The position numbers were made by a program, and so were the translations under genes. The notes beneath the pieces are model-generated. The model searched no databases. It was not told where the DNA came from and was given only the letters and a program-made list of their open reading frames with translations. 64,000 nucleotides of DNA, from contig JALHNZ010000006.1 of assembly GCA_022843265.1 (NCBI GenBank), positions 1-64,000 of the forward strand, written 5' to 3'. Of the stretch, positions 1 to 64,000 are shown one piece after another (the stretch's first letter is position 1; each line of letters starts with the position of its first letter). This stretch comes from Gemmatimonadaceae bacterium (GTDB lineage: Bacteria; Gemmatimonadota; Gemmatimonadetes; Gemmatimonadales; Gemmatimonadaceae).

Positions 1-472
1 CGTGATTCGCGCCGCAGTTCACATGCGCGAAATCCGTAATGCCACGTTTGCGTATTGCCGCTCGCACGCGTTCATCACCGAGTGCAATGGAGGTCATGCG
101 TCCAAACTCATCACCACTTGTCATGTACTGTCGCGCCGGCACTTCAGTCCACGACGTGACGCGTTTCGCGTTCAGATCAACGATGGCTTCGTAGCCGTCC
201 TTGCCCTGTTTGAGATGCACGAGCGCCTCGCGACGGAACGGCTGTCCCGGTCGCCACGCCAGCACTTCGGCTTTCGGCGGCTCGTTCAGTCCGATGTAGA
301 GATAGGTCGTTGTGGTATCGGTGCGACCCGACGCCACGAGCGCGTCGTAGATCGTCCAGTGCTCTCGCCCCGACAGGCCATCGAGCGGGTGGGCAGCAGA
401 CTGTGCAGCGAGCGGAAGGGCTGGCAGCAGCACAGTGGAGAACAGCGCAAAGACACGACAGAGCGGGCGCAT
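1..472 (-). CDS. Copper amine oxidase, N-terminal part (runs off left edge)
   Basis: Reading leftward from an ATG at 472, the frame stays open to the edge and gives about 157 residues. They start with a signal peptide ending near LPLAAQ and continue into HPLDGLSGREHWTIYDAL and later YLYIGLNEPPKAEVLAW. This matches the N-terminal N2/N3 region of copper amine oxidases, periplasmic TPQ/Cu enzymes that oxidise primary amines to aldehyde, ammonia and peroxide. The catalytic Tyr and the His ligands lie outside the window and cannot be checked. The gene is divergent from the GntR-ABC operon; the two starts are about 115 bases apart. Assignment rests on N-terminal similarity only. Confidence 0.75.
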   Translation of the reverse strand, partial: MRPLCRVFALFSTVLLPALPLAAQSAAHPLDGLSGREHWTIYDALVASGRTDTTTTYLYIGLNEPPKAEVLAWRPGQPFRREALVHLKQGKDGYEAIVDLNAKRVTSWTEVPARQYMTSGDEFGRMTSIALGDERVRAAIRKRGITDFAHVNCGANH

Positions 473-560
473 GTTTTGGCGGGTAGGTGTGGTTGAGCTC
501 GGCAGAACATGCGGCGCCGTGTCGCATCCGGCCAGTGCAACGCCGTGGCTGGCGCGCCAA

Positions 561-582
561 GTGATATGGTTATATATATCAC
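561..582. promoter_or_regulatory. Operator-like palindrome over the GntR-operon promoter
   Basis: A dyad GTGATAT-N8-ATATCAC lies in an unusually AT-rich patch 5 bases before the chosen start of the GntR gene. The TATATA-rich centre could itself be the -10 element, which would give a nearly leaderless transcript. GntR regulators of the YtrA type usually bind such AT-rich dyads at their own operon promoter. The autoregulation is inferred. Confidence 0.6.
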
Positions 583-586
583 TTGT

Positions 587-1009
587 ATGCTGCTCTCCAT
601 CAGCGCTTCCGACGACTTGCCCATCTACCGCCAAATCATGCGGCAGATCATGGACGCCATTGCCGGCGGACGGCTGGCGCGTGGCGAACAGCTCTCGTCG
701 CACCGCGAGCTTAGCGAACAGCTGGTGATCGCGCCGCTTACCGTGAAAAAAGCGTACGACGAACTCGAGGCGCTGGGCTACATCACATCGCAGCGGGGGC
801 GCGGCACGTTTGTGAGTGACACACTGCCCAAAGCCGCGCAGGGCGTGCAGGCCGAACAGCTCGGTGAACTTGCCCGCAAACTGCTTTCGCAAGCCTACCT
901 CAGCGGCATGCGTCTCGCCGAAGTCATGCAGTTGCTTCGGCAGGCCGACCGCTCCCTGACCACCGGGAGCGACGTCGCTTCCCGCACCAGACGCAAGACT
1001 GCCATATGA
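587..1009 (+). CDS. GntR-family regulator, YtrA type
   Basis: A 140-residue protein beginning MLLSISASDDLPIYRQIM, the typical opening of YtrA-subfamily GntR regulators. The winged helix spans about residues 10-77 (SHRELSEQLVIAPLTVKKAYDEL, then the wing GYITSQRGRGTFV). A short C-terminal helical dimerisation tail replaces the large effector domain of other GntR proteins. The start at 587 is preferred over in-frame ATGs at 566 and 509 because 566 lies inside the dyad at 561-582. The stop overlaps the ABC ATPase start by 4 bases (ATGA), so the two are translationally coupled. Family knowledge says such regulators repress an adjacent ABC exporter operon until an envelope-acting compound appears. 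The inducer here is unknown. Confidence 0.9.
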   Translation: MLLSISASDDLPIYRQIMRQIMDAIAGGRLARGEQLSSHRELSEQLVIAPLTVKKAYDELEALGYITSQRGRGTFVSDTLPKAAQGVQAEQLGELARKLLSQAYLSGMRLAEVMQLLRQADRSLTTGSDVASRTRRKTAI

Positions 1010-1917
1010 AGCCTGTGATCATGTTCCGCGACGTGGTGCGTTCGTACGACGGCGGAAAGCCAGTACTCGACGGTGTCACCTTCTCCATGCAAAGCGAAGA
1101 AGTCGTGGGATTGCTCGGCCGTAACGGCTCGGGCAAGACCACACTCATGCGCATTGCCATGGGCATGCTGTTTCCGCACAAGGGTTCGGTGGAGTTGTTT
1201 GGGTTGTCGCCGACCGAACACCCGGTCGAGGTGAAGAAACGCATCGGATTTGTGGCCGCGGATCAGGAGTTGCCCATGTTCTGGAGCGTAGGTGAGTTGA
1301 TCGCGCTACATCGCAAGTTGTTTGCAAAGTGGGATGCGGCGATGGAAAAGCAGCTGCTCGAGCGATTTGCGCTGCCGCTGAATACGCGCCTGAACAAGCT
1401 GAGCACCGGTCAACGTCGACAGGCAGCGCTGCTCTGTGCTGTGTGTCATCGCCCCGAGCTGTTATTGCTGGATGAACCCGCGGCGGGACTCGATCCTGTG
1501 GTGCGCCGAGAATTTCTGGAGACCTCCATTCAGCTGCTTAACCGCGAAGGCACCGCGATTCTGTTTTCTTCACATCAGATGGCCGATGTTGAACGCCTTG
1601 GCGGACGCGTGCTGCTGCTGGATGGCGGCAGGATTCGTTTGGATCGGGACCTGGTCACGCTGCGCGAACAACTCTGCGTTGCGGTCATCACGCGTGCGGC
1701 GGTTGCAGATATGGCCGCGCTGGAACGCGCGCCTGGCGTGTTGCGCGTACGCACCATGCACGACAAGGTGCATGCCGTGATCGATGGCAATCCCGACTCA
1801 GTGAAACGGCTGCTCGCGGAGCATCTTGGTGTGCGCGATGCTGAGGTAAAGCGGGTGGGACTGGAAGATTTGTTTATTGAGATGTTGGGTGGCGAACGAC
1901 TGGAGTCTGCTGCATGA
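1006..1917 (+). CDS. ABC transporter ATPase
   Basis: A 303-residue ATP-binding subunit. Walker A GRNGSGKT is at residues 38-45, the signature LSTGQ at 132-136, and Walker B LLLLDEP at 152-158, followed by the H-loop (FSSHQMADVERL). The last ~90 residues form the accessory C-terminal domain common in exporters. It overlaps the regulator by 4 bases upstream and the first membrane protein by 4 bases (ATGA) downstream, so all three are coupled. It probably energises the membrane protein(s) that follow; the substrate cannot be deduced. Confidence 0.93.
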   Translation: MKPVIMFRDVVRSYDGGKPVLDGVTFSMQSEEVVGLLGRNGSGKTTLMRIAMGMLFPHKGSVELFGLSPTEHPVEVKKRIGFVAADQELPMFWSVGELIALHRKLFAKWDAAMEKQLLERFALPLNTRLNKLSTGQRRQAALLCAVCHRPELLLLDEPAAGLDPVVRREFLETSIQLLNREGTAILFSSHQMADVERLGGRVLLLDGGRIRLDRDLVTLREQLCVAVITRAAVADMAALERAPGVLRVRTMHDKVHAVIDGNPDSVKRLLAEHLGVRDAEVKRVGLEDLFIEMLGGERLESAA

Positions 1918-3509
1918 TGTGGCAGTTGGTGCGCGGCAACTGGCGCAGCCCGAAAGTTTGGGTTGTTCCTGCGGTGACAGCGGTCGGCGCGTTTCTCGAG
2001 CCGGTTGTCCTCGGCATATACTCGCTGTTTGTGATTGCGTTGATGGTGCCCCTGCTGCTGTCCCCCGCGGTATCCCTGTTCGAATCGGCCTTGCCAATTC
2101 CGACGCGCACCGTGATCGTTTCGCGGTGGATCGCCGCGAGCGCACTCGCGCTACCCGCGTTGCTTGCGGCGTTGGTGGCGACGCTTGTTCGCCAGCCTTG
2201 GCACATTGCCGACCCGTTGTCACCGCTGATGCTACTTGCTGCCTCAGCGTTGTTGATAATCGTGAACGGCGTTGTGTATCTGGGCGCTGCGCGTCCAGGT
2301 ACGACGCGCGTGGGCATCGTTTCGCGTGTGTTGCCAATCGTGGCCGCTGGCAGTGTTGTGCTCGTCTTGCTGCCTCCGATGGTAGCGATGACGTCGCTGG
2401 TCGTTTGTGCACTGCTGCTCCTGGCTGTAGTCGCGCGACGTATTCCACGCGTGATGGAACATGCACCACGGGAGTCTGCTCACAGCGAACCGACGGCTCT
2501 TGATCGTGAGGTTACGCTGAAGGATGCGACGATCTGGCGGATGCTGCTGAGATCGAGTCTTCACCATTTGTTATGGTTCCCGGCGCTGCTTGGTTTTCTC
2601 GCCGGGCAGAGCGGCGACGCGGGCATCCACATTCAGATGATCGGGCTCGTCTGCGGCATAGCTGTGGCGTCACGCCGATTCAATACATGGCTTCTGCGTG
2701 TACCCTTGCCGCATCGCACGCGTTTGCTACTCAGTATTGGTCCAACTATCTGCATCGGCTTTGGTGCCATGGCGCTAGGGGCGAGCATCTCACAGGAGCG
2801 CGTCTCCTCATTTCTGACGAATCAAGGGCCCACACCAAGAGATGACTACGACAATGAAACAAACGTCGCCATCACTTACTGGCAACAATTCAACTCCGAT
2901 GCGCAACCGCGAGTGATCGCGCCTTGGGGTGAATCGGTTTCCGCAGACACGCTCTCGCTGTTCGGAACACGCATCTTCAATCCGTACACCACAGATTCCG
3001 CAAGCAGTGAGCGGTTTGTGGATTGGCAGTTTGAGCGCGCAGCAACGGCGGCCTACGGTCAGTCCATGACTCGCGTTCAATATCGGGAACTACTGCAGCA
3101 AGACTCGCTTCCTCAGAAGAGCGTTGAAAAACCTCGGCTCTTCCTCACGCGAACCGCCTTGCTGCTCGCCCTGATTCTTGCCGTGCTGTGGTTCATTGAA
3201 CTCATGCGCTGGAACGGTTTCCGTCAATCGAAGCGAGTGCGAAATTTTACCCTTGGTGTACTTGTCGTACTCTATGTGCTGCCAAGTTTTCTGGAGCTCT
3301 ACTTTCACCACAAGAGTCACGGTGGCAGGCTCCTGCTGCCACTGGTAGATGGTGCCATGCTGCGCATTTCGCTCTGGTTGCCACACGCAACGAGTCTTGC
3401 TGTGCTCGTAAGCCTTGTTCCCGCTGTGGTGCTGTACTTCCTGCTTGAGTGGCAGTTCAAGAAAACGGACTCTGCGCATGAACTCGCGTACGTCGCGCGC
3501 GCGTCGTAG
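1914..3509 (+). CDS. Large ABC-associated membrane protein, copy 1
   Basis: A 531-residue integral membrane protein. A cluster of hydrophobic segments fills about residues 15-175, more lie around 215-300, a long polar region without membrane spans covers about 300-400, and hydrophobic segments return at about 410-520. The polar region holds APWGESVSADTLSLFG and SSERFVDWQFERA, shared almost residue by residue with the next gene. It is coupled to the ATPase by a 4-base overlap, so it is the likely permease, although its length and the soluble insert are unlike ordinary ABC-2 permeases of ~250-400 residues. No specific family is recognised. Confidence 0.8.
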   Translation: MMWQLVRGNWRSPKVWVVPAVTAVGAFLEPVVLGIYSLFVIALMVPLLLSPAVSLFESALPIPTRTVIVSRWIAASALALPALLAALVATLVRQPWHIADPLSPLMLLAASALLIIVNGVVYLGAARPGTTRVGIVSRVLPIVAAGSVVLVLLPPMVAMTSLVVCALLLLAVVARRIPRVMEHAPRESAHSEPTALDREVTLKDATIWRMLLRSSLHHLLWFPALLGFLAGQSGDAGIHIQMIGLVCGIAVASRRFNTWLLRVPLPHRTRLLLSIGPTICIGFGAMALGASISQERVSSFLTNQGPTPRDDYDNETNVAITYWQQFNSDAQPRVIAPWGESVSADTLSLFGTRIFNPYTTDSASSERFVDWQFERAATAAYGQSMTRVQYRELLQQDSLPQKSVEKPRLFLTRTALLLALILAVLWFIELMRWNGFRQSKRVRNFTLGVLVVLYVLPSFLELYFHHKSHGGRLLLPLVDGAMLRISLWLPHATSLAVLVSLVPAVVLYFLLEWQFKKTDSAHELAYVARAS

Positions 3510-3569
3510 CATGCGCATTGCCGGAAGCATGGCGCACCTTGCGAGCCTAGCCATTGTGGAACACACCGC

Positions 3570-5153
3570 ATGACCTGGGAACTCATGAAGCGCACGCTGC
3601 GCAATCCTGCACTGTGGATATTTGCGGCGATGTCATCAGTTGGCGCCGTGTTCGAACCACTGTTCATGGGTGTGATGGGTTCCTTCATCCTGGCCAGCCT
3701 CGTTCCCATCGCCGTTCCTCCTTCGGCTTCGATGTTTGAAGCAGCGCTGCCGATACCCGGACTGGCCATTATGCGCGCGCGATTGTTTTGTGCGCTCACG
3801 CTAGCGATACCACTCGTATTGACGCTGCTGATTGCCACGCCACTCCGCCTGCGAGCACCGCTGGATCCGCAGGTGGTGCTTGCGTTGGCTGCAGTGGTCA
3901 TTGTCGCGGCGATGATGCTGTATCTCGTGCCAGCACGTGTTGGACCCATTCCCCGAAACGATCAGCTACGTGTAGCGGCGGTTGTGGTGACTGGCGCTAC
4001 ACTCGTGTATTTCACCCCCGCAGTCTGGGCGCTCGGCGCGATGGCAGTGTCCGCGCTGGTGTTGTACAACGTGCGCGTAGCACGCATTCCAGACGTGATC
4101 GTTAACCAAACGAGTCGTTCAGATACGAAACTGTCTCGATCTGAGAAATCACAGCGTGATGTACGAGGCTCGTGGCCATGGAATGCAGTGCGTCGCACGA
4201 TATTCCCTACGACGGTGGCCTTGAGCCCCCTTATCGGAGTCAGCGCAGGAATCGGCTCGGGCGGCATCGGCATACTGTATTTCATCGGTTTGCTGATCTG
4301 GATGCCAATCTTTGTGCGACCTCGCGTCGCGTGGATGGCACCGCTACCGATTTCGCCAAGAACACGCCTGCTGCTCATGCTCTCGCCCACGTTCGTGCTC
4401 AGCTTTTCTTCTGCCGCAATCTTCGCAAATATACCTGGCGCACGCTCTGGGTCACTTACGACAGATGCACCGGGCCAGTATGAAGACGACATCAATGTAA
4501 CGCGCGTGGCGATCAACCATTGGCACCGCTATGAGCTCGGCAATACACCAAACATTTCGGCACCGTGGGGCGAAAGCGTACTGGCTGATACACTCTCGGT
4601 GTATGGCGTGCGCATCTACAATCCATTCACCATCAGCGACGGCAACAGTGAGCGTTTCCGCGACTGGCAGTTTGCCCGTGCGACCACTGCCGTCTTCGGT
4701 TATCCCATAGCTCGTGAAGAGTACCGGCGCCTCAGCGCCGAAGACGCGTTGCCGCCCACGGCTGCACGTCAGCTGCGACTCATCTACGCTCGTCTCGCTT
4801 TCATTGCGGCATTCGCACTTGCGGTGCTGTACCTCAGCGAACTTTCCCGATGGCATCGGCTGCGCAGGGGGTACTCATCGCTCGTAGTCGCCTGCGGCCC
4901 CGTGCCATTCCTTTTGTTTGTACCGCTGGTCGGCGCAGCACTGGTGTTTCAGGTTCGGACGGACGGTGATCTGATCGCGCCTCTCATTGACGCCGGTATG
5001 CTCCGTATTGCACCGTGGCTGCCCTCGTCTACGTTTCTCACCGTACTGGTATGCGTGGTACCTGTGGTGGTGCTCTACTTTCTCCTTGAGTGGCAGTTCG
5101 AACGCTCCGAGCGCTCGACTGCTGACAGCTTCTCGGCGGCCACCACGTCGTAG
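3570..5153 (+). CDS. Large ABC-associated membrane protein, copy 2 (tandem paralogue)
   Basis: A 527-residue protein with the same layout as the preceding one and clear sequence kinship: NPALWIFAAMSSVGAVFEP against SPKVWVVPAVTAVGAFLEP at the N-terminus, APWGESVLADTLSVYG in the soluble insert, and VVVLYFLLEWQFE against VVLYFLLEWQFK near the C-terminus. The two diverged by tandem duplication. It lies 60 bases after copy 1 on the same strand and is probably cotranscribed. The pair may form a heterodimeric permease served by the single ATPase. Alternatively each copy handles a different substrate. Confidence 0.8.
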   Translation: MTWELMKRTLRNPALWIFAAMSSVGAVFEPLFMGVMGSFILASLVPIAVPPSASMFEAALPIPGLAIMRARLFCALTLAIPLVLTLLIATPLRLRAPLDPQVVLALAAVVIVAAMMLYLVPARVGPIPRNDQLRVAAVVVTGATLVYFTPAVWALGAMAVSALVLYNVRVARIPDVIVNQTSRSDTKLSRSEKSQRDVRGSWPWNAVRRTIFPTTVALSPLIGVSAGIGSGGIGILYFIGLLIWMPIFVRPRVAWMAPLPISPRTRLLLMLSPTFVLSFSSAAIFANIPGARSGSLTTDAPGQYEDDINVTRVAINHWHRYELGNTPNISAPWGESVLADTLSVYGVRIYNPFTISDGNSERFRDWQFARATTAVFGYPIAREEYRRLSAEDALPPTAARQLRLIYARLAFIAAFALAVLYLSELSRWHRLRRGYSSLVVACGPVPFLLFVPLVGAALVFQVRTDGDLIAPLIDAGMLRIAPWLPSSTFLTVLVCVVPVVVLYFLLEWQFERSERSTADSFSAATTS

Positions 5154-5215
5154 GCGGTACCGCCATCCCTTGAGTCGGCACTAACGTTCAGTGTGCGCTC
5201 GCCGTCTCCCTGTAC

Positions 5216-5746
5216 ATGACTCCCTCACGCCTGGCCCGTTCGCGCCAGATCGCCACGGCCCTGTTCGCCGCCGCGCTCCTGCTCGGCGGCGCTGCGACCA
5301 TCGCGGAAGCCCAGGACACCAAACGCACCCTGCCGCGCTTCGCACTGGCCGACAACGACACCATCTGGCTTGGTCGTCCGCTCGGCCGCTTCGCCCTGTA
5401 CGCGACGGTAGACAAAGACTCGCTCGTGCGCATTCCCACGCCGCTCTTCGAGGGCGCGGAGGGGCTGTTGGTGATGCGCGACTCAACCGATGTGGTGCAG
5501 CGCATCGTCTATCTCTACGGCGAGCAGCGCAACGTGGACCAGATGATGAAGGAGCTCTTCACCGACTACGGCCGCGAAAAGACCTACTCCACGGCACCCG
5601 TTCCTGAAGGCATTCGTGAATCCTGGGTGTGGTTCGACAAGCGCACCGAGTTCACCTTCACGCGCTTCACCCCGGCCCAGAACAAAATGGCCGCAGTCGC
5701 GGTGCTCGTCACATTCGGCAACGATCCGATCACGCGCACACCCTGA
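5216..5746 (+). CDS. Secreted protein of unknown function
   Basis: A 176-residue protein with a clear Sec signal peptide (residues ~1-34, ending IAEAQ). The mature part is about 140 residues of mixed alpha/beta-type sequence without recognised motifs, cysteines or repeats. It starts 62 bases after the membrane-protein pair, so it could be a distal member of that operon or an independent gene. No terminator-like hairpin separates them. Function is unknown. Confidence 0.7.
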   Translation: MTPSRLARSRQIATALFAAALLLGGAATIAEAQDTKRTLPRFALADNDTIWLGRPLGRFALYATVDKDSLVRIPTPLFEGAEGLLVMRDSTDVVQRIVYLYGEQRNVDQMMKELFTDYGREKTYSTAPVPEGIRESWVWFDKRTEFTFTRFTPAQNKMAAVAVLVTFGNDPITRTP

Positions 5747-5790
5747 CGCGCACGAAACACTCCCCATTCTCCTTAGTATCTTTACATCAG

Positions 5791-5930
5791 TTGCCCTTCT
5801 TCGCGCCCTTCGCGCTTTTCGCGCTTTCCCGTGCCCTCCTCTTGCACCTACCATAACGCCGGTGTCTTGGCAACCGCGCGTGAAGGGCACAGGAAGGCGC
5901 GAAAAGCGCGAACAGCGCGAAGAAGAGCAA
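5791..5930. repeat. Long intergenic inverted repeat, 47-bp arms
   Basis: Arms 5791-5837 and 5884-5930 are complementary at 42 of 47 positions and are separated by a 46-base spacer. Within each arm the heptamer TTCGCGC (or its complement) recurs with a 9-base period, so the hairpin is built from a short tandem unit. It lies between a secreted-protein gene and osmC, both on the plus strand. There is no run of T to make it a simple terminator, and it is far larger than one. It resembles the mobile or REP-like intergenic palindromes found in other bacteria, but that is an inference from structure only. Confidence 0.85.
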
Positions 5931-5978
5931 AAGATTGTTGGGGATTGATTGCGTTGAAATCTGAACTGGAGAGTTGAT

Positions 5979-6416
5979 ATGCGTCGCAGCGGAAAAGCAG
6001 TGTGGAATGGTACGGGATTGGAGGGCTCAGGAAAGCTTGAGACGCCGAGTGGTGCGCTGAAGGATCAGCCGTACTCAACGAAGATGCGTTTCAACAGCGA
6101 GGACGGTCGTGCAGGCACGAATCCCGAAGAGTTGATCGCGGCGGCACACGCTGGATGTTTTGCGATGGCCTTGAGCTTTCAGCTCACGGGCGCTGGGTTT
6201 CCTCCGGCGGAGCTCGCCGTGGAATCGGTGATCACGATGGAGCAGAAGGGTGTGGATTGGTCGTTCGCCGGGATTGTGCTGCACTTGAACGCGAACGTGC
6301 CGGGCATCGAGAGCGCGAAGTTCCATGAACTCGCGAATGCCGCGAAAGCGGGCTGTCCTGTGTCGAAGGCGCTGTCTGCGGTGCCGATTACGCTCGACGC
6401 CACATTGCAGGCGTAA
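5979..6416 (+). CDS. OsmC-family peroxiredoxin
   Basis: A 145-residue OsmC/Ohr-type hydroperoxide reductase. The two redox cysteines are present: C60 in HAGCFAMA and C126 in KAGCPVSKAL. The TNPEELIAAAHAGCF block and the N-terminal AVWNGTG strand are characteristic of the OsmC rather than the Ohr branch. It would reduce organic hydroperoxides in the cytoplasm. It starts at ATG 5979, 48 bases after the inverted repeat, and ends at a strong bidirectional hairpin shared with the convergent gene. Confidence 0.93.
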   Translation: MRRSGKAVWNGTGLEGSGKLETPSGALKDQPYSTKMRFNSEDGRAGTNPEELIAAAHAGCFAMALSFQLTGAGFPPAELAVESVITMEQKGVDWSFAGIVLHLNANVPGIESAKFHELANAAKAGCPVSKALSAVPITLDATLQA

Positions 6417-6422
6417 CACAAA

Positions 6423-6455
6423 ATCGGGCCCTGCGACTACTCAGCAGGGCCCGAT
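6423..6455. terminator. Bidirectional terminator hairpin between osmC and NTF2-like gene
   Basis: A perfect 12-bp stem ATCGGGCCCTGC/GCAGGGCCCGAT with a 9-base loop fills the 46-base gap between two convergent genes. No long T tract follows, but the position and stem strength fit a terminator serving both strands. Confidence 0.8.
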
Positions 6456-6462
6456 AGTTGCT

Positions 6463-7059
6463 TCAGTACGATTTACGACAGCTTGGCGCCGGCGGAGCAG
6501 CAAGCAGTGTTGCGGGAATCGACAAATCCGCACGCTCAGCGTCCCACATCACCGACATCACGTACCACCGCGTGCCGCTGTTGAAGAGCTGAATGCTGTT
6601 TACACCGCGCTGAAACGGCGTTGTGTCTTCCAGCGTGCGCTTGGAATCGTACGCGCTCATAATGTGCCACACGTTGCCAAACGATGTGGTGGTGCGACCG
6701 ATTTCGGATTCGAAAAATCCGCCCGCCTCGAGACCAGGGCCCGCGGCGGCGATGTATTCGTCAACATTCCAGCTTCGGTATCGATGCGTGCCGTCGGGCG
6801 CGCGCCCGGTCGGCACGAAGCGCGCTTCTGGCGCCATGAGTGTGCGCAAGCGCGCAAAATCGCGCTTCATGCCTTTCGGCCCGGAGATCGACGCGTACAA
6901 CGCGCACACGATCGCGTCCATCGAACCGACGTCCGCGGGGTCCGCGGTTGGCGCAACCGCTGATGTATTGCCCGCACTCTGCGCGTTGACGGCGCTACCG
7001 GAAACCGTCAGAGCCATCGCCAGCAGCGCACGGCTCAGCATGACACAACGCGTGTTCAT
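6463..7059 (-). CDS. Secreted NTF2/SnoaL-like protein
   Basis: A 198-residue protein with a signal peptide (MNTRCVMLSRALLAMAL...AVNAQ). It contains the NTF2-like fold signature pattern: an N-terminal helix preceding DFARLRTLMAPEARFVPTG, a central WNVDEYIAAAG segment, and a closing strand RWYVMSVMWDAE. The start at 7059 is chosen because it overlaps the stop of the upstream gene by 4 bases (ATGA) and is followed directly by the signal peptide; longer readings lack this. Proteins of this fold act as small-ligand binders, ketosteroid-isomerase-like enzymes or assembly domains; no catalytic residues can be assigned. Confidence 0.75.
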   Translation of the reverse strand: MNTRCVMLSRALLAMALTVSGSAVNAQSAGNTSAVAPTADPADVGSMDAIVCALYASISGPKGMKRDFARLRTLMAPEARFVPTGRAPDGTHRYRSWNVDEYIAAAGPGLEAGGFFESEIGRTTTSFGNVWHIMSAYDSKRTLEDTTPFQRGVNSIQLFNSGTRWYVMSVMWDAERADLSIPATLLAAPPAPSCRKSY

Positions 7060-7562
7060 TTCCACATCTCCCCGCAGCCTTGCTGCCTGAATGTGTCGGA
7101 TACGTTGAGAATCTTCCACGACGTGTCGTTCTTGACGAGATGAAATGCATCGTGGCCGCAGTGACTCACCTTGCCACCGATGCGCACCTGATACTCGGCC
7201 CACACCGTGGCCAGGTTTCCGTCAATCTGCACTTTGGCGTTGCGAATCGGTTCGTCAATCGCCGGTCCGGTCGGATTGGTTGCGGACGTGATGAACTGCT
7301 CAGCGGTCATCGCAACCACGCGCGTACCACCGCCCTGCGCCGGACGCAGCAACGTCATGCGGGCGCTTTCATGAAACGTGGCACGCATTCCATCGGCATT
7401 TTTGGTGCGGAGCGCGGTGAGCATGGATTCCAGCGTCTGCATCACCGTGAGGCTGTCGGCGGCCGTGGATGTCTGCGCAGCAGCCGTTTGCGGCGACATC
7501 GATCCGACGAGTGAAATCGCGAACGTCACGGCAAACAGGCGCGCCGATTTTCCCTGCATCAT
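7056..7562 (-). CDS. Secreted SnoaL-like protein
   Basis: A 168-residue protein starting MMQGKSARLFAV with a signal peptide to about residue 29 (TAAAQ). The mature region has the NTF2/SnoaL-like plan: VMQTLESMLTALRTKNADGMRATFHESARM, then VAMTAEQFITSA, IDGNLATVWAEYQVRIGG and a final FHLVKNDTSWKILNVSDT. It is coupled by a 4-base overlap to the following NTF2-like gene, and the two may derive from one duplication although they are distant. The 214 bases upstream (7563-7776) contain no recognisable gene. Ligand or reaction unknown. Confidence 0.8.
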   Translation of the reverse strand: MMQGKSARLFAVTFAISLVGSMSPQTAAAQTSTAADSLTVMQTLESMLTALRTKNADGMRATFHESARMTLLRPAQGGGTRVVAMTAEQFITSATNPTGPAIDEPIRNAKVQIDGNLATVWAEYQVRIGGKVSHCGHDAFHLVKNDTSWKILNVSDTFRQQGCGEMWK

Positions 7563-7776
7563 GAAAGCTCCGAAGAGAGTCGGGATGGGCCGTGCCGAAG
7601 GCGGCCTCCAGCTGGCAACTCTTATAGCTCGGACATATTTCCGCGCTTGGCAAGTCGGCTGGGACGAGTCGCTCCGTACGTGCCGGGCGAAGTTGTCATG
7701 AGTTTCAGATAATGGCGGACAAGACTGGAGGCGACGCTGCAAAGTCGCCGGCGCAATCGGACGGGTGAACAAGTCC

Positions 7777-8673
7777 CTAAGGCACAACCGCTAACGAACC
7801 GTTGGCTTCCAGCACCGCACGCCCTGCATCCGACGCAACAAACGACAAGAACTGATCGACCGCTGCGTTCGCTCCCGCTCGCGTGACCAGATACGAGGAG
7901 CGCACCAGAGCATACTTACCGCTGCGCACGGTTGTTGGTGACGGCCGCACTCCGTTGAGCGACAAGGCACGAATCGCACCTTCGCTTTGTGAGATAACCG
8001 TGGACGTGGTGACGCCCACTGCACCTTCGGTCTCAGTGAGCGCGCGCGCCATGTCAGCCGTTTCTTCTACCACCCGCGCCCTCGCACTCACTGCGAGCGT
8101 TTTTGCACACGGCACACGGTCCCGCAGCACTTCTGTATCGACCTCGTTCTCCGGCCGCATCACAACCGTGATTGACAGATCACGACCGTCCCCCAGCGCG
8201 CGCCAACTTGCAGTGCGACCGGCAATCACGTCACACAGCTGCGCCTCGCTGATATCGGCTAACGAAACAGAGCCAGCGTGCACACCAATCACGACAGGTG
8301 ATTCCGCAAATCGGATCACGCGCATGCCTTCCGTGCGCAGCGCGGCCGTGTCGAGCCCGTGACTCGCCAGCGCGATGTCCATCACGCCTGCGCGCAGGGA
8401 ATCCATGCGCGTGCGCGAACCGATGCCGTCGCCGAACACCACGGTCGCGCCGGGCGTGGTCGCCATATACGCCGCACCGAGTGCGCGGGCGAGTGGCAGC
8501 ACGCCGTTGGAGCCGTTGATGCGCACCGTATCCACCGAGCTGTTGTTAACGCTCCTCGCGCACGAAGCGCTAACGAGCAGCACGCTCAGCGCAGAAAGTC
8601 CTACGCCTGCGCGAACGAATTTTGCGCAATACGTCGTAGCACGTACGGTGGGTGCAATGCGCATTTTCATCAT
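7777..8673 (-). CDS. PstS-like substrate-binding lipoprotein
   Basis: A 298-residue protein with a lipoprotein signal peptide (LLVSASC, lipidated Cys38). The mature sequence VRINGSNGVLPLARALGAAYMATTPGATVVFGDGIGSRTRMDSLRAGVMDIALAS is the hallmark start of the PstS/type-2 periplasmic binding fold, with GSNGVLP placed where phosphate-binding proteins carry their anion loop. Its start overlaps the nitrilase stop by 4 bases (ATGA), so it is translated from the same mRNA. No pst permease genes are nearby. It could bind phosphate or another oxyanion, or be a stand-alone receptor; the ligand is not determined. Confidence 0.85.
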   Translation of the reverse strand: MMKMRIAPTVRATTYCAKFVRAGVGLSALSVLLVSASCARSVNNSSVDTVRINGSNGVLPLARALGAAYMATTPGATVVFGDGIGSRTRMDSLRAGVMDIALASHGLDTAALRTEGMRVIRFAESPVVIGVHAGSVSLADISEAQLCDVIAGRTASWRALGDGRDLSITVVMRPENEVDTEVLRDRVPCAKTLAVSARARVVEETADMARALTETEGAVGVTTSTVISQSEGAIRALSLNGVRPSPTTVRSGKYALVRSSYLVTRAGANAAVDQFLSFVASDAGRAVLEANGSLAVVP

Positions 8674-9629
8674 GCGTCCAAAAACTCTACTGTAGTCTGA
8701 CGCTTGCGATCAACAACCAGTCGTGTCACATCAGGGCGCGCGTAGTGTCCTGCCGGATCAAACGTCTGTCGCTCACGGCGAACCAACCCGTGATGCAACG
8801 TCACGGCGATCAGACACTCCGCGTCGGCCACCGGCTCCACCAGCCAGCCACCATCTGGTGCCGCAATACACGATCCACCGTTGGCAAGCACTTCTTCACT
8901 GCCCGCGCGAATGACCTCAGCATGCGGCACCACATCGCTGATATCATCGCGCCGCATCAACGCACTTGCCGACAGCACATACGAACGGCTTTCGCGCGCA
9001 ATGAATCGCGTGATGTCCGTGGTATTGCGCACGTTGCCGGGCCACACTGCCACGTGCAGATCTTCACCTTGCGCGTACAATGCCGCGCGCGGCAGCGGCA
9101 TCCAGTTTTCCCAGCAGTTCAGTGCGCCCACCGTGAAGGCGCCTACCTGGTTGGTGACCAGCCCGTGCCCATCACCAGTGGCCCAGGCAAGACGCTCTTC
9201 GTACGTGGGCATCAGCTTGCGGTGCACGGTGAGCACACGCCCGTCGCGCCCGAGTTGCACCACACTGCAATACACACTGTGTCCGCCGCGATCCATCGCG
9301 CGTTCAATGCAGCCGACCACTACATGCACACCAAAGTCCGCCGCCGCCTCCTGCAACCGATGCAAACCGCCGCCGGTGATGTCCACCGCCTGATCGAGAT
9401 AGTGCGCGTGCATGGACTTCTGCAGCGGCGATTCAAAGCGCGCGCCGTCCGTGCGTTCGAGCCAGAACGGATAACCCGGCACGAGCGCCTCACCAAACGC
9501 CACAAGCTCACAGCCGTCATTGGCGGCGCCTTCCACCCACTCGGCCACTTTGGAAATCGTGGCCTCCCGGTCAAGCCACACGGGCGCGATCTGCGCGATG
9601 GCTACACGAAGCGTATCAGAGTCTGACAT
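8670..9629 (-). CDS. Nitrilase (carbon-nitrogen hydrolase superfamily)
   Basis: A 319-residue protein with the complete Glu-Lys-Cys triad: E47 in FGEALVPGYP, K138 in VHRKLMPTYEER, and C172 in LNCWENWMP. The CWEN context and the GYP motif after the glutamate point to true nitrilases (nitrile to carboxylate plus ammonia), not amidases or NAD synthetase domains. The start ATG at 9629 gives the canonical MSDSDTLRVAIAQIAPVW opening; a longer reading would add an unrelated arginine-rich stretch. It is cytoplasmic, with no signal peptide. It is followed, with 4-base overlap, by a PstS-like lipoprotein. Confidence 0.92.
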   Translation of the reverse strand: MSDSDTLRVAIAQIAPVWLDREATISKVAEWVEGAANDGCELVAFGEALVPGYPFWLERTDGARFESPLQKSMHAHYLDQAVDITGGGLHRLQEAAADFGVHVVVGCIERAMDRGGHSVYCSVVQLGRDGRVLTVHRKLMPTYEERLAWATGDGHGLVTNQVGAFTVGALNCWENWMPLPRAALYAQGEDLHVAVWPGNVRNTTDITRFIARESRSYVLSASALMRRDDISDVVPHAEVIRAGSEEVLANGGSCIAAPDGGWLVEPVADAECLIAVTLHHGLVRRERQTFDPAGHYARPDVTRLVVDRKRQTTVEFLDA

Positions 9630-9787
9630 GCGCGGAAACTCGTTGACGGGACACCCCGCGCGCCAGTGCCGCCGGCGAGCCGGGCACGCGCGCGCCAAAC
9701 GCTGCGTGCGGCCCACGCGTAGTCCAAGGAGTAGCGCGCACCCGGCGCTTCTCGCACTATGAGAGTCACCCCTCAGCCCACCAACAC

Positions 9788-11407
9788 ATGTCGCCTACCA
9801 GAACGCGCGCGCGGCGGTACCTCGCGGCCGCTGCCCTGCTGCTCATCACGCCCGTCATAGCGTCTGCGCAAACATTCCCCACCGAAGACGCGGTCATCAA
9901 GCGACTCTGGTCTCTCGGCATGGACAGCTCGCGCGTGCAGCAGCTAGCGCAGTCGCTGCTCGATTCTGTGGGCCCACGCTTGAGTGGTTCGCCGCTGCAG
10001 AAGAATGCCAATGACTGGGTGGTGCAGGAATACACCAAGTGGGGCATCACCGCGCGCAACGAACAAGTGGGCACATGGCGCGGTTGGCGCAGAGGTCATT
10101 CGCACATTGATTTGCGCACACCGCGCGTGCGTTCGCTCGAAGGCACCATGCTCGCGTACAGCCCGGGCACCGGAGGCAAAACAATCGAAGCGCCGGCCAT
10201 TGTGCTGCCGCGCTTCGCTGATACCTCCGAATTCGTGCGGTGGCTACCGCAGGCGCGGGGCAAGCTCGTCCTTGTTTCTGCTCCGATGCCAACGTGCCGT
10301 CCTGTGGAGAACTGGACAGCCAACGCAGAGCCCGCGGTCAAAGCACGCATGGACTCACTGCGCAGCGCGATTCAGCGTGAGTGGTCGGGGCAGAACGTGC
10401 GTGGCACCGGACACTCGCTGGCACTCGGCAGCGGTTCACTCGGCGTGCGTCTTGAACAAGCGGGTGTGGCCGGTGTGATCACATCACGTCCGAAAGACGC
10501 GTGGGGCAGCATTGATGTGTTCGAGACGTACAACACGAAAGCACCGGCAGTTGCACTCTCGTGCGAAGACTACGGCCTGGTGTTTCGTCTTGCCGAAAAC
10601 AATCAGAGCCCAACGCTTCGCCTCGATCTCGACGCCGATCTGCTCGGCGAACAGCCGATCTTCAATACTATTGGCATGATTCGCGGCAGCGAGAAGCCCG
10701 ATGAGTACGTGGTGCTGTCCGCGCACTTTGATTCGTGGGACGGCGGCTCGGGCGCAACAGACAACGGCACCGGCACGCTCACCATGATGGAAGCGATGCG
10801 CATTCTGAAGCTCGCGTATCCCAATCCCAAGCGCACGATTCTGGTTGGCCACTGGACGGCGGAAGAAAAAGGACTGGTTGGTTCGCGCGCGTTTACTGAA
10901 GACAATCCAAAGATGCTCGAAGGCATTCAGGCCGTCTTCAATCAGGACAACGGCACCGGTCGCATTGTGCGCGTGGGTGGTGGTGGCATGGTGAACTCAC
11001 CCAAGCACATCAACGCGTGGATGGCGAAAATGCCCGCCGAGTTCACCCGGCAAATGACGTTCGGTGGTCCCGGATCGCCGAGTGGCGGTGGGAGTGACGA
11101 CGCGTCGTTCGCGTGTCATGGTGTGCCGGCGTTCGGACTTGGCGCGCACGGTTGGAACTACGGGCAGTACACCTGGCACACCAATCGCGACACGTACGAC
11201 AAGGTGGTGTTCGACGAACTCAAAGGAAACGCGACGATCGCCGCGATGTTCGCGTACCTCGCGAGTGAAGACCCCGAGAAGGTGTCGCGTGAGCGTGTGG
11301 ATCTCGCAGCGCGCGCGAGCGCCGGTGGCGCGGGTGGCCCGCCGGGTGCGATGACGTGGCCGGCGTGTCAGGCTGCGCCGCGGAAAACGAATCCGCGGTT
11401 GCGGTAG
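9788..11407 (+). CDS. Secreted M28-family metallopeptidase
   Basis: A 539-residue protein with a signal peptide (LLLITPVIASAQ, residues ~1-28). A protease-associated (PA) insert occupies roughly residues 130-270. The M28 catalytic core follows, with zinc-ligand and catalytic motifs SAHFDSWDGG (His near 312), GATDNGTG (Asp near 324) and TAEEKGLVGS (Glu pair near 357). The final HGWNYGQYTWHTNRDTYDKV supplies the last His. These enzymes are exported aminopeptidases or carboxypeptidases releasing single residues from peptides. It is divergent from the nitrilase gene, with 158 bases between the starts. Confidence 0.92.
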   Translation: MSPTRTRARRYLAAAALLLITPVIASAQTFPTEDAVIKRLWSLGMDSSRVQQLAQSLLDSVGPRLSGSPLQKNANDWVVQEYTKWGITARNEQVGTWRGWRRGHSHIDLRTPRVRSLEGTMLAYSPGTGGKTIEAPAIVLPRFADTSEFVRWLPQARGKLVLVSAPMPTCRPVENWTANAEPAVKARMDSLRSAIQREWSGQNVRGTGHSLALGSGSLGVRLEQAGVAGVITSRPKDAWGSIDVFETYNTKAPAVALSCEDYGLVFRLAENNQSPTLRLDLDADLLGEQPIFNTIGMIRGSEKPDEYVVLSAHFDSWDGGSGATDNGTGTLTMMEAMRILKLAYPNPKRTILVGHWTAEEKGLVGSRAFTEDNPKMLEGIQAVFNQDNGTGRIVRVGGGGMVNSPKHINAWMAKMPAEFTRQMTFGGPGSPSGGGSDDASFACHGVPAFGLGAHGWNYGQYTWHTNRDTYDKVVFDELKGNATIAAMFAYLASEDPEKVSRERVDLAARASAGGAGGPPGAMTWPACQAAPRKTNPRLR

Positions 11408-11420
11408 CTTTTGAGGGGTT

Positions 11421-11454
11421 CGGGCGCCGCGTCGATAAATCGGCGAGGCGCCCG
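11421..11454 (+). terminator. Hairpin after the M28 peptidase gene
   Basis: CGGGCGCCGCGTCGAT and ATCGGCGAGGCGCCCG form a 16-position stem with one mismatch and one wobble, 13 bases after the stop. No T tract follows, so termination efficiency is uncertain. Confidence 0.55.
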
Positions 11455-11488
11455 GGTAGCTCTCCAGCAGGGCTCGGTCATTGCAAAG

Positions 11489-11516
11489 TGTCAGAAACTA
11501 TACTACATTTCTGACA
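11489..11516 (+). promoter_or_regulatory. Perfect 9-bp dyad operator over the antitoxin promoter and start codon
   Basis: TGTCAGAAA and TTTCTGACA form a perfect dyad with a 10-base spacer. The spacer contains TATACT (11499-11504), a good -10 hexamer. The last base of the dyad is the A of the ATG at 11516, so transcription would start at or a few bases before the start codon. This is the expected arrangement for an autoregulated, leaderless antitoxin gene. Binding by the antitoxin is inferred. Confidence 0.8.
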
Positions 11517-12121
11517 TGTATACCAGCCCTGAACGACTCACGGCAAGGATTCTCGAGCACGCGTCACGGTTGCCAGAAGGCACCCCAGTCGCTGCGAAGG
11601 CCCTGCTGCATTTGGGGACTCGCGCCGCGCTTGACCAGACATTGTCTCGTCTCGTGAAGCGTGGTCAACTGCTCCGGGCCGGACGCGGCGTTTATCTGCT
11701 CCCGGTCAGCAGCCGCTTTGGCGTGCGGGCGCCGTCGGTGGAGTTGGCCGTTGAGGCGTTGTCCGCACAGCGCGGCGAGGTGATTGTGCCGAGCGGCGCA
11801 GCCGCGGCGAACGCACTCGGACTCACCACGCAGGCGCCTGTCCGTTCGGTTTATCTGACTTCCGGTCGTACGCGCAAGATGAAGCTCGGCGCTCAGACAG
11901 TCGAGCTGCGGCACGCTCCGCGCTGGCAGCTCGCGATGCCCAAGCGTCAGGCGGGTGCCGCTGTGCGAGCGCTTGCGTGGATAGGCCCGGAGCACGCAGA
12001 AAGCGCTCTCACAAAACTCAGAGGTTCGTTATCGCCAGTCGCTTTCGACGAGCTTGTTGCCGCGACGCCGCAACTTCCAACCTGGCTCGCGCGATGTGTA
12101 GGCAAGATCGCGCATGGCTGA
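11516..12121 (+). CDS. AbiEi-like antitoxin / transcriptional regulator (DUF6088-like)
   Basis: A 201-residue protein with an N-terminal winged helix (residues ~10-62: ILEHASRLPEGTPVAAKALLHLG, then LDQTLSRLVKRGQLLRAGRGVYLLP), as in AbiEi-type antitoxins that pair with AbiEii nucleotidyltransferases. The middle domain holds GEVIVPSGAAAANALGLTTQ and VYLTSGRTRKMKLG, typical of this antitoxin group. The start at 11516 coincides with the edge of the dyad at 11489-11516, and the longer in-frame reading is rejected. It overlaps the toxin gene by 8 bases. In this family the antitoxin represses its own operon and counteracts the toxin without direct binding (type IV). It appears intact although its toxin is broken. 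Confidence 0.87.
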   Translation: MYTSPERLTARILEHASRLPEGTPVAAKALLHLGTRAALDQTLSRLVKRGQLLRAGRGVYLLPVSSRFGVRAPSVELAVEALSAQRGEVIVPSGAAAANALGLTTQAPVRSVYLTSGRTRKMKLGAQTVELRHAPRWQLAMPKRQAGAAVRALAWIGPEHAESALTKLRGSLSPVAFDELVAATPQLPTWLARCVGKIAHG

Positions 12122-13002
12122 GGACTTTCTCGGACTCTCCACACGTGACCGGGCCGACGTGCTGCGAATTGCGGCCGATCGATCAGGCCGCCCCACGCAT
12201 CTACTCGAAAAGGATGTGTGGGTGGTCTGGGCGCTCTCCGTTATTTACTCGTCGCCGCTCGGCGAGCACCTCGTGTTTAAAGGCGGGACTTCGCTCTCCA
12301 AAGCATACCGCGTCATTCGCAGATTTTCCGAAGACGTCGACCTCACGTACGACATTCGGACGATCGCGCCAGATCTCGTCGGAGACGAAAGCGAAGCGCT
12401 CCCCAGGACCCGAAGCGAAGAACGTCGCTGGACAAGTGAGGTTCGAAGACGCCTGCCTATATGGGTCTCCACAGTCATTCGACCTGTGCTCACCGAAGCT
12501 TTGGACACGGCATCGCTCACAGCCACGATCCGCGTCAAAGGCGAAGACCTGTTCATCGACTATCAGGCAACAACTACCGGATCGGGATACGTCGCGCCGA
12601 GCGTTCTGCTTGAGTTCGGAGCACGTTCAACGGGACTGCCGGCGAGCGTGCGAGATGTGGTATGCGACGCGACAGATTGGGTTGATGGAGTCAGTTTCCC
12701 AAGTGCACGCCCTCGCGTCATGCACGCCGAGCGAACGTTCTGGGAGAAGGCGACCGCCTGACGCTGTTGCGCGGCACAAGAGCATGTTCTTTCCGGCGAA
12801 AGCGGCAGACCGTACCACGATTGACTACGTGGCCGCGGTCACCGGCGGTCTGCAACTTGTTCCTTCAGGCGCTGGTCTGAGAGCGTTGAACTCGGACTAC
12901 GCGCGTATGCTTGACGATGGACTACTGTACGAGGATGCCGAATCATTTCAGGCGCTCATGGAAAAGTGCGCGGACATTGCGCGACGCGCCAATAGTTGTT
13001 GA
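12114..13002 (+). pseudogene. AbiEii-type nucleotidyltransferase toxin, disrupted by deletion and frameshift
   Basis: The first 215 residues are a typical AbiEii N-terminal region: HLLEKDVWVVWALSV, the nucleotidyltransferase motif LVFKGGTSLSKAYRVI with FSEDVDLTYD, and VMHAERTFWEKATA. The frame then stops at TGA 12759-12761. In the +1-related frame from about 12766 the family's C-terminal region resumes (VARHKSMFFPAKAADRTTIDY...DDGLLYEDAESFQALMEKCADIARRANS) and ends at 13002. Intact family members have roughly 40-50 residues between these blocks, including a conserved RHWHD-type segment, which is absent here. A deletion of some 120-150 bases that also shifted the frame is the simplest reading. 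The truncated product probably lacks toxin activity. Confidence 0.85.
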
Positions 13003-13027
13003 AAGGTGTCTGAACCGAGTCGTGTAG

Positions 13028-14260
13028 CTACGGCACGCTCACCACATCCGCCTGCATCAACATCCAGACGCCTTCTCGATACTCGATGGCCATGTCGTAC
13101 ATCGTGCTTCTGATTGTCACGTCGTTGCGCTGCTCGGCACGCTCACTGACATTCATGCGAAATGCGAACACGTTGCTTGCGGGCGAATACGGCGCCTCGA
13201 ACTGCACACTCGAGACGCGCGCTGGAATAGAACACTTCGCGGCATTGGTACCGATGCCGCACACGAGCGTCGCGCGCGCATTCTGAAATCGCATGTCGGG
13301 GTACCGACGTTCGAACGCATCGAGATTCGGTGCGCGTTCAAGGCCGAGCGTAGTAAGCGCAGTGTCGAGGCCGGTGAGATCCACGGCGATGCGGTAGCCC
13401 TCCGAAATGAATCGCGTTTCGCCCTTGGCTGGTGCGCGACGCAACACGCGCACAATCGCGTCGTACAGCTCACTCGATGCGCGCGGCGCGCGGAGCGCCA
13501 GCTGTTCGGCGATAGTCGGTGGTCGCTCAGCGTCACGCGCATCGCTGAGCCAGTACACGATCAAGTCGCAAAAGCCATCTCGAATGTACGTGCGAAACGG
13601 CACCGGCACCTTGCGATATTCATCGTAGTATTCCACGGCAATCACGTCTTCGGGATACCAGTCTGTAACGGGAGCGAAGGTTGGGCGACCGTTCACTAAC
13701 GTTACCAGACATCGACTTGGCCGCACGCCCGGAAGCAAAGTCCACCCAAAAGGCGAGTTTGCGGGCCGCAAGCGAATGCCAGGAAAGCCCTCGAACAGCG
13801 CGGCAAAGTGTCGTGGCTTCATCGATTTGAGTTGCTGCGCGCCGCGATAGTATCCAACTCCGGCCTGCATGCGACAGCGGAAGCCATCGAGTGTGTTCGG
13901 GTCGCACTGATTCTGCATGCCATGCGCGCGTACCTCGGCGAGCAGCGGCGCAATGCGCACCATGACAACATCCACGTCGACCCAGCCACTGGTCGGAACC
14001 GAAACAACGGTGTCGACCACCGAATAGGAAATCAGCCGAGCCCGCAGCGTAGCCTGACCCTCAGCCACGCGTGGCAATGCGTAACGCCCCGCCGAATCGG
14101 TGCGCGCGACCGACGCACTTTCACCGGCGCGCACTTCGACGCCGGCGAGTGGACGCCCGTCGTTGGTGCGCACCACACCACGGATGCCCTGCGCGTGCAA
14201 GGCGGCGCTCGAGGTGATCAGCGCGAGACCAGCGACTACTGCCAGCAGTGACGTGATCAT
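13028..14260 (-). CDS. Carboxypeptidase-regulatory/plug-like secreted protein, copy A
   Basis: A 410-residue protein with a signal peptide (MITSLLAVVAGLALITSSAALHAQG). A CarboxypepD-regulatory beta-sandwich follows (residues ~24-105: IRGVVRTNDGRPLAGVEVRAG...GRYALPRV). A region like the TonB-receptor plug comes next: FRCRMQAGVGYYRG, ALFEGFPGIRLRP, PSRCLVTLVNGRP, PEDVIAVEYYDEYRKVP, CDLIVYWL. No beta-barrel follows; a separate ~170-residue C-terminal domain closes the protein. In-frame ATGs also lie at 14275 and 14305; 14260 is chosen because it begins the signal peptide directly. It is paralogous to the gene at 15640-16875. Role unknown, probably in the envelope. Confidence 0.8.
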   Translation of the reverse strand: MITSLLAVVAGLALITSSAALHAQGIRGVVRTNDGRPLAGVEVRAGESASVARTDSAGRYALPRVAEGQATLRARLISYSVVDTVVSVPTSGWVDVDVVMVRIAPLLAEVRAHGMQNQCDPNTLDGFRCRMQAGVGYYRGAQQLKSMKPRHFAALFEGFPGIRLRPANSPFGWTLLPGVRPSRCLVTLVNGRPTFAPVTDWYPEDVIAVEYYDEYRKVPVPFRTYIRDGFCDLIVYWLSDARDAERPPTIAEQLALRAPRASSELYDAIVRVLRRAPAKGETRFISEGYRIAVDLTGLDTALTTLGLERAPNLDAFERRYPDMRFQNARATLVCGIGTNAAKCSIPARVSSVQFEAPYSPASNVFAFRMNVSERAEQRNDVTIRSTMYDMAIEYREGVWMLMQADVVSVP

Positions 14261-14400
14261 GTCGTGAATCTGAAGCATGGGCCGCAATTGCGCTGCGCTG
14301 AACACGGACGCATGCTACGGATGAAACCCGATCACACAATCAAAGTGCCTTACTCCGCACGCGTCCAGTCAAGCAGGCTGCGGCGCCCTCCAACGCACGC

Positions 14401-15606
14401 ATGACGCTGCCGCCGCTCGCTCGAATTTCTTTCGCTGTGCTTGCACTGATCGGCTTGCCCAGGCTGACCGTCGCGCAACTGCCGCCAACCAGTGCGGATG
14501 TATCGGTCGTGCGCTACCCATCAGGTGCGCGCGCACCCGCGACGTGGCATGTTGGCGCATCGACACTCCGCATCGGCGGCGCCAGCGCGGTTGGGCAAGC
14601 ATCCGTCGTTGACGTTGTCGCGGTTTTTCTGCTTGATAGCAGTCGCATACTTATCGCCGACGGCGAATCGAGTCAGCTGCGCATTTTCAATGCGCTGAGC
14701 GGTCAGCTTCTCCGAACAACGGGACGGCGCGGTCAGGGGCCCGGCGAGATCAGCGACTTGTGGCGCGCGTGGCGCACACCGTCGGGAGTGGTCGCGGAGG
14801 ATGCCGCTGGAAAAGCGTCATCATTCTCGTTGGACGGGCGATTCCTTCGCACAATGCCGCGCCTGGCAGACAATGCCACACGCGCTGTTGAACGGCTCGA
14901 CATGTTCAACGACACGTTGACGCTTGCGCGTACGACTGACGATACACCAACACTCGCCGTCGGTGCGTCTGCCATGTCCTACATGCGTCTGCTGGCGGTT
15001 GGGCCGTCGTCGAGCCGGATGGTTATACGCTATCCGAACAGAGCGGTTGCTGGCCAGAGTAACGGCCGCGTGCGCGCGTCAGTTTTTTCGGCACGGTCTG
15101 TCGCGGCCGTGGTCAATGGACGCGCTTGCGTTGGCTACCCAGCGGCATACGTGATTGATTGTTTCACGCCGCTCGGCCGGCACGTGCTTCGCATTGAACG
15201 CAGTGGCGTAGCTGCCGAGCGTGTTTCGAACGCGCACCGCGAAGATTTTTTTGCCAGTGAAACGGCGGCGAATCCCGGTCCGCGCGGCGCACCGTATGTC
15301 GCTCGGCTTCGCACCGAAACACCTTTTGCTGACGTGATGCCGCTCTTTGGTGAGTTGGTCGCGGCATCAAACGGAGACTTGTGGGTCGGTCCGTACGTGC
15401 CCGTCGGTCCAATCCCCATGAAGCGTCCGTATCCACAGCGCGCAACGACATGGTCCGTGTTTAGCGCAGACGGCCGGTGGAAAGCCGATGCGCAGTTGCC
15501 CGCGCGCTTTCAGCTGTTCGCTGTTCGGGACGGGCGTATCGCAGGCGTGATACGCGACGAGGATGATGTTGAGCAGGTTGTCATTTATTCGCTTGAGACT
15601 CGCTGA
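14401..15606 (+). CDS. Secreted 6-bladed beta-propeller-like protein
   Basis: A 401-residue protein with a signal peptide (residues ~1-25, LPRLTVAQ). Its repeats are NHL/propeller-like: VVDVVAVFLLDSSRILIADGESSQLRIFNALSGQLLRTTGRRGQGPGEISDLWRAW, followed by similar strands and a closing LWVGPYVPVGPIPMKRPYPQRATTWSVFSADGRW. The GRxGQGPGE motif is typical of the 6-bladed propeller family. It is divergent from copy A and convergent with copy B of the plug-like proteins, suggesting a functional trio. Such propellers usually bind proteins or small ligands; no catalytic site is visible. Confidence 0.8.
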   Translation: MTLPPLARISFAVLALIGLPRLTVAQLPPTSADVSVVRYPSGARAPATWHVGASTLRIGGASAVGQASVVDVVAVFLLDSSRILIADGESSQLRIFNALSGQLLRTTGRRGQGPGEISDLWRAWRTPSGVVAEDAAGKASSFSLDGRFLRTMPRLADNATRAVERLDMFNDTLTLARTTDDTPTLAVGASAMSYMRLLAVGPSSSRMVIRYPNRAVAGQSNGRVRASVFSARSVAAVVNGRACVGYPAAYVIDCFTPLGRHVLRIERSGVAAERVSNAHREDFFASETAANPGPRGAPYVARLRTETPFADVMPLFGELVAASNGDLWVGPYVPVGPIPMKRPYPQRATTWSVFSADGRWKADAQLPARFQLFAVRDGRIAGVIRDEDDVEQVVIYSLETR

Positions 15607-15639
15607 GCTGCGAATCGTGCACACTATGGATTCGCTTGT

Positions 15640-16875
15640 CTACGGGACGTTCACTTTCTCCGCGTTCGCCAGTCTCCATTCTCCGTCACGTCGTTCAAGC
15701 GTCACGTCGTAGTGTGTGCTTACCGTGCTGACATCCGCCCGCGAGCCGACTCGATCAGTCACAATCATTCGGAACGAGAGCTTCTCTTTCCCTTCCGACC
15801 GCGGAGTATCGAAGCGAACTGCGGTGGCGCCTGGTGCAAGCGGACACTGCGAATCATCTGTTCGAACGGCGCACGGCGGTGCGAAGCCGTCTGATCCAAA
15901 GGTCATATCCGGATAGCGCGTCTCAATCGCGGCGCGCGATGGTGAACGTTCGAGTCCGAGTGTGCCGAGCGCGGTGTCGAGGCCCGCGAAATCAACAGTG
16001 ATGCGTTGACCGGCGGGCACAAAACGCGTCTCGCCTTTCGCTGGTGACCGGCGAAGTAACAGCACGATCGCGTCGTACACATCATTTGATGTGGGTACGG
16101 CAATTGCCGCGAGTTGCTCGGCAATCGAAGGCGGTCGGTCGCCGCGACGCGCGTTGTATAACCAGTACACGGCGAGATCACAGATGCCGTCCATGTGCTG
16201 GCGAAACGCGAGCGGGATTTTTCGATACTCGTCGTAGTATTCCACGGCCACGATGTCGTCGGGTCGCCACGATGCAATTGGGCGATAGGGATCTTCCGGT
16301 CGACCGTTCACCAGTTCTGCAAAACAGCGGCTTGGCCGAACAGCGGGTCGCCAATTGTCGCCATATCTACTACGATCGAGCCTTGGGCGAATGCCTGGGA
16401 AACCGTAGAACAACGCCAGGAACTGCTGTCCATTCAGCGCCTTGAGCTCAGCGGGCCCACGATAGTAGCCCACGCCCGCCTGCCTGCGGCAGTCAAATCC
16501 GTCGAGCGTGGTTGGATCACACTGATTTTGCATGCCACGCGCGCGTACTTCCGCGAGCGTGGGCGCAACACGCGCCATCACAATGCTTACGTCAGCCCAA
16601 CCGCTTGTCGGCACCACAACGCTGGTGTCGAACGCGTTGTAGGTAATCAGTCGTACACGCAACGGGGTGGGTCCCGCTGCCACGCGCGGCAACGCGTAGC
16701 GTCCGAGGGAATCCGTGCGCGCTCGCGACGCTGTCTCGCCAACACTGACCTCGGCGCCGCCGAGTGGACGACCGTTCACGTCACGCACGACGCCGCGAAT
16801 GCCCTGCGCCTGTGCGGTCGCACTTGCAGTGAGCAGCAGCGCGCCCAGCAATAGTCGAAATGTGCGTGCGACCAT
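15640..16875 (-). CDS. Carboxypeptidase-regulatory/plug-like secreted protein, copy B
   Basis: A 411-residue paralogue of the 13028-14260 product: signal peptide MVARTFRLLLGALLLTASATAQAQ, regulatory sandwich IRGVVRDVNGRPLGGAEVSVG, then the plug-like series RGMQNQCDPTTLDGFDCRRQ, LFYGFPGIRPR, RPSRCFAELVNGRP, PDDIVAVEYYDEYRKIP and ICDLAVYWLY. The C-terminal domain carries the shared RRSPAKGETRFVPAG and GLDTALGTLGLERSPS blocks. Cysteines are conserved between the two copies and could form disulfides. It lacks a receptor barrel, so it is not a TonB-dependent transporter itself. Function unknown. Confidence 0.82.
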   Translation of the reverse strand: MVARTFRLLLGALLLTASATAQAQGIRGVVRDVNGRPLGGAEVSVGETASRARTDSLGRYALPRVAAGPTPLRVRLITYNAFDTSVVVPTSGWADVSIVMARVAPTLAEVRARGMQNQCDPTTLDGFDCRRQAGVGYYRGPAELKALNGQQFLALFYGFPGIRPRLDRSRYGDNWRPAVRPSRCFAELVNGRPEDPYRPIASWRPDDIVAVEYYDEYRKIPLAFRQHMDGICDLAVYWLYNARRGDRPPSIAEQLAAIAVPTSNDVYDAIVLLLRRSPAKGETRFVPAGQRITVDFAGLDTALGTLGLERSPSRAAIETRYPDMTFGSDGFAPPCAVRTDDSQCPLAPGATAVRFDTPRSEGKEKLSFRMIVTDRVGSRADVSTVSTHYDVTLERRDGEWRLANAEKVNVP

Positions 16876-16930
16876 GAGACGGCAGGAAAGACGTACGCGG
16901 CGGGGGCCGACCCGTGACGCGGATTACAAA

Positions 16931-17338
16931 TCAGGCCGGCGCGTACGTCCCAAAACCCCAGAAGTTGCCTTCAGGGTCCAAACATCCGAAATCTCGTGAT
17001 CCGTATTCCGTGTCGCGCAGGGTGATGCTGATGCGCGCACCCGCCGCGACCACGCGTTCGTAGAGTTCGTTCACCTGCTCGGCGCTCTCCACCACGATGT
17101 ACACGCACCCTTCACCGGCGCGGTGCGGTGGCATGTCGTTCCCTTTGAGCGAGCCCATCATCACACACGCCGTACCGAACCAGACTTCGGCGTGCGCGAC
17201 GGCGTTATCAGGTCCGTCGTACACATGGCGGGCGTCGGCGTCGAACGTGCTCACGAGCCACGCAATCGCGTCGTGCGCGTTGGCGTAGGACAGACAGGGA
17301 ATGGCGTGCGTGTAGCGGGCGGGGCTGTAGGCGGGCAT
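16931..17338 (-). CDS. VOC-family (glyoxalase-fold) protein
   Basis: A 135-residue protein with two beta-alpha-beta-beta-beta repeats: IPCLSYANAHDAIAWLVSTFDADARHVYDG at the start and VYIVVESAEQVNELYERVVAAGARI...GSRDFGCLDPEGNFWGFGTY at the end. The closing PEGNFWGF strand is a VOC hallmark, with Glu as a possible metal ligand. Short proteins of this form are often assigned as glyoxalase, bleomycin-resistance-like or PhnB-like, and substrate cannot be chosen between them. The start at 17338 (MPAYSPARY) gives normal family length. It lies 105 bases after the AraC regulator gene on the same strand. Confidence 0.87.
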   Translation of the reverse strand: MPAYSPARYTHAIPCLSYANAHDAIAWLVSTFDADARHVYDGPDNAVAHAEVWFGTACVMMGSLKGNDMPPHRAGEGCVYIVVESAEQVNELYERVVAAGARISITLRDTEYGSRDFGCLDPEGNFWGFGTYAPA

Positions 17339-17443
17339 GTCAAGCTCCGATTGAGAACGGTTCAGAGAGAGCAACTCCCCCACACTAACGCTCACTCACT
17401 CAGGCGTCTTGGACAAAAGTTCACGCGCCGCCCCTGAGCGAAC

Positions 17444-18310
17444 CTACGCGGATTCCGGCACACTGGGCGAGTTGGGATAACGCTGTGCCGACACAAAGCC
17501 GGCGGGTGTGAGTCCCGCAAACTCGCTGAAATCCGCGTGCATGTGCGACTGATCGAAGTAACCCGCCGTGAACGCAGCGTCACTCAATCGCTCGCCGTGC
17601 TGCAACGCATTGAGCGCCCGACGAAATCGCAGAATGCGTGCGAGCTGTTTGGGTGCATATCCGGTTTGCTCGCGAAAGAGCGCCACGAATCGCGCGCGTG
17701 ACAATCCAGCTGCGTCTTGCAACGTGCTGATGCGCGTTTGACCGTGTTGTGCGGCGAGTGTGCGCGCTGCGTGTGCAATGCCGGCGTGTGCAGCTGCGTT
17801 GCGCGCAAGCCGTTCCTCAATCCACGCCACAACAATCGCAAAACGATCGGCCACGGTGTGTGCGTCAAAACAACGCGACGCGAGCTGCGCAGACGCAGCG
17901 TCTGTCACATCACGCAGATCAATGGTACAGTCGGCAGTCTCGGTGAGCGGCGTACCGAGCACACGATACGCACCGATCGGTGTGAGACGAATACCAAGCA
18001 CACAACAATGCGCGTTGGGCGATTCGATGACGACGGGTCGCGTTTGCGAACCCGTGAGGCACGCGACGGGAAACGGTGCGCCTGATGTGCCGTCAGCGTG
18101 TACGTCGCGAAACTGCGGACCCAAGTGCAGAATGATTTCGAGATAGCCACCGGGGAACGTGCGCTCGCGCGGTAGCGCCATGCGTCCGTCAAAGTGCCAC
18201 AGGTGATCGAGTACATCGCTCAGTGCGTGCACGCGGTGTTCGTGGTGCGTCCACTGGCCGAGTGGGGAGTTGATGGAGATGGCGTCAGACGTCCGCGCGT
18301 TCGCAGTCAT
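17444..18310 (-). CDS. AraC-family transcriptional regulator
   Basis: A 288-residue regulator. The N-terminal ~160 residues form a sensor-like domain (HRVHALSDVLDHLWHFDGRM, PGGYLEIILHLG), similar to the DUF6597 type. The C-terminal ~100 residues form the twin-HTH: TRISTLQDAAGLSRARFVALFREQTGYAPKQLARILRFRRAL and LSDAAFTAGYFDQSHMHADFSEFAGLTPAGF. Its start overlaps the stop of the nucleotidyltransferase gene by 4 bases, so it is translated from the same mRNA as the toxin-antitoxin-like pair. The VOC gene follows. Targets are unknown; the neighbouring VOC gene is a plausible one. Confidence 0.9.
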   Translation of the reverse strand: MTANARTSDAISINSPLGQWTHHEHRVHALSDVLDHLWHFDGRMALPRERTFPGGYLEIILHLGPQFRDVHADGTSGAPFPVACLTGSQTRPVVIESPNAHCCVLGIRLTPIGAYRVLGTPLTETADCTIDLRDVTDAASAQLASRCFDAHTVADRFAIVVAWIEERLARNAAAHAGIAHAARTLAAQHGQTRISTLQDAAGLSRARFVALFREQTGYAPKQLARILRFRRALNALQHGERLSDAAFTAGYFDQSHMHADFSEFAGLTPAGFVSAQRYPNSPSVPESA

Positions 18311-18849
18311 GACGCGCGCTCTGTTTCATCCGCAGGGAATGCGGCATCTAACGCTTTCCTGAACGAGTCGGGATCGACCGCAGGGTACCGAAACAACTCT
18401 GGTTCCATGCGTAAGAACTGCCGTCTCACTTCCTGTGGATCGATTAACCCACGTTCACGCATCGCTTTGACATCGGCAAGATCCCGCGCGTGTCCCCGCT
18501 CGATCTTTGCCAGTGCTTGCGCGGTAAAGTCGTAGTGATAAAACGTCACCCGACCAATGCGCGTGATGACGGGACTTCGATCTTGCCATCCATGTGGTAC
18601 CGGAATGAATTGATCCGGAGATGCGAGCTCCACGTTCAATCGCATCCGCTCCTTCAGCGTCGGGATCGCGCGCAACATCGCGTCGGATTCCGGTTGCATC
18701 ACGAGGTCTACATCGACCGTGGATGAACGCCAGCCGATCAGGACTGCAGACGTTCCACCCACGAGATAGACACGCGTATCAGCAGTTGCTTCTCGAGCAA
18801 GTGCCTGCAGGAATGCCTCAATGCGAGGCTTGTCGGCTATCTCACGCAT
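18307..18849 (-). CDS. Nucleotidyltransferase of the MNT/DUF6036 type
   Basis: A 180-residue protein with the minimal nucleotidyltransferase motif: GGTS at 31-34, then RSSTVDVDL with D46 and D48 as the metal-binding pair. The later region GRVTFYHYDFTAQALAKIERGHARDLADVKAM is typical of the DUF6036 group, where it follows the transferase core. Such proteins form small two-gene modules that act like toxin-antitoxin systems by transferring nucleotides to a target. Here it overlaps its small upstream partner by 13 bases and the AraC gene by 4 bases. Enzymatic activity and target are not known. Confidence 0.83.
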   Translation of the reverse strand: MREIADKPRIEAFLQALAREATADTRVYLVGGTSAVLIGWRSSTVDVDLVMQPESDAMLRAIPTLKERMRLNVELASPDQFIPVPHGWQDRSPVITRIGRVTFYHYDFTAQALAKIERGHARDLADVKAMRERGLIDPQEVRRQFLRMEPELFRYPAVDPDSFRKALDAAFPADETERAS

Positions 18850-19109
18850 GCGCCAGCACGTCGAAAGCTGACGATTCTTCGTACGAGAGAATTGTAGCGA
18901 GAGTGCGCACCGTCCCCGTGCTCATCCGCAAGCAGACGGTACAACTTCAGTTCAGGATCAGGAAACGGCGTGGGCACGGCGAGCCCCACACTGCGAAGCG
19001 CTGGGGCCGCGAGCGAAACGAGGAGGGATTCGATGGTCTCGACCCCCTCCCGCAAATCGCGAACACCCTGCTCTACCAGCTCTGCCCCCGGCAACCCGTG
19101 CGTGTCCAT
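18837..19109 (-). CDS. Small partner of the nucleotidyltransferase
   Basis: A 90-residue protein, MDTHGLPGAELVEQGVRDLREGVET, predicted mostly helical, with the conserved-looking end YRLLADEHGDGAHSRYNSLVRRIVSF. It overlaps the nucleotidyltransferase gene by 13 bases, which implies tight coupling and a fixed stoichiometry. Genes of this kind commonly sit directly upstream of DUF6036-type nucleotidyltransferases, so it is probably the cognate antitoxin or a target or scaffold. That role is inferred from position. No DNA-binding motif is evident. Confidence 0.75.
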   Translation of the reverse strand: MDTHGLPGAELVEQGVRDLREGVETIESLLVSLAAPALRSVGLAVPTPFPDPELKLYRLLADEHGDGAHSRYNSLVRRIVSFRRAGACVR

Positions 19110-19169
19110 GTGGTGAATCTACCGTCGCGCGGTTGGGCCAAGCCAGCGCGGTAGCCGGCCACCGACGCA

Positions 19170-19195
19170 AAAGGCCGCCCCGAGGGACGGCCTTT
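19170..19195 (-). terminator. Terminator of tRNA-Cys
   Basis: AAAGGCCG pairs with CGGCCTTT (8 bp plus inner C-G pairs). On the minus strand the hairpin is followed by TTTT and lies 19 bases beyond the tRNA 3' end. Confidence 0.8.
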
Positions 19196-19213
19196 GCGAA
19201 CTCACGATTTTAG

Positions 19214-19285
19214 AGGCGCCGGTCGGAATCGAACCGACGAATACAGGATTTGCAGTCCCGGGCCTTACCACTTGGCTACGGCGCC
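19214..19285 (-). tRNA. tRNA-Cys (GCA)
   Basis: A complete cloverleaf on the minus strand. The acceptor stem is GGCGCCG/CGGCGCC with U73, the discriminator expected for tRNA-Cys. The anticodon loop CTGCAAA sits on a CGGGA/TCCTG stem with anticodon GCA at 19251-19253. The T arm is GTCGG-TTCGATT-CCGAC. The 3' CCA is not encoded. About 72 bases long. Confidence 0.95.
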
Positions 19286-19375
19286 ATGCCAATCCCTGCA
19301 AGATGAAACAGCTGGGCGCGATGGGCAAGCGCCAACCGCTATCGACTGTCGCATCCAATTCGTCGCGCTGACCCG

Positions 19376-20227
19376 CTACCGCGGCTTGGTCACCGGCAAC
19401 CGCTGCAGACGGTAGATCGTAGCCGCCAGCGCCAGCACCGTGACCGCCACCGCCCACGCCGCCGACGTACCCGCGGCCGGCGCCGTCGCAAACGCGCCCG
19501 CTCCCTGCTCCGCTGGCTGCACAAAGTGTTGCGTGATGCCCAGCAGCACCTGCTTCGCGCTCAGGTATCGCACCGCTGGCACCGACGAACTGATCGTGCC
19601 CTCCCACACCAGCACGTAGAGCAGCCCGACCAGCAGCGAACGACGCAGCCACACCGCCAGCGCCAGGAACACCGCCGAGTACACGGCCGCCCCAACTACA
19701 CTGCCAATCGCGAACGCGCGCATCACGCCCGTGGGCTCGGCGCCGCCACCCGCGATGAGTCCCGTTCCGATCACCGCAGCCAACACCAGTACACTCGTGC
19801 ACACGGTCGCAAACACCCAGCGCACCAAACCCAGCATCGCGCGCGACGTGGTCGTGGTCAGCAAATACAGAATAGTGCCGTCTTCACGCTCGGCACTCGT
19901 CGCACCAGCAGCAGTCACAAGCGCGGCAAGCGGCAACAACATGGAAACAACAAGCGCGTTGTATCGCGTGAGCAGAAACTCGGCGAGGTTCGCGTCGTCA
20001 CCACCGGTGCTGCGATAAATGAACGCGAACAGAATCGGCAACGCGACAATGAGTGCACCAAGCACCAACGGCAGCGGACGCACCGTGCGTGCAATCGTAA
20101 GACGCAGCAGCGCCGCAATGCGCGAACCGGTCATGCCACCGACCGTCGCCATCGTACCGCCACTCAGGGGTGCACGCGTCGCTGCACGCGCGGCGGCATT
20201 GTTCGCCGCATTCATTCCCGTACTCAT
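19376..20227 (-). CDS. ABC transporter permease (ABC-2 type)
   Basis: A 283-residue membrane protein with about six hydrophobic segments from residue ~48 (LPLVLGALIVALPILFAFIY, LVVSMLLPLAALVTAAGAT, MLGLVRWVFATVCTSVLVLAAVIGTGLIAGG and others). SAEREDGTILYLLTTTTSRAMLGLVR is the conserved ABC-2 loop. The first ~35 residues are polar and Ala-rich with internal ATGs, so the true start may be later than 20227; 20227 is kept because it overlaps the ATPase stop by 4 bases. Last gene of the operon that starts at 23494. Confidence 0.88.
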   Translation of the reverse strand: MSTGMNAANNAAARAATRAPLSGGTMATVGGMTGSRIAALLRLTIARTVRPLPLVLGALIVALPILFAFIYRSTGGDDANLAEFLLTRYNALVVSMLLPLAALVTAAGATSAEREDGTILYLLTTTTSRAMLGLVRWVFATVCTSVLVLAAVIGTGLIAGGGAEPTGVMRAFAIGSVVGAAVYSAVFLALAVWLRRSLLVGLLYVLVWEGTISSSVPAVRYLSAKQVLLGITQHFVQPAEQGAGAFATAPAAGTSAAWAVAVTVLALAATIYRLQRLPVTKPR

Positions 20228-21138
20228 CGCTGCACCAGATACGAGAAGACGTGTTCAAGCGACTCGTCGGCGGGACGCACTTCGTACAGTGACACACCGA
20301 GCGACCGCGCAGCTACGGGCAGCGCCTTGGCTAATGCCGCGTGATCTGTCACGCGCACCGTCAGCCGCGCATCATCAAGCGACACACCAAGCACGGACGC
20401 GTTCGACACGAGCGAACCCGCCAACGCGCGATCATCACTCGAACGCACGTGCACTGTGTGCGGACGATCTGTCATCAGCCGGCGCAGCTCACGATGATCA
20501 CCGCTCGCCGCCAACCGTCCGGCCACAACCACCAGCACACGCGACGCAATGCCTTCCACTTCTTCAAGGATATGTGAACTGAAGACTACAGCGGTTCCCG
20601 AAGACGCCTGTGCATCAAGCAGGTGCATCATTTGTGCGCGCTGACGCGGATCCAACCCGTTGAACGGTTCGTCGAGCAATACCAGACGTGGTTCGTGCAC
20701 CAGCGCCGCCGCGAGCTTCGCACGCTGTTTCATGCCTTTTGAAAAGCCGCCGAGCGCGCGGTTCTGCGCGTCGAGCAACTGCACACGCTCCAGCGCACGC
20801 TGTGCGGCATCTGGAGGATTCGCGACCCCGAGCAACGCCGCGCGTGCCGTAACAAACTGCCGAGGCGTAAGCATGCCAGGCACCGCTTCCGCCTCTGGCA
20901 CCAGTGCAACATTCGCGTAGGTGCCAACGGCGCCAAACGGATTATCGCCAAACACACGCACGGTTCCGCCAGACGCCGGCAACAAACCTGCGGCTAACTG
21001 CAAGAGCGTTGTTTTGCCGGCACCATTGGGGCCAAGCAAACCGGTAATACCCGGCTCTACAGTGCACGAAATGTCATTCACGGCGACCACATCACCGAAC
21101 CAGCGCGATGTGTTGGTAAATACGAGTGGCGTGTTCAT
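20224..21138 (-). CDS. ABC transporter ATPase (second pair)
   Basis: A 304-residue ATPase. Walker A GPNGAGKT is at 36-43, the signature-like LGGFSKGMKQR is near 130-140, and Walker B LVLLDEP follows, then FSSHILEEVEGIASRV. The start at 21138 (MNTPLVFTNTSRWFG) gives a complete N-terminal strand and overlaps the upstream permease stop by 4 bases. A much longer reading in the same frame runs antisense-like through the permease and is rejected. Pairs with the permease at 19376-20227. Confidence 0.93.
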   Translation of the reverse strand: MNTPLVFTNTSRWFGDVVAVNDISCTVEPGITGLLGPNGAGKTTLLQLAAGLLPASGGTVRVFGDNPFGAVGTYANVALVPEAEAVPGMLTPRQFVTARAALLGVANPPDAAQRALERVQLLDAQNRALGGFSKGMKQRAKLAAALVHEPRLVLLDEPFNGLDPRQRAQMMHLLDAQASSGTAVVFSSHILEEVEGIASRVLVVVAGRLAASGDHRELRRLMTDRPHTVHVRSSDDRALAGSLVSNASVLGVSLDDARLTVRVTDHAALAKALPVAARSLGVSLYEVRPADESLEHVFSYLVQR

Positions 21139-21989
21139 GCGTCCACCGTGCGCGCGCGCCAGAAGATGGCACCAAGTGACACTGCGACGTACGCCGCCAG
21201 CACCAACACATACACACTTAATGGATGAGCAATCGTACGCACCACCCGTCGCGACGGTTCGTCGAACAACAACCGATTGCAAAAATCCAGCACAACAATC
21301 GGATTGAACAACTGCGCCGTTTTGGTGTCCAGCACGGACGTGCTGCCAAGCGCGGTCGTGGCGGCGCCAAGCACAATGAACAATCCAACCGCCGTGGCCG
21401 TGGCGAGATGTCGACGCGGTGTCCAAAAGGCGATGGCCGATGTCACGGTGCCGAGCAGTGCAGACGCAAGCAGCGAGACAGCGAGAATCGGTCCGATCGT
21501 GGCCCAGCGTTCCTGAAACGCGGTCATGGTATCGGCCGCCATGCCGATGCCGCCGAGCAACAACACGAGCTGCGGAATGAGCACCATGAGAAAAATCGCG
21601 ACGAGCACGGACAACAATCGCGCCGAGGCGTACTGCAACCGCGACAAGTCGCGCGAAAACATCAGCGGCAAGACACGGTTGGCCTGATCCCGACTGAACA
21701 ATTCGGGCGACTGCGCGGCGGCAAACAGAATGTATAGAATCGATACGCCGGTGAAGTACGCGGCGTGACGAATCGGCAGCCCTGTTTCCGACGAGACGAA
21801 CACCGATATATACGCCGGAATGTTTGACATGATGAGCACAAACACGGGCAGCGCTTTTGATCGCGCCGGTCTTCCGAGCCCGAACAATGTGCGAAGGCCG
21901 TGCGTAAACAGCGCACTCCACGCGGCGCGGGAAGACAGCCGTTCCCCGTCGTAGCGACGGTAGCCAAGATCATGAATGGTGCTCGTCAC
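21135..21989 (-). CDS. ABC transporter permease (first pair)
   Basis: A 284-residue permease starting at GTG 21989 (VTSTIHDLGYRRYDGERL), the usual opening of this permease group. The ELFSRDQANRVLPLMFSRDLSR loop is typical of exporter permeases, followed by several hydrophobic spans (LLSVLVAIFLMVLIPQLVLLL; VGLFIVLGAATTAL; YVLVLAAYVAVSLGAIFW). The start overlaps the ATPase stop (GTGA), and the end overlaps the next ATPase start. Probable partner of the ATPase at 21986-22966. Confidence 0.9.
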   Translation of the reverse strand: MTSTIHDLGYRRYDGERLSSRAAWSALFTHGLRTLFGLGRPARSKALPVFVLIMSNIPAYISVFVSSETGLPIRHAAYFTGVSILYILFAAAQSPELFSRDQANRVLPLMFSRDLSRLQYASARLLSVLVAIFLMVLIPQLVLLLGGIGMAADTMTAFQERWATIGPILAVSLLASALLGTVTSAIAFWTPRRHLATATAVGLFIVLGAATTALGSTSVLDTKTAQLFNPIVVLDFCNRLLFDEPSRRVVRTIAHPLSVYVLVLAAYVAVSLGAIFWRARTVDA

Positions 21990-22966
21990 GCAACACGCTC
22001 CGGCGTACGAACGACTGCCGCGCCGAGCTCTGTGGCAGCACCGTTCACCTCGGCATCGCTGGCGAACAACGCGTCGAGCCTGGTCCGTCCACGTTCCAGT
22101 CGCAACAACCCGGCACCGGCCGCAACACACGCATCGCGCACCGCATCAGCCGCACGCGCCGCCACTTCGCGATCGCCAGCCGGAAGCATCAAGACAAAAC
22201 CCGTGCGATCACGCGTCACGCGCCAGTCCGCCTGCGTCAACGTATTGATCACCGCGTCCACATCACCGTCAACTTCTACCGCCAACTGCGGGATCTCGCT
22301 GGTCAGTGCATCCACCGCGATCTGATGCTGCAGTGCACCACGCTCAATCGCCACAATGCTCGTACACGTGCGTTCCAGCTCGCCGAGCAAGTGCGACGAG
22401 ACCAGCACGCTGATCCCAAACTCGCGGCCGGTTCGCCGTACCAGCGCGAGCATTTCATCGCGGCCGGCGGGATCAAGGCCGTTCGTCGGCTCATCAAGCA
22501 CCAGCAAGCGCGGATCATGCACCAGCGCCTGCGCCAACTTCACACGCTGCTGCATGCCCGTGGAATACGTGCCCATGGGGCGATAGCGCTCTTCGAACAA
22601 GCCCACATGTCGCAGCACCTCAGCGGCCCGCTCACGCGCCGCCGTACGCGGCAATCCGGACAGTTGCCCGAGATGCATCACAAACTCGGCCGCACTCGCA
22701 TCGGGCGGCAAACAGTCGTGCTCGGGCATGTAGCCGACCAGGCGGCGAATCAACGTGCGGTCTTTCACCACATCATGACCAAACACGCTTGCGGTCCCAC
22801 CGCTCGGCTCAAGCAAGCCGAGCAGAATGCGCAGAAAGGTGCTCTTGCCGGCGCCATTGGCCCCAACAATTCCGGTAATACCCGCTGGAATGGAAACGCT
22901 CAGCGCATCAAGCGCCTTGACGGCCCCAAAATGTCGCGTAAGCGCAGTGGCCGTGACAACGTCGAT
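21986..22966 (-). CDS. ABC transporter ATPase with no canonical start codon (first pair)
   Basis: About 326 residues. The N-terminal strand IDVVTATALTRHFGAVKALDALSV precedes Walker A GANGAGKS (about 35-42), the signature YSTGMQQRV, Walker B LLVLDEPTNGLD and SSHLLGELE. Between the in-frame TGA of the upstream HTH gene (22972-22970) and the Walker A motif there is no in-frame ATG, GTG or TTG. The first TTG (22816) lies after Walker A and would remove it. The most reasonable start is ATC at 22966, three bases after the TGA. Alternatives are readthrough of that TGA (in TGAC context) or a base error turning ATG into ATC. Downstream genes are tightly coupled to it. Confidence 0.82.
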   Translation of the reverse strand: MDVVTATALTRHFGAVKALDALSVSIPAGITGIVGANGAGKSTFLRILLGLLEPSGGTASVFGHDVVKDRTLIRRLVGYMPEHDCLPPDASAAEFVMHLGQLSGLPRTAARERAAEVLRHVGLFEERYRPMGTYSTGMQQRVKLAQALVHDPRLLVLDEPTNGLDPAGRDEMLALVRRTGREFGISVLVSSHLLGELERTCTSIVAIERGALQHQIAVDALTSEIPQLAVEVDGDVDAVINTLTQADWRVTRDRTGFVLMLPAGDREVAARAADAVRDACVAAGAGLLRLERGRTRLDALFASDAEVNGAATELGAAVVRTPERVA

Positions 22967-22969
22967 GGG

Positions 22970-23494
22970 TCAGTCCTCGAGTGGCGTGGTCTCGCTGCTC
23001 GCGGCGTCGGGTTCGCTGTCAGAAACACCAGCCGCAATCAGCGCGGCCGCTTCGGCGGGTGCTGGCAAGACAACACCAGCGCGTGAGGCACGGAATTCGA
23101 GCGTTTCCGGATCACGCAGACTGCGCAGCAGCGCGTCGGCCTCCCGGTTCTGCAGATAACGCCCCTTTTCCCAGCCAGCCACGATGCCCTTGGGTGTTCC
23201 GTAACAGAGGTCGGCCAACTGCGCCGAGGTGAGCCCGATCGACTCGCGCAGCTGCTTGATTTCCTTTGGCAGCAGCAGCCCGTGCTCTGTACGGATCAGA
23301 TCCGTGGCTTGTTTCTCCGCCGCGTCACGCTGCTCAATGGTGCGCTGTTCGTGGCCGCACTTCTCGCATTTGAAGAACTCGCGCGTGACTTCGGCGCCCA
23401 TCCCGCTGAGGCGAATAGTGACCTGCTCGGTGTGCAGCGTGTATCGACCGCCGCATCCGCGATGCAGCGATCCTTCCAGCGACGCCAGACTCAT
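22970..23494 (-). CDS. Zinc-finger/HTH regulator, MqsA-like
   Basis: A 174-residue protein. An N-terminal zinc-binding region has C14 (HRGCGGRY) and C43-x2-C46 (CEKCGHEQ), similar to the YgiT/MqsA finger but with the first Cys pair reduced to one Cys. It is followed by an HTH_3 domain at about 76-125 (LPKEIKQLRESIGLTSAQLADLC...PKGIVAGWEKGRYLQNREADALLR). The acidic C-terminal tail is ~40 residues. The start at 23494 begins at MSLASLEGSLHRGCGG. It is the first gene of a five-gene operon with two ABC pairs, so it probably regulates that operon. It is divergent from the EAL-HDOD gene. Confidence 0.83.
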   Translation of the reverse strand: MSLASLEGSLHRGCGGRYTLHTEQVTIRLSGMGAEVTREFFKCEKCGHEQRTIEQRDAAEKQATDLIRTEHGLLLPKEIKQLRESIGLTSAQLADLCYGTPKGIVAGWEKGRYLQNREADALLRSLRDPETLEFRASRAGVVLPAPAEAAALIAAGVSDSEPDAASSETTPLED

Positions 23495-23674
23495 GACATT
23501 CCGGGAAAGCGGGACAAATGGGGTGAAGCACTCTCGGTAACCTTGGCGAAGTGTGGCAAGTACACCCCCGATTGCGCTACCCCGTGAGAAAGGCTCCGGC
23601 AACTCCCCGAATTTCGCCCGGCACTCAAGAGTGAGCGCGCCGGCGCCGATCCTCATCTCAGACCCTCACTCCCG

Positions 23675-24868
23675 ATGTCCATGTCTGATCTCTGCGTGGT
23701 TCGCCAGCCTGTTTTTACCGGCGCGGGCGAGCTGATTGGCTACGAAATTCGCTTTCGAGACACGCCTGAAGGACGCGATGCCTTTGCGCAAAGCTTCCTG
23801 ACCGGCGGTTTTGACAACATTCGAGCCGATTATCCGGCGTTTGTGCCGTGCTCACGCGGACAGTTCCTGAGTCAGATCATTCAGCTCGCTGATCCGCACA
23901 CCACGATTCCGCTCATTCCTCCCGATGTTGGCTCTGAGCCGGAGGTCGTGGAGGCGATTGAGCGTTATTGCAGTGCGGGTGGTCAGATCGCACTGGATCA
24001 GATGACGGAGCACCCGGGCGCGTCTGACGCGTTGTTGCCGTACGCGCATTGGGTGCGTATTGACGTGCGTTCGGAAGACCTGCGCGCACTTGTCACCACT
24101 ATGGTGCGAGTTCGTGTGCGACAAGACGTGAAGCTGATCGCCGATCACATCTACGATCCGCAGCAGCTCGCCATTGCCAGGCAACTCAAGTTTGACGCGT
24201 TTCAGGGCGCGCAGTTCAGCCGCCCCGAACCGCTGCCGCAGGCGCAGGTGCCATCCTCGACCATTTCGGCGTTGCGTTTGCTCAGCCAGGCGCGCGATCC
24301 GAACATTCAGGATCGCGTGCTCGAAGATGCCATCGCGGTTGATCCGGTACTCACCTTCCAACTGCTGCGCATCGTCAACTCCGCGTCGGTTGGCGCGCGT
24401 GGCGTCACATCCATCGGTCATGCGCTGCGATTGATCGGACGCAATGCACTGCTCCGCTGGCTGGCGCTGGCCATCGCAGCGAGTCGTCGCGGTACGTCAG
24501 ATGTAGACGAACATCTGGTGCGCCAAGCGGTCGAGCGCGCACGACTCTGTGAAATGCTCTCGGGATCAGGACGCGATGCCGGCACGCTGTTTCTGGTGGG
24601 ACTGTTTTCGCTGCTTGATGTGGTATTCCGCATGCCGATCGAGGAGTTGGTGTCGCGCGTAGCGCTTGCAGACGACGCAAAAGCAGCGCTGCTTGAGCGA
24701 ACCGGGCCGTACGCCGACGCGCTGAACTTTGCCGAGTCCTATGAGTTGGGACTATTTGAAAGTGCCGCGGAAGTGGCGAAGGATATGGGGGTCGACCCGG
24801 CCACGATTGGTGAGATCTACGCGGGCGCCTTGCAGTGGACGAGCGAAATGCTTTCGACGGCCGCCTGA
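23675..24868 (+). CDS. EAL-HDOD signalling protein (YuxH type), degenerate EAL
   Basis: A 397-residue two-domain protein. The N-terminal ~195 residues form an EAL-like domain (VVRQPVFTGAGELIGYEIRF; WVRIDV; DVKLIADHIYDPQQLAIARQLKFDAFQGAQFSRPEPL). The phosphodiesterase metal and catalytic residues are not preserved: the EAL motif is YEIRF and the usual AExVE is ADHIY, so c-di-GMP hydrolysis is unlikely. The HDOD domain follows (ISALRLLSQARDPNIQDRVLEDAIAVDPVLTFQLLRIVNSASVG, then RNALLRWLALAIAAS). Such proteins act as signalling adaptors. Neighbour to the copper-chaperone gene. Confidence 0.9.
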   Translation: MSMSDLCVVRQPVFTGAGELIGYEIRFRDTPEGRDAFAQSFLTGGFDNIRADYPAFVPCSRGQFLSQIIQLADPHTTIPLIPPDVGSEPEVVEAIERYCSAGGQIALDQMTEHPGASDALLPYAHWVRIDVRSEDLRALVTTMVRVRVRQDVKLIADHIYDPQQLAIARQLKFDAFQGAQFSRPEPLPQAQVPSSTISALRLLSQARDPNIQDRVLEDAIAVDPVLTFQLLRIVNSASVGARGVTSIGHALRLIGRNALLRWLALAIAASRRGTSDVDEHLVRQAVERARLCEMLSGSGRDAGTLFLVGLFSLLDVVFRMPIEELVSRVALADDAKAALLERTGPYADALNFAESYELGLFESAAEVAKDMGVDPATIGEIYAGALQWTSEMLSTAA

Positions 24869-24940
24869 CGTCTGGTACGTGATGCGTTGACGCTGCTGAC
24901 GTCTCTTGGATGTGGCGACGTACCCGGATACACTTCGGGC

Positions 24941-25486
24941 ATGACACACAGAGCTTCTCAGTCGAGCGTGCAGTTCGCGCGTGCAACGCACCGGTGGTGG
25001 CGCGACAGACGACGGATCGCGGTGGCGTTCGGAACGGGGTGCGTTGTGGCCGCGCTCACGGCGTGCGAGCCGCAGCCTCGCAACGCTGCGACAAGCACCT
25101 CAGCTGAAGCGTTGCCCGATATCATCTGGGTAACGAACGCCTGGGTCCGCGCCGGCGACAGCGCTGCACTTACCGGCGCATACGCAACCGTTCACAACCC
25201 ACGCGACAGTGCCGCGCAAATTGTAGGCGCGAGAAGCGCAGCGGCTGACACGGTTGAGCTGCATGAGACCATGCAGCATGACGGCATGGTGCACATGGAA
25301 GCGCAAACCGAGATTGCACTTGCAGCGCGTGACTCGGTTGTGTTTGCCCCCGGGGGGAAACACTTCATGCTGCGTGGGCTGCGACGAGCACTGGTTGAAG
25401 GCGAACAGGTGCCGGTGCAACTATTGTTGCGCAATGGCGACACGATCCGTTTTACCGCCGCGGTGCGTTCAATCACGGGTCAGTAG
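24941..25486 (+). CDS. PCu(A)C copper chaperone lipoprotein
   Basis: A 181-residue periplasmic lipoprotein with signal peptide and lipobox ALTAC (Cys42). The core carries the PCu(A)C pattern LHETMQHDGMVHM followed by GGKHFMLRGL, supplying His and Met ligands for Cu(I). These proteins deliver copper to the Cu-A site of cytochrome c oxidase. The start ATG at 24941 is preferred over 24887 because the latter adds an unrelated polar stretch before the signal peptide. It is convergent with copD, 24 bases apart. Confidence 0.9.
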   Translation: MTHRASQSSVQFARATHRWWRDRRRIAVAFGTGCVVAALTACEPQPRNAATSTSAEALPDIIWVTNAWVRAGDSAALTGAYATVHNPRDSAAQIVGARSAAADTVELHETMQHDGMVHMEAQTEIALAARDSVVFAPGGKHFMLRGLRRALVEGEQVPVQLLLRNGDTIRFTAAVRSITGQ

Positions 25487-25510
25487 CACGACACGTGCGT
25501 TGCGCAGGAC

Positions 25511-26350
25511 TTAACTCAGCGTTGGCGGTTCGCTCTCACCGAGCCAGCCGGTGATAGCCAGCACCAGTAGCGTGAGAAACACCTCAAGCTGAAGTGAACG
25601 ACGCATCGCCAGCACATTGCCCTGCGATGAACGCACCAGTTGCAGGTGATGTCTCGCACCAAGCGCAAGCACGAGCGCCACAAGACCAGTTTTGATGAGC
25701 ACCATTCGGCCGTAACCAGGCTCCAGCAGTTGCCACGGCGAATCAAGTCGCGTCCAGACAGTGATTACGCCGCTCACGACCACCACTGGTGCGCTGATTA
25801 GCGCCATCGCGCCGTAGCGAGGCACGACGTGATGCAGGGCGTGCACGTCGCTCCACCATGGACGCGCAAGCAATGCCAAAGTGCCGAGCCACACCGCGGC
25901 GGCGGTGGCGTGCACAAGCGTGAGCGAGAACGCCAGGAGCTGATTGTCTGCGGCGGCCGCATGGCCAAGCCATGGAATGAGTGCCAGCAGCAACACCGAG
26001 AGCGCTCGTGCAGCCGCATTTGTAAAGCGCGCCGGCAACGCAGCGCTGACGAGGGCAGCCAGTGCAAGCAGTGCCAGCGCTGCACGTGTTCGTCCCCAAT
26101 TAGTGCCGGCGAGCATGTCAAACGTTTCGGCGAGCGGCAACGCGTCAGCCGCAAACGCGTCAAAGGCGAACAGTTGTCCAGTGGTTTGGGCGACCACCGC
26201 GAGTGTCAGCAACAGCGCAGCGCCCAGCACAGGCCTGCGAATCGCGCGCGCTGGAGCGAGCCACGAGCACACTGCTGCGCCGATCAAGAGAAGGGCGCCC
26301 GTTAACGCGAGCGCGCGACCGCCGGCAGTGAGCAGAAAAGCCTGGTCCAT
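25511..26350 (-). CDS. CopD-family copper resistance/export protein
   Basis: A 279-residue integral membrane protein with about eight hydrophobic segments. Recognisable CopD blocks are HATAAAVWLGTLALLARPWW, YGAMALISAPVVVVSGVITVW and GYGRMVLIKTGLVALVLALGARHHLQLV. The start at 26350 (MDQAFLLTAGG) precedes the first membrane segment; the longer reading adds a polar tract. It is convergent with the copper-chaperone gene, so both ends of a copper-handling pair meet here. Confidence 0.87.
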   Translation of the reverse strand: MDQAFLLTAGGRALALTGALLLIGAAVCSWLAPARAIRRPVLGAALLLTLAVVAQTTGQLFAFDAFAADALPLAETFDMLAGTNWGRTRAALALLALAALVSAALPARFTNAAARALSVLLLALIPWLGHAAAADNQLLAFSLTLVHATAAAVWLGTLALLARPWWSDVHALHHVVPRYGAMALISAPVVVVSGVITVWTRLDSPWQLLEPGYGRMVLIKTGLVALVLALGARHHLQLVRSSQGNVLAMRRSLQLEVFLTLLVLAITGWLGESEPPTLS

Positions 26351-26494
26351 TGCTGATGCTGTGATTCTGGTGATAAACCGTGGAGCAGCGCGTTTCGGTG
26401 TTCGTCGCGTGCTTCCCCGATGCTGGGATTCGATGCAATGTACGAGCGATACCGATCCTACGCCGAATGTGTTGTCTCTCATGCTGGTACTCAC

Positions 26495-27079
26495 GTGCGA
26501 ATCACTCGGACATCCTTGGTGCTGGTCGTGCTCTGCGCGGCCGTCGTCGCGTGCGGCGGCGGAGGGTCAGACACGTCGGAATCGGCATCGTCGCGCACCA
26601 CGACCGCGTCGCCGAACGTGTCCGCCGATTCCGCCGCCGATAGCGGTGCCGCGCGCGACGCCGGCCGCAATGTGGACAGCATCGTGGCGGCCATTCGTGC
26701 CTGCCCTCGCGACGGTACATGGCATGCGTGCAGCCTTGAGCGCCGTTTACAGATGTCAGGATTTCGCACGGTACGCGCTGATTCCATGGTGCGAATTCCC
26801 GGTGTGTCAAACGACGCCACGCTCTTTCTACTCGGCCGACAGTCGCTGCACGTGGTGTTTTTTGAATCCACAAGCGCGGCCGACGACGCGATGCGGACGC
26901 TCGATTCAGCGCGCGCAGCACCGCGAGGCGACACGGCAGTCGTGTGGCCCGACCGGCCGACGCTCATCCGATCCGCGAACGCGCTGGCTGTTCTGGTTGG
27001 CGGCTCGGATCGAACGGTCGAACGCGTGGCCAACGCGATAACCGCTGGTCCGCCCCAACCGGAGCGAACAACTCCTTAA
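26495..27079 (+). CDS. Lipoprotein of unknown function
   Basis: A 194-residue protein if started at GTG 26495, which makes a compact lipoprotein signal VRITRTSLVLVVLCAAVVAC. An in-frame ATG at 26420 would add a 25-residue polar leader. The Cys is followed by a glycine, serine and threonine linker (GGGGSDTSES...), then a folded region of ~130 residues with NVDSIVAAIRACPRDGTWHACSLERRLQMSGFRTVRADSMV and VVFFESTSAADDAMRTLDSARAA. The two cysteines in ACPRDGTWHAC may form a disulfide. No family recognised. Confidence 0.72.
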   Translation: MRITRTSLVLVVLCAAVVACGGGGSDTSESASSRTTTASPNVSADSAADSGAARDAGRNVDSIVAAIRACPRDGTWHACSLERRLQMSGFRTVRADSMVRIPGVSNDATLFLLGRQSLHVVFFESTSAADDAMRTLDSARAAPRGDTAVVWPDRPTLIRSANALAVLVGGSDRTVERVANAITAGPPQPERTTP

Positions 27080-27142
27080 GACAGTTACTGTTTTTGGCTT
27101 TTGTTCGGCATTTACGTCACTCACTTGGTACTGATCAGCATT

Positions 27143-27161
27143 TTCTGCACGGATTGCAATT
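27143..27161. promoter_or_regulatory. Upstream operator-like dyad 1 of glutamine synthetase
   Basis: TTCTGCA-CGGAT-TGCAATT: the inner TGCA palindrome halves match exactly and the outer bases partly. The 10-mer TTTTCTGCAC recurs 73 bases downstream in a second dyad, about seven helical turns away, which suggests paired binding sites of a regulator. Confidence 0.6.
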
Positions 27162-27215
27162 TATCTGCGTCATTTAGTCGAAAAAGCATTGATATGGCGT
27201 CTGAAATCACTAGTT

Positions 27216-27234
27216 TTCTGCACACCATGCAGAA
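27216..27234. promoter_or_regulatory. Upstream operator-like dyad 2 of glutamine synthetase
   Basis: A perfect dyad TTCTGCA-N5-TGCAGAA, 66 bases before the glutamine synthetase start, with the same half-site and spacer as the element at 27143-27161. It lies in the AT-rich region 27080-27299, which holds no other gene I can support. Confidence 0.68.
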
Positions 27235-27299
27235 TGCGACCACCCATCGGGCTTGTTGGGGGTGCGGCGCGCTTCCACTTACGCTCTCATTAAACGGTC

Positions 27300-29528
27300 A
27301 TGGCCATCGACTCGATTAACCCGCGCTTTGCGATTCTGCGCGAGATCACGCATCGCGGCGTACGCATCACGCCGCGCCCTATGGACGAAAACGGCGTGGT
27401 ACTGCCGACGTCTGCATTTTTTGGCGACAACACGTTTGGCCTGCGTCAGATGCGTACCAAGCTGCCGGCCCACGTGTACGCGTCGCTTGCCGACTCCGTA
27501 CGACTGGGCCGCAAGCTCGACAGCGACATCGCGCCGATTGTTGCCCAGGCAATCAAGGAGTGGGCGATCTCGCGTGGCGTCACGCACTTCACGCACTGGT
27601 TTCAGCCGCAGACCGGCCTCACGGCCGAAAAGCATGACGCGTTCCTCGGTTTTGATGAAAACGGTTTGCCGATCGAGCAGTTCTCCGGCGAGCAGCTGAT
27701 TCAGTCGGAGCCGGACGCATCAAGCTTCCCGAGCGGCGGTCTTCGGGCCACGTGGGAAGCGCGCGGGTACACGGCGTGGAATCCTGCCAGCCCGGTGTTC
27801 ATCGATGAAGAAGGCGGCACGCGCACGCTGTGCGTTCCGTCGGTATTCATTGGCTACAATGGTGAAGCGCTCGATGAAATGACGCCGCTGCTGCGCAGCT
27901 CGGATGTCATTTCACAGAAGGCGATGGCGCTGCTTGAAATGATTGGTGATACGGGTGTGCAGCGTGTCGTCACCACGCTCGGTCCGGAGCAGGAGTTCTT
28001 CATGATTGATCGCGGGCACTTTGCGCTGCGCCCCGACCTCGTCATGGCGCGACGCACCTTGCTTGGCGCCGAGCCGCCACGCGGCCAGCAGCTTGAAGAC
28101 CACTATTTCGGTGGCATTCCAGAGCGTGTACAGGCGTGCATCAGCGAAGTGGAAACCGATCTGTACAAGCTTGGTGTGCCCATCATGACGCGTCACAACG
28201 AAGTGGCGCCATGTCAGTTCGAAATGGCGCCGTTGTATGAAGAAACCGATGTCGCCGTTGATCACAACCACATGGTGATGGAAGTGCTCAAGAAGGTGGC
28301 CATGCGTCATGGTCTGCAGGCCATCATGCACGAGAAGCCGTTTGCGGGCATTAACGGATCGGGCAAGCATTGCAACTGGTCGCTGGCGATCACGTCGGAC
28401 AACTCGCTCGACGGCATGAATCTGCTCAAGCCCGGCAAGACACCGCACGAGAATTTGCGCTTTCTGCTGTTCCTTGCGGCTGTCCTCAAGGGCGTCCACA
28501 AGCATGGTGCGTTGCTGCGCGCCGGCATTGCCACGAGCGGCAACGAGCATCGTCTTGGCGCAAACGAAGCACCGCCAGCGATCATCTCCGTGTTTCTCGG
28601 CCGCTCGCTCACCCAGGTGTGCGACGACATTGCAGCTGGCAAGACGGGGAAGGGTTCAGCCGAGCAGACCATGCTCAAGCTTGGTGTCGACAAGTTGCCC
28701 GAAGTCGTGCAGGACAACACCGATCGCAATCGTACGTCGCCGTTTGCGTTTACCGGTGCAAAGTTTGAGTTCCGCGCGGTTGGCGGATCACAGAGCATCG
28801 CGTTCCCGGTCATGTTGCTGCAGGCAGCGGTGGCAGAAGCCATTGACGACATCACCGGCGACCTGAAAAAGGCGCTCAAGACCGCCAAGACCACCGGCGA
28901 CGCAGTGCTCGCCGTTGTGCAGAATGCGTTCAAGAGCACGGCCGCGATTCGCTTTGAAGGCAACAACTACTCCGACGAGTGGGTAGTGGAAGCCAAGAAG
29001 CGCGGTTTGCCGAATATGCGTCGCACGCCGGAAGCGTTGCAGGCCCTGGTGAGCGACTCGTCGCGCAAGTTGTTTGAACACACTGGCGTCCTGACCAAGC
29101 CGGAGCTCGACAGCCGCTATCACATTCGGCTGGAGCGGTACAACAAGGATCTGCTCATTGAAATGCACACGCTGCAGCAGATGGTCGACACGCAGGTTCT
29201 GCCGGCGTGCTATACGTACTTCGGCGATTTGTCGGGCGACGCGGGTCGTGGCGCCGCCTCGGGCATCAACATGCAGCCGCTGATCAACGCGGCAAACACG
29301 GTGAGCAATCTGATCACCGCGCTGCAGAAGGCGCGCACCGATCTCAGCAAGGTGCTCACCAAGGCGGAGGCATTGCACGACGACATCGTGGCGCAGGGCG
29401 AGATCATCTCCACAACGGGCCGCGAAGCGATGGATGCCGTGCGCGTGGTGTGTGATTCGCTCGAGCTCACCATTGGTGACTCGTACTGGCCCCTGCCCCG
29501 TTACCGCGAAATGTTGTTCCCCGTCTAA
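27300..29528 (+). CDS. glnN: Type III glutamine synthetase
   Basis: A 742-residue cytoplasmic enzyme of the GSIII group (glutamate + ammonia + ATP to glutamine), much longer than GSI (~470). The GSIII-specific N-terminal half is visible: GVRITPRPMDENG, FGDNTFGLRQMRTKLP, THFTHWFQPQTGLTAEKHDAFL. The catalytic region contains GPEQEFFMID, HNEVAPCQFEMAPLYEE, DHNHMVMEVLKKVA, EKPFAGINGSGKHCNWSL and ATSGNEHRLGANEAPPAIISVFLG. It begins at ATG 27300 after a 220-base AT-rich leader with two dyads and ends at a strong terminator at 29553-29588. It is probably the main ammonia-assimilating enzyme; nitrogen control via the dyads is inferred. Confidence 0.96.
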   Translation: MAIDSINPRFAILREITHRGVRITPRPMDENGVVLPTSAFFGDNTFGLRQMRTKLPAHVYASLADSVRLGRKLDSDIAPIVAQAIKEWAISRGVTHFTHWFQPQTGLTAEKHDAFLGFDENGLPIEQFSGEQLIQSEPDASSFPSGGLRATWEARGYTAWNPASPVFIDEEGGTRTLCVPSVFIGYNGEALDEMTPLLRSSDVISQKAMALLEMIGDTGVQRVVTTLGPEQEFFMIDRGHFALRPDLVMARRTLLGAEPPRGQQLEDHYFGGIPERVQACISEVETDLYKLGVPIMTRHNEVAPCQFEMAPLYEETDVAVDHNHMVMEVLKKVAMRHGLQAIMHEKPFAGINGSGKHCNWSLAITSDNSLDGMNLLKPGKTPHENLRFLLFLAAVLKGVHKHGALLRAGIATSGNEHRLGANEAPPAIISVFLGRSLTQVCDDIAAGKTGKGSAEQTMLKLGVDKLPEVVQDNTDRNRTSPFAFTGAKFEFRAVGGSQSIAFPVMLLQAAVAEAIDDITGDLKKALKTAKTTGDAVLAVVQNAFKSTAAIRFEGNNYSDEWVVEAKKRGLPNMRRTPEALQALVSDSSRKLFEHTGVLTKPELDSRYHIRLERYNKDLLIEMHTLQQMVDTQVLPACYTYFGDLSGDAGRGAASGINMQPLINAANTVSNLITALQKARTDLSKVLTKAEALHDDIVAQGEIISTTGREAMDAVRVVCDSLELTIGDSYWPLPRYREMLFPV

Positions 29529-29552
29529 GCTCTGTCAGTCACTACCGTCAGT

Positions 29553-29588
29553 CAAAACGGCGTCATCCATCTGGATGGCGCCGTTTTG
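29553..29588. terminator. Bidirectional terminator between glnN and thiE
   Basis: A near-perfect 16-pair stem (CAAAACGGCG/CGCCGTTTTG plus inner T-G, C-G and ATCC/GGAT pairs) with loop ATCT lies between the convergent genes. The GTTTTG ends give short T runs on both strands. Confidence 0.9.
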
Positions 29589-29617
29589 TCATACGTCCGC
29601 AGTCCGCCCGTACGTGA

Positions 29618-30244
29618 TTAATCGCTCGTCACGCCGACCAGCAGCGACCGCACGCGGTCAGCCGGATCTTCGGCACTGAGTACATATCCGCAGGTCGCCA
29701 CGCCACGTGCGCCGGCCATGAGACATTCCCGAGCGTTGTCGGACGTGATACCGCCCAGTGCCACCACTGCCACGCCGCTGCGCGCAGCATCGCGAATCGC
29801 GCGAACGCCCGCAGGCGCAGCATCGGGCTTCGACGCCGTCGCAAACACGGGAGCCAGCAAGAGGTAGTGCGCCGCGTGCGAGAACGCGTCTGCTTCCGCG
29901 TGCACCGACCGGCCAACGAGCGTTGAAACAGCGGCGGCCGCAAAAAGCGCATCGCGCTCCGTACAATGGACCGACAGCCGCAGTTCGGGATATGCGGTGC
30001 GCAACATGGCATAGGCGCTCGGCCGTACGGCCCATGTGACGCGCGGATCGGACACCGCATCGAGCAACACATGACACAACGCGATGTATGCGAACAGATC
30101 GAGATCCGGTTCGCGCACACGGATCCATCGCGCGCCACCCTGCGCTGCTCCACGCAGCGCATCTGGTAGTGCCAACAGGCTTCGCGCGCGATCGGTGATC
30201 ACCATCAGCGGCGATGGCAGCACTACGTCATCTGGCGAATCCAT
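29618..30244 (-). CDS. thiE: Thiamine-phosphate synthase-like protein (ThiE/TenI family)
   Basis: A 208-residue TIM-barrel protein with ThiE/TenI blocks: LMVITDRARSL, GGARWIRVREPDLDLF, SVHCTERDAL, HYLLLAPVFATASKPDA and VVALGGITSDNARECLMAGARGVATCGYV. ThiE joins the pyrimidine and thiazole moieties. Related TenI proteins only aromatise the thiazole, and the short degenerate motifs here (for example VREPDL instead of a lysine-bearing LR.K) leave TenI function open. The start overlaps the thiG stop by one base (TAATG). Last gene of the thiOSGE operon. Confidence 0.82.
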   Translation of the reverse strand: MDSPDDVVLPSPLMVITDRARSLLALPDALRGAAQGGARWIRVREPDLDLFAYIALCHVLLDAVSDPRVTWAVRPSAYAMLRTAYPELRLSVHCTERDALFAAAAVSTLVGRSVHAEADAFSHAAHYLLLAPVFATASKPDAAPAGVRAIRDAARSGVAVVALGGITSDNARECLMAGARGVATCGYVLSAEDPADRVRSLLVGVTSD

Positions 30245-31020
30245 TAGCTGCCAATCATGCCAATTTCAGGACTCGATGGATCGGCGAACAGGCGTTCAGG
30301 AATGCGTCCCGCCAGGCGCGCCGAACGGCCGGCGCGCACCGCATCGCGCAGTGCCGCAGCCATGAGCACCGGATGGTCGGCGCGTGCGACCGCGGTATTG
30401 GCCAGCACTGCACTCGCGCCAAGCTCCATCGCAAGCGCCGCATGAGACGCCGTACCAATACCCGCGTCGACAATCACCGGTACCGCACTGCGCGAGCACA
30501 AATGCTCAAGCGTGGACGGATTCAGAATGCCGCGGCCTGAGCCAATGAAGGACGCCAGCGGCATCACGGCTGCACAGCCCACATCAGCCAGGCGCTGACA
30601 CGCCACCGGATCATCTGTACAATACGGCAGCACAATGAAACCGTCGCGCACCAACTGTTCGGCCGCCTGCACAAGTTGCACAATATCCGGATACAACGTT
30701 TCGCGATCGCCGATCAATTCAAGCTTGAGCCACGGCGTGCCCAGTGCTTCGCGTGCGAGGTGTGCTGTCAGTACCGCATCACGCACGGTAAAACAGCCCG
30801 CTGTGTTCGGAAGCAGCCGGTACGAACCTCCAAGTAGCGACGGCAGCGATTCCCCATCACCGCTCAGCGCGATGCGTCGCACGGCAACGGTCACAATCTC
30901 CGTGCCGCTTTCCTTGAGCGCGTCAAGCAACGTGCCGCGATTGGGATATCCGGCCGAACCGAGCAACAACCGCGAAGCAAACGTCTCACCGCCGAGCGAA
31001 AACAGATCGGCGTTAGCCAC
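30244..31020 (-). CDS. thiG: Thiazole synthase ThiG
   Basis: A 258-residue TIM-barrel enzyme. [10 protein letters not shown] is the typical first strand; [16 protein letters not shown] contains the Schiff-base lysine, followed by [17 protein letters not shown]. The signature [22 protein letters not shown] and [33 protein letters not shown] and the closing [16 protein letters not shown] complete the family profile. It makes thiazole phosphate from DXP, iminoglycine (from ThiO) and ThiS thiocarboxylate. Overlaps thiS by 8 bases. Confidence 0.95.
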
Positions 31021-31228
31021 CCGCCACCGCCGTGATGATTTCTACGCGATCGTTGGCGTGCAGTTGCACGTCGTCCCACGCCGCGCGCGGCACGACCGTG
31101 TCATTGACCGCAATGGCCACGTGTCGCGTATCGGCGCGTAGCGAGAGCTGCTCGAGCGCAGCGTGCAGCGATGGTGAAGGCAGTTCCTGCATCGCGCCAT
31201 TCAGCTGTACGCGGACGCGCGGCGACAC
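31013..31228 (-). CDS. thiS: Sulfur carrier protein ThiS
   Basis: A small ubiquitin-like protein of 71 residues if started at GTG 31228. It ends in the required Gly-Gly (ITAVAGG) that is adenylated and thiocarboxylated to donate sulfur to ThiG. The beta-grasp core is [24 protein letters not shown]...[36 protein letters not shown]. An in-frame ATG at 31315 would give 100 residues and overlap thiO by 56 bases; 31228 gives the family's usual ~66-70 residue length and is preferred, though neither start has a clear ribosome-binding site. Confidence 0.87.
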
Positions 31229-31259
31229 GACAGGATTCGCGGCGTCGCCCGTCGAATGT

Positions 31260-32489
31260 TCAGAGGGCGGCGTGAGCGGGGACCTGGATGTTTCTGAAAC
31301 CGGCAAAGTCGGCATCGAATCGTGCGGGAGCGAATGCGCTGATCCAGTCGGGCTCAGCCTGATCGCAGATGGTCATGGCAATCGCGTCGGCCGTGGCAGG
31401 CGCAAGCAATATGCCATTGCGGTAGTGACCGGTGGCGAACAACAAACGTTCGTCTCGGTGTCCAATCATGGGTGCATCATCACGCGAGCCCGGGCGAAAT
31501 CCGCACCAGGTCTCAACCACGCGTGCCGACTCCACAGCAGGCATGGCGCGCCACGCACCTTCCAACAAATGCAACAAGCCGCCCGCCGTGACACCGTCCT
31601 CAAAACCACGGTCTTCGACCGTGGCACCAATGAGCAGTCGACCTGATGTTCTCGGAACAAGATACACACGGGGCGTGAACACTGCGTGCTGAAGCAGCGG
31701 CGTGCTATCGGGCAGTTCCACCGACAGCATTTGTCCTTTCACGGGATGTACGGGCGGCTTCCATTCATCGGGAATTCCCCCAACGGATCGCGACCAGGCG
31801 CCAGCGGCAACAACAATGTAATCCGCCTCGAGCTGCCCAAGTTCTGTCACGATCATGGGTCTGGCACCGCCAAGCGCAACCGCGTCTACGCGACGCTGGT
31901 GCACCGCTACACCGTGTGCTCCCAATACATCGCGCAGCGCCACCAGCACCGCACGTGGATCAACCTGACGATCATTGGGCAAGTGACGCGCCGCCAGCGC
32001 GGTCGCCTCAAGATTCGGCTCGAGTTCACCGAGTTCGGCGCGCGTTAACCAGCGCTGTGCTGTGCCCAGCGCCTCATGGTACGAGTGTGTATGCTCAAGC
32101 TTCTTGACATCGTCACGCGTGAGTGCAATCACGAGCGAACCGCGGCTACGAAAGTCGAGCGGAATTGTGGATTGACCTTCGAGCTCGCGCGCAAACGCCG
32201 GCCACAACGAGAGGCTGCGCAAGCACAGCTCGTGCAGCGCATCTTCGGTGGGCTCGGCTTCCACTCCAGGCGCCAGCAGTCCGGCAGACGCACGACTGGC
32301 AGCGAAACAACCGCGCCCCTGACTTGGTCCACCAGCATCGAATACGTCAACTCGGCAACCGCGTTGCACGAGGCGCCACGCGATGGACAGCCCAATAATT
32401 CCAGCGCCAACAATCGCGACGTGTGGTGCAACGCCGGAGGCAGACACACGTGCCCCCTGAGTAGGATCAACTGACAAAGTACCGGACAC
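31260..32489 (-). CDS. thiO: Glycine oxidase ThiO
   Basis: A 409-residue FAD-dependent oxidase. The Rossmann motif VAIVGAGIIGLSIAWRL opens the protein after a short N-terminal leader. Later blocks are LAARHLPNDRQVDPRAVLVAL, the FAD-binding strand YIVVAAGAWS and LLFATGHYRNGILLAPATADAIA. It oxidises glycine to iminoglycine for ThiG, replacing the tyrosine lyase ThiH in aerobes. Start GTG 32489 is chosen because TGAGGAG lies 6 bases upstream (32496-32502), the clearest ribosome-binding site in the window; the adjacent GTG at 32492 is only 3 bases away. First gene of thiOSGE. No TPP riboswitch is seen upstream. Confidence 0.93.
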   Translation of the reverse strand: MSGTLSVDPTQGARVSASGVAPHVAIVGAGIIGLSIAWRLVQRGCRVDVFDAGGPSQGRGCFAASRASAGLLAPGVEAEPTEDALHELCLRSLSLWPAFARELEGQSTIPLDFRSRGSLVIALTRDDVKKLEHTHSYHEALGTAQRWLTRAELGELEPNLEATALAARHLPNDRQVDPRAVLVALRDVLGAHGVAVHQRRVDAVALGGARPMIVTELGQLEADYIVVAAGAWSRSVGGIPDEWKPPVHPVKGQMLSVELPDSTPLLQHAVFTPRVYLVPRTSGRLLIGATVEDRGFEDGVTAGGLLHLLEGAWRAMPAVESARVVETWCGFRPGSRDDAPMIGHRDERLLFATGHYRNGILLAPATADAIAMTICDQAEPDWISAFAPARFDADFAGFRNIQVPAHAAL

Positions 32490-32763
32490 CACAAACTCCT
32501 CAGCAATAAGGCTTAGCCGCCACTTCACCCGCACCCTGCCCCATTCAACCACTCCGCGAACACTACGAGCTCATCCGTGCGGACGTTGGCGCCCGGTGCC
32601 ACGTTGGATGATGTGCGCGCGTTCGCGTGCGGCGATCGTGCATGATGCTGGCGCTCCCGTGTGCGGCGCTGCACAATCATCTACAGGCGCCGTTGCAACA
32701 CTGCGGTGGCGCGGCGCGCGTTCAGTGGGGGCGTGCGATTACGTCGCGACTGAGGAACGTGTG
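32490..32763. other. Divergent intergenic region between thiO and the DUF5519-like gene
   Basis: This 274-base region contains the thiO ribosome-binding site (32496-32502, minus strand) and a plus-strand AGGAA site (32753-32757). I looked for a TPP riboswitch on the minus strand and did not find its conserved core. No other gene or repeat is supported. Confidence 0.6.
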
Positions 32764-33159
32764 ATGCCTCTTGGACGTGTCAGTCAGCGCATCGCGGATG
32801 TCGTTGGTCAGTGGGAAGGTGTCACGGTACTTCCGCATCGGTTTGGCGGTGTCGAGTTTCGCGTGCAGCAGCGAGAAATTGGACATTTGCACAACGATCG
32901 CACCGCAGACCTCCCGTTTAGCGTCCGCGAGCGACGCGACCTTGTGGCCGCGGGGCGCGCGCGTGCGCATCACATGCTCGCCAACTCCGGCTGGGTGAGT
33001 CTGCCCATTCGCAGCGAGCATGACATTCCAGCAGTGCTCGACCTGTTTCGTCGCAACTACGAGCGACTGCGCGGCCTGGGGCCGCGCATGTCGCCAAGTT
33101 CAATGGGTGAATCGATCCAGCTGGTAGAAGGACGCAGTATTGATGAGCTGCCAGCCTGA
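32764..33159 (+). CDS. Luciferase-like DUF5519 domain protein
   Basis: A 131-residue cytoplasmic protein beginning MPLGRVSQRIADVVGQWEGVTVLPHRFGGVEFRVQQREIGHLHNDRTADLPFSVRERRDLV. This block, HRFGG-EF-R-REIGHLH followed by PF..R.RD..VAAGRA, matches the DUF5519 (luciferase-family) profile. The start at 32764 is preceded by AGGAA at a 6-base spacing, and an upstream ATG at 32596 is rejected. Function of this family is not established. Confidence 0.82.
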   Translation: MPLGRVSQRIADVVGQWEGVTVLPHRFGGVEFRVQQREIGHLHNDRTADLPFSVRERRDLVAAGRARAHHMLANSGWVSLPIRSEHDIPAVLDLFRRNYERLRGLGPRMSPSSMGESIQLVEGRSIDELPA

Positions 33160-33195
33160 TGCCTGACGGCAAAGCGCCTGCGGGCGTCGCACCGG

Positions 33196-34548
33196 CTAGT
33201 TGCGTGTGCTGCCCCCGATCGTACGTACGAATTCGCTGACCGCATCCGCGCCGCGTCGAACGTGCAAGACTGCGGGCGCGCCAATGGGCAGCAATACGCC
33301 GGCGCTGGCACGTGTCACGGTCGATGCGTCGGGATGCAGAAACAGCCCGTCGACGCGAATGGTGTCAATCGCGACGACGCCTGCCAGATCGCCCACTTCA
33401 CGCACTCGTCCGCCGGTGCGCGCAACGGCATCGTCGTAGTTGATGGCCAGGTCCACGCGCGCCGGTGCGCTGCCTGGCAAGACAAGGCTTCCACCAAGCA
33501 CCAGCAAGTCGCTCGCACCACCGGTATTGAACAGCAGCGTTTCATACGTGTCGGGATTCGCGCTACTCCATGCCCCGGTGGCAAGCGCGTCGAACACACT
33601 GATCAACGCGGCCACATGCAACGCGCGTAATCGCTGCTTCTGCGGATCGCCCGGCAGCGCACCACTTTCAATGAGTACGGTGCTGGTTCCCCACTGCTGG
33701 ATCAGATCGCCGAACGCGCGCGGATTGAACGTATCGTCGTATTTGGCGACACGATTTGGAAGTTCTGTCTGAAATGACGTGGCCAGCGTTGACGCGACAA
33801 GACGCGCGCGTGACCGCACGTCGTTGTATCCGCGAGACGCATCATGTGCAGGCGCCAGCAGCGCGATGGCCGCCTGGACACCGTCGCGACCGACACGTGT
33901 TCGTGCGTTCTGATCGTGCAGGTTGAAGCCGAACTTTGGCTTGAGCCGGTCATGCAGCGCCTTGAGCGCCTGCGCCTCCGGTGTGGAGAGCCGGCGCGCG
34001 TCGCGGTTGATATCCACACCGACCGCGTTCTCGCGCTGAAATACTTCCGCACCATCGGGGTTGAGCATGGGCAGGAAGACCAGTGTGACACCCTTCATGA
34101 TGCGTTCACGCAGCGCATCATCTCGACTTTCGGCGCGCGTATTGGCAAACCACCGCACGATGTCCGCCAACGCCATGGTTGCGGTAGACTCATCCCCGTG
34201 CATTTGCGACCAGAGCAGCACCGTATCGCGCCCGGTGCCGATCGTGATCGTGCGCAGCGGGCGCCCGTGCAGTGACTTACCCACTTCGTCTACCTTGAAC
34301 TCCGCGTACGTGGCAACGGGCAGCACGGCACTCCAGAACTGCTCGTGCGTGAACCGTCGTGTCGTAATGGTCGGTTCGCGATAGTCCGCCGCAATGCGCA
34401 GCGCCACACCCATCGCGCTGTCACCACAACACAGATTGACCGCCGCAGCGTTGGGCGTTGGTACTGTTTCGAGTGTGCGCGTTGAGCACGCACCAAACAC
34501 CGACACGCTCACAACGGCTGCGGCAACCAACGATCGCTTAGCGAGCAC
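33196..34548 (-). CDS. Secreted M14-family zinc carboxypeptidase-like lipoprotein
   Basis: A 450-residue protein starting at GTG 34548 with a lipoprotein signal (VLAKRSLVAAAVVSVSVFGAC). The zinc motif HxxE is HGDE in SQMHGDESTATMAL, with the third ligand H in FGFNLHDQN and the usual NPDGAEVFQREN...VDINRDAR stretch between. Late in the catalytic domain STVLIESGA supplies the general-base Glu region. The C-terminal ~100 residues form an extra domain. Peptidases of this kind cleave C-terminal residues or D-amino-acid links of peptidoglycan stems, and substrate is not resolved. The start overlaps the S41 stop by 11 bases. Confidence 0.85.
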   Translation of the reverse strand: MLAKRSLVAAAVVSVSVFGACSTRTLETVPTPNAAAVNLCCGDSAMGVALRIAADYREPTITTRRFTHEQFWSAVLPVATYAEFKVDEVGKSLHGRPLRTITIGTGRDTVLLWSQMHGDESTATMALADIVRWFANTRAESRDDALRERIMKGVTLVFLPMLNPDGAEVFQRENAVGVDINRDARRLSTPEAQALKALHDRLKPKFGFNLHDQNARTRVGRDGVQAAIALLAPAHDASRGYNDVRSRARLVASTLATSFQTELPNRVAKYDDTFNPRAFGDLIQQWGTSTVLIESGALPGDPQKQRLRALHVAALISVFDALATGAWSSANPDTYETLLFNTGGASDLLVLGGSLVLPGSAPARVDLAINYDDAVARTGGRVREVGDLAGVVAIDTIRVDGLFLHPDASTVTRASAGVLLPIGAPAVLHVRRGADAVSEFVRTIGGSTRN

Positions 34549-37500
34549 CCGAGTTCTCCCCACTGGCCGCGTTCCGGCTCGCGCGCAGCATGCGCAGCGC
34601 TTCCTGAATGGCTTCCATGAGTTCACGATCACGGCCCGCCAACTCGTCCATGGGAGAGTTGCGCACCCACACATCGGGCGGTACGCCGTAATTCTCCAGG
34701 TTCACACCGTAGTTGTTCGGCTTGCTCGGATCATACGTCACCACCAACGAGCCGGGCGTACGAATGCTGCCACCGTTAATGAGCGTGTAGCTGCCGGTGG
34801 CAATCACAGCGGCCGCCGTTGGGTTGCCCACAATACGCCCGAGTTCGAGCTGCCGGAATGCCATAGGCGTGACCTCGGAATCGGAGCCCGAACGCTGATT
34901 AATCAGCATGACCTTCGGACCGGCAATGGCCTGACGTGGTCGACGTCCCCAGCTGCGTGAGCCGCTGCGGTTGTTCCAGAATTGATACGGCTGCCGTTCA
35001 AGAATGTCGATCAGTTCCTGATCAATGTTGCCGCCACCATTGTAGCGAATATCCACAATGATACCGGCCTTGTTACTGAACTGATTGATCTCATTGCGAA
35101 ACACTTCGAGCGACGGCTGGTTCATGCTGCGAATGTGCACGTACGCAATCTGACCATTGGATTCCTTGTCAACGATCGCGCGACGCTCATCCACCCACTC
35201 CTGATATTTCACATCGCCGAGTGAGGTCACGGAGTTGATGCGCACCGTGCGCGCACCGTCTCCGCTGGCGCTGCTGGCCACGCGAAGCGGCACGTAGCTG
35301 TTCAAGGTGTTGCTCAGCGTTTTCCAGTAGTTGTCGCCCGCTTTGAGATCCTGACCATCAATGGCGAGCACGTACTGCCCCACCTCAAGGTTCAACCATT
35401 CCTTGTCGGCCGGACCGCCGCGATGCACGTGCGAAATGCGATAACGACCGGCTTTCTCATCGGCCTCAAGCTCAATGCCAAGCAACCGCGTTTGCGTAAT
35501 GCGCGGCATGGAGCGAGACGGGGGGCCGCTCACGCCGGTGTGCGACGCATTCAACTCGCCAATCATTTCATTGGCCAGATCGTACACGTCTTCATTCGTG
35601 CCAACGTGCGCCAGCAGCGGCTCGTACGTGCGCCAGATCGCATTCCAGTCACGTCCGTGCATTTTCTCATCATAGAAACGGTACTTCATCACACGCCACG
35701 ACTCGGCCAGCAGCTGGCGCCACTCATCGCGACGGTTCACCTGCACCGCAAAGTTGAAGTTCACGCGCTCGGTGCGCTGTGGTGTCGCAATCACCAGCTT
35801 GTGAATTTCTGTGCCAGACGTTGTTGGCGGGCCGTCGCTATCCGCGCCGCCCGTAGCCGCTCGTCGGAAGAACACGGTGCGGCGATCAACGGTTGGCGTG
35901 AGACCCTGAAATACGCCGGCCGCAATACGACGGCGATTCTGGCCGTCGAGACCAATGACAAACAGCCCATTCGCGTCTTCGCCGGTGCCACCGGTCACAG
36001 TGAAGTGAACCGAGCGTCCATCGCGTGCCAGGAACAGGTTGCCGGCACTGCCCGCACCCCGGGTGAGTTGGATGGCACGCCGCGCAATGCCGACGGTGTC
36101 GATCGTAATCGGTGCCGCGGGCGGAAGTGCAGCGGCCGGAGCTGCGGCGGCTGCAGTCGCCGTGGTATCCGCCCGCTCCGGTCGATTTCCCGCGCGACGC
36201 AGACGCTCGCGCACCAGCGGATCGTTCGGATCTTCCTGCAATCGCGCCAGTGACACGACAAACAGATGATTCGTGCCGGCATCCCGTGACGACGTGAACA
36301 CGAGCTGCTTCCCGTCGGGCGTGAGCACCGGATTACCGTCGTTGAACGGATTGTTGCTCACATTGTATTCACGACGCGCGCCGATATCGAACAGAAACAC
36401 ATCGGCGTTCTGATCATCGTCTCGGCGCGTGTACACCAGCCAGCGTCCGTCACCGGAGTACTGCGCAATGGAGTATCCGCCCGCTGGATTGTGCGCGAGT
36501 TCGCGCGACGTCCCGTTCGCGAGCTCTACCTCCCACAGGCGATTGTCGGCCACAAACGCCAGCTTGCGCGAATCAGCGGCCCACGTGAGATCGCTCTTGA
36601 TGGATTCGTGCGTGGTGAGCTTGCTCCGCGCACCTGTACCACGCTCCCACAACCAGATCTCCTCTTCACCCGATTCGTCGGAGATGTACGCAATGCGACG
36701 TCCATCGGGCGACCACAGCTGACTGCGCTCTCGCCACGGGGAGTTGGTCACACGCGCCAGTTCGCCCACTCCATCTTCGCTCGGTACCACCACAATCTCA
36801 CCATGCACATCAACGGCCACGTAGTCGCCGGTTGGTGACACGGTAAATCCGTCCGCACGATTGTTCGCCGAAATCACACCGATATCGTTCTCTTTCGGGT
36901 CAAACGCCATGCGGATGTCGACGCGCTGCGGCTGACCGCCAGCCACGCTGAGCGTCCACAAACTGAAGTTGTTTTCATAGATGAGACGCGATCCATCGGG
37001 CGAGATTGACGGGAACTGCACGCCGTCGTCGGCATGACGCGTGATCTGCTCCGGGGCGCCCCCCGCTGCGTTGATGCGCCATATGTTGAAAATCCCATCG
37101 CGCTCAGACGCAAAGTAGATGCGACCATCCGCGCCCCACATGGGGTGCACATCATGGGTGGCCGACTGGTACTGTTTGATGTCGGTGTCGGTGAGTTCAG
37201 TGATTGCGCCGGTGCGCAGATCCTGCACCGCGATATCCGCATTGTTGTTGCCCCGATATCCCTTGCGCCAATAGCTCGGCACGGAGCGGTTGAACGCCAC
37301 CATGGTCATGTCCTGCTTGATCATGCCCGAACGGCCGGCATCCATTGGCAGTGCACGCGGCAGCGAACCGTCAAGCGCCACGCGATAGAGTGGGGAACCC
37401 CATTGTTTCACGCCTCGGCTGGAGGTGAACACCACTTCGCGTCCGTCGGGCGTCCAGTAGAGTGCCTGATCGTCTCCACTATGCCACGTCAGCTGTTTGG

Positions 37501-37894
37501 GTTCGCCGCCCGAGACCGGCACCACGTACACATCGTTATTGCCCATGCGATTGCTGGTAAACGCAATCCACTGACCATCAGGCGAAAAACGCGGCATCAT
37601 GTCGCGCGCGACGTGCGCCGAGAGACGTCGTGCATTGGCACCATTTGCGTCGGCCAGCCAGATGTCATCCTGGTAGGTGAACGCAATGCGCCCGTCGTTG
37701 GCCACGTGCGCGTAGCGGGCAAAACGAATGGGTGAGTTGGCTGACTGCGCACTCGCGGATTGTGCGCTCGCGGCGGCCGAGAGCAGCAGGGCTGCCAACG
37801 CTGCGAGCAGTGGTGCGCGTTGACTACGTAGACGCGACGCGATCAGGTCTCGCGGCGCGGCGAGTGGGCGGGGTGCACCGAGCAGGGAAGGCAT
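34538..37894 (-). CDS. Tricorn-like S41 peptidase with TolB-type propeller
   Basis: A 1118-residue secreted protein with a signal peptide (LLAALAALLLSAAASAQS). N-terminal beta-propeller repeats follow the WD40-like TolB pattern (MPRFSPDGQWIAFTSNR, LYWTPDGREVVFTSSR, RSQLWSPDGRRIAYISDE). A tricorn core region has ELNASHTGV (Ser-His), then a PDZ domain (LNLEVGQYVLAIDGQDL) and the catalytic domain ending INQRSGSDSEVTPMAFRQ, with nucleophile Ser near residue 1000 and the late Glu in NLENYGVPPDVWV. Such enzymes degrade peptides into short products. Start 37894 (MPSLLGAPRP) is followed directly by the signal peptide, and GGAG lies 10 bases upstream. An Ala/Thr-rich linker sits around residues 580-605. 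Confidence 0.93.
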   Translation of the reverse strand: MPSLLGAPRPLAAPRDLIASRLRSQRAPLLAALAALLLSAAASAQSASAQSANSPIRFARYAHVANDGRIAFTYQDDIWLADANGANARRLSAHVARDMMPRFSPDGQWIAFTSNRMGNNDVYVVPVSGGEPKQLTWHSGDDQALYWTPDGREVVFTSSRGVKQWGSPLYRVALDGSLPRALPMDAGRSGMIKQDMTMVAFNRSVPSYWRKGYRGNNNADIAVQDLRTGAITELTDTDIKQYQSATHDVHPMWGADGRIYFASERDGIFNIWRINAAGGAPEQITRHADDGVQFPSISPDGSRLIYENNFSLWTLSVAGGQPQRVDIRMAFDPKENDIGVISANNRADGFTVSPTGDYVAVDVHGEIVVVPSEDGVGELARVTNSPWRERSQLWSPDGRRIAYISDESGEEEIWLWERGTGARSKLTTHESIKSDLTWAADSRKLAFVADNRLWEVELANGTSRELAHNPAGGYSIAQYSGDGRWLVYTRRDDDQNADVFLFDIGARREYNVSNNPFNDGNPVLTPDGKQLVFTSSRDAGTNHLFVVSLARLQEDPNDPLVRERLRRAGNRPERADTTATAAAAAPAAALPPAAPITIDTVGIARRAIQLTRGAGSAGNLFLARDGRSVHFTVTGGTGEDANGLFVIGLDGQNRRRIAAGVFQGLTPTVDRRTVFFRRAATGGADSDGPPTTSGTEIHKLVIATPQRTERVNFNFAVQVNRRDEWRQLLAESWRVMKYRFYDEKMHGRDWNAIWRTYEPLLAHVGTNEDVYDLANEMIGELNASHTGVSGPPSRSMPRITQTRLLGIELEADEKAGRYRISHVHRGGPADKEWLNLEVGQYVLAIDGQDLKAGDNYWKTLSNTLNSYVPLRVASSASGDGARTVRINSVTSLGDVKYQEWVDERRAIVDKESNGQIAYVHIRSMNQPSLEVFRNEINQFSNKAGIIVDIRYNGGGNIDQELIDILERQPYQFWNNRSGSRSWGRRPRQAIAGPKVMLINQRSGSDSEVTPMAFRQLELGRIVGNPTAAAVIATGSYTLINGGSIRTPGSLVVTYDPSKPNNYGVNLENYGVPPDVWVRNSPMDELAGRDRELMEAIQEALRMLRASRNAASGENSGAR

Positions 37895-38030
37895 GGCCGA
37901 CAGTCTCCAGGAAGGGGATGATGCCGAGGAATATGCGCCGCTCTCCTGCACCACGCTCCCCCCGTTGCACTCGTCGCACGTATTTTTCTCCGCTGGTTGT
38001 CAGCTCGACCTCCCCTTGCCCGCACACTCC

Positions 38031-39338
38031 ATGACCCGCCCCGTCCCAACCCGTTACTCGCTGGCGTGCTCAGCCCTCGCGGCCGGCGTGCTGCTTTCCG
38101 CGTCGTCGGCCTCGGCGCAGGTGCGCCCTACAGACGACGCTGCGCTGGTGACGCGTGCGCGCGGCATTCACGAGCGCGTCATGACGCTCGACACGCACGT
38201 GGATATTTCGCCCGCGAACTTCCGCGCCGATACACTCAACTACTCGGCCAAGTTGCCGCGTACGCAGGTGGACCTCGTCAAGATGGACGAGGGCGGACTC
38301 GACGCCGCATTTCTGATTGTGTACGTGGGTCAGTCGCCTCGGCTTGATGCGGATGGGTTTGCGGGCGCGAAGGCATCGGCCCTCGAAAAGTTCGCGGCGG
38401 TCCGTCGGCTTACCGACAGTATTGCGCCAACAAAAGCCGGTCTCGCGCTCACCGCGGCAGACGCCCGCGCTATCTACGCGAGCGGTCGCAAGGTGATTTT
38501 TATTGGCATCGAAAACGGCTTTCCGGTTGGTTCAGACATTACCAACGTCAAGCGCTTCTACGACTTAGGTGGTCGGTACATGTCGCTGGCGCACAATGGA
38601 CATAGTCAGCTTTCTGACTCCAACACCGGCGAACGCGACAATGTCTGGCTGCACAACGGACTCAGCCCGCTTGGTCGGCAGGTTGTGGCGGAGATGAATC
38701 GCCTGGGCATCATGATTGATATTTCGCACCCGTCCAAGGCGAGCATGATGCAGACCGTGGCGTTGTCCAAGGCGCCGATCATTGCGTCGCACTCGGGCGT
38801 GCGCGCGATCTGCAACCACAGCCGCAATATGGACGACGAGCAGATCGACGCGATGAAAAAGAATGGTGGCGTGATTCAGCTGGTGGCCTTCAACAGCTAT
38901 GTGAAGTGCGACGCGAAGAAGTCTGCGGCACGCGAATCGGCAGTTGCGGATCTGCGCAAGGAGTTTGGCATCGCGGCCACGAACAACCGCGAAGTCAGTG
39001 CCGCGATCGCGGCGCTACCCGACGCACGGCGCAACGAGTACCTGGCCAAACAGGAAGACATCACGGCGCGTCGTTATCCCGCGGATCCGGCGGCCACGGT
39101 GTCAGACTTTGCGGATCACATTGACTACGTGGTCAAGCGCGTGGGCATTGATCACGCCGGCATCAGCTCGGACTTTGATGGCGGTGGCGGAGTGGAAGGC
39201 TGGCGCAGCGCGACCGAGACGTTCAACGTGACGCTCGAGTTGGTGCGCCGCGGATACACAGAGGAGCAGATCGCCAAGATCTGGAGCGGCAATCTGCTCC
39301 GCGTGCTTGAGCAGGTAGAAAAGGTGGCGGGCAAATAG
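38031..39338 (+). CDS. Secreted M19 membrane-dipeptidase homologue
   Basis: A 435-residue zinc dipeptidase with a signal peptide (LAAGVLLSASSASAQ). The binuclear zinc ligands of the family are present: H56 and D58 in LDTHVD, Glu in FIGIENGF, His in SLAHNGHSQ, His in ASHSGVRAICNHSRN, and Asp in GISSDFDGGGG near the C-terminus. M19 enzymes cleave dipeptides, including some with D-residues. It is divergent from the tricorn-like gene and convergent with the S9 gene, only 6 bases away. Confidence 0.93.
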   Translation: MTRPVPTRYSLACSALAAGVLLSASSASAQVRPTDDAALVTRARGIHERVMTLDTHVDISPANFRADTLNYSAKLPRTQVDLVKMDEGGLDAAFLIVYVGQSPRLDADGFAGAKASALEKFAAVRRLTDSIAPTKAGLALTAADARAIYASGRKVIFIGIENGFPVGSDITNVKRFYDLGGRYMSLAHNGHSQLSDSNTGERDNVWLHNGLSPLGRQVVAEMNRLGIMIDISHPSKASMMQTVALSKAPIIASHSGVRAICNHSRNMDDEQIDAMKKNGGVIQLVAFNSYVKCDAKKSAARESAVADLRKEFGIAATNNREVSAAIAALPDARRNEYLAKQEDITARRYPADPAATVSDFADHIDYVVKRVGIDHAGISSDFDGGGGVEGWRSATETFNVTLELVRRGYTEEQIAKIWSGNLLRVLEQVEKVAGK

Positions 39339-39344
39339 TTCGGT

Positions 39345-42188
39345 TTACGGCGTGTCGCGGCCTTTCTGAAGCTGCGGCACGCCGTCTGTCATCCAGCGCG
39401 GCGCGGGCGCGTCTTTGAGATGATGATCAAAGAACTGACGCATACGCACCTGAAAGTCTTTCTGATTTTCTTTCTTCGCGAGATGATGCGGTTCCCCGGG
39501 ATACGACAGGAGAATCACGTCTTTCCCATTGCGACGCGCCGCTGAGTAGAGCTCAAGCCCCTGCATCCAGTCGACCGCACCGTCCTCGGTGCCGTGCAGA
39601 ATCATGAACGGCACTTTGATGTTCTGCACATTGTGCACGGGTGACTGGCTTTCGTAGAGCTCCTTGGCCGTCCACGGCGTAACGCCGCGCCCCATGCGCA
39701 CCTGGCCGACTTCGCTGATGCCCTGCTGAATGGTGCCACTGCTGCGATAGAGCGTCCCGTAAAAGCTCATCAGGTTGGTTGGCGGCGCACCGGTGACCAC
39801 CGTGCGGAACATGTCGGTTTGCGTGAGAATGAAGCTCGACTGGTACCCGCTCCAGCTGTGTCCCTGCAACCCAATGCGTGCAGGATCCGCGAAGCCGAGT
39901 TCGATGACCTTTTTCACAGCGCTGGTGACACAATCCAGCGCCGATGATCCGGGTTTGCCAATCTCGTACACAACATCGGGCTGCAGCACGAGATATCCAT
40001 TGCTCGCGTACGTGCTGATGTGCGGACGGTCATCATACACCGGCATGCTGAAGCTGTGGTGCTGCTGGGACATCTTTTCGTAGAAGTACACGATCATCGG
40101 GTACTTCTTGCCCGGCTCATAGTTGGCCGGCAAGGTCAGCGTACCCTGCAATTTCTGACCTTTGCTGTTGGTGTAGTCCACGAGACGTTTGCTGCCCCAC
40201 GCGTATTCCGCGAGTTGCGGATTTGCATCCGTGATCTTGCGAGGGCTCGTAAAACGACGATCGCTCACGTACCAATCGGGATACTCAGTAAAACTGCCCT
40301 TGGTAAACGCAATGCGTGCGCCGTTCTCTGACACGGTGTACCCGCCAATCGCGCGATCATCGTACACGAGCGGCACCGGCGCCTGTTTCGGCGTCAGTTC
40401 GTAGTATCCGCTCTTCTTGGTCCACTCGCCGTACGCGGTGAGCAACAATGGACGGGTGAGATCGATGCCACGATCCTCTGCGCCTCGTCGCGCGCCTTCT
40501 GCGTTGCGCACAATGCGAAACCGGATCTGCTCCTTGTCACCCATGCCTCGCGTGAGATTGACGGCGCGTGAACCATCGAGCGCGAGCTGCCAGATGTCGA
40601 ACTGGTGGTTCAGCAGTACGTGTTTGCCGTCGGCGCTCCAACCGGCTACGCCGTAGGTGGGAAGTTCGTAGTCGTGGTCGTCCGTGATGTCGACAAAACG
40701 CGTTTCCGTGGCGCCATCAATGATTGCATCGCGTCCAACTTCAAGGTCGTACGCGTGCACGCGCTTATCTTGCAGATACAGGAAAAATCGGCTGTCCGGT
40801 GACGTACCCATCGTGCGCGACAACGACTTCGCAATCAGCGTGCGTTCACCCGTCGCGAGGTTCACTCGGTAGTAGTCGGCGCGACTACCGCCCCATGCGA
40901 CTTCTCCTCGGTAGCTCGTATCAATGCGGCCAATCCCCCACTTCTGATTTGTGGTCGGCTGTACGCTGCGCATGACGTCGTCGCCGAGTACACGGAGCAC
41001 ACCCGTGGACGGCGTGAAGCGTGCCGGCAGCGTGGCGCGGCGTTCTTGCGCGAGTCGTACAATCTGAACGGACTGGGGCTCGGGGTCCTTCCAGTGCCAT
41101 ACATCAACATTGGCCACCGGATCGTCTGATTTTTTCGCTTCTGTTTCCTGCACTTTCATGCCGAGCAGGATTGACGCACCGTCGGGCGACCATCGCAGTG
41201 GGGCGAACTCGCTGATCACCTGATCGGCGGGCAGTGTGTTTGCAGAATCGCCGCGCACGATCGCTGTTTTCTGTTGCGCGGTTCCGGCGTTGCTGAACGT
41301 CAGCAGCGTATTCACGCGCTGTGTCTTTCCTTCGGGCTTGATACCGCGCAGCACCGCCAGGTGCGATCCCTTGTCGCTCCATGAGAGCTGCGCGTAGTCG
41401 GCGGGCGCGCCATCGAGTGGGCGAACAGCGCCCGTGGCGAGTGTGAGCAGGTACACACCGTTGCCCAGTTTTTCAGCAGCATCAACCGTGTAGGCCAGAT
41501 GCGCGCCCGATTCGTCGAAGGCATACAGGCCCACGTTGCCAATGTTGCGGGTGCTGCCTGTGGACAGATCACGCACGATCAGATCCGCGCCATCATGCTT
41601 CGCCGTGGCCACCGGCTTGGCTCCGCGCACCGCGAGCCAGGCACCGCCGTTCGCAAACGCAAAACTTGCCGCGTTAGGCATGCTGAACGTTTCGCCGGTT
41701 GCCACATGGCGCGCTTCAAAACGTCTCGGTGGTGCGGGTGCAGCAGCGGTCGCTGCACCAGCGGTGCGTGCACGCCGCGCTCGCTCCAGCTCCGCCGTGG
41801 TTGGATTCACGTAGTAGCCCACCCAACGCGAGTCTTCGCTAAACACCGGTCCGCTTCCCACGGGAATCGTATGCGTGCGATCGCCGCTGAGCGACTTCAC
41901 ATGCAGCACCGCATCGCCTTCGTTTGGCGAATACACAAACGACATCCACTCGCCATTGGGCGACAGCGCGGTGGACGTCACACGTTTCCACTGGGCGTAG
42001 TCATCCAGGGAAAGCGTCTTGAGGGCCGACGACGACGCAGCGGGAGCCGTTGTGGCGCGGTTGGCCGAAACCGGCGCGCTCTGCGCGGAGAGCGAAGCAC
42101 CGAACAGCAGACACAACGGCGTGAGGCACAACGGCGTGAGGCGCGGCATTCGCGGTGCGCGCACGACGGATTGAGGCAGGCGGGACAT
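39345..42188 (-). CDS. Secreted S9 prolyl-oligopeptidase-family peptidase
   Basis: A 947-residue secreted protein. An N-terminal 7-bladed-type propeller occupies about residues 45-640, with WSPDGASILLGM and YGVAGWSADGKHVLLNHQ blades. The C-terminal alpha/beta-hydrolase domain has GHSWSGYQS (nucleophile Ser near 780), HGTEDGAVDWMQG (Asp near 870) and YPGEPHHL (His near 900). It cleaves short peptides. The signal peptide contains a 5-residue duplication (LTPLC repeated) from a 15-bp DNA tandem duplication. CGGAGAA sits 6 bases before the ATG. Convergent with the M19 dipeptidase gene. Confidence 0.93.
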   Translation of the reverse strand: MSRLPQSVVRAPRMPRLTPLCLTPLCLLFGASLSAQSAPVSANRATTAPAASSSALKTLSLDDYAQWKRVTSTALSPNGEWMSFVYSPNEGDAVLHVKSLSGDRTHTIPVGSGPVFSEDSRWVGYYVNPTTAELERARRARTAGAATAAAPAPPRRFEARHVATGETFSMPNAASFAFANGGAWLAVRGAKPVATAKHDGADLIVRDLSTGSTRNIGNVGLYAFDESGAHLAYTVDAAEKLGNGVYLLTLATGAVRPLDGAPADYAQLSWSDKGSHLAVLRGIKPEGKTQRVNTLLTFSNAGTAQQKTAIVRGDSANTLPADQVISEFAPLRWSPDGASILLGMKVQETEAKKSDDPVANVDVWHWKDPEPQSVQIVRLAQERRATLPARFTPSTGVLRVLGDDVMRSVQPTTNQKWGIGRIDTSYRGEVAWGGSRADYYRVNLATGERTLIAKSLSRTMGTSPDSRFFLYLQDKRVHAYDLEVGRDAIIDGATETRFVDITDDHDYELPTYGVAGWSADGKHVLLNHQFDIWQLALDGSRAVNLTRGMGDKEQIRFRIVRNAEGARRGAEDRGIDLTRPLLLTAYGEWTKKSGYYELTPKQAPVPLVYDDRAIGGYTVSENGARIAFTKGSFTEYPDWYVSDRRFTSPRKITDANPQLAEYAWGSKRLVDYTNSKGQKLQGTLTLPANYEPGKKYPMIVYFYEKMSQQHHSFSMPVYDDRPHISTYASNGYLVLQPDVVYEIGKPGSSALDCVTSAVKKVIELGFADPARIGLQGHSWSGYQSSFILTQTDMFRTVVTGAPPTNLMSFYGTLYRSSGTIQQGISEVGQVRMGRGVTPWTAKELYESQSPVHNVQNIKVPFMILHGTEDGAVDWMQGLELYSAARRNGKDVILLSYPGEPHHLAKKENQKDFQVRMRQFFDHHLKDAPAPRWMTDGVPQLQKGRDTP
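42112..42141. repeat. 15-bp tandem duplication inside a signal peptide
   Basis: CACAACGGCGTGAGG is repeated perfectly (42112-42126 and 42127-42141) within the signal-peptide region of the S9 peptidase gene and duplicates five residues in frame. It looks like a recent replication-slippage event and does not alter the reading frame. Confidence 0.9.
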
Positions 42189-42260
42189 GCGGAGTTCTCC
42201 GAGGGAAAGGGCGCACAGATTGGCGCGGCATTGCTTCGAAAATACGCCGGAAAACGAAAA

Positions 42261-42288
42261 CGGGCGAACAGCGTAAGCCGTTCGCCCG
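42261..42288 (-). terminator. Terminator of the hibernation-factor gene
   Basis: A 9-bp stem CGGGCGAAC/GTTCGCCCG with an inner GC/GC pair. On the minus strand it is followed by TTTTCGTTTT, a good intrinsic terminator, 20 bases after the stop of the gene at 42308-42622. Confidence 0.88.
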
Positions 42289-42307
42289 AGAATTTTCCCG
42301 CCATACG

Positions 42308-42622
42308 TTAGTGCGTCGCCATCTTGCCAAACACAGTGTCCAGCGCGCTTCTGAGCTTCGCCGTGGCTCCGGCGACCGCCTTGTCGATATCTGCCGCATT
42401 GTGCGAAACGGCGGTTGGCTGTCGACCGGCAATGCGAACTTCCATGAGACAGCGCTTATCGTCGGAGCCATGCTTATGACTATTCTCGTCGCTCAGGTGC
42501 ACTTCAATGCGCGTGATACGATCTGAGAAACGAGCGATGCCGTGCCTGACTGCAGCCTCGACTTCAGTCGCGAGCGTCGCGTGGCCTTCCACGCTGCTAT
42601 CTGTATTGACCAGTACATCCAT
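42308..42622 (-). CDS. HPF/RaiA-family ribosome-associated protein
   Basis: A 104-residue protein of the HPF/RaiA (YfiA) fold: MDVLVNTDSSVEGHATLATEVEAAVRHGIARFSDRITRIEVHLSDENSHKHGSDDKRCLMEVRIAGRQPTAVSHNAADIDKAVAGATAKLRSAL. The family motif of two beta-strands, RIEVHLSDEN and CLMEVRIAGRQPTAVS, is clear. The short form lacks the C-terminal dimerisation domain of long HPF, so it would act as the 70S-inactivating or 100S-preventing type. GAGGCGGA precedes the start. Transcription ends at a strong terminator at 42261-42288. Confidence 0.9.
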   Translation of the reverse strand: MDVLVNTDSSVEGHATLATEVEAAVRHGIARFSDRITRIEVHLSDENSHKHGSDDKRCLMEVRIAGRQPTAVSHNAADIDKAVAGATAKLRSALDTVFGKMATH

Positions 42623-42802
42623 GCGAGATCCGCCTCAGAAATTAGACGTCGAACAGGATGGACGCGACGCGTCCGCATTCACCAGTTATCGATGTGATAC
42701 CCCAGACTCCTCGGCTTGAGCCGTCCTGAAAACCGAACACTGGGCGAAGCGCTTGTGCAACGTGTGGCGCCACATGTCGCGCCGCGCCACGCGAAACCCA
42801 CA

Positions 42803-43837
42803 TCACGCCGCAATCGTCAGCGTCACCGCGCGCACGGCGTTGTTGCCGTAGCCCAGCCGATTCCATTCTGCGGTATCCGGTTGCGTTGCGCCAGTCTCAT
42901 CGCTCGCACGACTGCGCAGCACGAGCCGGCCCGCCACGGGCATGGGGCAGCGAAATACCCACGGCGTCCACGCGTGTGGACTGGCGGCGGTCTCAAGCTC
43001 AGCGGATTCCCAGCGTTCACCGCCGCCGACCGCGACTTCAACCTTCGTGATGGCGCCGAACCCGGACCAGGCCCATCCACGCACCTCAAGCTGCGCACCT
43101 GAGATCACGCAGTCGGGCGCGGGGGACGTAATCAGCGACTTCACCCGCATACGCGTCACCGGCGTGTTCGTGCCGCCTGCATCATACACGTAGCGCTGCG
43201 ATTGAAAGTATCCAGTGAACGGTGTCGTCAAGAGCGATACGCGCTGCAGCCACTTCACATTCGCCATGCCATACCAGCCGGGCACGATGAGGCGCACCGG
43301 CGCGCCGTGCATGGTGGGAATAGGCGCCCCATTCATTTCGTACGCGACCAGCGTGTCGGGATCATTCGCGGCGGCCAACGGCATGGCGCGTGCAAAGCGC
43401 ACGTCGCTCTGATGCAAGGCATCCTCACGCGGCCCGTAATCGGCGCCTTCCGCCAGCACTTCGATCACATCCGATGACACGCCTACGCGAGCCAGCACCT
43501 CGCGCAATCGTGCGCCGCGCCAGCGCGCGCTGCTGACCGCACCACTTGCCCACGGCTCGCCATCGGGAAGCGGCTGCATGCCAAGCCGATCGTTCCCCGC
43601 GCATTCCATCGTGATCAGGACTTCATGCGCTGGCAGGGCGCGCAATGCATCAAGCGAAAAGCTCTGCGCGTCCAACACGGCACCGCCTACCGACAACTCG
43701 TACTCCTCAAGAGAGAGCTGCGGCGTCGCAAAGTTCGAGCGAACGTAGTGCGCGTTGCGCGGCGTCTCGTGGGCAGTCAGCTCTGCGAGCGCCGTCTCGG
43801 CGTTGTACGGCTGCGTGTTTACCAGATGTCGTGTCAT
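42803..43837 (-). CDS. Sulfite oxidase-like molybdoenzyme
   Basis: A 344-residue protein of the sulfite-oxidase superfamily without a heme b5 domain. The Mo-coordinating Cys is C79 in TMECAGNDR. The Moco-binding region has YGPREDALHQSDVRF, PIPTMHGAPVRLIVPGWYGMANVKWLQRVSL, and the C-terminal dimerisation domain follows (VISGAQLEVRGWAWSG, EWNRLGYGNNAV). The start at 43837 (MTRHLVNTQPYN) leaves no signal peptide, so either the enzyme is cytoplasmic or its true start has a different leader; most bacterial sulfite dehydrogenases of this type are exported. Divergent from cls. Confidence 0.88.
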   Translation of the reverse strand: MTRHLVNTQPYNAETALAELTAHETPRNAHYVRSNFATPQLSLEEYELSVGGAVLDAQSFSLDALRALPAHEVLITMECAGNDRLGMQPLPDGEPWASGAVSSARWRGARLREVLARVGVSSDVIEVLAEGADYGPREDALHQSDVRFARAMPLAAANDPDTLVAYEMNGAPIPTMHGAPVRLIVPGWYGMANVKWLQRVSLLTTPFTGYFQSQRYVYDAGGTNTPVTRMRVKSLITSPAPDCVISGAQLEVRGWAWSGFGAITKVEVAVGGGERWESAELETAASPHAWTPWVFRCPMPVAGRLVLRSRASDETGATQPDTAEWNRLGYGNNAVRAVTLTIAA

Positions 43838-43908
43838 GCTGTGCAAGTTACTGGCGCCGCGCGCAGGCGCGCTATTGTGACAGCGTGCCCCGGTCGCCAT
43901 CATCTACC

Positions 43909-45360
43909 ATGCTCTCGTTCCTGGCCGACCTGTGGCCCGTTGTCGTATCAATCGGCCACATCATGGCCGCAATTGGCGTGACGATTGATGCCGTGTTGCG
44001 CAAGCGACAGGTGCCTGCAGTCATCGGCTGGGTGGGGCTCGCCTGGTTGGCGCCGGTCATCGGCTCCATGCTCTACGTCGGATTCGGCATCAACCGCATC
44101 AAGCGCGCCGCAACGGCGTTACAGCGTGAACCGGTGCTTGGCGACACGGGAGAGTTTCGCGCGGCGATGGCCGGCGCCGAGTTCATGAACGCATTGGCCG
44201 CACAACACCCAACGCTTCCAGGTCTGGCGCGACTGGGATTGCAGACCACAGGCAATCCGCTTATGCCTGGCAATCGCATCAGTCTGCTGCGTGATGGCGA
44301 TGAAGCGTATCCGGCGATGCTCGACGCAATCAACGCCGCACAAAAAACGATCACACTGCTCAGCTACATTTTCGACAATGACGCAACAGGTGAGACGTTT
44401 CTTCACGCGCTCACCGCGGCGGCGGCGCGCGGGGTGGCCGTTCGCGTATTGATTGACGACGTCGGATCTCGCTACACGCGACCAACGATGACCTCACGAC
44501 TTCGTGAAGCCGGAATCCCCGTTGCCACATTCTTGCCAACGCGACTGCCGCGTCTCTTTCGCTACGCGAACTTGCGCAATCACCGCAAGATTCTGGTGGT
44601 GGACGGGCACATTGGTTTCACCGGCGGTATGAACATTCGTGATGGACACTGGCTGTCAAAGAATCCGAAGGGTCCCGTGCGCTGTTTGCACTTTCGTGTG
44701 GATGGACCGGTGGTCTACGAGTTGCAGCGCGCATTCGGTGTGGACTGGGCGTTTTGCACACGCGAAGCACTGGATCGAGATCCGTGGTTTCCCAGGCTAA
44801 CCGAACACGGCAGCATTGTCGCACGCGGCGTGCCGCACGGGCCAGACAGTGATCTTGAGAATATTCTCGAGCTCATTCTCGGCGCGCTGTCGGCCGCAAC
44901 GCATCATGTGCGCATTATCAATCCGTACTTTTTGATTGACGAAGTGTTGTTGCGCGCGCTTCAGGTGGCGGCAATGCGCGGCGTCGCGGTCGACATTGTC
45001 GTGCCCGCGAAGAGCAACCTGCTCATTATGGATTGGGCGATGACGCCGCAGTTCAGGCCGCTGCTTGAGAAGGGCTGCCGCGTCTTTCGCTCACCGGCGC
45101 CATTTGATCACACCAAGGCGTTCACGGTGGACGGGCAGTGGAGTTTGATTGGCTCCACCAACTGGGATGCACGCAGCCTGCTGCTGAACTTCGAGTTCAA
45201 CCTGGAATGTTACGATGTCGAGCTGACCGCGCAGCTTGACGCGCTCATTGATGAACGCATTGAGAGCGCGCGCCCGATTACACTCGCCGAGCTCAAGGCG
45301 CGCTCTCTGCCGATTCGCTTTCGCGATGGCGTGGCGCGCCTTGGTGCTCCGTATCTGTAG
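43909..45360 (+). CDS. cls: Cardiolipin synthase
   Basis: A 483-residue membrane enzyme. The first ~70 residues have two transmembrane segments (PLDc_N). Two HxKxxxxD motifs of the phospholipase D family are present: HRKILVVD in NHRKILVVDGHIGFTGG, and HTKAFTVD followed by GQWSLIGSTNWDARS. It condenses phospholipids to cardiolipin. The start at 43909 (MLSFLADLWPVVVSIG) begins the first membrane segment. Its start is 71 bases from the divergent sulfite-oxidase start. Convergent with the DUF4399 gene, 6 bases away. Confidence 0.94.
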   Translation: MLSFLADLWPVVVSIGHIMAAIGVTIDAVLRKRQVPAVIGWVGLAWLAPVIGSMLYVGFGINRIKRAATALQREPVLGDTGEFRAAMAGAEFMNALAAQHPTLPGLARLGLQTTGNPLMPGNRISLLRDGDEAYPAMLDAINAAQKTITLLSYIFDNDATGETFLHALTAAAARGVAVRVLIDDVGSRYTRPTMTSRLREAGIPVATFLPTRLPRLFRYANLRNHRKILVVDGHIGFTGGMNIRDGHWLSKNPKGPVRCLHFRVDGPVVYELQRAFGVDWAFCTREALDRDPWFPRLTEHGSIVARGVPHGPDSDLENILELILGALSAATHHVRIINPYFLIDEVLLRALQVAAMRGVAVDIVVPAKSNLLIMDWAMTPQFRPLLEKGCRVFRSPAPFDHTKAFTVDGQWSLIGSTNWDARSLLLNFEFNLECYDVELTAQLDALIDERIESARPITLAELKARSLPIRFRDGVARLGAPYL

Positions 45361-45366
45361 GTTGCG

Positions 45367-45807
45367 TTACTTCTTGACGGTGATGCGAATGGGCTTTGAC
45401 ACCAGATCCCGACTGATCACCTTGTGTTCGTGATCGGCAAGCACAGCGCGCAGGGTATACGTGCCAGGCGCCAGGGTGAGAGTGGTTTCGATCTGCCCCG
45501 CGCCAAAGTGGCGATGCAACGAATCGGCGGGAATCATAACGCCGTCAGCTGGCGCGTCCACGTTGATCAACACGTGAAAATGGCCGGTGCCCTTGAGGTT
45601 CACGCCGGCCGGGGCCACGCCGTAGTTCTTCAGACCAAACTCAACCGGGAACGTGGTGCTCACAGTGGCACCATCGCGCGGCGTGCGCAGCGAGATTTCC
45701 GGTTTGGGCGCAGCAACAGCGGCCGTGGTGCTGGCGGTTTGCGCGTGCACAGTGGTTCCTGAGGCAACAACGAGGAGTAGTGCAGCGATGGCGACGCGAG
45801 TGATCAT
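45367..45807 (-). CDS. Secreted DUF4399-family protein
   Basis: A 146-residue protein with a signal peptide (LLLVVASGTTVHAQ). The core matches the DUF4399 profile: ISLRTPRDGATVSTTFPVEFGLKNYGVAPAGV, GTGHFHVLINVDAP, LHRHFGAGQIETTLTLAPGTYTLRAVLADHEHKVI. Several conserved His (HFH, HRHFG, DHEH) could bind a metal. No function has been assigned to this family that I can vouch for. Confidence 0.9.
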   Translation of the reverse strand: MITRVAIAALLLVVASGTTVHAQTASTTAAVAAPKPEISLRTPRDGATVSTTFPVEFGLKNYGVAPAGVNLKGTGHFHVLINVDAPADGVMIPADSLHRHFGAGQIETTLTLAPGTYTLRAVLADHEHKVISRDLVSKPIRITVKK

Positions 45808-45911
45808 AGGAAATCTCGAAGATGCAGCGGGAAGTCGGCGAGCATCACGCCCGGCGCGAAACGTAGGGTCGATGGTGACGCGATCGTACACCATGGATAC
45901 ACCAAAGATAA

Positions 45912-45943
45912 AGCGCCGGACACGATTCCTCGTGCCCGGCGCT
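45912..45943 (-). terminator. Terminator of the TonB-receptor/propeller operon
   Basis: AGCGCCGG-x-CACG pairs with CGTG-x-CCGGCGCT (12 of 13), with a six-base loop. On the minus strand the hairpin is followed by TTTATCTTT, 26 bases after the stop of the gene at 45969. Confidence 0.85.
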
Positions 45944-45968
45944 CTTGTACCACGTGTGTTCGAGCTCG

Positions 45969-47558
45969 TTAGTTCGGCAGCAGACGCGTCTTCTCGAGGA
46001 AGACTTCGCGCCCCTTCCGCTCCAGCAGATAGACCACACCGTTCGTTCCAAAACCTGCAATGCTGCGACCGGCGGGCAACTGCACGCGGTGCACAAGCTC
46101 TCCCTTGCGGTTAACCACATCGTACGCGAGTCCCGACGCCTCCGGGGCCGCCATGCCAGCCGGCAACATGCCTGCGGGAATCTGACCACGCACGTTGGCC
46201 GGAATCATCGCCGACATCTGCGCGGCCAGGGTCGAGGTCGTAGGCAGAATCCAGAGGTTGCCATCTTTGTCGGCTAACGTGCTGCCGGCGCGAATGGGCG
46301 GGAAATAGTCGGGCAGATAGCTGGCGTCCACCGGGTCAAACGCCGGACGGAAACGTCCCGCGCCACCGCTGGCGGCCATCATCTGTTGTGCACGCTCGGT
46401 GGCTTCTTTCGAGGCCGTCTTGAGCGAGTCAACGATCTTGTCCTTTTCTTCGTCGGTAATGCGCTTCCAGTCGAACGGCAGCGGCGCTGAACGCTGCACC
46501 GACCCATCAGGACCGATGTAGTCAATGCGATAGTCGAGCACACGCACAACCGCGACCGTACCGTCAGCCAGCAGTGCCCAGTCATCGTTCTGCGGCAGCG
46601 GATTCATCTTCACGCTCATTTGCGTGCCGCCGTCTTCCGTGGCCTTCATTTCAACCTGCGGATTCGTCACGCGCATGAACGCGACCGTGTCGGTCTTTCG
46701 CGTATCGAAGTTCGCGCGCAGGATCGGTACCGAGTCGGGCAGGTTCTGCTGATTAAACGAACGCGTGCGACGCTCACCGTTCACAGTGATCTGCGCGCTG
46801 TTGGCGCCGCCACCGGGGAATCGGTCTTCCTGCACCGCCGCAACCTGTCGACGAATCTCCGCCGCCGTCTGCTGGTTAGGATTGGCTGGCGCCGTCTGAC
46901 CACCACGACCGCCTTGCGCCTGTGCGCCCTGGCCCGGCTGGCCGGTCTGTCCACCGCGACCGCCGCCACCCGCACCGCCGCCACCGCCAAACATTCCGCC
47001 CGCCATGCCCATCATACCTGGCGTGCCTGCGAAGCCACCACCAAAGCCGCCGCCACCTCCACCGCCAGTGCGGTAAATCAGGCGACCCTCTGAATCGAAC
47101 GCGTTCGAACCAAGGTTCGCGTTCGCCAACTGATTGAGATCGTTGGAGCGAGGCGCTGACATCACGCGCACCATTTCACCACGTGCGTTGAGCACCAGCA
47201 TCGACAGCGTGGCCGGATCAACGATTAGCGTGGAGTCTGCAATGTACGGCAACAATCCCGCGTTGCGCTGGCCATAGGGAATGGCCGCCTCGAACGTATC
47301 CGCGACAACTTTGGAAATCTTGAGATCTTGATCAAACAGAACGATCTGACGGCGCGTGCCATCATTCACGAGCAACGTCCCGTTGCTCAGCGCACGCAGC
47401 GTGTTCACGTTGCCAAGTGACTGCGCCGTTTTGGCTTCCACCGGGCCGAGCTTGCGCACCGGAATCTGCACCGCCTTGGCGGCCGTCGAATCTTGCGCCG
47501 CCAACGGAGCGGCGAACAGCGCCATCGTCGCGAAGGAATACAGTGTCTTACGCATCAT
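45969..47558 (-). CDS. Secreted propeller protein with glycine-rich insertion
   Basis: A 529-residue protein with a signal peptide (MMRKTLYSFATMALFAAPLAAQ). The 6-bladed-propeller-like repeats include LGNVNTLRALSNGTLLVNDGTRRQIVLFDQDLKISKVVAD, NDDWALLADGTVAVVRVLDYRIDYIGPDG and the closing LAYDVVNRKGELVHRVQLPAGRSIAGFGTNGVVYLLERKG. Between them, about residues 165-230, lies a Gly-rich stretch (FGGGFAGTPGMMGMAGG, then GGRGGQTGQPGQGAQ), low-complexity and likely unstructured. An in-frame ATG at 47618 abuts the receptor stop (TAATG) and could couple translation, but 47558 begins the signal peptide. It ends at the terminator at 45912-45943. Confidence 0.82.
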   Translation of the reverse strand: MMRKTLYSFATMALFAAPLAAQDSTAAKAVQIPVRKLGPVEAKTAQSLGNVNTLRALSNGTLLVNDGTRRQIVLFDQDLKISKVVADTFEAAIPYGQRNAGLLPYIADSTLIVDPATLSMLVLNARGEMVRVMSAPRSNDLNQLANANLGSNAFDSEGRLIYRTGGGGGGGFGGGFAGTPGMMGMAGGMFGGGGGAGGGGRGGQTGQPGQGAQAQGGRGGQTAPANPNQQTAAEIRRQVAAVQEDRFPGGGANSAQITVNGERRTRSFNQQNLPDSVPILRANFDTRKTDTVAFMRVTNPQVEMKATEDGGTQMSVKMNPLPQNDDWALLADGTVAVVRVLDYRIDYIGPDGSVQRSAPLPFDWKRITDEEKDKIVDSLKTASKEATERAQQMMAASGGAGRFRPAFDPVDASYLPDYFPPIRAGSTLADKDGNLWILPTTSTLAAQMSAMIPANVRGQIPAGMLPAGMAAPEASGLAYDVVNRKGELVHRVQLPAGRSIAGFGTNGVVYLLERKGREVFLEKTRLLPN

Positions 47559-47617
47559 GTTGACGGGCTCTGAAGAAGAAAACAACAGCCGATGAGCGAG
47601 CGTGCGGTTCGTGTGCA

Positions 47618-50600
47618 TTAGCGACCGCCTCGGCCGCCGCCACCACCCATTCCACCCATTCCACCACCGCCGCCACCAGCGGTCCCCGAGCGAATGGCAC
47701 GCAGTGAACGCGCGTCCATGAACGCGGCCAGCTGCGCCGGCAACAAGCGATACTGCTCGGCGGACAACAGGGATTTGATTTCCGGCACAATGCGCAGCAG
47801 CATGTCGACCGTCTGCTCACGACCCTTGCGGTACTTGTTGAACGCGATGTCGTGATTAAAACGATCGGGCAGTTCGGCAAACTCGCGTGCGAGCGGTGCC
47901 CAGACCGAATCACTCTTGAGCACGTACCAGCGATTCAACGTGGCCAGGCTGTCTGCCTGCTTACGCGTCAGGCGCAGCGTGTCGGACTGCTGGAGAATCT
48001 GCGCCATTGGGTTGAGCAGACCAGCGCTCACCGTACCGCGCAGCTGCTGCGCGCTCGGCTTGTTGCCAGGACGCGTGCGACCACGGTCAAGCGTCTGCAT
48101 GAGCGTCTGCCGTTCACGCGTGGGGCCAACGTCGAATGTGAGCGACGCGGTGATCGACGTTGGCGAGCGTACCGCATTCTGCTGCGGACGCGTGTTGCCA
48201 AAGCGCTCGTTCACTTCGTACGCGTATTCCTTAGTGAGCGGGTTAAAGCCGCGCACGTACAGCAACTGGTCGTCAGCAATTGGTGTTTGTCCCCAACCCT
48301 TCAGCTTCTCTTCGCCATTCATCAGGCGATCGAGACCGCCAAGCGGGTTCTGCACGTCAAGACGGAGATTCACGCGCTGCGGCAGGCCAACCATGATCGA
48401 GTTGAACATGATCGACAGGTTTCCCCCAGTTACCCAGGGACGCTTGCAGGAGTTTCGACCGGCGAGCTGTCCAAGCTGCGACAGGATACACTCGCGTGCT
48501 TCACCCGTAGTGCTCGCCAACAGCGCTTCCATTCCCGCCGCAACTCGCGTATCCGGCGTGTTGGCCGGATCGAAAATGAACGCGCGGTCATTGCTGTAGC
48601 TATCGCCGTTCACATCGCCGGCAATGCGCGGTGTGTAAGGCGTTCCAGAGCGAAAATTCATACCATACCTCAACGTCACGCGCTCGAAGAACTGACGAGT
48701 GAGGTTGATCTGGAACGCGTGACGCGAAAAGTTGCCGGGGCCCCACTCGCGCGACATCGGATCACCAACGGTGCTCGAAAATCCGTAAAACTGTTCGCGC
48801 ACATCAGCCAGCACATAGTTCACATTCCACTGAAACGCAGAGTTGAACGCGAGCGGGCTGAGCGTCACGGTGAGCTGCTTGCTTTCGCTGGTCAGACCCG
48901 ACGTCTGCTGCGTCACCCGACCGAAGTCGTCAACGACACGCGCTTCACGCCAGGCAGTCTGGCCCGTGGTGGGCACGATCACCGACGGCGACACGAACAC
49001 CGGGCGGTTCCCTTCGTTCGCAAGCAGGAACTGCTGCTGGCCCGGGAAATTCAGATCGATGCTGCCCGTCTGCGCGAGGTTGCGTGAGTACGTCGCATCA
49101 ATGGAGCTGCGGAAGCGATTCCCAAGAATCGCACCGGCCCACTGCAGATTCGTACGCAGCGAACGCTGGGCATTGAAGTTGTTGCCAAACAGTGTGACGT
49201 TCGGATTGCTGTTCGAGAACACTGTGCCGGTCGTCCCGTCAGCACACGTAAGCGGAATGTTTCCGACATCAATCTGATAGTCACTCCAGTTCGGCGACGG
49301 CGCGGCGGCGCCAAAGCAGGTGAGCTGCTGCAGCCCGCTCGCCAAACCCGTGTTGTCGATCGCGCCCTGAATGAGCTGCGTATTCGGCGTATTCTGGAAG
49401 ATGCCAATGCCACCGCGCACCACGGCGCGCGGCGCCCGAATCATGCCCGGAATGAATGCAACCTGCGCATCGGTGCCGTACGTCCACGAGAAGCCAACAC
49501 GTGGGCTTACGTACAACCGATTTGGTACCGCGGCGTTGTCGAGGTTGAACGCCGACACCACGGCCGGATTGGTAGTCGGTCCCATCAGGAAACGATTGCC
49601 ATCCACACGCACACCGTACTGCACCTGCACGTCGTTGATCGGACGCCACGCGTCACCGAGCGACATCGCGCCCACAACCTGGCTGCCGTTGCGGCGACGC
49701 GGCGCCAGCTGACGGGTGTACGAGGCAGGCGTGCCGGATTGCAGATCAGCCAGCGAGTTGAAGCTGAAGGTGCCAAGCTCGTTTGTGGTGAAGTCCTGCC
49801 AGTAGCTCTCGTAGCGCAGCTCACTGGTGAGCTTCACGCGATGCCGATTGTCGTTGCTGAACAACGAGATGGTGTTGACGAGACCGAGATTGGAGTTGCC
49901 GCTCTGCGTGTTCGAGTTGGGGCTTCCACCGAACGAGAGGTTACGAACACTGCCCGTACCGTTCTCAAGCGTGGAGTTCACACGCACCGAAGCGGCCGGC
50001 AAAAACGCGTAGGGATCCTGACCGCTGCGGCTGATGCTTGCGCCGAGCGATGTTTCCGTGAGTGCGCCGAACAAGCCAAGCAAACCGCTCTGACGCAGCT
50101 GCAGTGACCCACTGTACGACAGGCTCTTGCCCTGACGCGTGGGCGTGGAGAGCGCAGATCCACCGCCACCGCCACCGCCACCAAATCCACCACCGCCGCC
50201 GCCCGCCGGCACCGAGCGATTGAAGTTGCCCGACATGGCTAACGAGTAGGTATTGCCACGCGCCGAGTTCAGCGGCGTAAAGTCAAAGCTCGTGAGCAAG
50301 CTGCCGCTCGTACGAATCGTCTGTCCCGGGAACCCCGCGATGTTCGCCGGCAGCCCCTGACCACCGAGGATATCCAGGAAGCGCGAAACAGAGTCGACCG
50401 CAACACCCGCAGTGTTGAGACCAAGCGAGTTCGTATTCAGCAATGTCTGCAAATCATTCAGACGGCTGTCAAACTGGAATGATCCGTTGTAAAACAGCCG
50501 ATCAAACGAAATCGGACCGGACGCTGAACCGCCGACCGAAATGTTGGTGTACTGCTGGCCGGTGGCCGCCGCGGCGCGGTCGGTCCACTGCATGGCCGGC

Positions 50601-51364
50601 GCAACGAGATTCGAGCTCAGCGAACGACGCATGAAGTTCGAGCCGGCGCGCGTGCGCAACGAAATCTGTCCGCCCGAAAAACCACCGCGTGCCACATCGT
50701 ACGGCGACGTGGAAAGCGACTGGAACACCGCCGCATCACGCGGAATGTTTGTTTCACCAAATCCGAGGCCGTTGAGCTGCGTGTTGTTCTGATCGCCGCC
50801 CAACCCGAACACAGAGAACTGATCCGCGCCGCCATCGGCACCCGGAATCAGCTGCACGCCCGGAATCGCCGACGCCATGGCCACGAGGTCGCCCATCTGC
50901 TCAGCCGTAAGCTGCGCGGCGTTCGCATCCGCCAGATCGCGTTCGTTACCGCTCACGTCACCCACCGTATCACCGCGCGTCGCGGCCGCACGAGTCGTCA
51001 CCGTCAAGGCATCGAGGTTCACCGCGGCCGGCGCCATGCGCGCGTCAGCAATCAGGATTTCCTGATCGGCCGTGCGCTTCACCTGATAGCGGCGCGGCGT
51101 GAGGCCGATCGCATTAAAGCTCACCCAGTAGTCACCTTCACCACCGGGGAACGAGATGGTGTATCGACCATCGCGGCCCGACGTCACGCGTCGGCTCACC
51201 TGACCGGTGAGCGTGGTGGCCGTCACCGTAACGTTTGGAATTCCTTGGCCATCCGGGCCCGTAACGCGTCCGCGGATGATATCGACGCCCTGAGCGGCTA
51301 GCGGTGACGCAAAGCCGAGGACGAGAAGCAGGGCCCCGAGGGCCAGAGATCGTAGAGTATGCAC
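47618..51364 (-). CDS. TonB-dependent receptor with regulatory domain and Spy/CpxP-like tail
   Basis: A 1248-residue outer-membrane receptor starting at GTG 51364 with signal MHTLRSLALGALLLVLGFASPLAAQ. A CarboxypepD-regulatory domain (IIRGRVTGPDGQGIPNVTVTA) and the plug domain (DALTVTTRAAATRGD; MGDLVAMASAIPGVQLIPGADGGADQFSVFGLGGDQNNTQLNGLGFG) precede the barrel, which ends with a TonB-receptor-type strand set (ASLTFDVGPTRER). A Gly-rich loop (GGGGGGFGGGGGGGGS) lies in the barrel near residue 395. The last ~130 residues are not barrel: they carry LTRKQ and LSAEQ, the LTxxQ motif of Spy/CpxP periplasmic chaperones, then a poly-Gly/Met tail. The C-terminus would be periplasmic. Substrate is unknown. 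Confidence 0.9.
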   Translation of the reverse strand: MHTLRSLALGALLLVLGFASPLAAQGVDIIRGRVTGPDGQGIPNVTVTATTLTGQVSRRVTSGRDGRYTISFPGGEGDYWVSFNAIGLTPRRYQVKRTADQEILIADARMAPAAVNLDALTVTTRAAATRGDTVGDVSGNERDLADANAAQLTAEQMGDLVAMASAIPGVQLIPGADGGADQFSVFGLGGDQNNTQLNGLGFGETNIPRDAAVFQSLSTSPYDVARGGFSGGQISLRTRAGSNFMRRSLSSNLVAPAMQWTDRAAAATGQQYTNISVGGSASGPISFDRLFYNGSFQFDSRLNDLQTLLNTNSLGLNTAGVAVDSVSRFLDILGGQGLPANIAGFPGQTIRTSGSLLTSFDFTPLNSARGNTYSLAMSGNFNRSVPAGGGGGGFGGGGGGGGSALSTPTRQGKSLSYSGSLQLRQSGLLGLFGALTETSLGASISRSGQDPYAFLPAASVRVNSTLENGTGSVRNLSFGGSPNSNTQSGNSNLGLVNTISLFSNDNRHRVKLTSELRYESYWQDFTTNELGTFSFNSLADLQSGTPASYTRQLAPRRRNGSQVVGAMSLGDAWRPINDVQVQYGVRVDGNRFLMGPTTNPAVVSAFNLDNAAVPNRLYVSPRVGFSWTYGTDAQVAFIPGMIRAPRAVVRGGIGIFQNTPNTQLIQGAIDNTGLASGLQQLTCFGAAAPSPNWSDYQIDVGNIPLTCADGTTGTVFSNSNPNVTLFGNNFNAQRSLRTNLQWAGAILGNRFRSSIDATYSRNLAQTGSIDLNFPGQQQFLLANEGNRPVFVSPSVIVPTTGQTAWREARVVDDFGRVTQQTSGLTSESKQLTVTLSPLAFNSAFQWNVNYVLADVREQFYGFSSTVGDPMSREWGPGNFSRHAFQINLTRQFFERVTLRYGMNFRSGTPYTPRIAGDVNGDSYSNDRAFIFDPANTPDTRVAAGMEALLASTTGEARECILSQLGQLAGRNSCKRPWVTGGNLSIMFNSIMVGLPQRVNLRLDVQNPLGGLDRLMNGEEKLKGWGQTPIADDQLLYVRGFNPLTKEYAYEVNERFGNTRPQQNAVRSPTSITASLTFDVGPTRERQTLMQTLDRGRTRPGNKPSAQQLRGTVSAGLLNPMAQILQQSDTLRLTRKQADSLATLNRWYVLKSDSVWAPLAREFAELPDRFNHDIAFNKYRKGREQTVDMLLRIVPEIKSLLSAEQYRLLPAQLAAFMDARSLRAIRSGTAGGGGGGMGGMGGGGGRGGR

Positions 51365-51527
51365 GGACGATTGGACGAGGACTTCGGCTGAGCGTTAAGG
51401 CAGCTGGAAAAGGTTCCGCTCAGCGCGTATGCAGCAGACGCAGACCGCTCCCAAATCGTTGGGCGGCTTGCACTTCGCTCTGTTTCGTCCCGTCTGACGT
51501 GCCGTTCGTCCCGAACTCGCTCAACCC

Positions 51528-52256
51528 TCAGGTTGAGCAGGCCTTTGGCTCCAGTTCCGCGCTCACGTCCGTCCCCGCCAACAGTGTCCGCGTGCCCGAC
51601 GCGCTCAAGCAGGGGGCGTTGTGCGGGCCGGCCAGGGTAATCCCGCGCCCCGCAACGTCCAACCAGCTCCCCTCCGGCAGGCCAACGGCTCGGGCCAACG
51701 GGTTCAGCACCAGAAACTCGGCCAATCGTTCGCGGCGCGTCTCACCGCGGAATCCAGGCGGATGGGCATCCGTGAAATGCGCGTTGATATGAAAGTCGAC
51801 CAAACCCAGGGCTGCGAAACCGTTCGGCGCGACAATCGGCATGTCGTTAGTCGTCGCAATGCTCGGCCCGGCGACTACTGAGCCGGCGCTCCATCCTATA
51901 TAGGGGACACCCGCCGCCACGCGGGTGCGTATTGCAGCGAGCACGTCATAGTGCTGCAGCCGTTCGAGCAGCCGGAAGGTGTTGCCGCCGCCGACCACAA
52001 TGCATTCAGCATGGTTGACGGCGTCAGCTGGCTCAGGCGCTTCGTGCACCGATTGCACCGTCACCCCGATCTCGGCAAACGCGGTTCGCACCAATGCCGT
52101 GTACACCTCGGCCGTGATCGTCACGCCCGCGTACGGCACGAACAGCACGCGCTTCACGCTTCCCACATGCGCCCGGATCGACTCGCGCGCGTGTTCGAGA
52201 AATGCTCCGTCTGCATTTCGCGAGTTCGACAGCAACAGCAGTTTACGATCCGACAT
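51528..52256 (-). CDS. pepE: Dipeptidase E (peptidase S51)
   Basis: A 242-residue enzyme of the S51 (aspartyl dipeptidase) family: MSDRKLLLLSNSRNADGAFLEHA, then VLFVPYAGVT, a GGGNTFRLLERL motif, and the nucleophile Ser in YIGWSAGSVVAGPSI. It hydrolyses Asp-Xaa dipeptides in the cytoplasm, and length is normal for the family. A perfect hairpin (51519-51538, GCTCAACC/GGTTGAGC) spans the stop codon. It probably shares a transcript with the LOG gene upstream (19 bases). Confidence 0.92.
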   Translation of the reverse strand: MSDRKLLLLSNSRNADGAFLEHARESIRAHVGSVKRVLFVPYAGVTITAEVYTALVRTAFAEIGVTVQSVHEAPEPADAVNHAECIVVGGGNTFRLLERLQHYDVLAAIRTRVAAGVPYIGWSAGSVVAGPSIATTNDMPIVAPNGFAALGLVDFHINAHFTDAHPPGFRGETRRERLAEFLVLNPLARAVGLPEGSWLDVAGRGITLAGPHNAPCLSASGTRTLLAGTDVSAELEPKACST

Positions 52257-52274
52257 GTTCTTTCGCTCGCATGG

Positions 52275-52865
52275 TCAAACGGGCGGAATGTGGGGGCGAC
52301 TTGGCGCGAGCGGTGCCTCATACAACATCATGCGATCCAGCAACCGGTTCACACTGTCGTCAACAATGAGCATGTCGTGATGCGATGATCGCACGAATCC
52401 CTCCGCGAACGCGTGGTCCAGAAACGCACCAAGCTGATTGTAGTATCCGCCCACATTCAGCAGAGCGCAGGGTTTGGCGTGCACGCCAATCTGCGCCCAC
52501 GTCCACGCTTCAAACAGTTCTTCAAGCGTGCCGATGCCGCCGGGAAGTGCAATAAATCCGTCACACAGCTCCGCCATTTTCGCTTTGCGGTCATGCATGG
52601 TGGCGGTGATGTGCAGCTCCGTGAGCGACTCGTGCGCCAACTCGCGGTCACGCATGAAGGCTGGCAACACGCCAATGGCTCGTCCACCCGCATTCAGTGT
52701 GGCGCTCGCAACCGCACCCATCAGTCCCACCCGCGCTCCGCCGTACACCAGTGCGATGTTGCGCTCGGCGAGTGCCTCGCCCAGCGCGCGAGCCGTTTCG
52801 AGGTACAGCGGATGGCGACCGTCGCGAGATCCGCAGTACACGCAGAGCGCTCTCACAGCGTGCAT
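52275..52865 (-). CDS. LOG-family nucleotide 5'-monophosphate phosphoribohydrolase
   Basis: A 196-residue protein of the LOG (lonely guy) family. The signature PGGIGTLEELFEAWTWAQIG is the conserved PGGxGTxxE block, with the N-terminal VYCGSRDGRHPLYLETARALG and ALVYGGARVGLMGAVASA. These enzymes hydrolyse nucleoside 5'-monophosphates such as cytokinin riboside monophosphate to the free base. Immediately upstream of pepE and divergent from the BNR-type lipoprotein gene. Confidence 0.92.
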   Translation of the reverse strand: MHAVRALCVYCGSRDGRHPLYLETARALGEALAERNIALVYGGARVGLMGAVASATLNAGGRAIGVLPAFMRDRELAHESLTELHITATMHDRKAKMAELCDGFIALPGGIGTLEELFEAWTWAQIGVHAKPCALLNVGGYYNQLGAFLDHAFAEGFVRSSHHDMLIVDDSVNRLLDRMMLYEAPLAPSRPHIPPV

Positions 52866-52924
52866 ATTTATTTTCGGGTGGGGGGCGGTGAACGGGTTCG
52901 ACTCGACTTCTCTTTGGTAACGCC

Positions 52925-54208
52925 ATGATGCAGACCATCAAGATTGCCCACTCGCGCGGCTCTGTTGTAGTGCCCGCGTTGCATCGGTTCACGCGAGCAG
53001 CCATTGCCATTGCGGTTGTTGCACTCGGCGCCTGCGGCGGTGAGCAGCCTGGAGCGCCCGCTGGAACACCACCTGTTGGCGCGGTGGTGCTGAACGACAT
53101 TGAGTTTCCACGCGCCAGCACACCGAATCTGGCGGTGGCGCCTGATGGCGCGGTACATCTGAGTTTTTCTGAGCGCGTAGATAGCACGACCAGCGCGCTG
53201 CGATTTGCCACCTGGAAAGGCGGCTCGTGGAGCACCCCGCGCGACATTGCGCGCGGCCTCGATTTTTTTGTGAACTGGGCCGATTTTTCGAGTATGGCCG
53301 TGCTCGAGAACGGCGATCTCGCCGCGCACTGGCTCGAACGTGAAGGCAAAGGCACCTACTCGTACGGCGTGCGCATAAGCCGCTCACGCGATGGTGGTGC
53401 AACATGGGACTCGGCGCGCACACCGCACGCCGACGGACTCCTCGCCGAGCATGGATTTGTGGCGCTGTGGCCCGCAGGCGGTGACGCCGTCGGCGCGGTG
53501 TGGCTGGACGGTCGCAAAACCGCCATGAAAGACAGCGCGCGCGAGATGACACTGCGCACGGCTTCAATCGGGCGCGAGACAGCGGCGATTCCCGAAGTGC
53601 TGCTGGATTCGCGCGTGTGTGATTGCTGTCAGACCAGCAGCGCGCTCGCACGAAGCGGACGCGTGATCGTGTATCGCGATCGCACGGAGGAGGAGGTGCG
53701 CGATATCGCGATTGTTCGCGAACAGAACGGTGCGTGGAGTGCACCAGTGATTGTGCACAACGATAACTGGGTGTTTGACGCGTGTCCGGTGAATGGACCC
53801 AGCGTGGCCGCCGTTGGCGACACCGTGGTGGTGGCGTGGTTTACCGGAGCGCAAGACACGGCGCGTGTTCGCGTTGCCACCAGCGTGAACGGCGGACAAA
53901 CGTTCGCGGCGCCCGTGCGCGTGGACGACGGCGATCCGCTCGGGCGCGTGACGGTGGTTCTCGACGAAAGCGCCCGACCGATTGTACTGTGGATGGAGCG
54001 CGTGACGGCCGACAGCGCGGCCGTTCGTGTGCGTCGTGTTGGTACCGATGGATCGCTGTCGGCCGCGACGACCGTTTCGGCAGGGGCCGGCAGCCGGCGC
54101 AGCGGATTCCCGCGCATGGTGCGCTCGGGTGATTCACTGGTGTTTGCCTGGACGATTCCAGGTGACAGTGTGCGCGTGCGTGTTGGGACCGCCGCACTTC
54201 AACCGTAA
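52925..54208 (+). CDS. Secreted lipoprotein with BNR/sialidase-like repeats and CDCC cluster
   Basis: A 427-residue lipoprotein with lipobox LGACGG after a ~35-residue signal. The mature protein has BNR/sialidase-like blades, recognisable from SRDGGATWDSA and SVNGGQTFAAPVRV. No arginine triad or catalytic Asp/Tyr of true sialidases can be assigned, so enzymatic activity is doubtful. A cysteine cluster VCDCCQTSS in the middle is striking and may bind a metal or form disulfides. ATGATG at the start leaves the exact codon open. The stop overlaps the convergent GNAT stop by 10 bases. Confidence 0.8.
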   Translation: MMQTIKIAHSRGSVVVPALHRFTRAAIAIAVVALGACGGEQPGAPAGTPPVGAVVLNDIEFPRASTPNLAVAPDGAVHLSFSERVDSTTSALRFATWKGGSWSTPRDIARGLDFFVNWADFSSMAVLENGDLAAHWLEREGKGTYSYGVRISRSRDGGATWDSARTPHADGLLAEHGFVALWPAGGDAVGAVWLDGRKTAMKDSAREMTLRTASIGRETAAIPEVLLDSRVCDCCQTSSALARSGRVIVYRDRTEEEVRDIAIVREQNGAWSAPVIVHNDNWVFDACPVNGPSVAAVGDTVVVAWFTGAQDTARVRVATSVNGGQTFAAPVRVDDGDPLGRVTVVLDESARPIVLWMERVTADSAAVRVRRVGTDGSLSAATTVSAGAGSRRSGFPRMVRSGDSLVFAWTIPGDSVRVRVGTAALQP

Positions 54209-54792
54209 ACGTGTAGTCGCTCTCGCAGCGCGCGCTCTACGGTCGGCCATTCGTCGCGCAGAATGCTGTACATCACGGTATCGCGCACGGTACCGTCGCG
54301 GCGCTGGTGGTTGTGCCTGATCACGCCGTCACGCTGCGCGCCAAGTTTTTCGATCGCACGCTGCGAGCGCACATTGAGAATGTCGGTGCGAAGCCCAACC
54401 GCACCGCATTCGAGTGTGGCAAACGCGTGCTGCAGGAGCAGCAGCTTGCACGCGGGATTGACTGTGGTGCTCTGCACTCGAGCCGCGTACCACGTGTAGC
54501 CGATTTCCACGCGACCCGCAGCAGGAACCACATCGTGGTATCGCGTGGTGCCAACGACTTCGTCGCTGACAAGATCACGCACCGCCCATGGCAGCATGTG
54601 TCCGCCACGAAATCCTTCGAGCGCGGTAGTGATATACTCCAGCGTACCGCTGGGTTCCGGCACAGACGTGTAGCGCAACTCCCAGAGTTTGCCGTCGCTG
54701 GCCGCGCGCGAAAGAGGTTCGGCGTGGTACGGCTCCAATGGTTCAAGCCGAACCCCAAACCCCTCTAGCTGCACAGGCGCCAGCGGTTGCAT
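54199..54792 (-). CDS. GNAT-family acetyltransferase (RimJ/RimL-like)
   Basis: A 197-residue acetyltransferase. It starts at 54792 (MQPLAPVQLEGFGVRLEPLEPYHAEPL); an in-frame ATG at 54861 is rejected because it would overlap the small upstream gene by 62 bases and adds a basic low-complexity leader. The acetyl-CoA-binding region shows VEIGYTWYAARVQSTTVNPACKLLLLQHAF and LRTDILNVRSQRAIEKLGAQRDGVIR, as in RimJ-like N-acetyltransferases that modify protein or small-molecule amines. Confidence 0.88.
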   Translation of the reverse strand: MQPLAPVQLEGFGVRLEPLEPYHAEPLSRAASDGKLWELRYTSVPEPSGTLEYITTALEGFRGGHMLPWAVRDLVSDEVVGTTRYHDVVPAAGRVEIGYTWYAARVQSTTVNPACKLLLLQHAFATLECGAVGLRTDILNVRSQRAIEKLGAQRDGVIRHNHQRRDGTVRDTVMYSILRDEWPTVERALRERLHVYG

Positions 54793-54799
54793 GTGTCGT

Positions 54800-55006
54800 T
54801 CAGGACTCGGCTGGCGCCGTTTCGTCGTCGGCCTCTTCGCCTTCGGCCTCTTCGCCGTCAACGCCTTCTACGTATCCCTCTTCGCCTTCCTCGGGAAGTC
54901 CGGCTGCCTTGCGGCGCGCACGCTCTTCCTTCTTGGCTTCCTTCTTGTTCTTGCGGTCCATCTCCTTCTTACGTCGCTCGAAATCGTAGTTCGGCTTTCG
55001 TGCCAC
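54800..55006 (-). CDS. Small highly charged protein
   Basis: A 68-residue protein, MARKPNYDFERRKKEMDRKNKKEAKKEERARRKAAG, basic in the first half and strongly acidic in the second (EEGEEGYVEGVDGEEAEGEEADDE). It starts at GTG 55006 with GGAG about 9 bases upstream. Conserved small genes of this form are found in several bacterial groups; no function is known to me. It lies 7 bases upstream of the GNAT gene and is probably cotranscribed. Confidence 0.72.
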   Translation of the reverse strand: MARKPNYDFERRKKEMDRKNKKEAKKEERARRKAAGLPEEGEEGYVEGVDGEEAEGEEADDETAPAES

Positions 55007-55128
55007 AGGGCAATACTCCGTTCAATGTCCTTTGTGTGAGGCACCAGGACACTGCGTCCCAAGGCACCGCGCTGCCGCACTTGCGGTTCGTATCTGAAAA
55101 CTAACCCGCGTGGCAGCGCCCTGCCGAT

Positions 55129-56520
55129 TCAGACCGCGTCGGACAGGCTCGTGAAGTTGAAATCCCGCACTTTGATGGGTGGCATCACGAGGCTCCCGCC
55201 GCCCGCAGTACGGACCGCCGCACCAATGCCCTCAAGATTGTTGAGCATGAACAGCGGCGAGTCGTTGAAACGGAAGTTCTTGATGGAACGGGCAATCTTG
55301 CCGTTTTCCACCAGAAACGTGCCGTCGCGCGTGAGGCCGGTATACACGAGCGTACGCTGATCCACGGCGCGCAGATACCACAGACGAGTGACAAGAATGC
55401 CACGCTCGGTAGACGCGATCATCGATTCGATTGTATCGGTGCCGCCCGCAAGTCGCAGTGAGTTGGCGCCGCCGGTGGCGGATTTGCCCTGTTTCTGCGC
55501 CCAGAAGCGTGGATACGCGAGTTTTTTGAGCACACCACCTTCAATCCACACCTGACGGGTGACGGGCATGCCGTCGCCATCAAACGGGCTGCCAAGCACC
55601 AGCGGATCACGCGGATCGGACGACAGCGTGACTCGCTCGTCGAGAATTTTCTCGCCAACTTTTGTGCCGCCCGTTTTCGAGAACGCGGAGCGACCTTCGT
55701 CGGCGGAACGCGCTTGCAGCGCACCGCTGATCGAACTCACAATGTTCGCGGTAGCTTCGGGTTCAAAGATGACCGTGTAGCGACCGGGTTCAATCGCCAC
55801 AGGATTGCGCGAACGACGTGCTTTGTCGATCGCCGCTGTTGCGACGGCGTTGAAATCAAGACGTGTCCAGTCGTTGTCTTCAATGGCAACCCATCCGGAG
55901 CCAGTGCCATCGTTGGTACGTGCCGTAAGCGAATAATTCGCGTTCGTGCTGCGGTGATAGGCAAAGAGTCCGGCGCTGTTGCCCAGTGCCGTCGCGGACG
56001 CATTGCACACGATGTAACCGGCAACCGTGAGATCATTCGCCGAGCGCGCGGGGGCGAGTGCTGTCAGCGCGGCCTTGGCGCGATCATCGGCGCTGAGCTC
56101 AGCGGTCGCATCGAACCATGCGGGTACCGGCTCGTACGTTTGCGCGGGCAGCTCACCCAGATATTCGGGATCTTCCGGCGCAAGTTTGGCGATTGCCTCA
56201 GACTGTTCGACGGCGCGACGCAGACCAGCGTCTGTTCGGTCATTGGTAACAACCGACGCTTTGCGTTTGCCGAACACACTCTGCACACGAATGGTGGTGT
56301 TGGTCGTAGCGCCCGACGTGGTCATCTGGTTGTCGGCAAAACGCAGATTGGTTTCGCGTCCGCTTTGTACGGACACGCTCACCGCGTCCGCCTTGGACAA
56401 ACGCACCGTGCGTTCAATCAGCGACTGCGCTTCCTCGCGTGTGATTACGCTGTTGGCGGCCAGTACACCATGCACTGAGAAATCGCGCAAGCGGCGCGGC
56501 GTTCCGAGATCGCCACTCAC
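55129..56520 (-). CDS. tldE: TldE/PmbA-family protein
   Basis: A 463-residue protein of the TldD/PmbA family, with no zinc HExxxH motif, as expected for the non-catalytic TldE partner. Typical blocks are ANSVITREEAQSLIERTVRLSKADAVSVSV and the C-terminal GILVTRLWYLRAVDQRTLVYTGLTRDGTFLVENGKIARSIKNFRFNDSPLFMLNNLEGIG. It starts at GTG 56520 overlapping the TldD stop by 4 bases (GTGA). No signal peptide is visible, unlike its partner. With TldD it would form a peptidase that trims modified peptides. Confidence 0.9.
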   Translation of the reverse strand: MSGDLGTPRRLRDFSVHGVLAANSVITREEAQSLIERTVRLSKADAVSVSVQSGRETNLRFADNQMTTSGATTNTTIRVQSVFGKRKASVVTNDRTDAGLRRAVEQSEAIAKLAPEDPEYLGELPAQTYEPVPAWFDATAELSADDRAKAALTALAPARSANDLTVAGYIVCNASATALGNSAGLFAYHRSTNANYSLTARTNDGTGSGWVAIEDNDWTRLDFNAVATAAIDKARRSRNPVAIEPGRYTVIFEPEATANIVSSISGALQARSADEGRSAFSKTGGTKVGEKILDERVTLSSDPRDPLVLGSPFDGDGMPVTRQVWIEGGVLKKLAYPRFWAQKQGKSATGGANSLRLAGGTDTIESMIASTERGILVTRLWYLRAVDQRTLVYTGLTRDGTFLVENGKIARSIKNFRFNDSPLFMLNNLEGIGAAVRTAGGGSLVMPPIKVRDFNFTSLSDAV

Positions 56521-58145
56521 AGTGCACGCCCCGTGTTGATCACGTTGATATTCTTAAAGCGCACCGGCGGACAGCCGTGGCTCACGGCGTTGGCCTGTGA
56601 TGGCTGACCTTTGCCATCATTGAATGTGCCGCCAAACTCGTAACTCGACTTGCCGCCCAGCATGTCCATGGCGTTCCAGAAGTCTGGTGTGCGCATTTGG
56701 TACGCCACATCCTTGAGCTGCCCCACAATCTTTCCGCCCTTGATCTCGTAGCACAGCTGCGCGCCGAACTGCGCGTTGTAGCGCTGTTGATCAATGGAGT
56801 ACGATGAGCGCCCAATCATCGCGATGCCACGATCGGTAGCCGAAATCAGATCGTTCCACGAGAGGTCCTGCGCACCCGGCTGCAGTGAAACATTCGGCAT
56901 GCGCTGGAACTGCACGTCGGCCCAGCTCTGCGCATACGAGCAGCCGTGCGAACGCGGCTGCTGTCCGTTCTTGGTGTACCACCAGTCGAGCAGCGGCGCC
57001 TGTTCGCGCGTGGTCTGGAAATCGTTCAGGATGCCATCTTTGACAATGTGAAAGTCGTCGGGCTGCACGCCGTCGTCGTCATAGCCGATCGTGGCGAGTG
57101 CGCCCACTTCAGAGCGATTGCCCACCAGATTCATCATGGGCGGACCGAGCTTGAGCGAACCCAACACCTTCTCCGGCGGCGCCATGAAACTCGTGCCCGC
57201 GTAGTTGGCTTCGTAGCCCATGACGCGATCGAGTTCCGTTGGGTGCGCGAGCGATTCGTGAATGGTGAGAAAGAGTTGCGACGGGTGCAGGATCAGATCG
57301 TAGCGGCCTACATCCACCGGTTTGGCGGTGAGTTTTTCAGCCGCCTCTTCGCCCCATTTGGCCGCGTTACCGACAACATCTGCTTCGAGCACGTATTCCC
57401 AACCACGACCGGCGGGCTGCACCACTTCCGGACCACGCACTGCAACCTCGCCGTTGGCTTGCGCCGTGACGGAGAGCGTGACCCAGCTGCGCACATAGTC
57501 CTGCGTAATCACTGAACCATCAGTGTTGGCGTAGTTCCGCTCTTCCTTTACGAACGACAATCCGGAGTTCACAAAACGCACGTTGCGCACCTTCTGCGCT
57601 TCGGCGTTCGCCGTGAGCAGCAACCCGACTTTGTCTTCCAGCGACACGGTGAACGGATCAATCGTGTAGGCACTGCGCCAGGTGGCGTTCGGATGCGCCG
57701 GCGCCGGCGCGAGCGTGACTCGGCGATCCATGGCCACACGGTTTGCTTTGGCAATCGCCGCGGCTTCCTGCGCCGCACCGCCCACTCCGGCTTTGGTAAG
57801 TTCCTGCGTGGCGGAGAAACCCCAGCATCCGTCGACCAGCACGCGCACTCCACAGCCCATCGTGTCGCTCTCGACAACGTTGGTCACTTGCTGCTCACGC
57901 GTATTCACGGAGTTGTTGCGATTGCGTCCAATGCGTACGTCGGCCCACGATGCACCGGCGCGTTTGGCTGCGTCGAGCGCTTCCATCATGAGCTCGCGCG
58001 TGGCCGGATCGGTGTAGACAGGCGGCAACGGACGCAACAACGGATGTGAACCGAATGCGGGCGCAGCGCGCAGCAGCTCCGGTCCAACGGCCAGTGCGCC
58101 GAGCGACACACCACTGGTCTTGAGAAAGTCGCGACGGGAAGTCAT
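56517..58145 (-). CDS. tldD: TldD-family metallopeptidase with Tat signal
   Basis: A 542-residue protein with a twin-arginine signal: SRRDFLKTSGVSLGALAVG at the N-terminus. Zinc motif HESLAH in TIHESLAHPTELDRV (near residue 297) marks the catalytic subunit. Other family blocks are DPATRELMMEALDAAKRAGASWADVRIG and GIAMIGRSSYSIDQQRYNAQFGAQL. Most TldD proteins are cytoplasmic, so the Tat signal implies folded export to the periplasm. Coupled to the TldE gene by a 4-base overlap. Confidence 0.9.
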   Translation of the reverse strand: MTSRRDFLKTSGVSLGALAVGPELLRAAPAFGSHPLLRPLPPVYTDPATRELMMEALDAAKRAGASWADVRIGRNRNNSVNTREQQVTNVVESDTMGCGVRVLVDGCWGFSATQELTKAGVGGAAQEAAAIAKANRVAMDRRVTLAPAPAHPNATWRSAYTIDPFTVSLEDKVGLLLTANAEAQKVRNVRFVNSGLSFVKEERNYANTDGSVITQDYVRSWVTLSVTAQANGEVAVRGPEVVQPAGRGWEYVLEADVVGNAAKWGEEAAEKLTAKPVDVGRYDLILHPSQLFLTIHESLAHPTELDRVMGYEANYAGTSFMAPPEKVLGSLKLGPPMMNLVGNRSEVGALATIGYDDDGVQPDDFHIVKDGILNDFQTTREQAPLLDWWYTKNGQQPRSHGCSYAQSWADVQFQRMPNVSLQPGAQDLSWNDLISATDRGIAMIGRSSYSIDQQRYNAQFGAQLCYEIKGGKIVGQLKDVAYQMRTPDFWNAMDMLGGKSSYEFGGTFNDGKGQPSQANAVSHGCPPVRFKNINVINTGRAL

Positions 58146-58226
58146 GAGGCGGGGCTATGGCAGGAGAGAAAATGTCTACATGAGCTACGCTGCAGCGGTT
58201 ACAATCGCTGAGCTTTGCACGCGCAG

Positions 58227-60122
58227 CTACTGTTCCGACGCGACGGTTTCGAGTTCTTCCCACCGCGCCATCAATCGCTCGATCTCACGCTCCACACGAC
58301 CAAGCGCCTCGCGCGCCGCGAACACCGCGGCGGCGTCACGCACGGTGGCCGGATCAGCGAGTGTCTCGTAACTCTGACTGCGCTTCGCTTCCGCGGCTTC
58401 GATTTGTGCAGGGAGCGAAGCGAGTTCAGTCATTTCTTTGAAAGTAAGTTTGCGCTTCCGCTCGGTGCGCGGCTGCACAGTGGGTGATACAGGCTTTGCC
58501 GGCTGCGGCTTTGTCGATTCTGTGGGCACTGCGCGCTGGCGCACCCAGTCGGTGTACCCCCCGACAAACTCGCGGACAATACCGCGACCTTCGAAGACCA
58601 GCGTGCTGGTGACCACCGCGTCGAGAAACGCACGGTCGTGGCTGACCAACAACAGCGTGCCGTTGAACTCGAGCAGGCGATCCTCAAGCAGATCCAGCGT
58701 CTCAACATCGAGATCGTTCGTTGGTTCGTCGAGCACAAGCAAATTGAAGGAACGCGTGAACAGGCGCGCGAGCAGCAGTCGATTGCGCTCACCGCCAGAC
58801 AGCGCACGCACTGGAGTCCGCGCGCGTTCCGGGCCAAACATGAAGTCCTGCAAGTAGCTGTTTACATGCCGGCGGTTGCCCGCGATCTCCACAAATTCGG
58901 CGCCATCGGCAATGCTTGAAAACACCGTCGCATCCGGATCGAGCTGATCACGCAGCTGATCGAAGTACGCGATTTCGAGGTTGGTACCAATGCGAATCGT
59001 GCCCGATTGCGGCTCCAACTCGCCCAGCAGCAGCCGCAGCAATGTGGTTTTACCCACGCCGTTCGGGCCAATGAGCCCGATGCGGTCGCCGCGCATGATC
59101 GTGCACGTGACATCGCGCGCAATTTCCTTGTCACCGTGAGCGAACGACACGCCACGCGCCTCGACCACCAGTTTTCCACTGCGCTCAGCTTCCTGCACCT
59201 GCAGTTTTGCGGTGCCCACACGATCTCTGCGCGCCGAACGCTCAACACGCATTGCTGCGAGTGAACGCACACGACCTTCGTTGCGGGTACGTCTGGCTTG
59301 AATACCGGTGCGAATCCACACCTCTTCTTCAGCCAGTCGTCGGTCAAACTCCGCCCACTCCTTGGCCTCGGCGTGCAGCGCCGCGTCTTTGCGTTCGAGG
59401 TACAGGTCGTAGTCTGCACCCCAGTCGGAAAGCTTGCCACGATCAAGTTCGACAATGCGCGTGGCGACGCGTCGCAGGAACGCGCGATCGTGCGTCACGA
59501 AGATCAGCGTGAGGTTGCGTTCAATCAGCCACGACTCGAGCAGCTCGATCGCGGCAATGTCGAGATGGTTCGTTGGTTCGTCGAGCAGCAGCACATCGGG
59601 CTCACGCACGAGCGCGCGGGCAAGCAATGTTTGCCGTTTGCGTCCGCCAGAGGCCGCGTTGAACATGGCGTCAGGGTCGAGTCCAAGGCGCTCGATCACG
59701 GTGCTCACACGATTGTTCACATCCCACGCGCCGGCCACGTCAATCGCCTGATGCAACCGGTCGAGCTCGCGCAACGCACGCTCGTCCGAATGCTGGCCCA
59801 ACTCGTGACTGACGTGATGGTATTTGGCGAGCAACTCGCCTACGGGGCCGAGGCCGCTCGCGACCACGTCAAAAATCGATCCTTCGAGGTGATCGGGGAC
59901 ATCTTGCTGAAGTCGCGAGACACTGACGGTGCCCTGTCGCACCACTTCGCCGCTGTCCGGCTGCATGGTGCCGTCAATCAACTGGAGCAGCGTACTCTTT
60001 CCCGCACCGTTGCGGCCGAGTAGACACATGCGGTCGCCACGTTCGATGGCCAGATTGGCCTCTCGTAACACGGGCGGACCACCAAAGGCCATGGAAATGT
60101 TCTGAAGAGCGAGCAGGGCCAT
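58227..60122 (-). CDS. ABC-F family ATPase (Uup-like)
   Basis: A 631-residue protein with two ATP-binding domains and no membrane domain. The first domain has Walker A GRNGAGKST and signature NAASGGRKRQ, the second GPNGVGKTT and ALSGGERNRLLLARL, each followed by LLLDEPTNHLD and LVLDEPTNDLD. The C-terminal ~90 residues form a coiled coil (VSPTVQPRTERKRKLTFKEMTELASLPAQIEAAEAKRSQSYETL), which is typical of Uup. ABC-F proteins act on the ribosome or DNA-recombination intermediates. The start at 60122 (MALLALQNISMAF) is the usual opening. Confidence 0.94.
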   Translation of the reverse strand: MALLALQNISMAFGGPPVLREANLAIERGDRMCLLGRNGAGKSTLLQLIDGTMQPDSGEVVRQGTVSVSRLQQDVPDHLEGSIFDVVASGLGPVGELLAKYHHVSHELGQHSDERALRELDRLHQAIDVAGAWDVNNRVSTVIERLGLDPDAMFNAASGGRKRQTLLARALVREPDVLLLDEPTNHLDIAAIELLESWLIERNLTLIFVTHDRAFLRRVATRIVELDRGKLSDWGADYDLYLERKDAALHAEAKEWAEFDRRLAEEEVWIRTGIQARRTRNEGRVRSLAAMRVERSARRDRVGTAKLQVQEAERSGKLVVEARGVSFAHGDKEIARDVTCTIMRGDRIGLIGPNGVGKTTLLRLLLGELEPQSGTIRIGTNLEIAYFDQLRDQLDPDATVFSSIADGAEFVEIAGNRRHVNSYLQDFMFGPERARTPVRALSGGERNRLLLARLFTRSFNLLVLDEPTNDLDVETLDLLEDRLLEFNGTLLLVSHDRAFLDAVVTSTLVFEGRGIVREFVGGYTDWVRQRAVPTESTKPQPAKPVSPTVQPRTERKRKLTFKEMTELASLPAQIEAAEAKRSQSYETLADPATVRDAAAVFAAREALGRVEREIERLMARWEELETVASEQ

Positions 60123-60203
60123 CGGTACGGTCTGGAGGAGTCGTGAACGTGATTGTGCGCCCGGCGCTCGCGCGAGGGCACGCACACAAGATATCCTGAA
60201 GGC

Positions 60204-61379
60204 ATGCGTTGCCGACTGCTTGCCGACCGCTTTCGCCGACCCAGTGCCGCGTTGACGCTGGGCGTGGGGCTGTTGGTCAGTGCGCTGCCAGGCGCCGCCC
60301 CATTGACGGCACAGTCCGTTGCCACGCCCACCTCGCGTGTGCGCGCGCTCTCGAACGCCGACTTTGCCAGCACGATTTCGTCGATTTCAGAGGCCGGTGG
60401 GTATTTCGACACCGACAATCTGATTTCAAATGAGCGCAGCTATCTGCACGTGATGGAGCAGCTCGACCGACTACAGGTGCGCGGCGGTGCCTTCATCGGC
60501 GTAGGCCCGGATCAGAGTTATTCGTACATCGCACGAACCCGTTCCGAGATCGCGTTCCTGCTCGATATTCGCCGTGACAATCTGTTGCAGCACCTGCTGT
60601 TTAAGGCACTGTTCGCCGAGTCTCGAACGCGCGCTGAATATCTGGCGCAGTGGCTTGGTCGACCCTCCGTCTTATTGCTGCAACGTGATGCCGCGCGTTC
60701 CATTGAAGAGCTGTTGCAGCAGCTTGAGCTGACACCTGCGACCGCCGAGAGTCGCGGAGCCGCGCAACGTGCGGTCAGTGCGCAGATCGCACGCATGGGA
60801 CTTTCGTTGTCCCCAACGGACATGGCGACGATCTCGCGATTTCACGAGACGTTTATGTCGCAGGGACTCGCGCTGCGCTTCACATCAATCGGCCGCGCGC
60901 CGCGCCCATACTATCCCACGCTGCGCGATCTGCTGCTCGAGACTGACCGTTCAGGGCGGCAGGCAAACTATCTGGCGTCTGAAGCTGACTTTCAGTACGT
61001 GAAAGAGCTGCATCACCGAAACCTGATCATTCCAGTGGTCGGAGATCTCGCAGGCGCAAAGGCGCTTACCGGCGCCGGTCGATTCGTACGCGATCGCGGT
61101 CTCCCAGTCAGCGTGCTCTACGCGTCAAACGCCGAGGACTACGTGATGCGTGACGGTGGCTTCGCACGCTACGTACAGAATGTGGCATCGTTGCCGCGCA
61201 CGTCGAACAGCGTGATGATCCGCAGCTGGTTTGGCGGACCCGGCACACATCCGCACGAAGTGCCGGGCTACTTCAGTGTGCAGCTCTTGCAAACAATGGA
61301 CGCATTCGTGCAAGCGTCGAAGGCCGATGTGCTGTGGGGATATCGCGCGCTGGTGTTTACGCCACACGTAGCGCCCTGA
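60204..61379 (+). CDS. Conserved secreted protein of unknown family
   Basis: A 391-residue protein with a Sec signal peptide (LLVSALPGAAPLTAQS). Mature sequence begins RALSNADFASTISSISEAGGYFDTDNLISNERSYLHVMEQLDRLQVRGGAFIGVGPDQSYSYIARTRSEIAFLLDIRRDNLLQHLLFKAL, a compact block that looks alpha/beta with a glycine loop (GVGPDQ). Further blocks are YPTLRDLLLETD and IIPVVGDLAGAKAL near the C-terminus. The GYFDTDNLISNE and VGPDQSYSYI segments look highly constrained. I cannot place it in a characterised family. AAGG sits just before the ATG at 60204. Convergent with the nagB/PIG-L gene. Confidence 0.75.
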   Translation: MRCRLLADRFRRPSAALTLGVGLLVSALPGAAPLTAQSVATPTSRVRALSNADFASTISSISEAGGYFDTDNLISNERSYLHVMEQLDRLQVRGGAFIGVGPDQSYSYIARTRSEIAFLLDIRRDNLLQHLLFKALFAESRTRAEYLAQWLGRPSVLLLQRDAARSIEELLQQLELTPATAESRGAAQRAVSAQIARMGLSLSPTDMATISRFHETFMSQGLALRFTSIGRAPRPYYPTLRDLLLETDRSGRQANYLASEADFQYVKELHHRNLIIPVVGDLAGAKALTGAGRFVRDRGLPVSVLYASNAEDYVMRDGGFARYVQNVASLPRTSNSVMIRSWFGGPGTHPHEVPGYFSVQLLQTMDAFVQASKADVLWGYRALVFTPHVAP

Positions 61380-61402
61380 AGCACGTCGCGTACATCGTGG
61401 AG

Positions 61403-63268
61403 TTACACCACGACATACGCCTCCATCGCGAAGTACTCGGCCAGACCGAGTCGATCGAGCAACGCCGCCGTCTCCTTGTTACGCGCATCAACACGCTGCC
61501 AGAACTCACGATCGTCCTGACCTGGGAACGGCGCCGAGTCTTTCTGCGACTGGTGCTTGAAAATCGCCTGAATCTTGAGGCGCAGTTCGTCTTGTGAGAT
61601 CGGCACAAGCCACGTGGCTTCCGTGACCGGCCATTCCTGCCACGCGCCGCGATACAGCCACACTTCGGGTCGCACAAACGACGCGTCTTCAATGAGCAGT
61701 TCTTCCAGCGCACGCTCCACCGCTTCTTTGCACATGCGATGCGTGCCGTGCGGATCGGACAGGTCGCCGGCCACAAAAATCTGATCGGGCGACAACTCAC
61801 GCAGCAGCGCTTTCACAATGTCTACGTCGGCTTTTCCGATCGGATCCTTACGCACCTTGCCCGTCTGATAAAACGGTAGATCAAGGAAGCGTGCAGCCTT
61901 GCTCGACAATCCGATGGTTTCAATGCCCGACACCGCTTCCGCTTCACGAATCACGCGTTTGATATCCTGCACTTCAGCGCTGTCCACATCGCCGGCTTTC
62001 TTGGACGCAAGAAAATCCAGCACGCGCTCGCGCACCGCTTCAATGGCCGGCACATCAAGCTGCTGATCGCGCGCCAGTCGCACGAGAAAATCCACATGGC
62101 GACGCACATCATGATCGAAGACGGCAATGTTGCCGCTCGTCATGTATGCCACGGTGATGTCATTCTCGTTGAGCACCAGCTTGCGGAGAATGCCGCCCAT
62201 GGAGATCACATCGTCATCTGGATGCGGCGAAAAACAGATGATCTTCTTTCCGGACACCAGCTTGGATCGCCCGCGAATGCGTGAACCCAGCGTATTGAAA
62301 ATCAGGCCGTTCACATCACCGGCCGTGCCATGCTGCGCGAGCAGCGACGACAGATGGTACTCGGCGTAGTCACGCTCGGTGAGCTTGAGAATCGCCTTGC
62401 CCGCAGTGCGTGAGAGCCACACAACGGCACGGAGCGTGAGGTCGGGCGTCCAGTGCACTTCATCAATGAGCCACGGCGTGGCGATGCGCGTGAGTTCCGC
62501 CGCCGCCGCGTCGTCTACATAAAACGTGGTGCCCGGATGACGCTGCAGGAACGTGGCCGCCACATCCACCGCGATTTCACCTTCCACCGCGCGCTTCACG
62601 ATGGCGGCTTTGTGCTCGCCTGTGGCCAGCAGCGCAATCTCACGCGCCGCAAGAATCGTGGCCACACCCATCGTGATGGCTTCGCGGGGCACATGCTCTT
62701 CGCCAAAAAAGTCTGCCGCCGCATCACGGCGTGTGACCATGTCGAGCGCAATCATGCGCGTGCGCGAATCGGCACCGGAACCGGGTTCGTTAAAGCCGAT
62801 GTGTCCCGTTTTGCCAATGCCAAGCAGCTGAAAATCAATGCCACCGGCGCGTTCGATCGCCGCCTCGTACTCGGCCACATGCGCGTCGAGTCCATCACGC
62901 GCCACACTGCCCGACGGGATGTGCACGTTCTCCGGCTTGATATCAATGTGCGAGAACAGGTTCTCCCACATGTACCGATGGTACGCATGCACGCTATCAG
63001 GCGGCATGGGATAGTACTCATCGAGATTGAACGTGGTCACGTGCTGAAACGACAAGCTTTCATCGCGATGCATGCGAATCAGTTCGCGGTACACGCCAAT
63101 CGGCGTTGATCCGGTTGCCAGACCGAGCACGCACGTCTTGCCCTCATCGGCCTTCTGGCGCACAAGCTTGCCGATACGCGCGGCCACAAGGCGCGCGATA
63201 TCGTCGTGATCGGGGACAACAACTACGGGAATGCGTTCGCGAGTGGTCGAATGCGTTGGGGAGTTCAC
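61403..63268 (-). CDS. Fusion of glucosamine-6-phosphate deaminase and PIG-L deacetylase
   Basis: A 621-residue two-domain protein from GTG 63268. Residues ~15-265 are a NagB deaminase domain: GLATGSTPIGVY, FNLDEYYPM (D83, equivalent to catalytic D72 of E. coli NagB), GIGKTGHIGFNEPGS at 151-165. The usual Asp of GIGxDGHI is Thr (T154), while His156 and Glu161 remain. Residues ~340-600 are PIG-L/LmbE-like: SPHPDDDVISMGG and DPHGTHRM supply metal ligands. PIG-L enzymes deacetylate N-acetylglucosamine derivatives, so the fusion could couple deacetylation and deamination of amino sugar phosphates. ATGs at 63340 and 63397 are rejected because they overlap the CBS gene. Confidence 0.9.
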   Translation of the reverse strand: MNSPTHSTTRERIPVVVVPDHDDIARLVAARIGKLVRQKADEGKTCVLGLATGSTPIGVYRELIRMHRDESLSFQHVTTFNLDEYYPMPPDSVHAYHRYMWENLFSHIDIKPENVHIPSGSVARDGLDAHVAEYEAAIERAGGIDFQLLGIGKTGHIGFNEPGSGADSRTRMIALDMVTRRDAAADFFGEEHVPREAITMGVATILAAREIALLATGEHKAAIVKRAVEGEIAVDVAATFLQRHPGTTFYVDDAAAAELTRIATPWLIDEVHWTPDLTLRAVVWLSRTAGKAILKLTERDYAEYHLSSLLAQHGTAGDVNGLIFNTLGSRIRGRSKLVSGKKIICFSPHPDDDVISMGGILRKLVLNENDITVAYMTSGNIAVFDHDVRRHVDFLVRLARDQQLDVPAIEAVRERVLDFLASKKAGDVDSAEVQDIKRVIREAEAVSGIETIGLSSKAARFLDLPFYQTGKVRKDPIGKADVDIVKALLRELSPDQIFVAGDLSDPHGTHRMCKEAVERALEELLIEDASFVRPEVWLYRGAWQEWPVTEATWLVPISQDELRLKIQAIFKHQSQKDSAPFPGQDDREFWQRVDARNKETAALLDRLGLAEYFAMEAYVVV

Positions 63269-63314
63269 GTGCGATCTGATCGGATGGGTCGGCGGAACGC
63301 TGAGCTGGAGTGCC

Positions 63315-63752
63315 CTAGCGGGTGCCGAACATGTAGCCATTAAGATACTGAATGGTTGACTCGTGCTCAGCCACACGGAAGGCGAGCATGTCACCAATTG
63401 TCACGACCCCGTACACGGTCTGCTCATCGGCCACCGGCAAGTGGCGGATTCGGCGGGTGGTCATCACGGCGCTGCACTCGTCAATCTTGGTATTGGGCAG
63501 ACAGGTGATCACGTCGCGGGTCATCACCTCGGCCACGGGCGTCTCTTTGGGGTCCCGGCCCCCCACGACAACGCGTCGCAGGATATCACGCTCCGTAAAC
63601 ACCCCGAGCAGGTTCTTCCCTTCGTCCACGATGAGCAGACCGCCAACCCCACGCTCGTTCATGAGCTCGGCAGCCTGAAGGACCGTCGCCGTGGGAAGGA
63701 TGGAGACGACGGCGGTACCCTTGCGGGCGAGAATGTCGCGAACTGTTGGCAT
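63315..63752 (-). CDS. CBS-domain protein
   Basis: A 145-residue protein with two CBS domains: MPTVRDILARKGTAVVSILPTATVLQAAELMNERGVGGLLIVDEGKNLLGVFTERDILRRVV, and TPVAEVMTRDVITCLPNTKIDECSAVMTTRRIRHLPVADEQTVYGVVTIGDMLAFRV. AGGAGT lies 6 bases before ATG 63752, which supports this start. CBS pairs bind adenosyl nucleotides as energy sensors. It lies immediately upstream of the nagB/PIG-L fusion on the same strand, 46 bases apart, and may share a transcript. Confidence 0.93.
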   Translation of the reverse strand: MPTVRDILARKGTAVVSILPTATVLQAAELMNERGVGGLLIVDEGKNLLGVFTERDILRRVVVGGRDPKETPVAEVMTRDVITCLPNTKIDECSAVMTTRRIRHLPVADEQTVYGVVTIGDMLAFRVAEHESTIQYLNGYMFGTR

Positions 63753-63810
63753 GGTAGAACTCCTGGAGAGAGAAGGCGGCCCGAGGCGAAGCCGAATGGT
63801 GGCTTCTGCG

Positions 63811-64000
63811 TCAGCGCGTGAGCCCGTACACGATGTAGTTGGTGGCGAACTTGTACGCATCGTTGGAAAGGTTGACCGGATACCAGCCTTCGCCGGACCA
63901 CTCCATATAATCGCCGATGTCGTTGTTGTAATTGATGATCACCATGAGTCGGCGCGACGGGTCATTGTTCTCATAAATGCCGAGATATTCAGCGCGAGCA
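63811..64000 (-). CDS. DUF4159-domain protein, C-terminal part (runs off right edge)
   Basis: The frame reads in from the right edge to TGA 63813-63811 and gives about 62 residues: EYLGIYENNDPSRRLMVIINYNNDIGDYMEWSGEG...WYPVNLSNDAYKFATNYIVYGLTR. This matches the conserved end of DUF4159 proteins, usually secreted or inner-membrane proteins in operons for BatA-like or MoxR-associated modules. The upstream part is not in the window, so nothing more can be said about length or signal peptide. Confidence 0.75.
   Translation of the reverse strand, partial: ARAEYLGIYENNDPSRRLMVIINYNNDIGDYMEWSGEGWYPVNLSNDAYKFATNYIVYGLTR

Follow-up and report, generated by a model that had tools for sequence, protein, structure and literature searches.

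The type III glutamine synthetase gene (glnN) of the window, meaning the whole 64,000-nt stretch of Gemmatimonadaceae DNA that was analysed, is preceded by two dyads that are a real and conserved two-site operator, predicted from comparison of related leaders to act in nitrogen assimilation. Two copies of one motif lie a conserved whole number of helical turns apart, at a fixed 73 or 74 bp, around a predicted promoter, and the pair recurs at other nitrogen genes. It is likely that the two dyads form a composite repression operator, bridged by a putative global regulator of nitrogen assimilation that encloses the predicted sigma70 promoter.

The glnN locus

The locus contains the following features, the two extended operators being defined from the window read together with the family profile.

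27132–27172, no strand assigned: distal extended operator, TG-N12-TGCACGGATTGCA-N12-CA
27146–27158, no strand assigned: distal operator core, centre 27152, corresponding to the first dyad of the initial annotation (27143–27161)
27189–27194, forward strand: predicted −35 element, TTGATA
27205–27245, no strand assigned: proximal extended operator
27211–27216, forward strand: predicted −10 element, TAGTTT
27219–27231, no strand assigned: proximal operator core, TGCACACCATGCA, centre 27225, corresponding to the second dyad of the initial annotation (27216–27234)
27300–29528, forward strand: glnN, type III glutamine synthetase, 742 aa (GSIII_N 3.4e-69, Gln-synt_C-ter 2.3e-39, Gln-synt_C 2.5e-19)

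The initial annotation had drawn attention to the dyads TTCTGCACGGATTGCAATT (27143–27161) and TTCTGCACACCATGCAGAA (27216–27234), with starts 73 bases apart, within an AT-rich leader of approximately 220 bases ahead of glnN. Both placements are accurate, and the leader is real, extending from 27080 to the ATG at 27300. The 10-base identity claimed for the two dyads is likewise present, with TTTTCTGCAC found at 27141–27150 and again at 27214–27223. The description as a perfect dyad with 7-bp arms applies to the second alone, whilst the first is palindromic just in its inner TGCA/TGCA. With up to three mismatches, TTCTGCA-N5-TGCAGAA occurs nine times in the window, compared to 2.9 expected (none of 100 shuffles reaches nine), and its only exact copy in the whole 4.63-Mb genome is the downstream dyad. 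The distal site of the window possesses both outer pairs (TG at 27132 and CA at 27171); at the proximal site the outer C at +19 is present and the G at −19 is absent.

With regard to the neighbouring genes, a 219-aa gene with a lipoprotein-like start and without a Pfam match lies just 5′ of the leader (26420–27079, forward strand), and small genes similar to it, as judged by eye, precede glnN in some Gemmatimonas-type loci (L095 and L315). Convergent with glnN (29621–32552, reverse strand) is a thiE-like gene (TMP-TENI, Pfam); the genes after it resemble, by eye, thiG, thiS and thiO.

Conservation of the motif and of its spacing

A type III enzyme is present in 97 of 149 relatives. From the family of the window genome (G000), the Gemmatimonadaceae (f1, including Gemmatimonas and Roseisolibacter), 78 upstream regions were read; L042, whose contig ends 2 bases upstream, was dropped to give 77 leaders, and G075 was left out. 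For the sister family f2, 12 of the 19 GSIII-bearing genomes were read. Gene starts were taken as the nearest in-frame start, and were set by hand in 11 loci. To count as a pair, two cores had to be 73 or 74 bp apart, with no more than one mismatch in one of them and no more than two in the other.

Exact TGCA-N5-TGCA occurs at 38 sites in 31 of the 77 f1 leaders, against 0.8 expected from dinucleotide shuffles, and with one mismatch there are 116 sites in 63 leaders, against 13 in shuffles. Comparison of TGCA/TGCA spacers from 0 to 15 gives 38 sites for N5 and no more than three for any other. Conservation of both dyads and of their phase in orthologous leaders had been put forward as a check on the initial annotation, and a pair at 73/74 bp is indeed found in 52 of the 77 leaders, where 100 shuffled sets have a mean of 0.21 and a maximum of 2. 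In 29 leaders neither core of the pair has more than one mismatch. The table of 52 carries a neighbouring pair for L046, and L007 is ambiguous. Motif and distance are together kept over 51 genomes of the family. Next in frequency are distances of 82 and 64 bp (73 ± 9), which derive from a third TGCA half-site, with other neighbouring values falling away; pairs shifted by one turn (62–64 or 83–85 bp) are rarer and mostly due to this 9-bp half-site repeat.

These comparisons refine the initial annotation in two respects. The full TTCTGCA arms are not the conserved unit, which is instead TGC-N7-GCA with an outer G and C at −19 and +19. The proposed whole-turn spacing holds in that seven turns are kept (73.5 bp being seven turns of 10.5 bp), but it is the absolute distance of 73/74 bp that is conserved, and not merely any integral number of turns. 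The broader suggestion of an undescribed nitrogen operator with two phased sites is supported, and of the outcomes that had been named as refuting it, none of the computable ones occurred.

The 25 leaders lacking a pair by the above rule include all four of genus g7, all three of g32 and that of the congener G004, in which the proximal site is degenerate. Amongst the 12 f2 leaders there is neither an exact TGCA-N5-TGCA nor a 73/74-bp pair; an exception near f2 is a single Gemmatimonadales contig (L402), which has an f2-like GSIII and carries the pair. The operator of the f1 genome G046 is the same as that of Roseisolibacter sp. H3M3-2 (L389), a genus of the Gemmatimonadaceae, and the GSIII leader of Gemmatimonas sp. 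UBA2094 (L376) also bears the pair.

Anatomy of the sites and the predicted promoter

Alignment on their centres reveals the same arrangement for distal and proximal sites, with TGC at −6 to −4, GCA at 4 to 6, and an outer G at −19 and C at +19. Within the proximal set (n = 52) the outer G occurs in 42 and the outer C in 45 (P = 3e-15 and 8e-17, respectively); in the distal set the corresponding values are 75 % and 56 %. The complete pattern G-N12-TGC-N7-GCA-N12-C is exact in 48 of the 77 leaders, against 1.1 in shuffles.

Between the sites, the hexamers TTGATA-N16-TAGTTT (8 of 12 positions) would place the glnN start point of the window at approximately 27222–27225, where it would coincide with the proximal dyad, the distal one being located near −73; a scan of the window with a stricter promoter pattern listed none. 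Across the 52 leaders, sigma70-like hexamers (at least 7 of 12) have a −10 element starting 11–15 bp before the proximal centre in 23 cases, other offset windows accounting for 0–8. By this peak, the predicted start point falls within the proximal site. A second class of promoter, with its −10 element 3′ of the proximal site (TACATT at +17), was considered and rejected, as it occurs in 8 of the 52 leaders and unrelated offsets give 8 and 7.

The pair at other nitrogen genes

An exact search for the double site matched 15 of 179 family genomes, the matches including glnN leaders, the P-II genes L103 and L104, and the glnA gene L105. R1, a model based on sequence alone, was trained on 25 glnN leaders, with L046 in corrected form and L007 excluded, and run on the same 179 genomes; it has matches at an E-value of 1 or better in 141 of these, those at glnN being partly its own training set. 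In a first batch of 20 R1 places without prior link to glnN, five were at glnN, eight at P-II/amtB (one via a porin gene that precedes P-II) and two before a molybdopterin nitrate-reductase-type gene. The remaining five lay elsewhere: two at transglutaminase-like genes, one at a gluconate-dehydrogenase/GMC pair, one at a peptidase C26 gene and one at a gene without an assigned family. A second batch of 20, in which weaker matches were included, contained four at glnN, six at P-II/amtB, one at an aminotransferase–nitrilase pair and nine at others (most with E > 0.001). The presence of the dyads before amtB and glnK homologues, another check set by the initial annotation, is thereby confirmed with a model that had been built on glnN only.

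Scoring by mismatches finds the pair in three of 15 P-II loci drawn from 20 genomes, to which R1 adds G026, and in 10 of 30 f1 glnA loci, the limit for the latter being 450 bp from the assumed start of the match. In those of the pair-bearing glnA loci that were compared (G008, G033 and G057), glnN is divergent from glnA. The window's own glnA has no pair, and a P-II gene was looked for in the window genome and not found. From these matches, the predicted regulon of the pair comprises glnN, P-II/amtB, nitrate reductase and, in some genera, glnA.

A number of further arrangements were observed at these loci. A strong pair stands before a transglutaminase-core gene in L212 (G151) and L214 (G044), possibly reflecting a new nitrogen-scavenging function. 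Genes for an aminotransferase and a nitrilase-like protein, which resemble glutamine transaminase and omega-amidase, are divergent from P-II/amtB across one operator in L208, L209 and L318, and stand alone behind an operator in L299. In the glnN leader of L015 (G037), tandem GCAGTTC-like units lie between the operator and the start codon. Genomes of g7 and most of g32 are without a detectable glnA (GSI) and also without the operator, with G156 of g32 harbouring both; G159, G069 and G208 are exceptions. Such co-occurrence could hint at a role for GSI in signalling, by analogy with GlnR systems.

Proposed mode of action and alternative explanations

In the proposed mechanism, a dimer or higher oligomer would bind each 41-bp site (G-N12-TGC-N7-GCA-N12-C). 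The two complexes would lie on one helical face, separated by seven turns, and touch across the predicted sigma70 promoter, which they would enclose, with glnN being repressed when nitrogen is plentiful. A glutamine or PII-type signal may act at the pair. Binding at the proximal site would block RNA polymerase, for which reason repression is the most straightforward function to assign; this sign of regulation is read only from where the proximal site lies. That the two copies of the motif keep to one distance in base pairs, instead of varying by whole turns, suggests that the bound units touch, by bridging or by wrapping; since DNA of 73 bp is stiff, a loop would need bending or wrapping.

A separate division of labour is possible but considerably less probable: the distal site, at about −73, would serve a class I activator when nitrogen is scarce, a repressor would use the proximal site, and the two would have no contact; the fixed distance would reflect each site's own fixed place relative to the promoter. 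That the proximal site covers the predicted start point in many leaders is consistent with this. Class I activators usually tolerate whole-turn shifts, however, and the one-turn shifts described above are rare and mostly attributable to the half-site repeat; both sites, moreover, are the same motif. A precedent does exist in Paenibacillus polymyxa, where, in excerpts of PMC6191146, GlnR acts on nif as an activator at an upstream site and as a repressor at a downstream one 118 bp away, the two sites flanking the promoter as they do here. Contact between like units around the promoter remains the preferred reading.

Neither a known nitrogen regulator, an RNA structure nor chance accounts well for these observations. 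The target genes are those of GlnR, NtrC or NtcA, in genus g2 glnN is immediately preceded by an Lrp gene, and the half-site TGCA presumably recalls both NtrC and the archaeal Ss-LrpB box; it is nonetheless improbable that the pair is the operator of GlnR/TnrA, NtrC with sigma54, NtcA or a glutamine-sensing Lrp. The NtrC enhancer consensus TGCAC-N7-GTGCA has no match in the 77 leaders, exact or with one mismatch, and the NtcA consensus GTA-N8-TAC has none. The sigma54 −24/−12 element TGGCAC-N5-TTGC is exact in one leader and present with one mismatch in three, against 1.7 in shuffles, and shows no fixed offset in the 52 pair-bearing leaders. For the GlnR/TnrA consensus TGTNAN7TNACA (given in excerpts of PMC6191146 and PMC9249791) there are no exact matches and two with one mismatch (3.5 in shuffles). 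No Lrp homologue was found in ten g14 genomes, G008 or G048. That the proximal dyad is an RNA hairpin of the 5′ leader and the distal copy an accident is very unlikely: in the window its arms can pair as a stem of 7 bp closed by a loop of 5 bases, close to the predicted 5′ end, but the leader folds no better than shuffles (z = −0.54) and matches no Rfam family, and the distal copy, upstream of the promoter, is about as conserved. Consistent pairing in the 52 leaders is confined to the three TGC/GCA positions (0.90–1.00), with values of 0.25–0.46 at positions 7 to 11 further out, and no covarying stems were seen beyond the core. Chance palindromes in an AT-rich leader might explain the modest excess within the window (9 versus 2.9), yet are refuted, with next to no probability left to them, by the persistence of motif and distance over 51 genomes and by recurrence at other nitrogen genes.

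Candidate regulators

An Lrp/AsnC protein is an attractive candidate because Sa-Lrp has glutamine as a cofactor and wraps DNA (PMC3584215), and because an Lrp gene adjoins glnN in g2. The three g2 genomes whose glnN leaders were read (G005, L047/L155; G060, L048; G079, L050) have this gene directly upstream of the operator and glnN, encoding proteins with 74–81 % identity to that of G005, which are perhaps a local glutamine sensor that joined the locus. As a general regulator it was rejected. Homologues were matched at 1e-4 in 81 of 179 genomes but in none of ten from g14, several of which are rich in operator matches, G017 and G044 having eight each; G008, G017 and G048 possess just one short AsnC-domain frame apiece (119, 103 and 94 aa, respectively).

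ROK (NagC-like) regulators with a conserved Arg-rich N-terminus follow P-II–amtB in G013 (L318:4582-5814) and Roseisolibacter (L389:6251-7462), and abut the operator in G066 (L303:1211-2425), although this applies to only part of the family. Full-length relatives (at least 44 % identity) are limited to some genera, the operator-bearing genomes G008, G048, G005, G027 and G052 having only more distant ROK proteins, and this candidate was also rejected as a general regulator. A MerR-like protein has its gene close to glnA in 80 of 89 f1 genomes and 46 of 60 f2/f3 genomes; it is a possible but unspecific candidate, being present in operator-free genomes (g7, g32 and g18) as well. A LysR-type regulator may also be considered, as the core TGC-N7-GCA has the form of a T-N11-A box (64 of the 77 leaders). 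In two Gemmatimonas-type genomes (L310 and L311), a gene recognised by eye as encoding an NsrR-like Rrf2 protein lies near P-II; it adjoins an NnrS-like gene and was considered unrelated.

Relation to known systems

The NagC, LacI and GalR repression loops likewise depend on a pair of operators that flank a promoter and are separated by whole helical turns, but with other motifs and sugar regulons. NtrC/sigma54 systems share the nitrogen regulon and TGCA-containing half-sites, whereas here neither the NtrC half-site spacing nor a −24/−12 promoter is seen, and a sigma70-like promoter lies between the sites. Lrp/AsnC operators (Ss-LrpB and Sa-Lrp) have TTGCA-type half-sites and an AT-rich centre, yet many operator-bearing genomes in the present set are without an Lrp homologue. 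Archaeal Lrp sites are helically phased, with a spacing of two or three turns in excerpts of PMC2995911, as opposed to seven here. The GlnR/TnrA operators of Bacillales (MerR family) are similarly dyads before glutamine synthetase and ammonium genes, with repression under nitrogen excess (excerpts of PMC9249791); they differ from the present sites in that the latter have TGC-N7-GCA, an outer G/C at −19/+19 and a fixed 73/74 bp, with TGTNAN7TNACA being absent.

In the titles and opening parts of abstracts listed by literature searches, there is no account of nitrogen-assimilation control in Gemmatimonadota and no description of a paired 73/74-bp operator; such control thus appears to be undescribed so far in this phylum. 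The outcome is an operator of defined sequence, a spacing rule (73/74 bp) and a set of target genes in Gemmatimonadota nitrogen metabolism, with which a single DNA fragment can serve as bait to isolate the regulator. Its unusually strict spacing further suits the pair to the study of short repression loops or of wrapped DNA.

Occurrence beyond the family

When 84,980 species genomes were scanned for exact copies of the double site together with the outer CA, 99 stretches were obtained, of which 80 were listed. Of those listed, 15 are from Gemmatimonadota, 12 of them with glutamine synthetase, AmtB, P-II or nitrate reductase adjoining. Amongst the 65 listed from other phyla, five have glutamine synthetase directly downstream, so that such cases number at least five: L360, L361, L385 and L401 from Acidobacteria, and L367 from Oligoflexia. 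The other 60 listed stretches have no query gene adjoining the site, and look like chance or repeats. On balance, we lean slightly towards a previously undescribed global nitrogen regulator, common to Gemmatimonadota, some Acidobacteria and at least one member of the Oligoflexia, which would read pairs of 41-bp operators exactly seven turns apart and shut glnN, glnA, glnK–amtB and nitrate-assimilation promoters by bridging or wrapping.

A Fis-type protein was also considered as a general regulator and rejected, with no small counterpart seen in f1, where the HTH_8 matches listed in 19 genomes belong to frames of 213–1089 aa, nearly all longer than 350 aa. In one Acidobacterium, a small Fis-type helix–turn–helix protein (L360:2171-2551, reverse strand; HTH_8 5.3e-10) is encoded directly upstream of the operator and glnA, and is a candidate regulator in that organism.

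Follow-up and report, generated by a model that had tools for sequence, protein, structure and literature searches.

TonB-dependent receptors normally end at the last strand of the barrel, which carries the C-terminal signal recognized by the assembly machinery, and both ends of these proteins face the periplasm. A barrel-end signal located internally, with a soluble periplasmic domain behind it, is familiar from OmpA, whose C-terminal domain binds peptidoglycan. Among soluble chaperones of the envelope, Spy of Escherichia coli binds outer-membrane proteins in their unfolded state and keeps them from aggregating; it protects certain members of this group and, where other chaperones are lacking, aids the biogenesis of outer-membrane proteins (PMC8546600). 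Among receptors, the Oar protein of Myxococcus xanthus combines a CarboxypepD_reg domain, a plug, and a predicted 22-strand barrel, and is required for secretion of the protease PopC (PMC6434023).

We examined a stretch of 64,000 nucleotides (hereafter the window) from a Gemmatimonas-type genome of the Gemmatimonadaceae. It encodes a receptor that, like the Oar subclass as described for Oar (PMC6434023), carries an N-terminal CarboxypepD_reg extension, a plug, and a large barrel. Unlike the OMP_b-brl_4 receptors of its own genome that end at the barrel, it adds an LTXXQ-type domain of ~110 residues after a linker. The placement of a soluble domain behind an internal barrel-end signal resembles OmpA-type proteins, but the tail is unrelated to the peptidoglycan-binding domain of OmpA, and the barrel is that of a plugged TonB receptor. 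Similarly, the tail shares with Spy, CpxP, and other LTXXQ proteins (PF07813; structures 3oeo, 3itf, and 5ihf) two L[TS]xxQ motifs that fall in register, a prediction of about four helices, and profile homology. It differs from free periplasmic Spy and CpxP in being covalently attached to an outer-membrane barrel, and its subtype has extra DSxWxP and LP motifs. We are highly confident that the protein is an Oar-subclass TonB receptor that continues past its last strand into a domain of the LTXXQ superfamily. In the open-access literature, we found no paper discussing such tailed receptors. The architecture is visible in databases, since sibling proteins already receive a Pfam score for the domain.

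Receptor layout and the end of the barrel

The receptor (Table 1) is translated from a GTG start and spans 1248 amino acids, the first 24 of which resemble a signal peptide. Pfam places CarboxypepD_reg at residues 30-102 (E 7e-14) and OMP_b-brl_4 at residues 471-985 (E 8e-12). The plug, at residues 148-212, scores 23.3 against a curated cut-off of 23.9 bits (E 9e-5). The Oar-subclass layout is present, with its plug half a bit under the line.

A preliminary description of the window, made from the sequence alone, had put the end of the barrel near SITASLTFDVGPTRERQ, and this is indeed the strand at which tail-less homologues stop. Those homologues come from related genomes; their alignment with the window receptor runs through YxVNExFG, and they terminate at the end of the following strand in QLGARYAF and similar sequences, whereas the window protein goes on past that point. 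In the same genome, a further five OMP_b-brl_4 receptors were found, each closing with a final strand of the canonical kind, aromatic or hydrophobic (C-termini GVRYVF, LTLRLAF, GVRYNF, SARWLF, and NVQYRL). The same description had recognized a real tail after the barrel, put at ~130 residues, and its coordinates (47618-48000) are correct to ~100 bases. The true start lies about 100 bases further upstream, near 48106, such that the tail comprises receptor residues 1087-1248 (47621-48106, minus strand), or about 160 residues. An assembly or frame artefact is ruled out by recurrence of the architecture in ~100 genomes and by a diverged paralogue on contig C166, which is a second tailed receptor in the same genome.

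The length of sequence behind the barrel follows barrel relatedness. All examined homologues matching the barrel at E 3e-30 or better have 140-205 residues behind the matched barrel, and all those examined at E 4e-22 or weaker have at most 71. In a maximum-likelihood tree of 67 barrel segments, all 58 tailed rows fall on one side of a single branch (support 99), and the tail therefore marks a clade. A single gain of the tail would be the simplest reading of this unrooted tree. The preliminary description had suggested a survey of homologous receptors for the same extension; every close barrel homologue examined has it, and absence from all orthologues was not seen.

A low-confidence AlphaFold model of the tail (pLDDT 65), built from a shallow alignment of four close sequences with the loci from the genome searches left out, has helices at 19-44, 48-78, and 85-111, and in pieces at 116-140 (tail-fragment numbering). 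Both L[TS]xxQ motifs are located at or near the starts of helices, namely the second and the last, and the LTxxQ motifs of Spy likewise lie at or near helix starts. The preliminary description would have been refuted by a disordered tail lacking helices, and such a tail is ruled out by the predicted helices together with strong conservation. The predicted helices are placed as a cradle-shaped four-helix fold might have them. Foldseek returned no significant match and no PDB neighbor for the tail model, which is too weak. A model of barrel plus tail reached a pLDDT of 28 and was not used.

Relation of the tail to the LTXXQ superfamily

On its own, the window tail has no Pfam LTXXQ match, falling short of the curated cut-off for PF07813, and only 3 of 28 tails from close relatives match this family, at E about 0.02. 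In the same bacterial family, many open reading frames of 1200-1400 amino acids do exceed the PF07813 cut-off at their ends, and these are receptors built on homologous barrels. Profile comparisons used alignments of 28 window-type tails (A2), of thirty such sibling receptor tails (A4), of free-standing LTXXQ proteins of the family (A5), and of the pooled tails (A7). Among the sibling tails, 24 of 30 match PF07813 (best E 2.5e-9).

The window-type and sibling profiles align in hhalign at 98% (E 4e-14) with both motifs in register. The score of this alignment is 81, whereas reversing the sibling profile gives 22.5 and none of 60 column shuffles exceeds 18.2. Window-type tails also align with the free-standing proteins (85%, E 6e-6), and pooled tails do so at 97.8%. 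In turn, the profile of free-standing proteins finds Spy (3oeo, E 3e-17), CpxP (3itf, E 7e-11), and 5ihf (E 4e-7), while the pooled profile finds the Spy-like protein 5ihf (E 2e-4) and Spy (5wo1, E 0.002) over both motifs. Apolipoproteins and designed helices appear in the same PDB match lists at similar E-values, which indicates that composition contributes and that direct PDB E-values are insufficient by themselves. Stronger evidence comes from the series of intermediate tails carried on one barrel family. Profile comparison thus supports the view that the window tail is a distant member of the LTXXQ/Spy-CpxP superfamily, reached through intermediate receptor tails. Given that the window tail lacks a PF07813 match while sibling tails exceed the cut-off, we propose membership in the superfamily rather than in the Pfam family as drawn. 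The kinship with Spy and CpxP proposed in the preliminary description is borne out in this form, as distant homology seen in profile matches through sibling tails, with decoys far lower. A match of the tail to HMW1C_N (E 0.02) is below cut-off and was taken as chance.

All the elements that had been named earlier (LTRKQ, LSAEQ, and a Gly/Met-rich end) are found in the translated tail. The two motifs are 68 residues apart. A pair of L[TS]xxQ motifs separated by 60-80 residues occurs in 28 of 28 window-type tails, compared to a mean of 0.06 and a maximum of 2 in 500 shuffles (the rows being related rather than independent), which rules out chance occurrence of the pair. The same pattern is present in 20 of the 30 sibling tails and is in register in the pooled profile. 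The Gly/Met-rich end is, from its sequence, variable and of low complexity, and is placed outside the helical domain. Within helix 2, DSxWxP is invariant among window-type tails, and an LP motif is a further addition of this subtype. The LTXXQ-type sibling tails lack DSxWxP and the LDRGRxxxG linker in the window-type form.

In other genera (L024-L032, for example L027 and L030), the tail ends after its Gly-rich stretch in TIEIRR, TMTIIR, or VIVR, which are short, strand-like peptides, rather than in GGRGGR. Separately, the genome that includes the window encodes one free-standing LTXXQ protein above the Pfam cut-off (L086; 79259-79543 of contig C2), which is 194 amino acids long from its ATG.

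Table 1. Features of the tailed receptor and its downstream neighbor (window coordinates; residues are those of the receptor)
Feature	Coordinates	Strand	Basis or remark
Oar-type TonB-dependent receptor	47618..51364	-	Signal peptide, CarboxypepD_reg, plug, beta-barrel, and C-terminal tail; open reading frame and Pfam
Last barrel strand ITASLTFDVG, residues 1071-1080	48125..48154	-	Tail-less homologues stop here; own-genome paralogues
Linker with conserved LDRGRxxxG, residues 1087-1117	48014..48106	-	L3, G6, R7, and G11 invariant in A2
Spy/CpxP-like (LTXXQ superfamily) domain, predicted helical, residues 1118-1228	47681..48013	-	A2-A4 profile match with decoys; AlphaFold2 helices; genome surveys
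First L[TS]xxQ motif, LTRKQ, residues 1132-1136	47957..47971	-	Start of predicted helix 2
Second L[TS]xxQ motif, LSAEQ, residues 1200-1204	47753..47767	-	Start of last helical part
Gly/Met/Arg-rich low-complexity C-terminus, residues 1229-1248	47621..47680	-	Variable among homologues (C-termini compared)
Conserved secreted partner, 549-amino-acid open reading frame	45969..47618	-	Directly downstream of receptor; propeller-like repeats by eye; no Pfam match

Distribution of the tail and the downstream partner gene

Searches with the window tail identified it in 85 of 298 Gemmatimonadota genomes, and the profile of 28 tails identified it in 99 of 295, nearly all from the same family, the Gemmatimonadaceae. 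Eighteen genomes of this family had no match to the 28-tail profile. Fourteen of these hold a good-scoring barrel homologue with a sibling tail (typical end ILTPEQWAKVP), two have only weak, tail-less barrel matches, and two have no barrel match. The pooled profile matches 211 of 295 genomes of the phylum, of which about 100 are Gemmatimonadaceae. Strong matches among those listed are in open reading frames of about 1100-1700 amino acids, with a few in shorter frames, many of which are probably contig ends. Some of the weak matches (E about 1e-4 to 1e-9) are probably free-standing LTXXQ proteins, and the number of genomes with the receptor-tail architecture is therefore at most 211. Across these surveys, receptors of this barrel clade carry the tail in the majority of Gemmatimonadaceae as well as in further families of the phylum. 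One contig scan matched only three Gemmatimonas relatives, and the nearest named records are Gemmatimonas metagenome-assembled genomes.

Within Gemmatimonas, dN/dS is 0.10-0.17 for the tail core and 0.15-0.22 for the barrel, values that are rough because synonymous sites are near saturation. Selection on the tail is about equal in strength to that on the barrel, and the tail is a real, conserved domain. Retention of an extension from a chaperone superfamily across much of a phylum suggests either that a large barrel receives chaperone help in cis or that the receptors transport proteins. It also provides a functional lead for hundreds of receptors that so far carry only the name of their N-terminal domain or the label TonB-dependent receptor.

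The receptor stop codon overlaps a possible ATG of the partner gene in the sequence TAATG. A start with a signal peptide at about 47558, giving ~530 amino acids, is likelier. The partner has repeated DxxGxLxVxD-like patterns that by eye suggest a beta-propeller, and it has no match in Pfam, NCBIfam, or the PDB. Its gene is directly downstream of the A2-type receptor in 65 of 65 close-homologue loci with enough DNA (several of which are the same place twice), and also follows the receptor in L191, from another family. The LTXXQ-type sibling receptors are tailed too, and no such gene lies behind them. This rules out the partner as a general reason for the tail and shows that it belongs to the subfamily of the window receptor, not to tails in general. 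It is possible that the protein is a secreted or substrate-binding partner of the receptor. A propeller-like protein with weak similarity to DUF5128 (E 0.045) is also encoded downstream of a distant tailed receptor (L196, positions 915-2120, minus strand; genome G140), and is possibly an equivalent.

Possible roles of the tail

Given the topology of TonB receptors, the tail is presumably periplasmic. The preliminary description had raised contact with TonB or with unfolded cargo as possibilities. The mechanism that we consider most likely, and propose tentatively, is that the tail would serve as a tethered, ATP-independent holdase. At the periplasmic opening of the receptor to which it is attached, it would bind polypeptide that is unfolded or only partly folded. 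The lead for this proposal is the binding of unfolded outer-membrane proteins by Spy (PMC8546600). The clients of the tail could be polypeptide cargo or, while the receptor assembles and its plug moves, parts of the receptor itself, such as the long Gly-rich barrel, the plug, and the N-terminal domain. Of these two options, we lean slightly toward a role in the biogenesis and stability of the receptor. To our knowledge, Spy has no equivalent of DSxWxP, and the invariance of this motif in the window subtype suggests that the subtype may have drifted to another binding job.

It is possible, if somewhat doubtful, that the receptor instead moves a protein across the outer membrane in the manner of Oar, with the tail keeping this cargo, perhaps the partner, transport-competent. 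Oar has the same domain order and is a TonB-dependent transporter needed for PopC secretion (PMC6434023), and wherever enough downstream DNA was available, a conserved secreted-protein gene lies directly behind the A2-type receptor. However, tailed siblings of the LTXXQ type lack this gene, and thus the partner alone cannot explain the tail. The broader proposition that such receptors form a phylum-wide group of TonB-dependent transporters that incorporate a periplasmic chaperone of their own, and that the tethered Spy-like domain would handle polypeptide cargo in TonB-powered export or import rather than small nutrients, seems to us rather unlikely. We judge it improbable that the helices instead form a structural or docking domain with no chaperone activity, one that would hold the receptor to TonB, peptidoglycan, BAM, or, since Spy is a dimer, another copy of the receptor. 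An invariant DSxWxP and a GRxxxG-type linker would suit a fixed interface, and a single split on the barrel tree would suit a structural part, but the homology is to chaperones and adaptors rather than to known docking modules, and no particular partner is indicated.

Other members of the superfamily, including CpxP and periplasmic metal sensors, take part in signaling, and the profile of free-standing relatives does reach CpxP. By analogy, the tail might, instead of chaperoning, inform a signaling partner of envelope stress, of metal, or of the state of the receptor, as CpxP or CnrX/ZraP do. This role appears still more improbable, since the tail has no invariant His or Cys in the A2 alignment and no sigma/anti-sigma or kinase gene was recognized beside the receptor among the open reading frames examined. 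A metal site of the CnrX/ZraP kind would require such residues, and with PF13801 also not found in the genome, this particular reading was rejected as unlikely. Finally, the resemblance to LTXXQ proteins might be convergent, amounting to a helical tail that happens to have two short motifs capping its helices. The window sequence by itself is below all thresholds, and charged helical sequences match spuriously, as the apolipoproteins illustrate. Yet a continuous series of tails on homologous barrels leads from the window type to proteins above the Pfam LTXXQ cut-off, and no decoy comes near the profile score obtained, which makes convergence very improbable.

Elsewhere in the window, positions 34538-37954 (minus strand) encode a Tricorn-type protease with PD40 repeats and Tricorn_C1, PDZ, and S41 domains.
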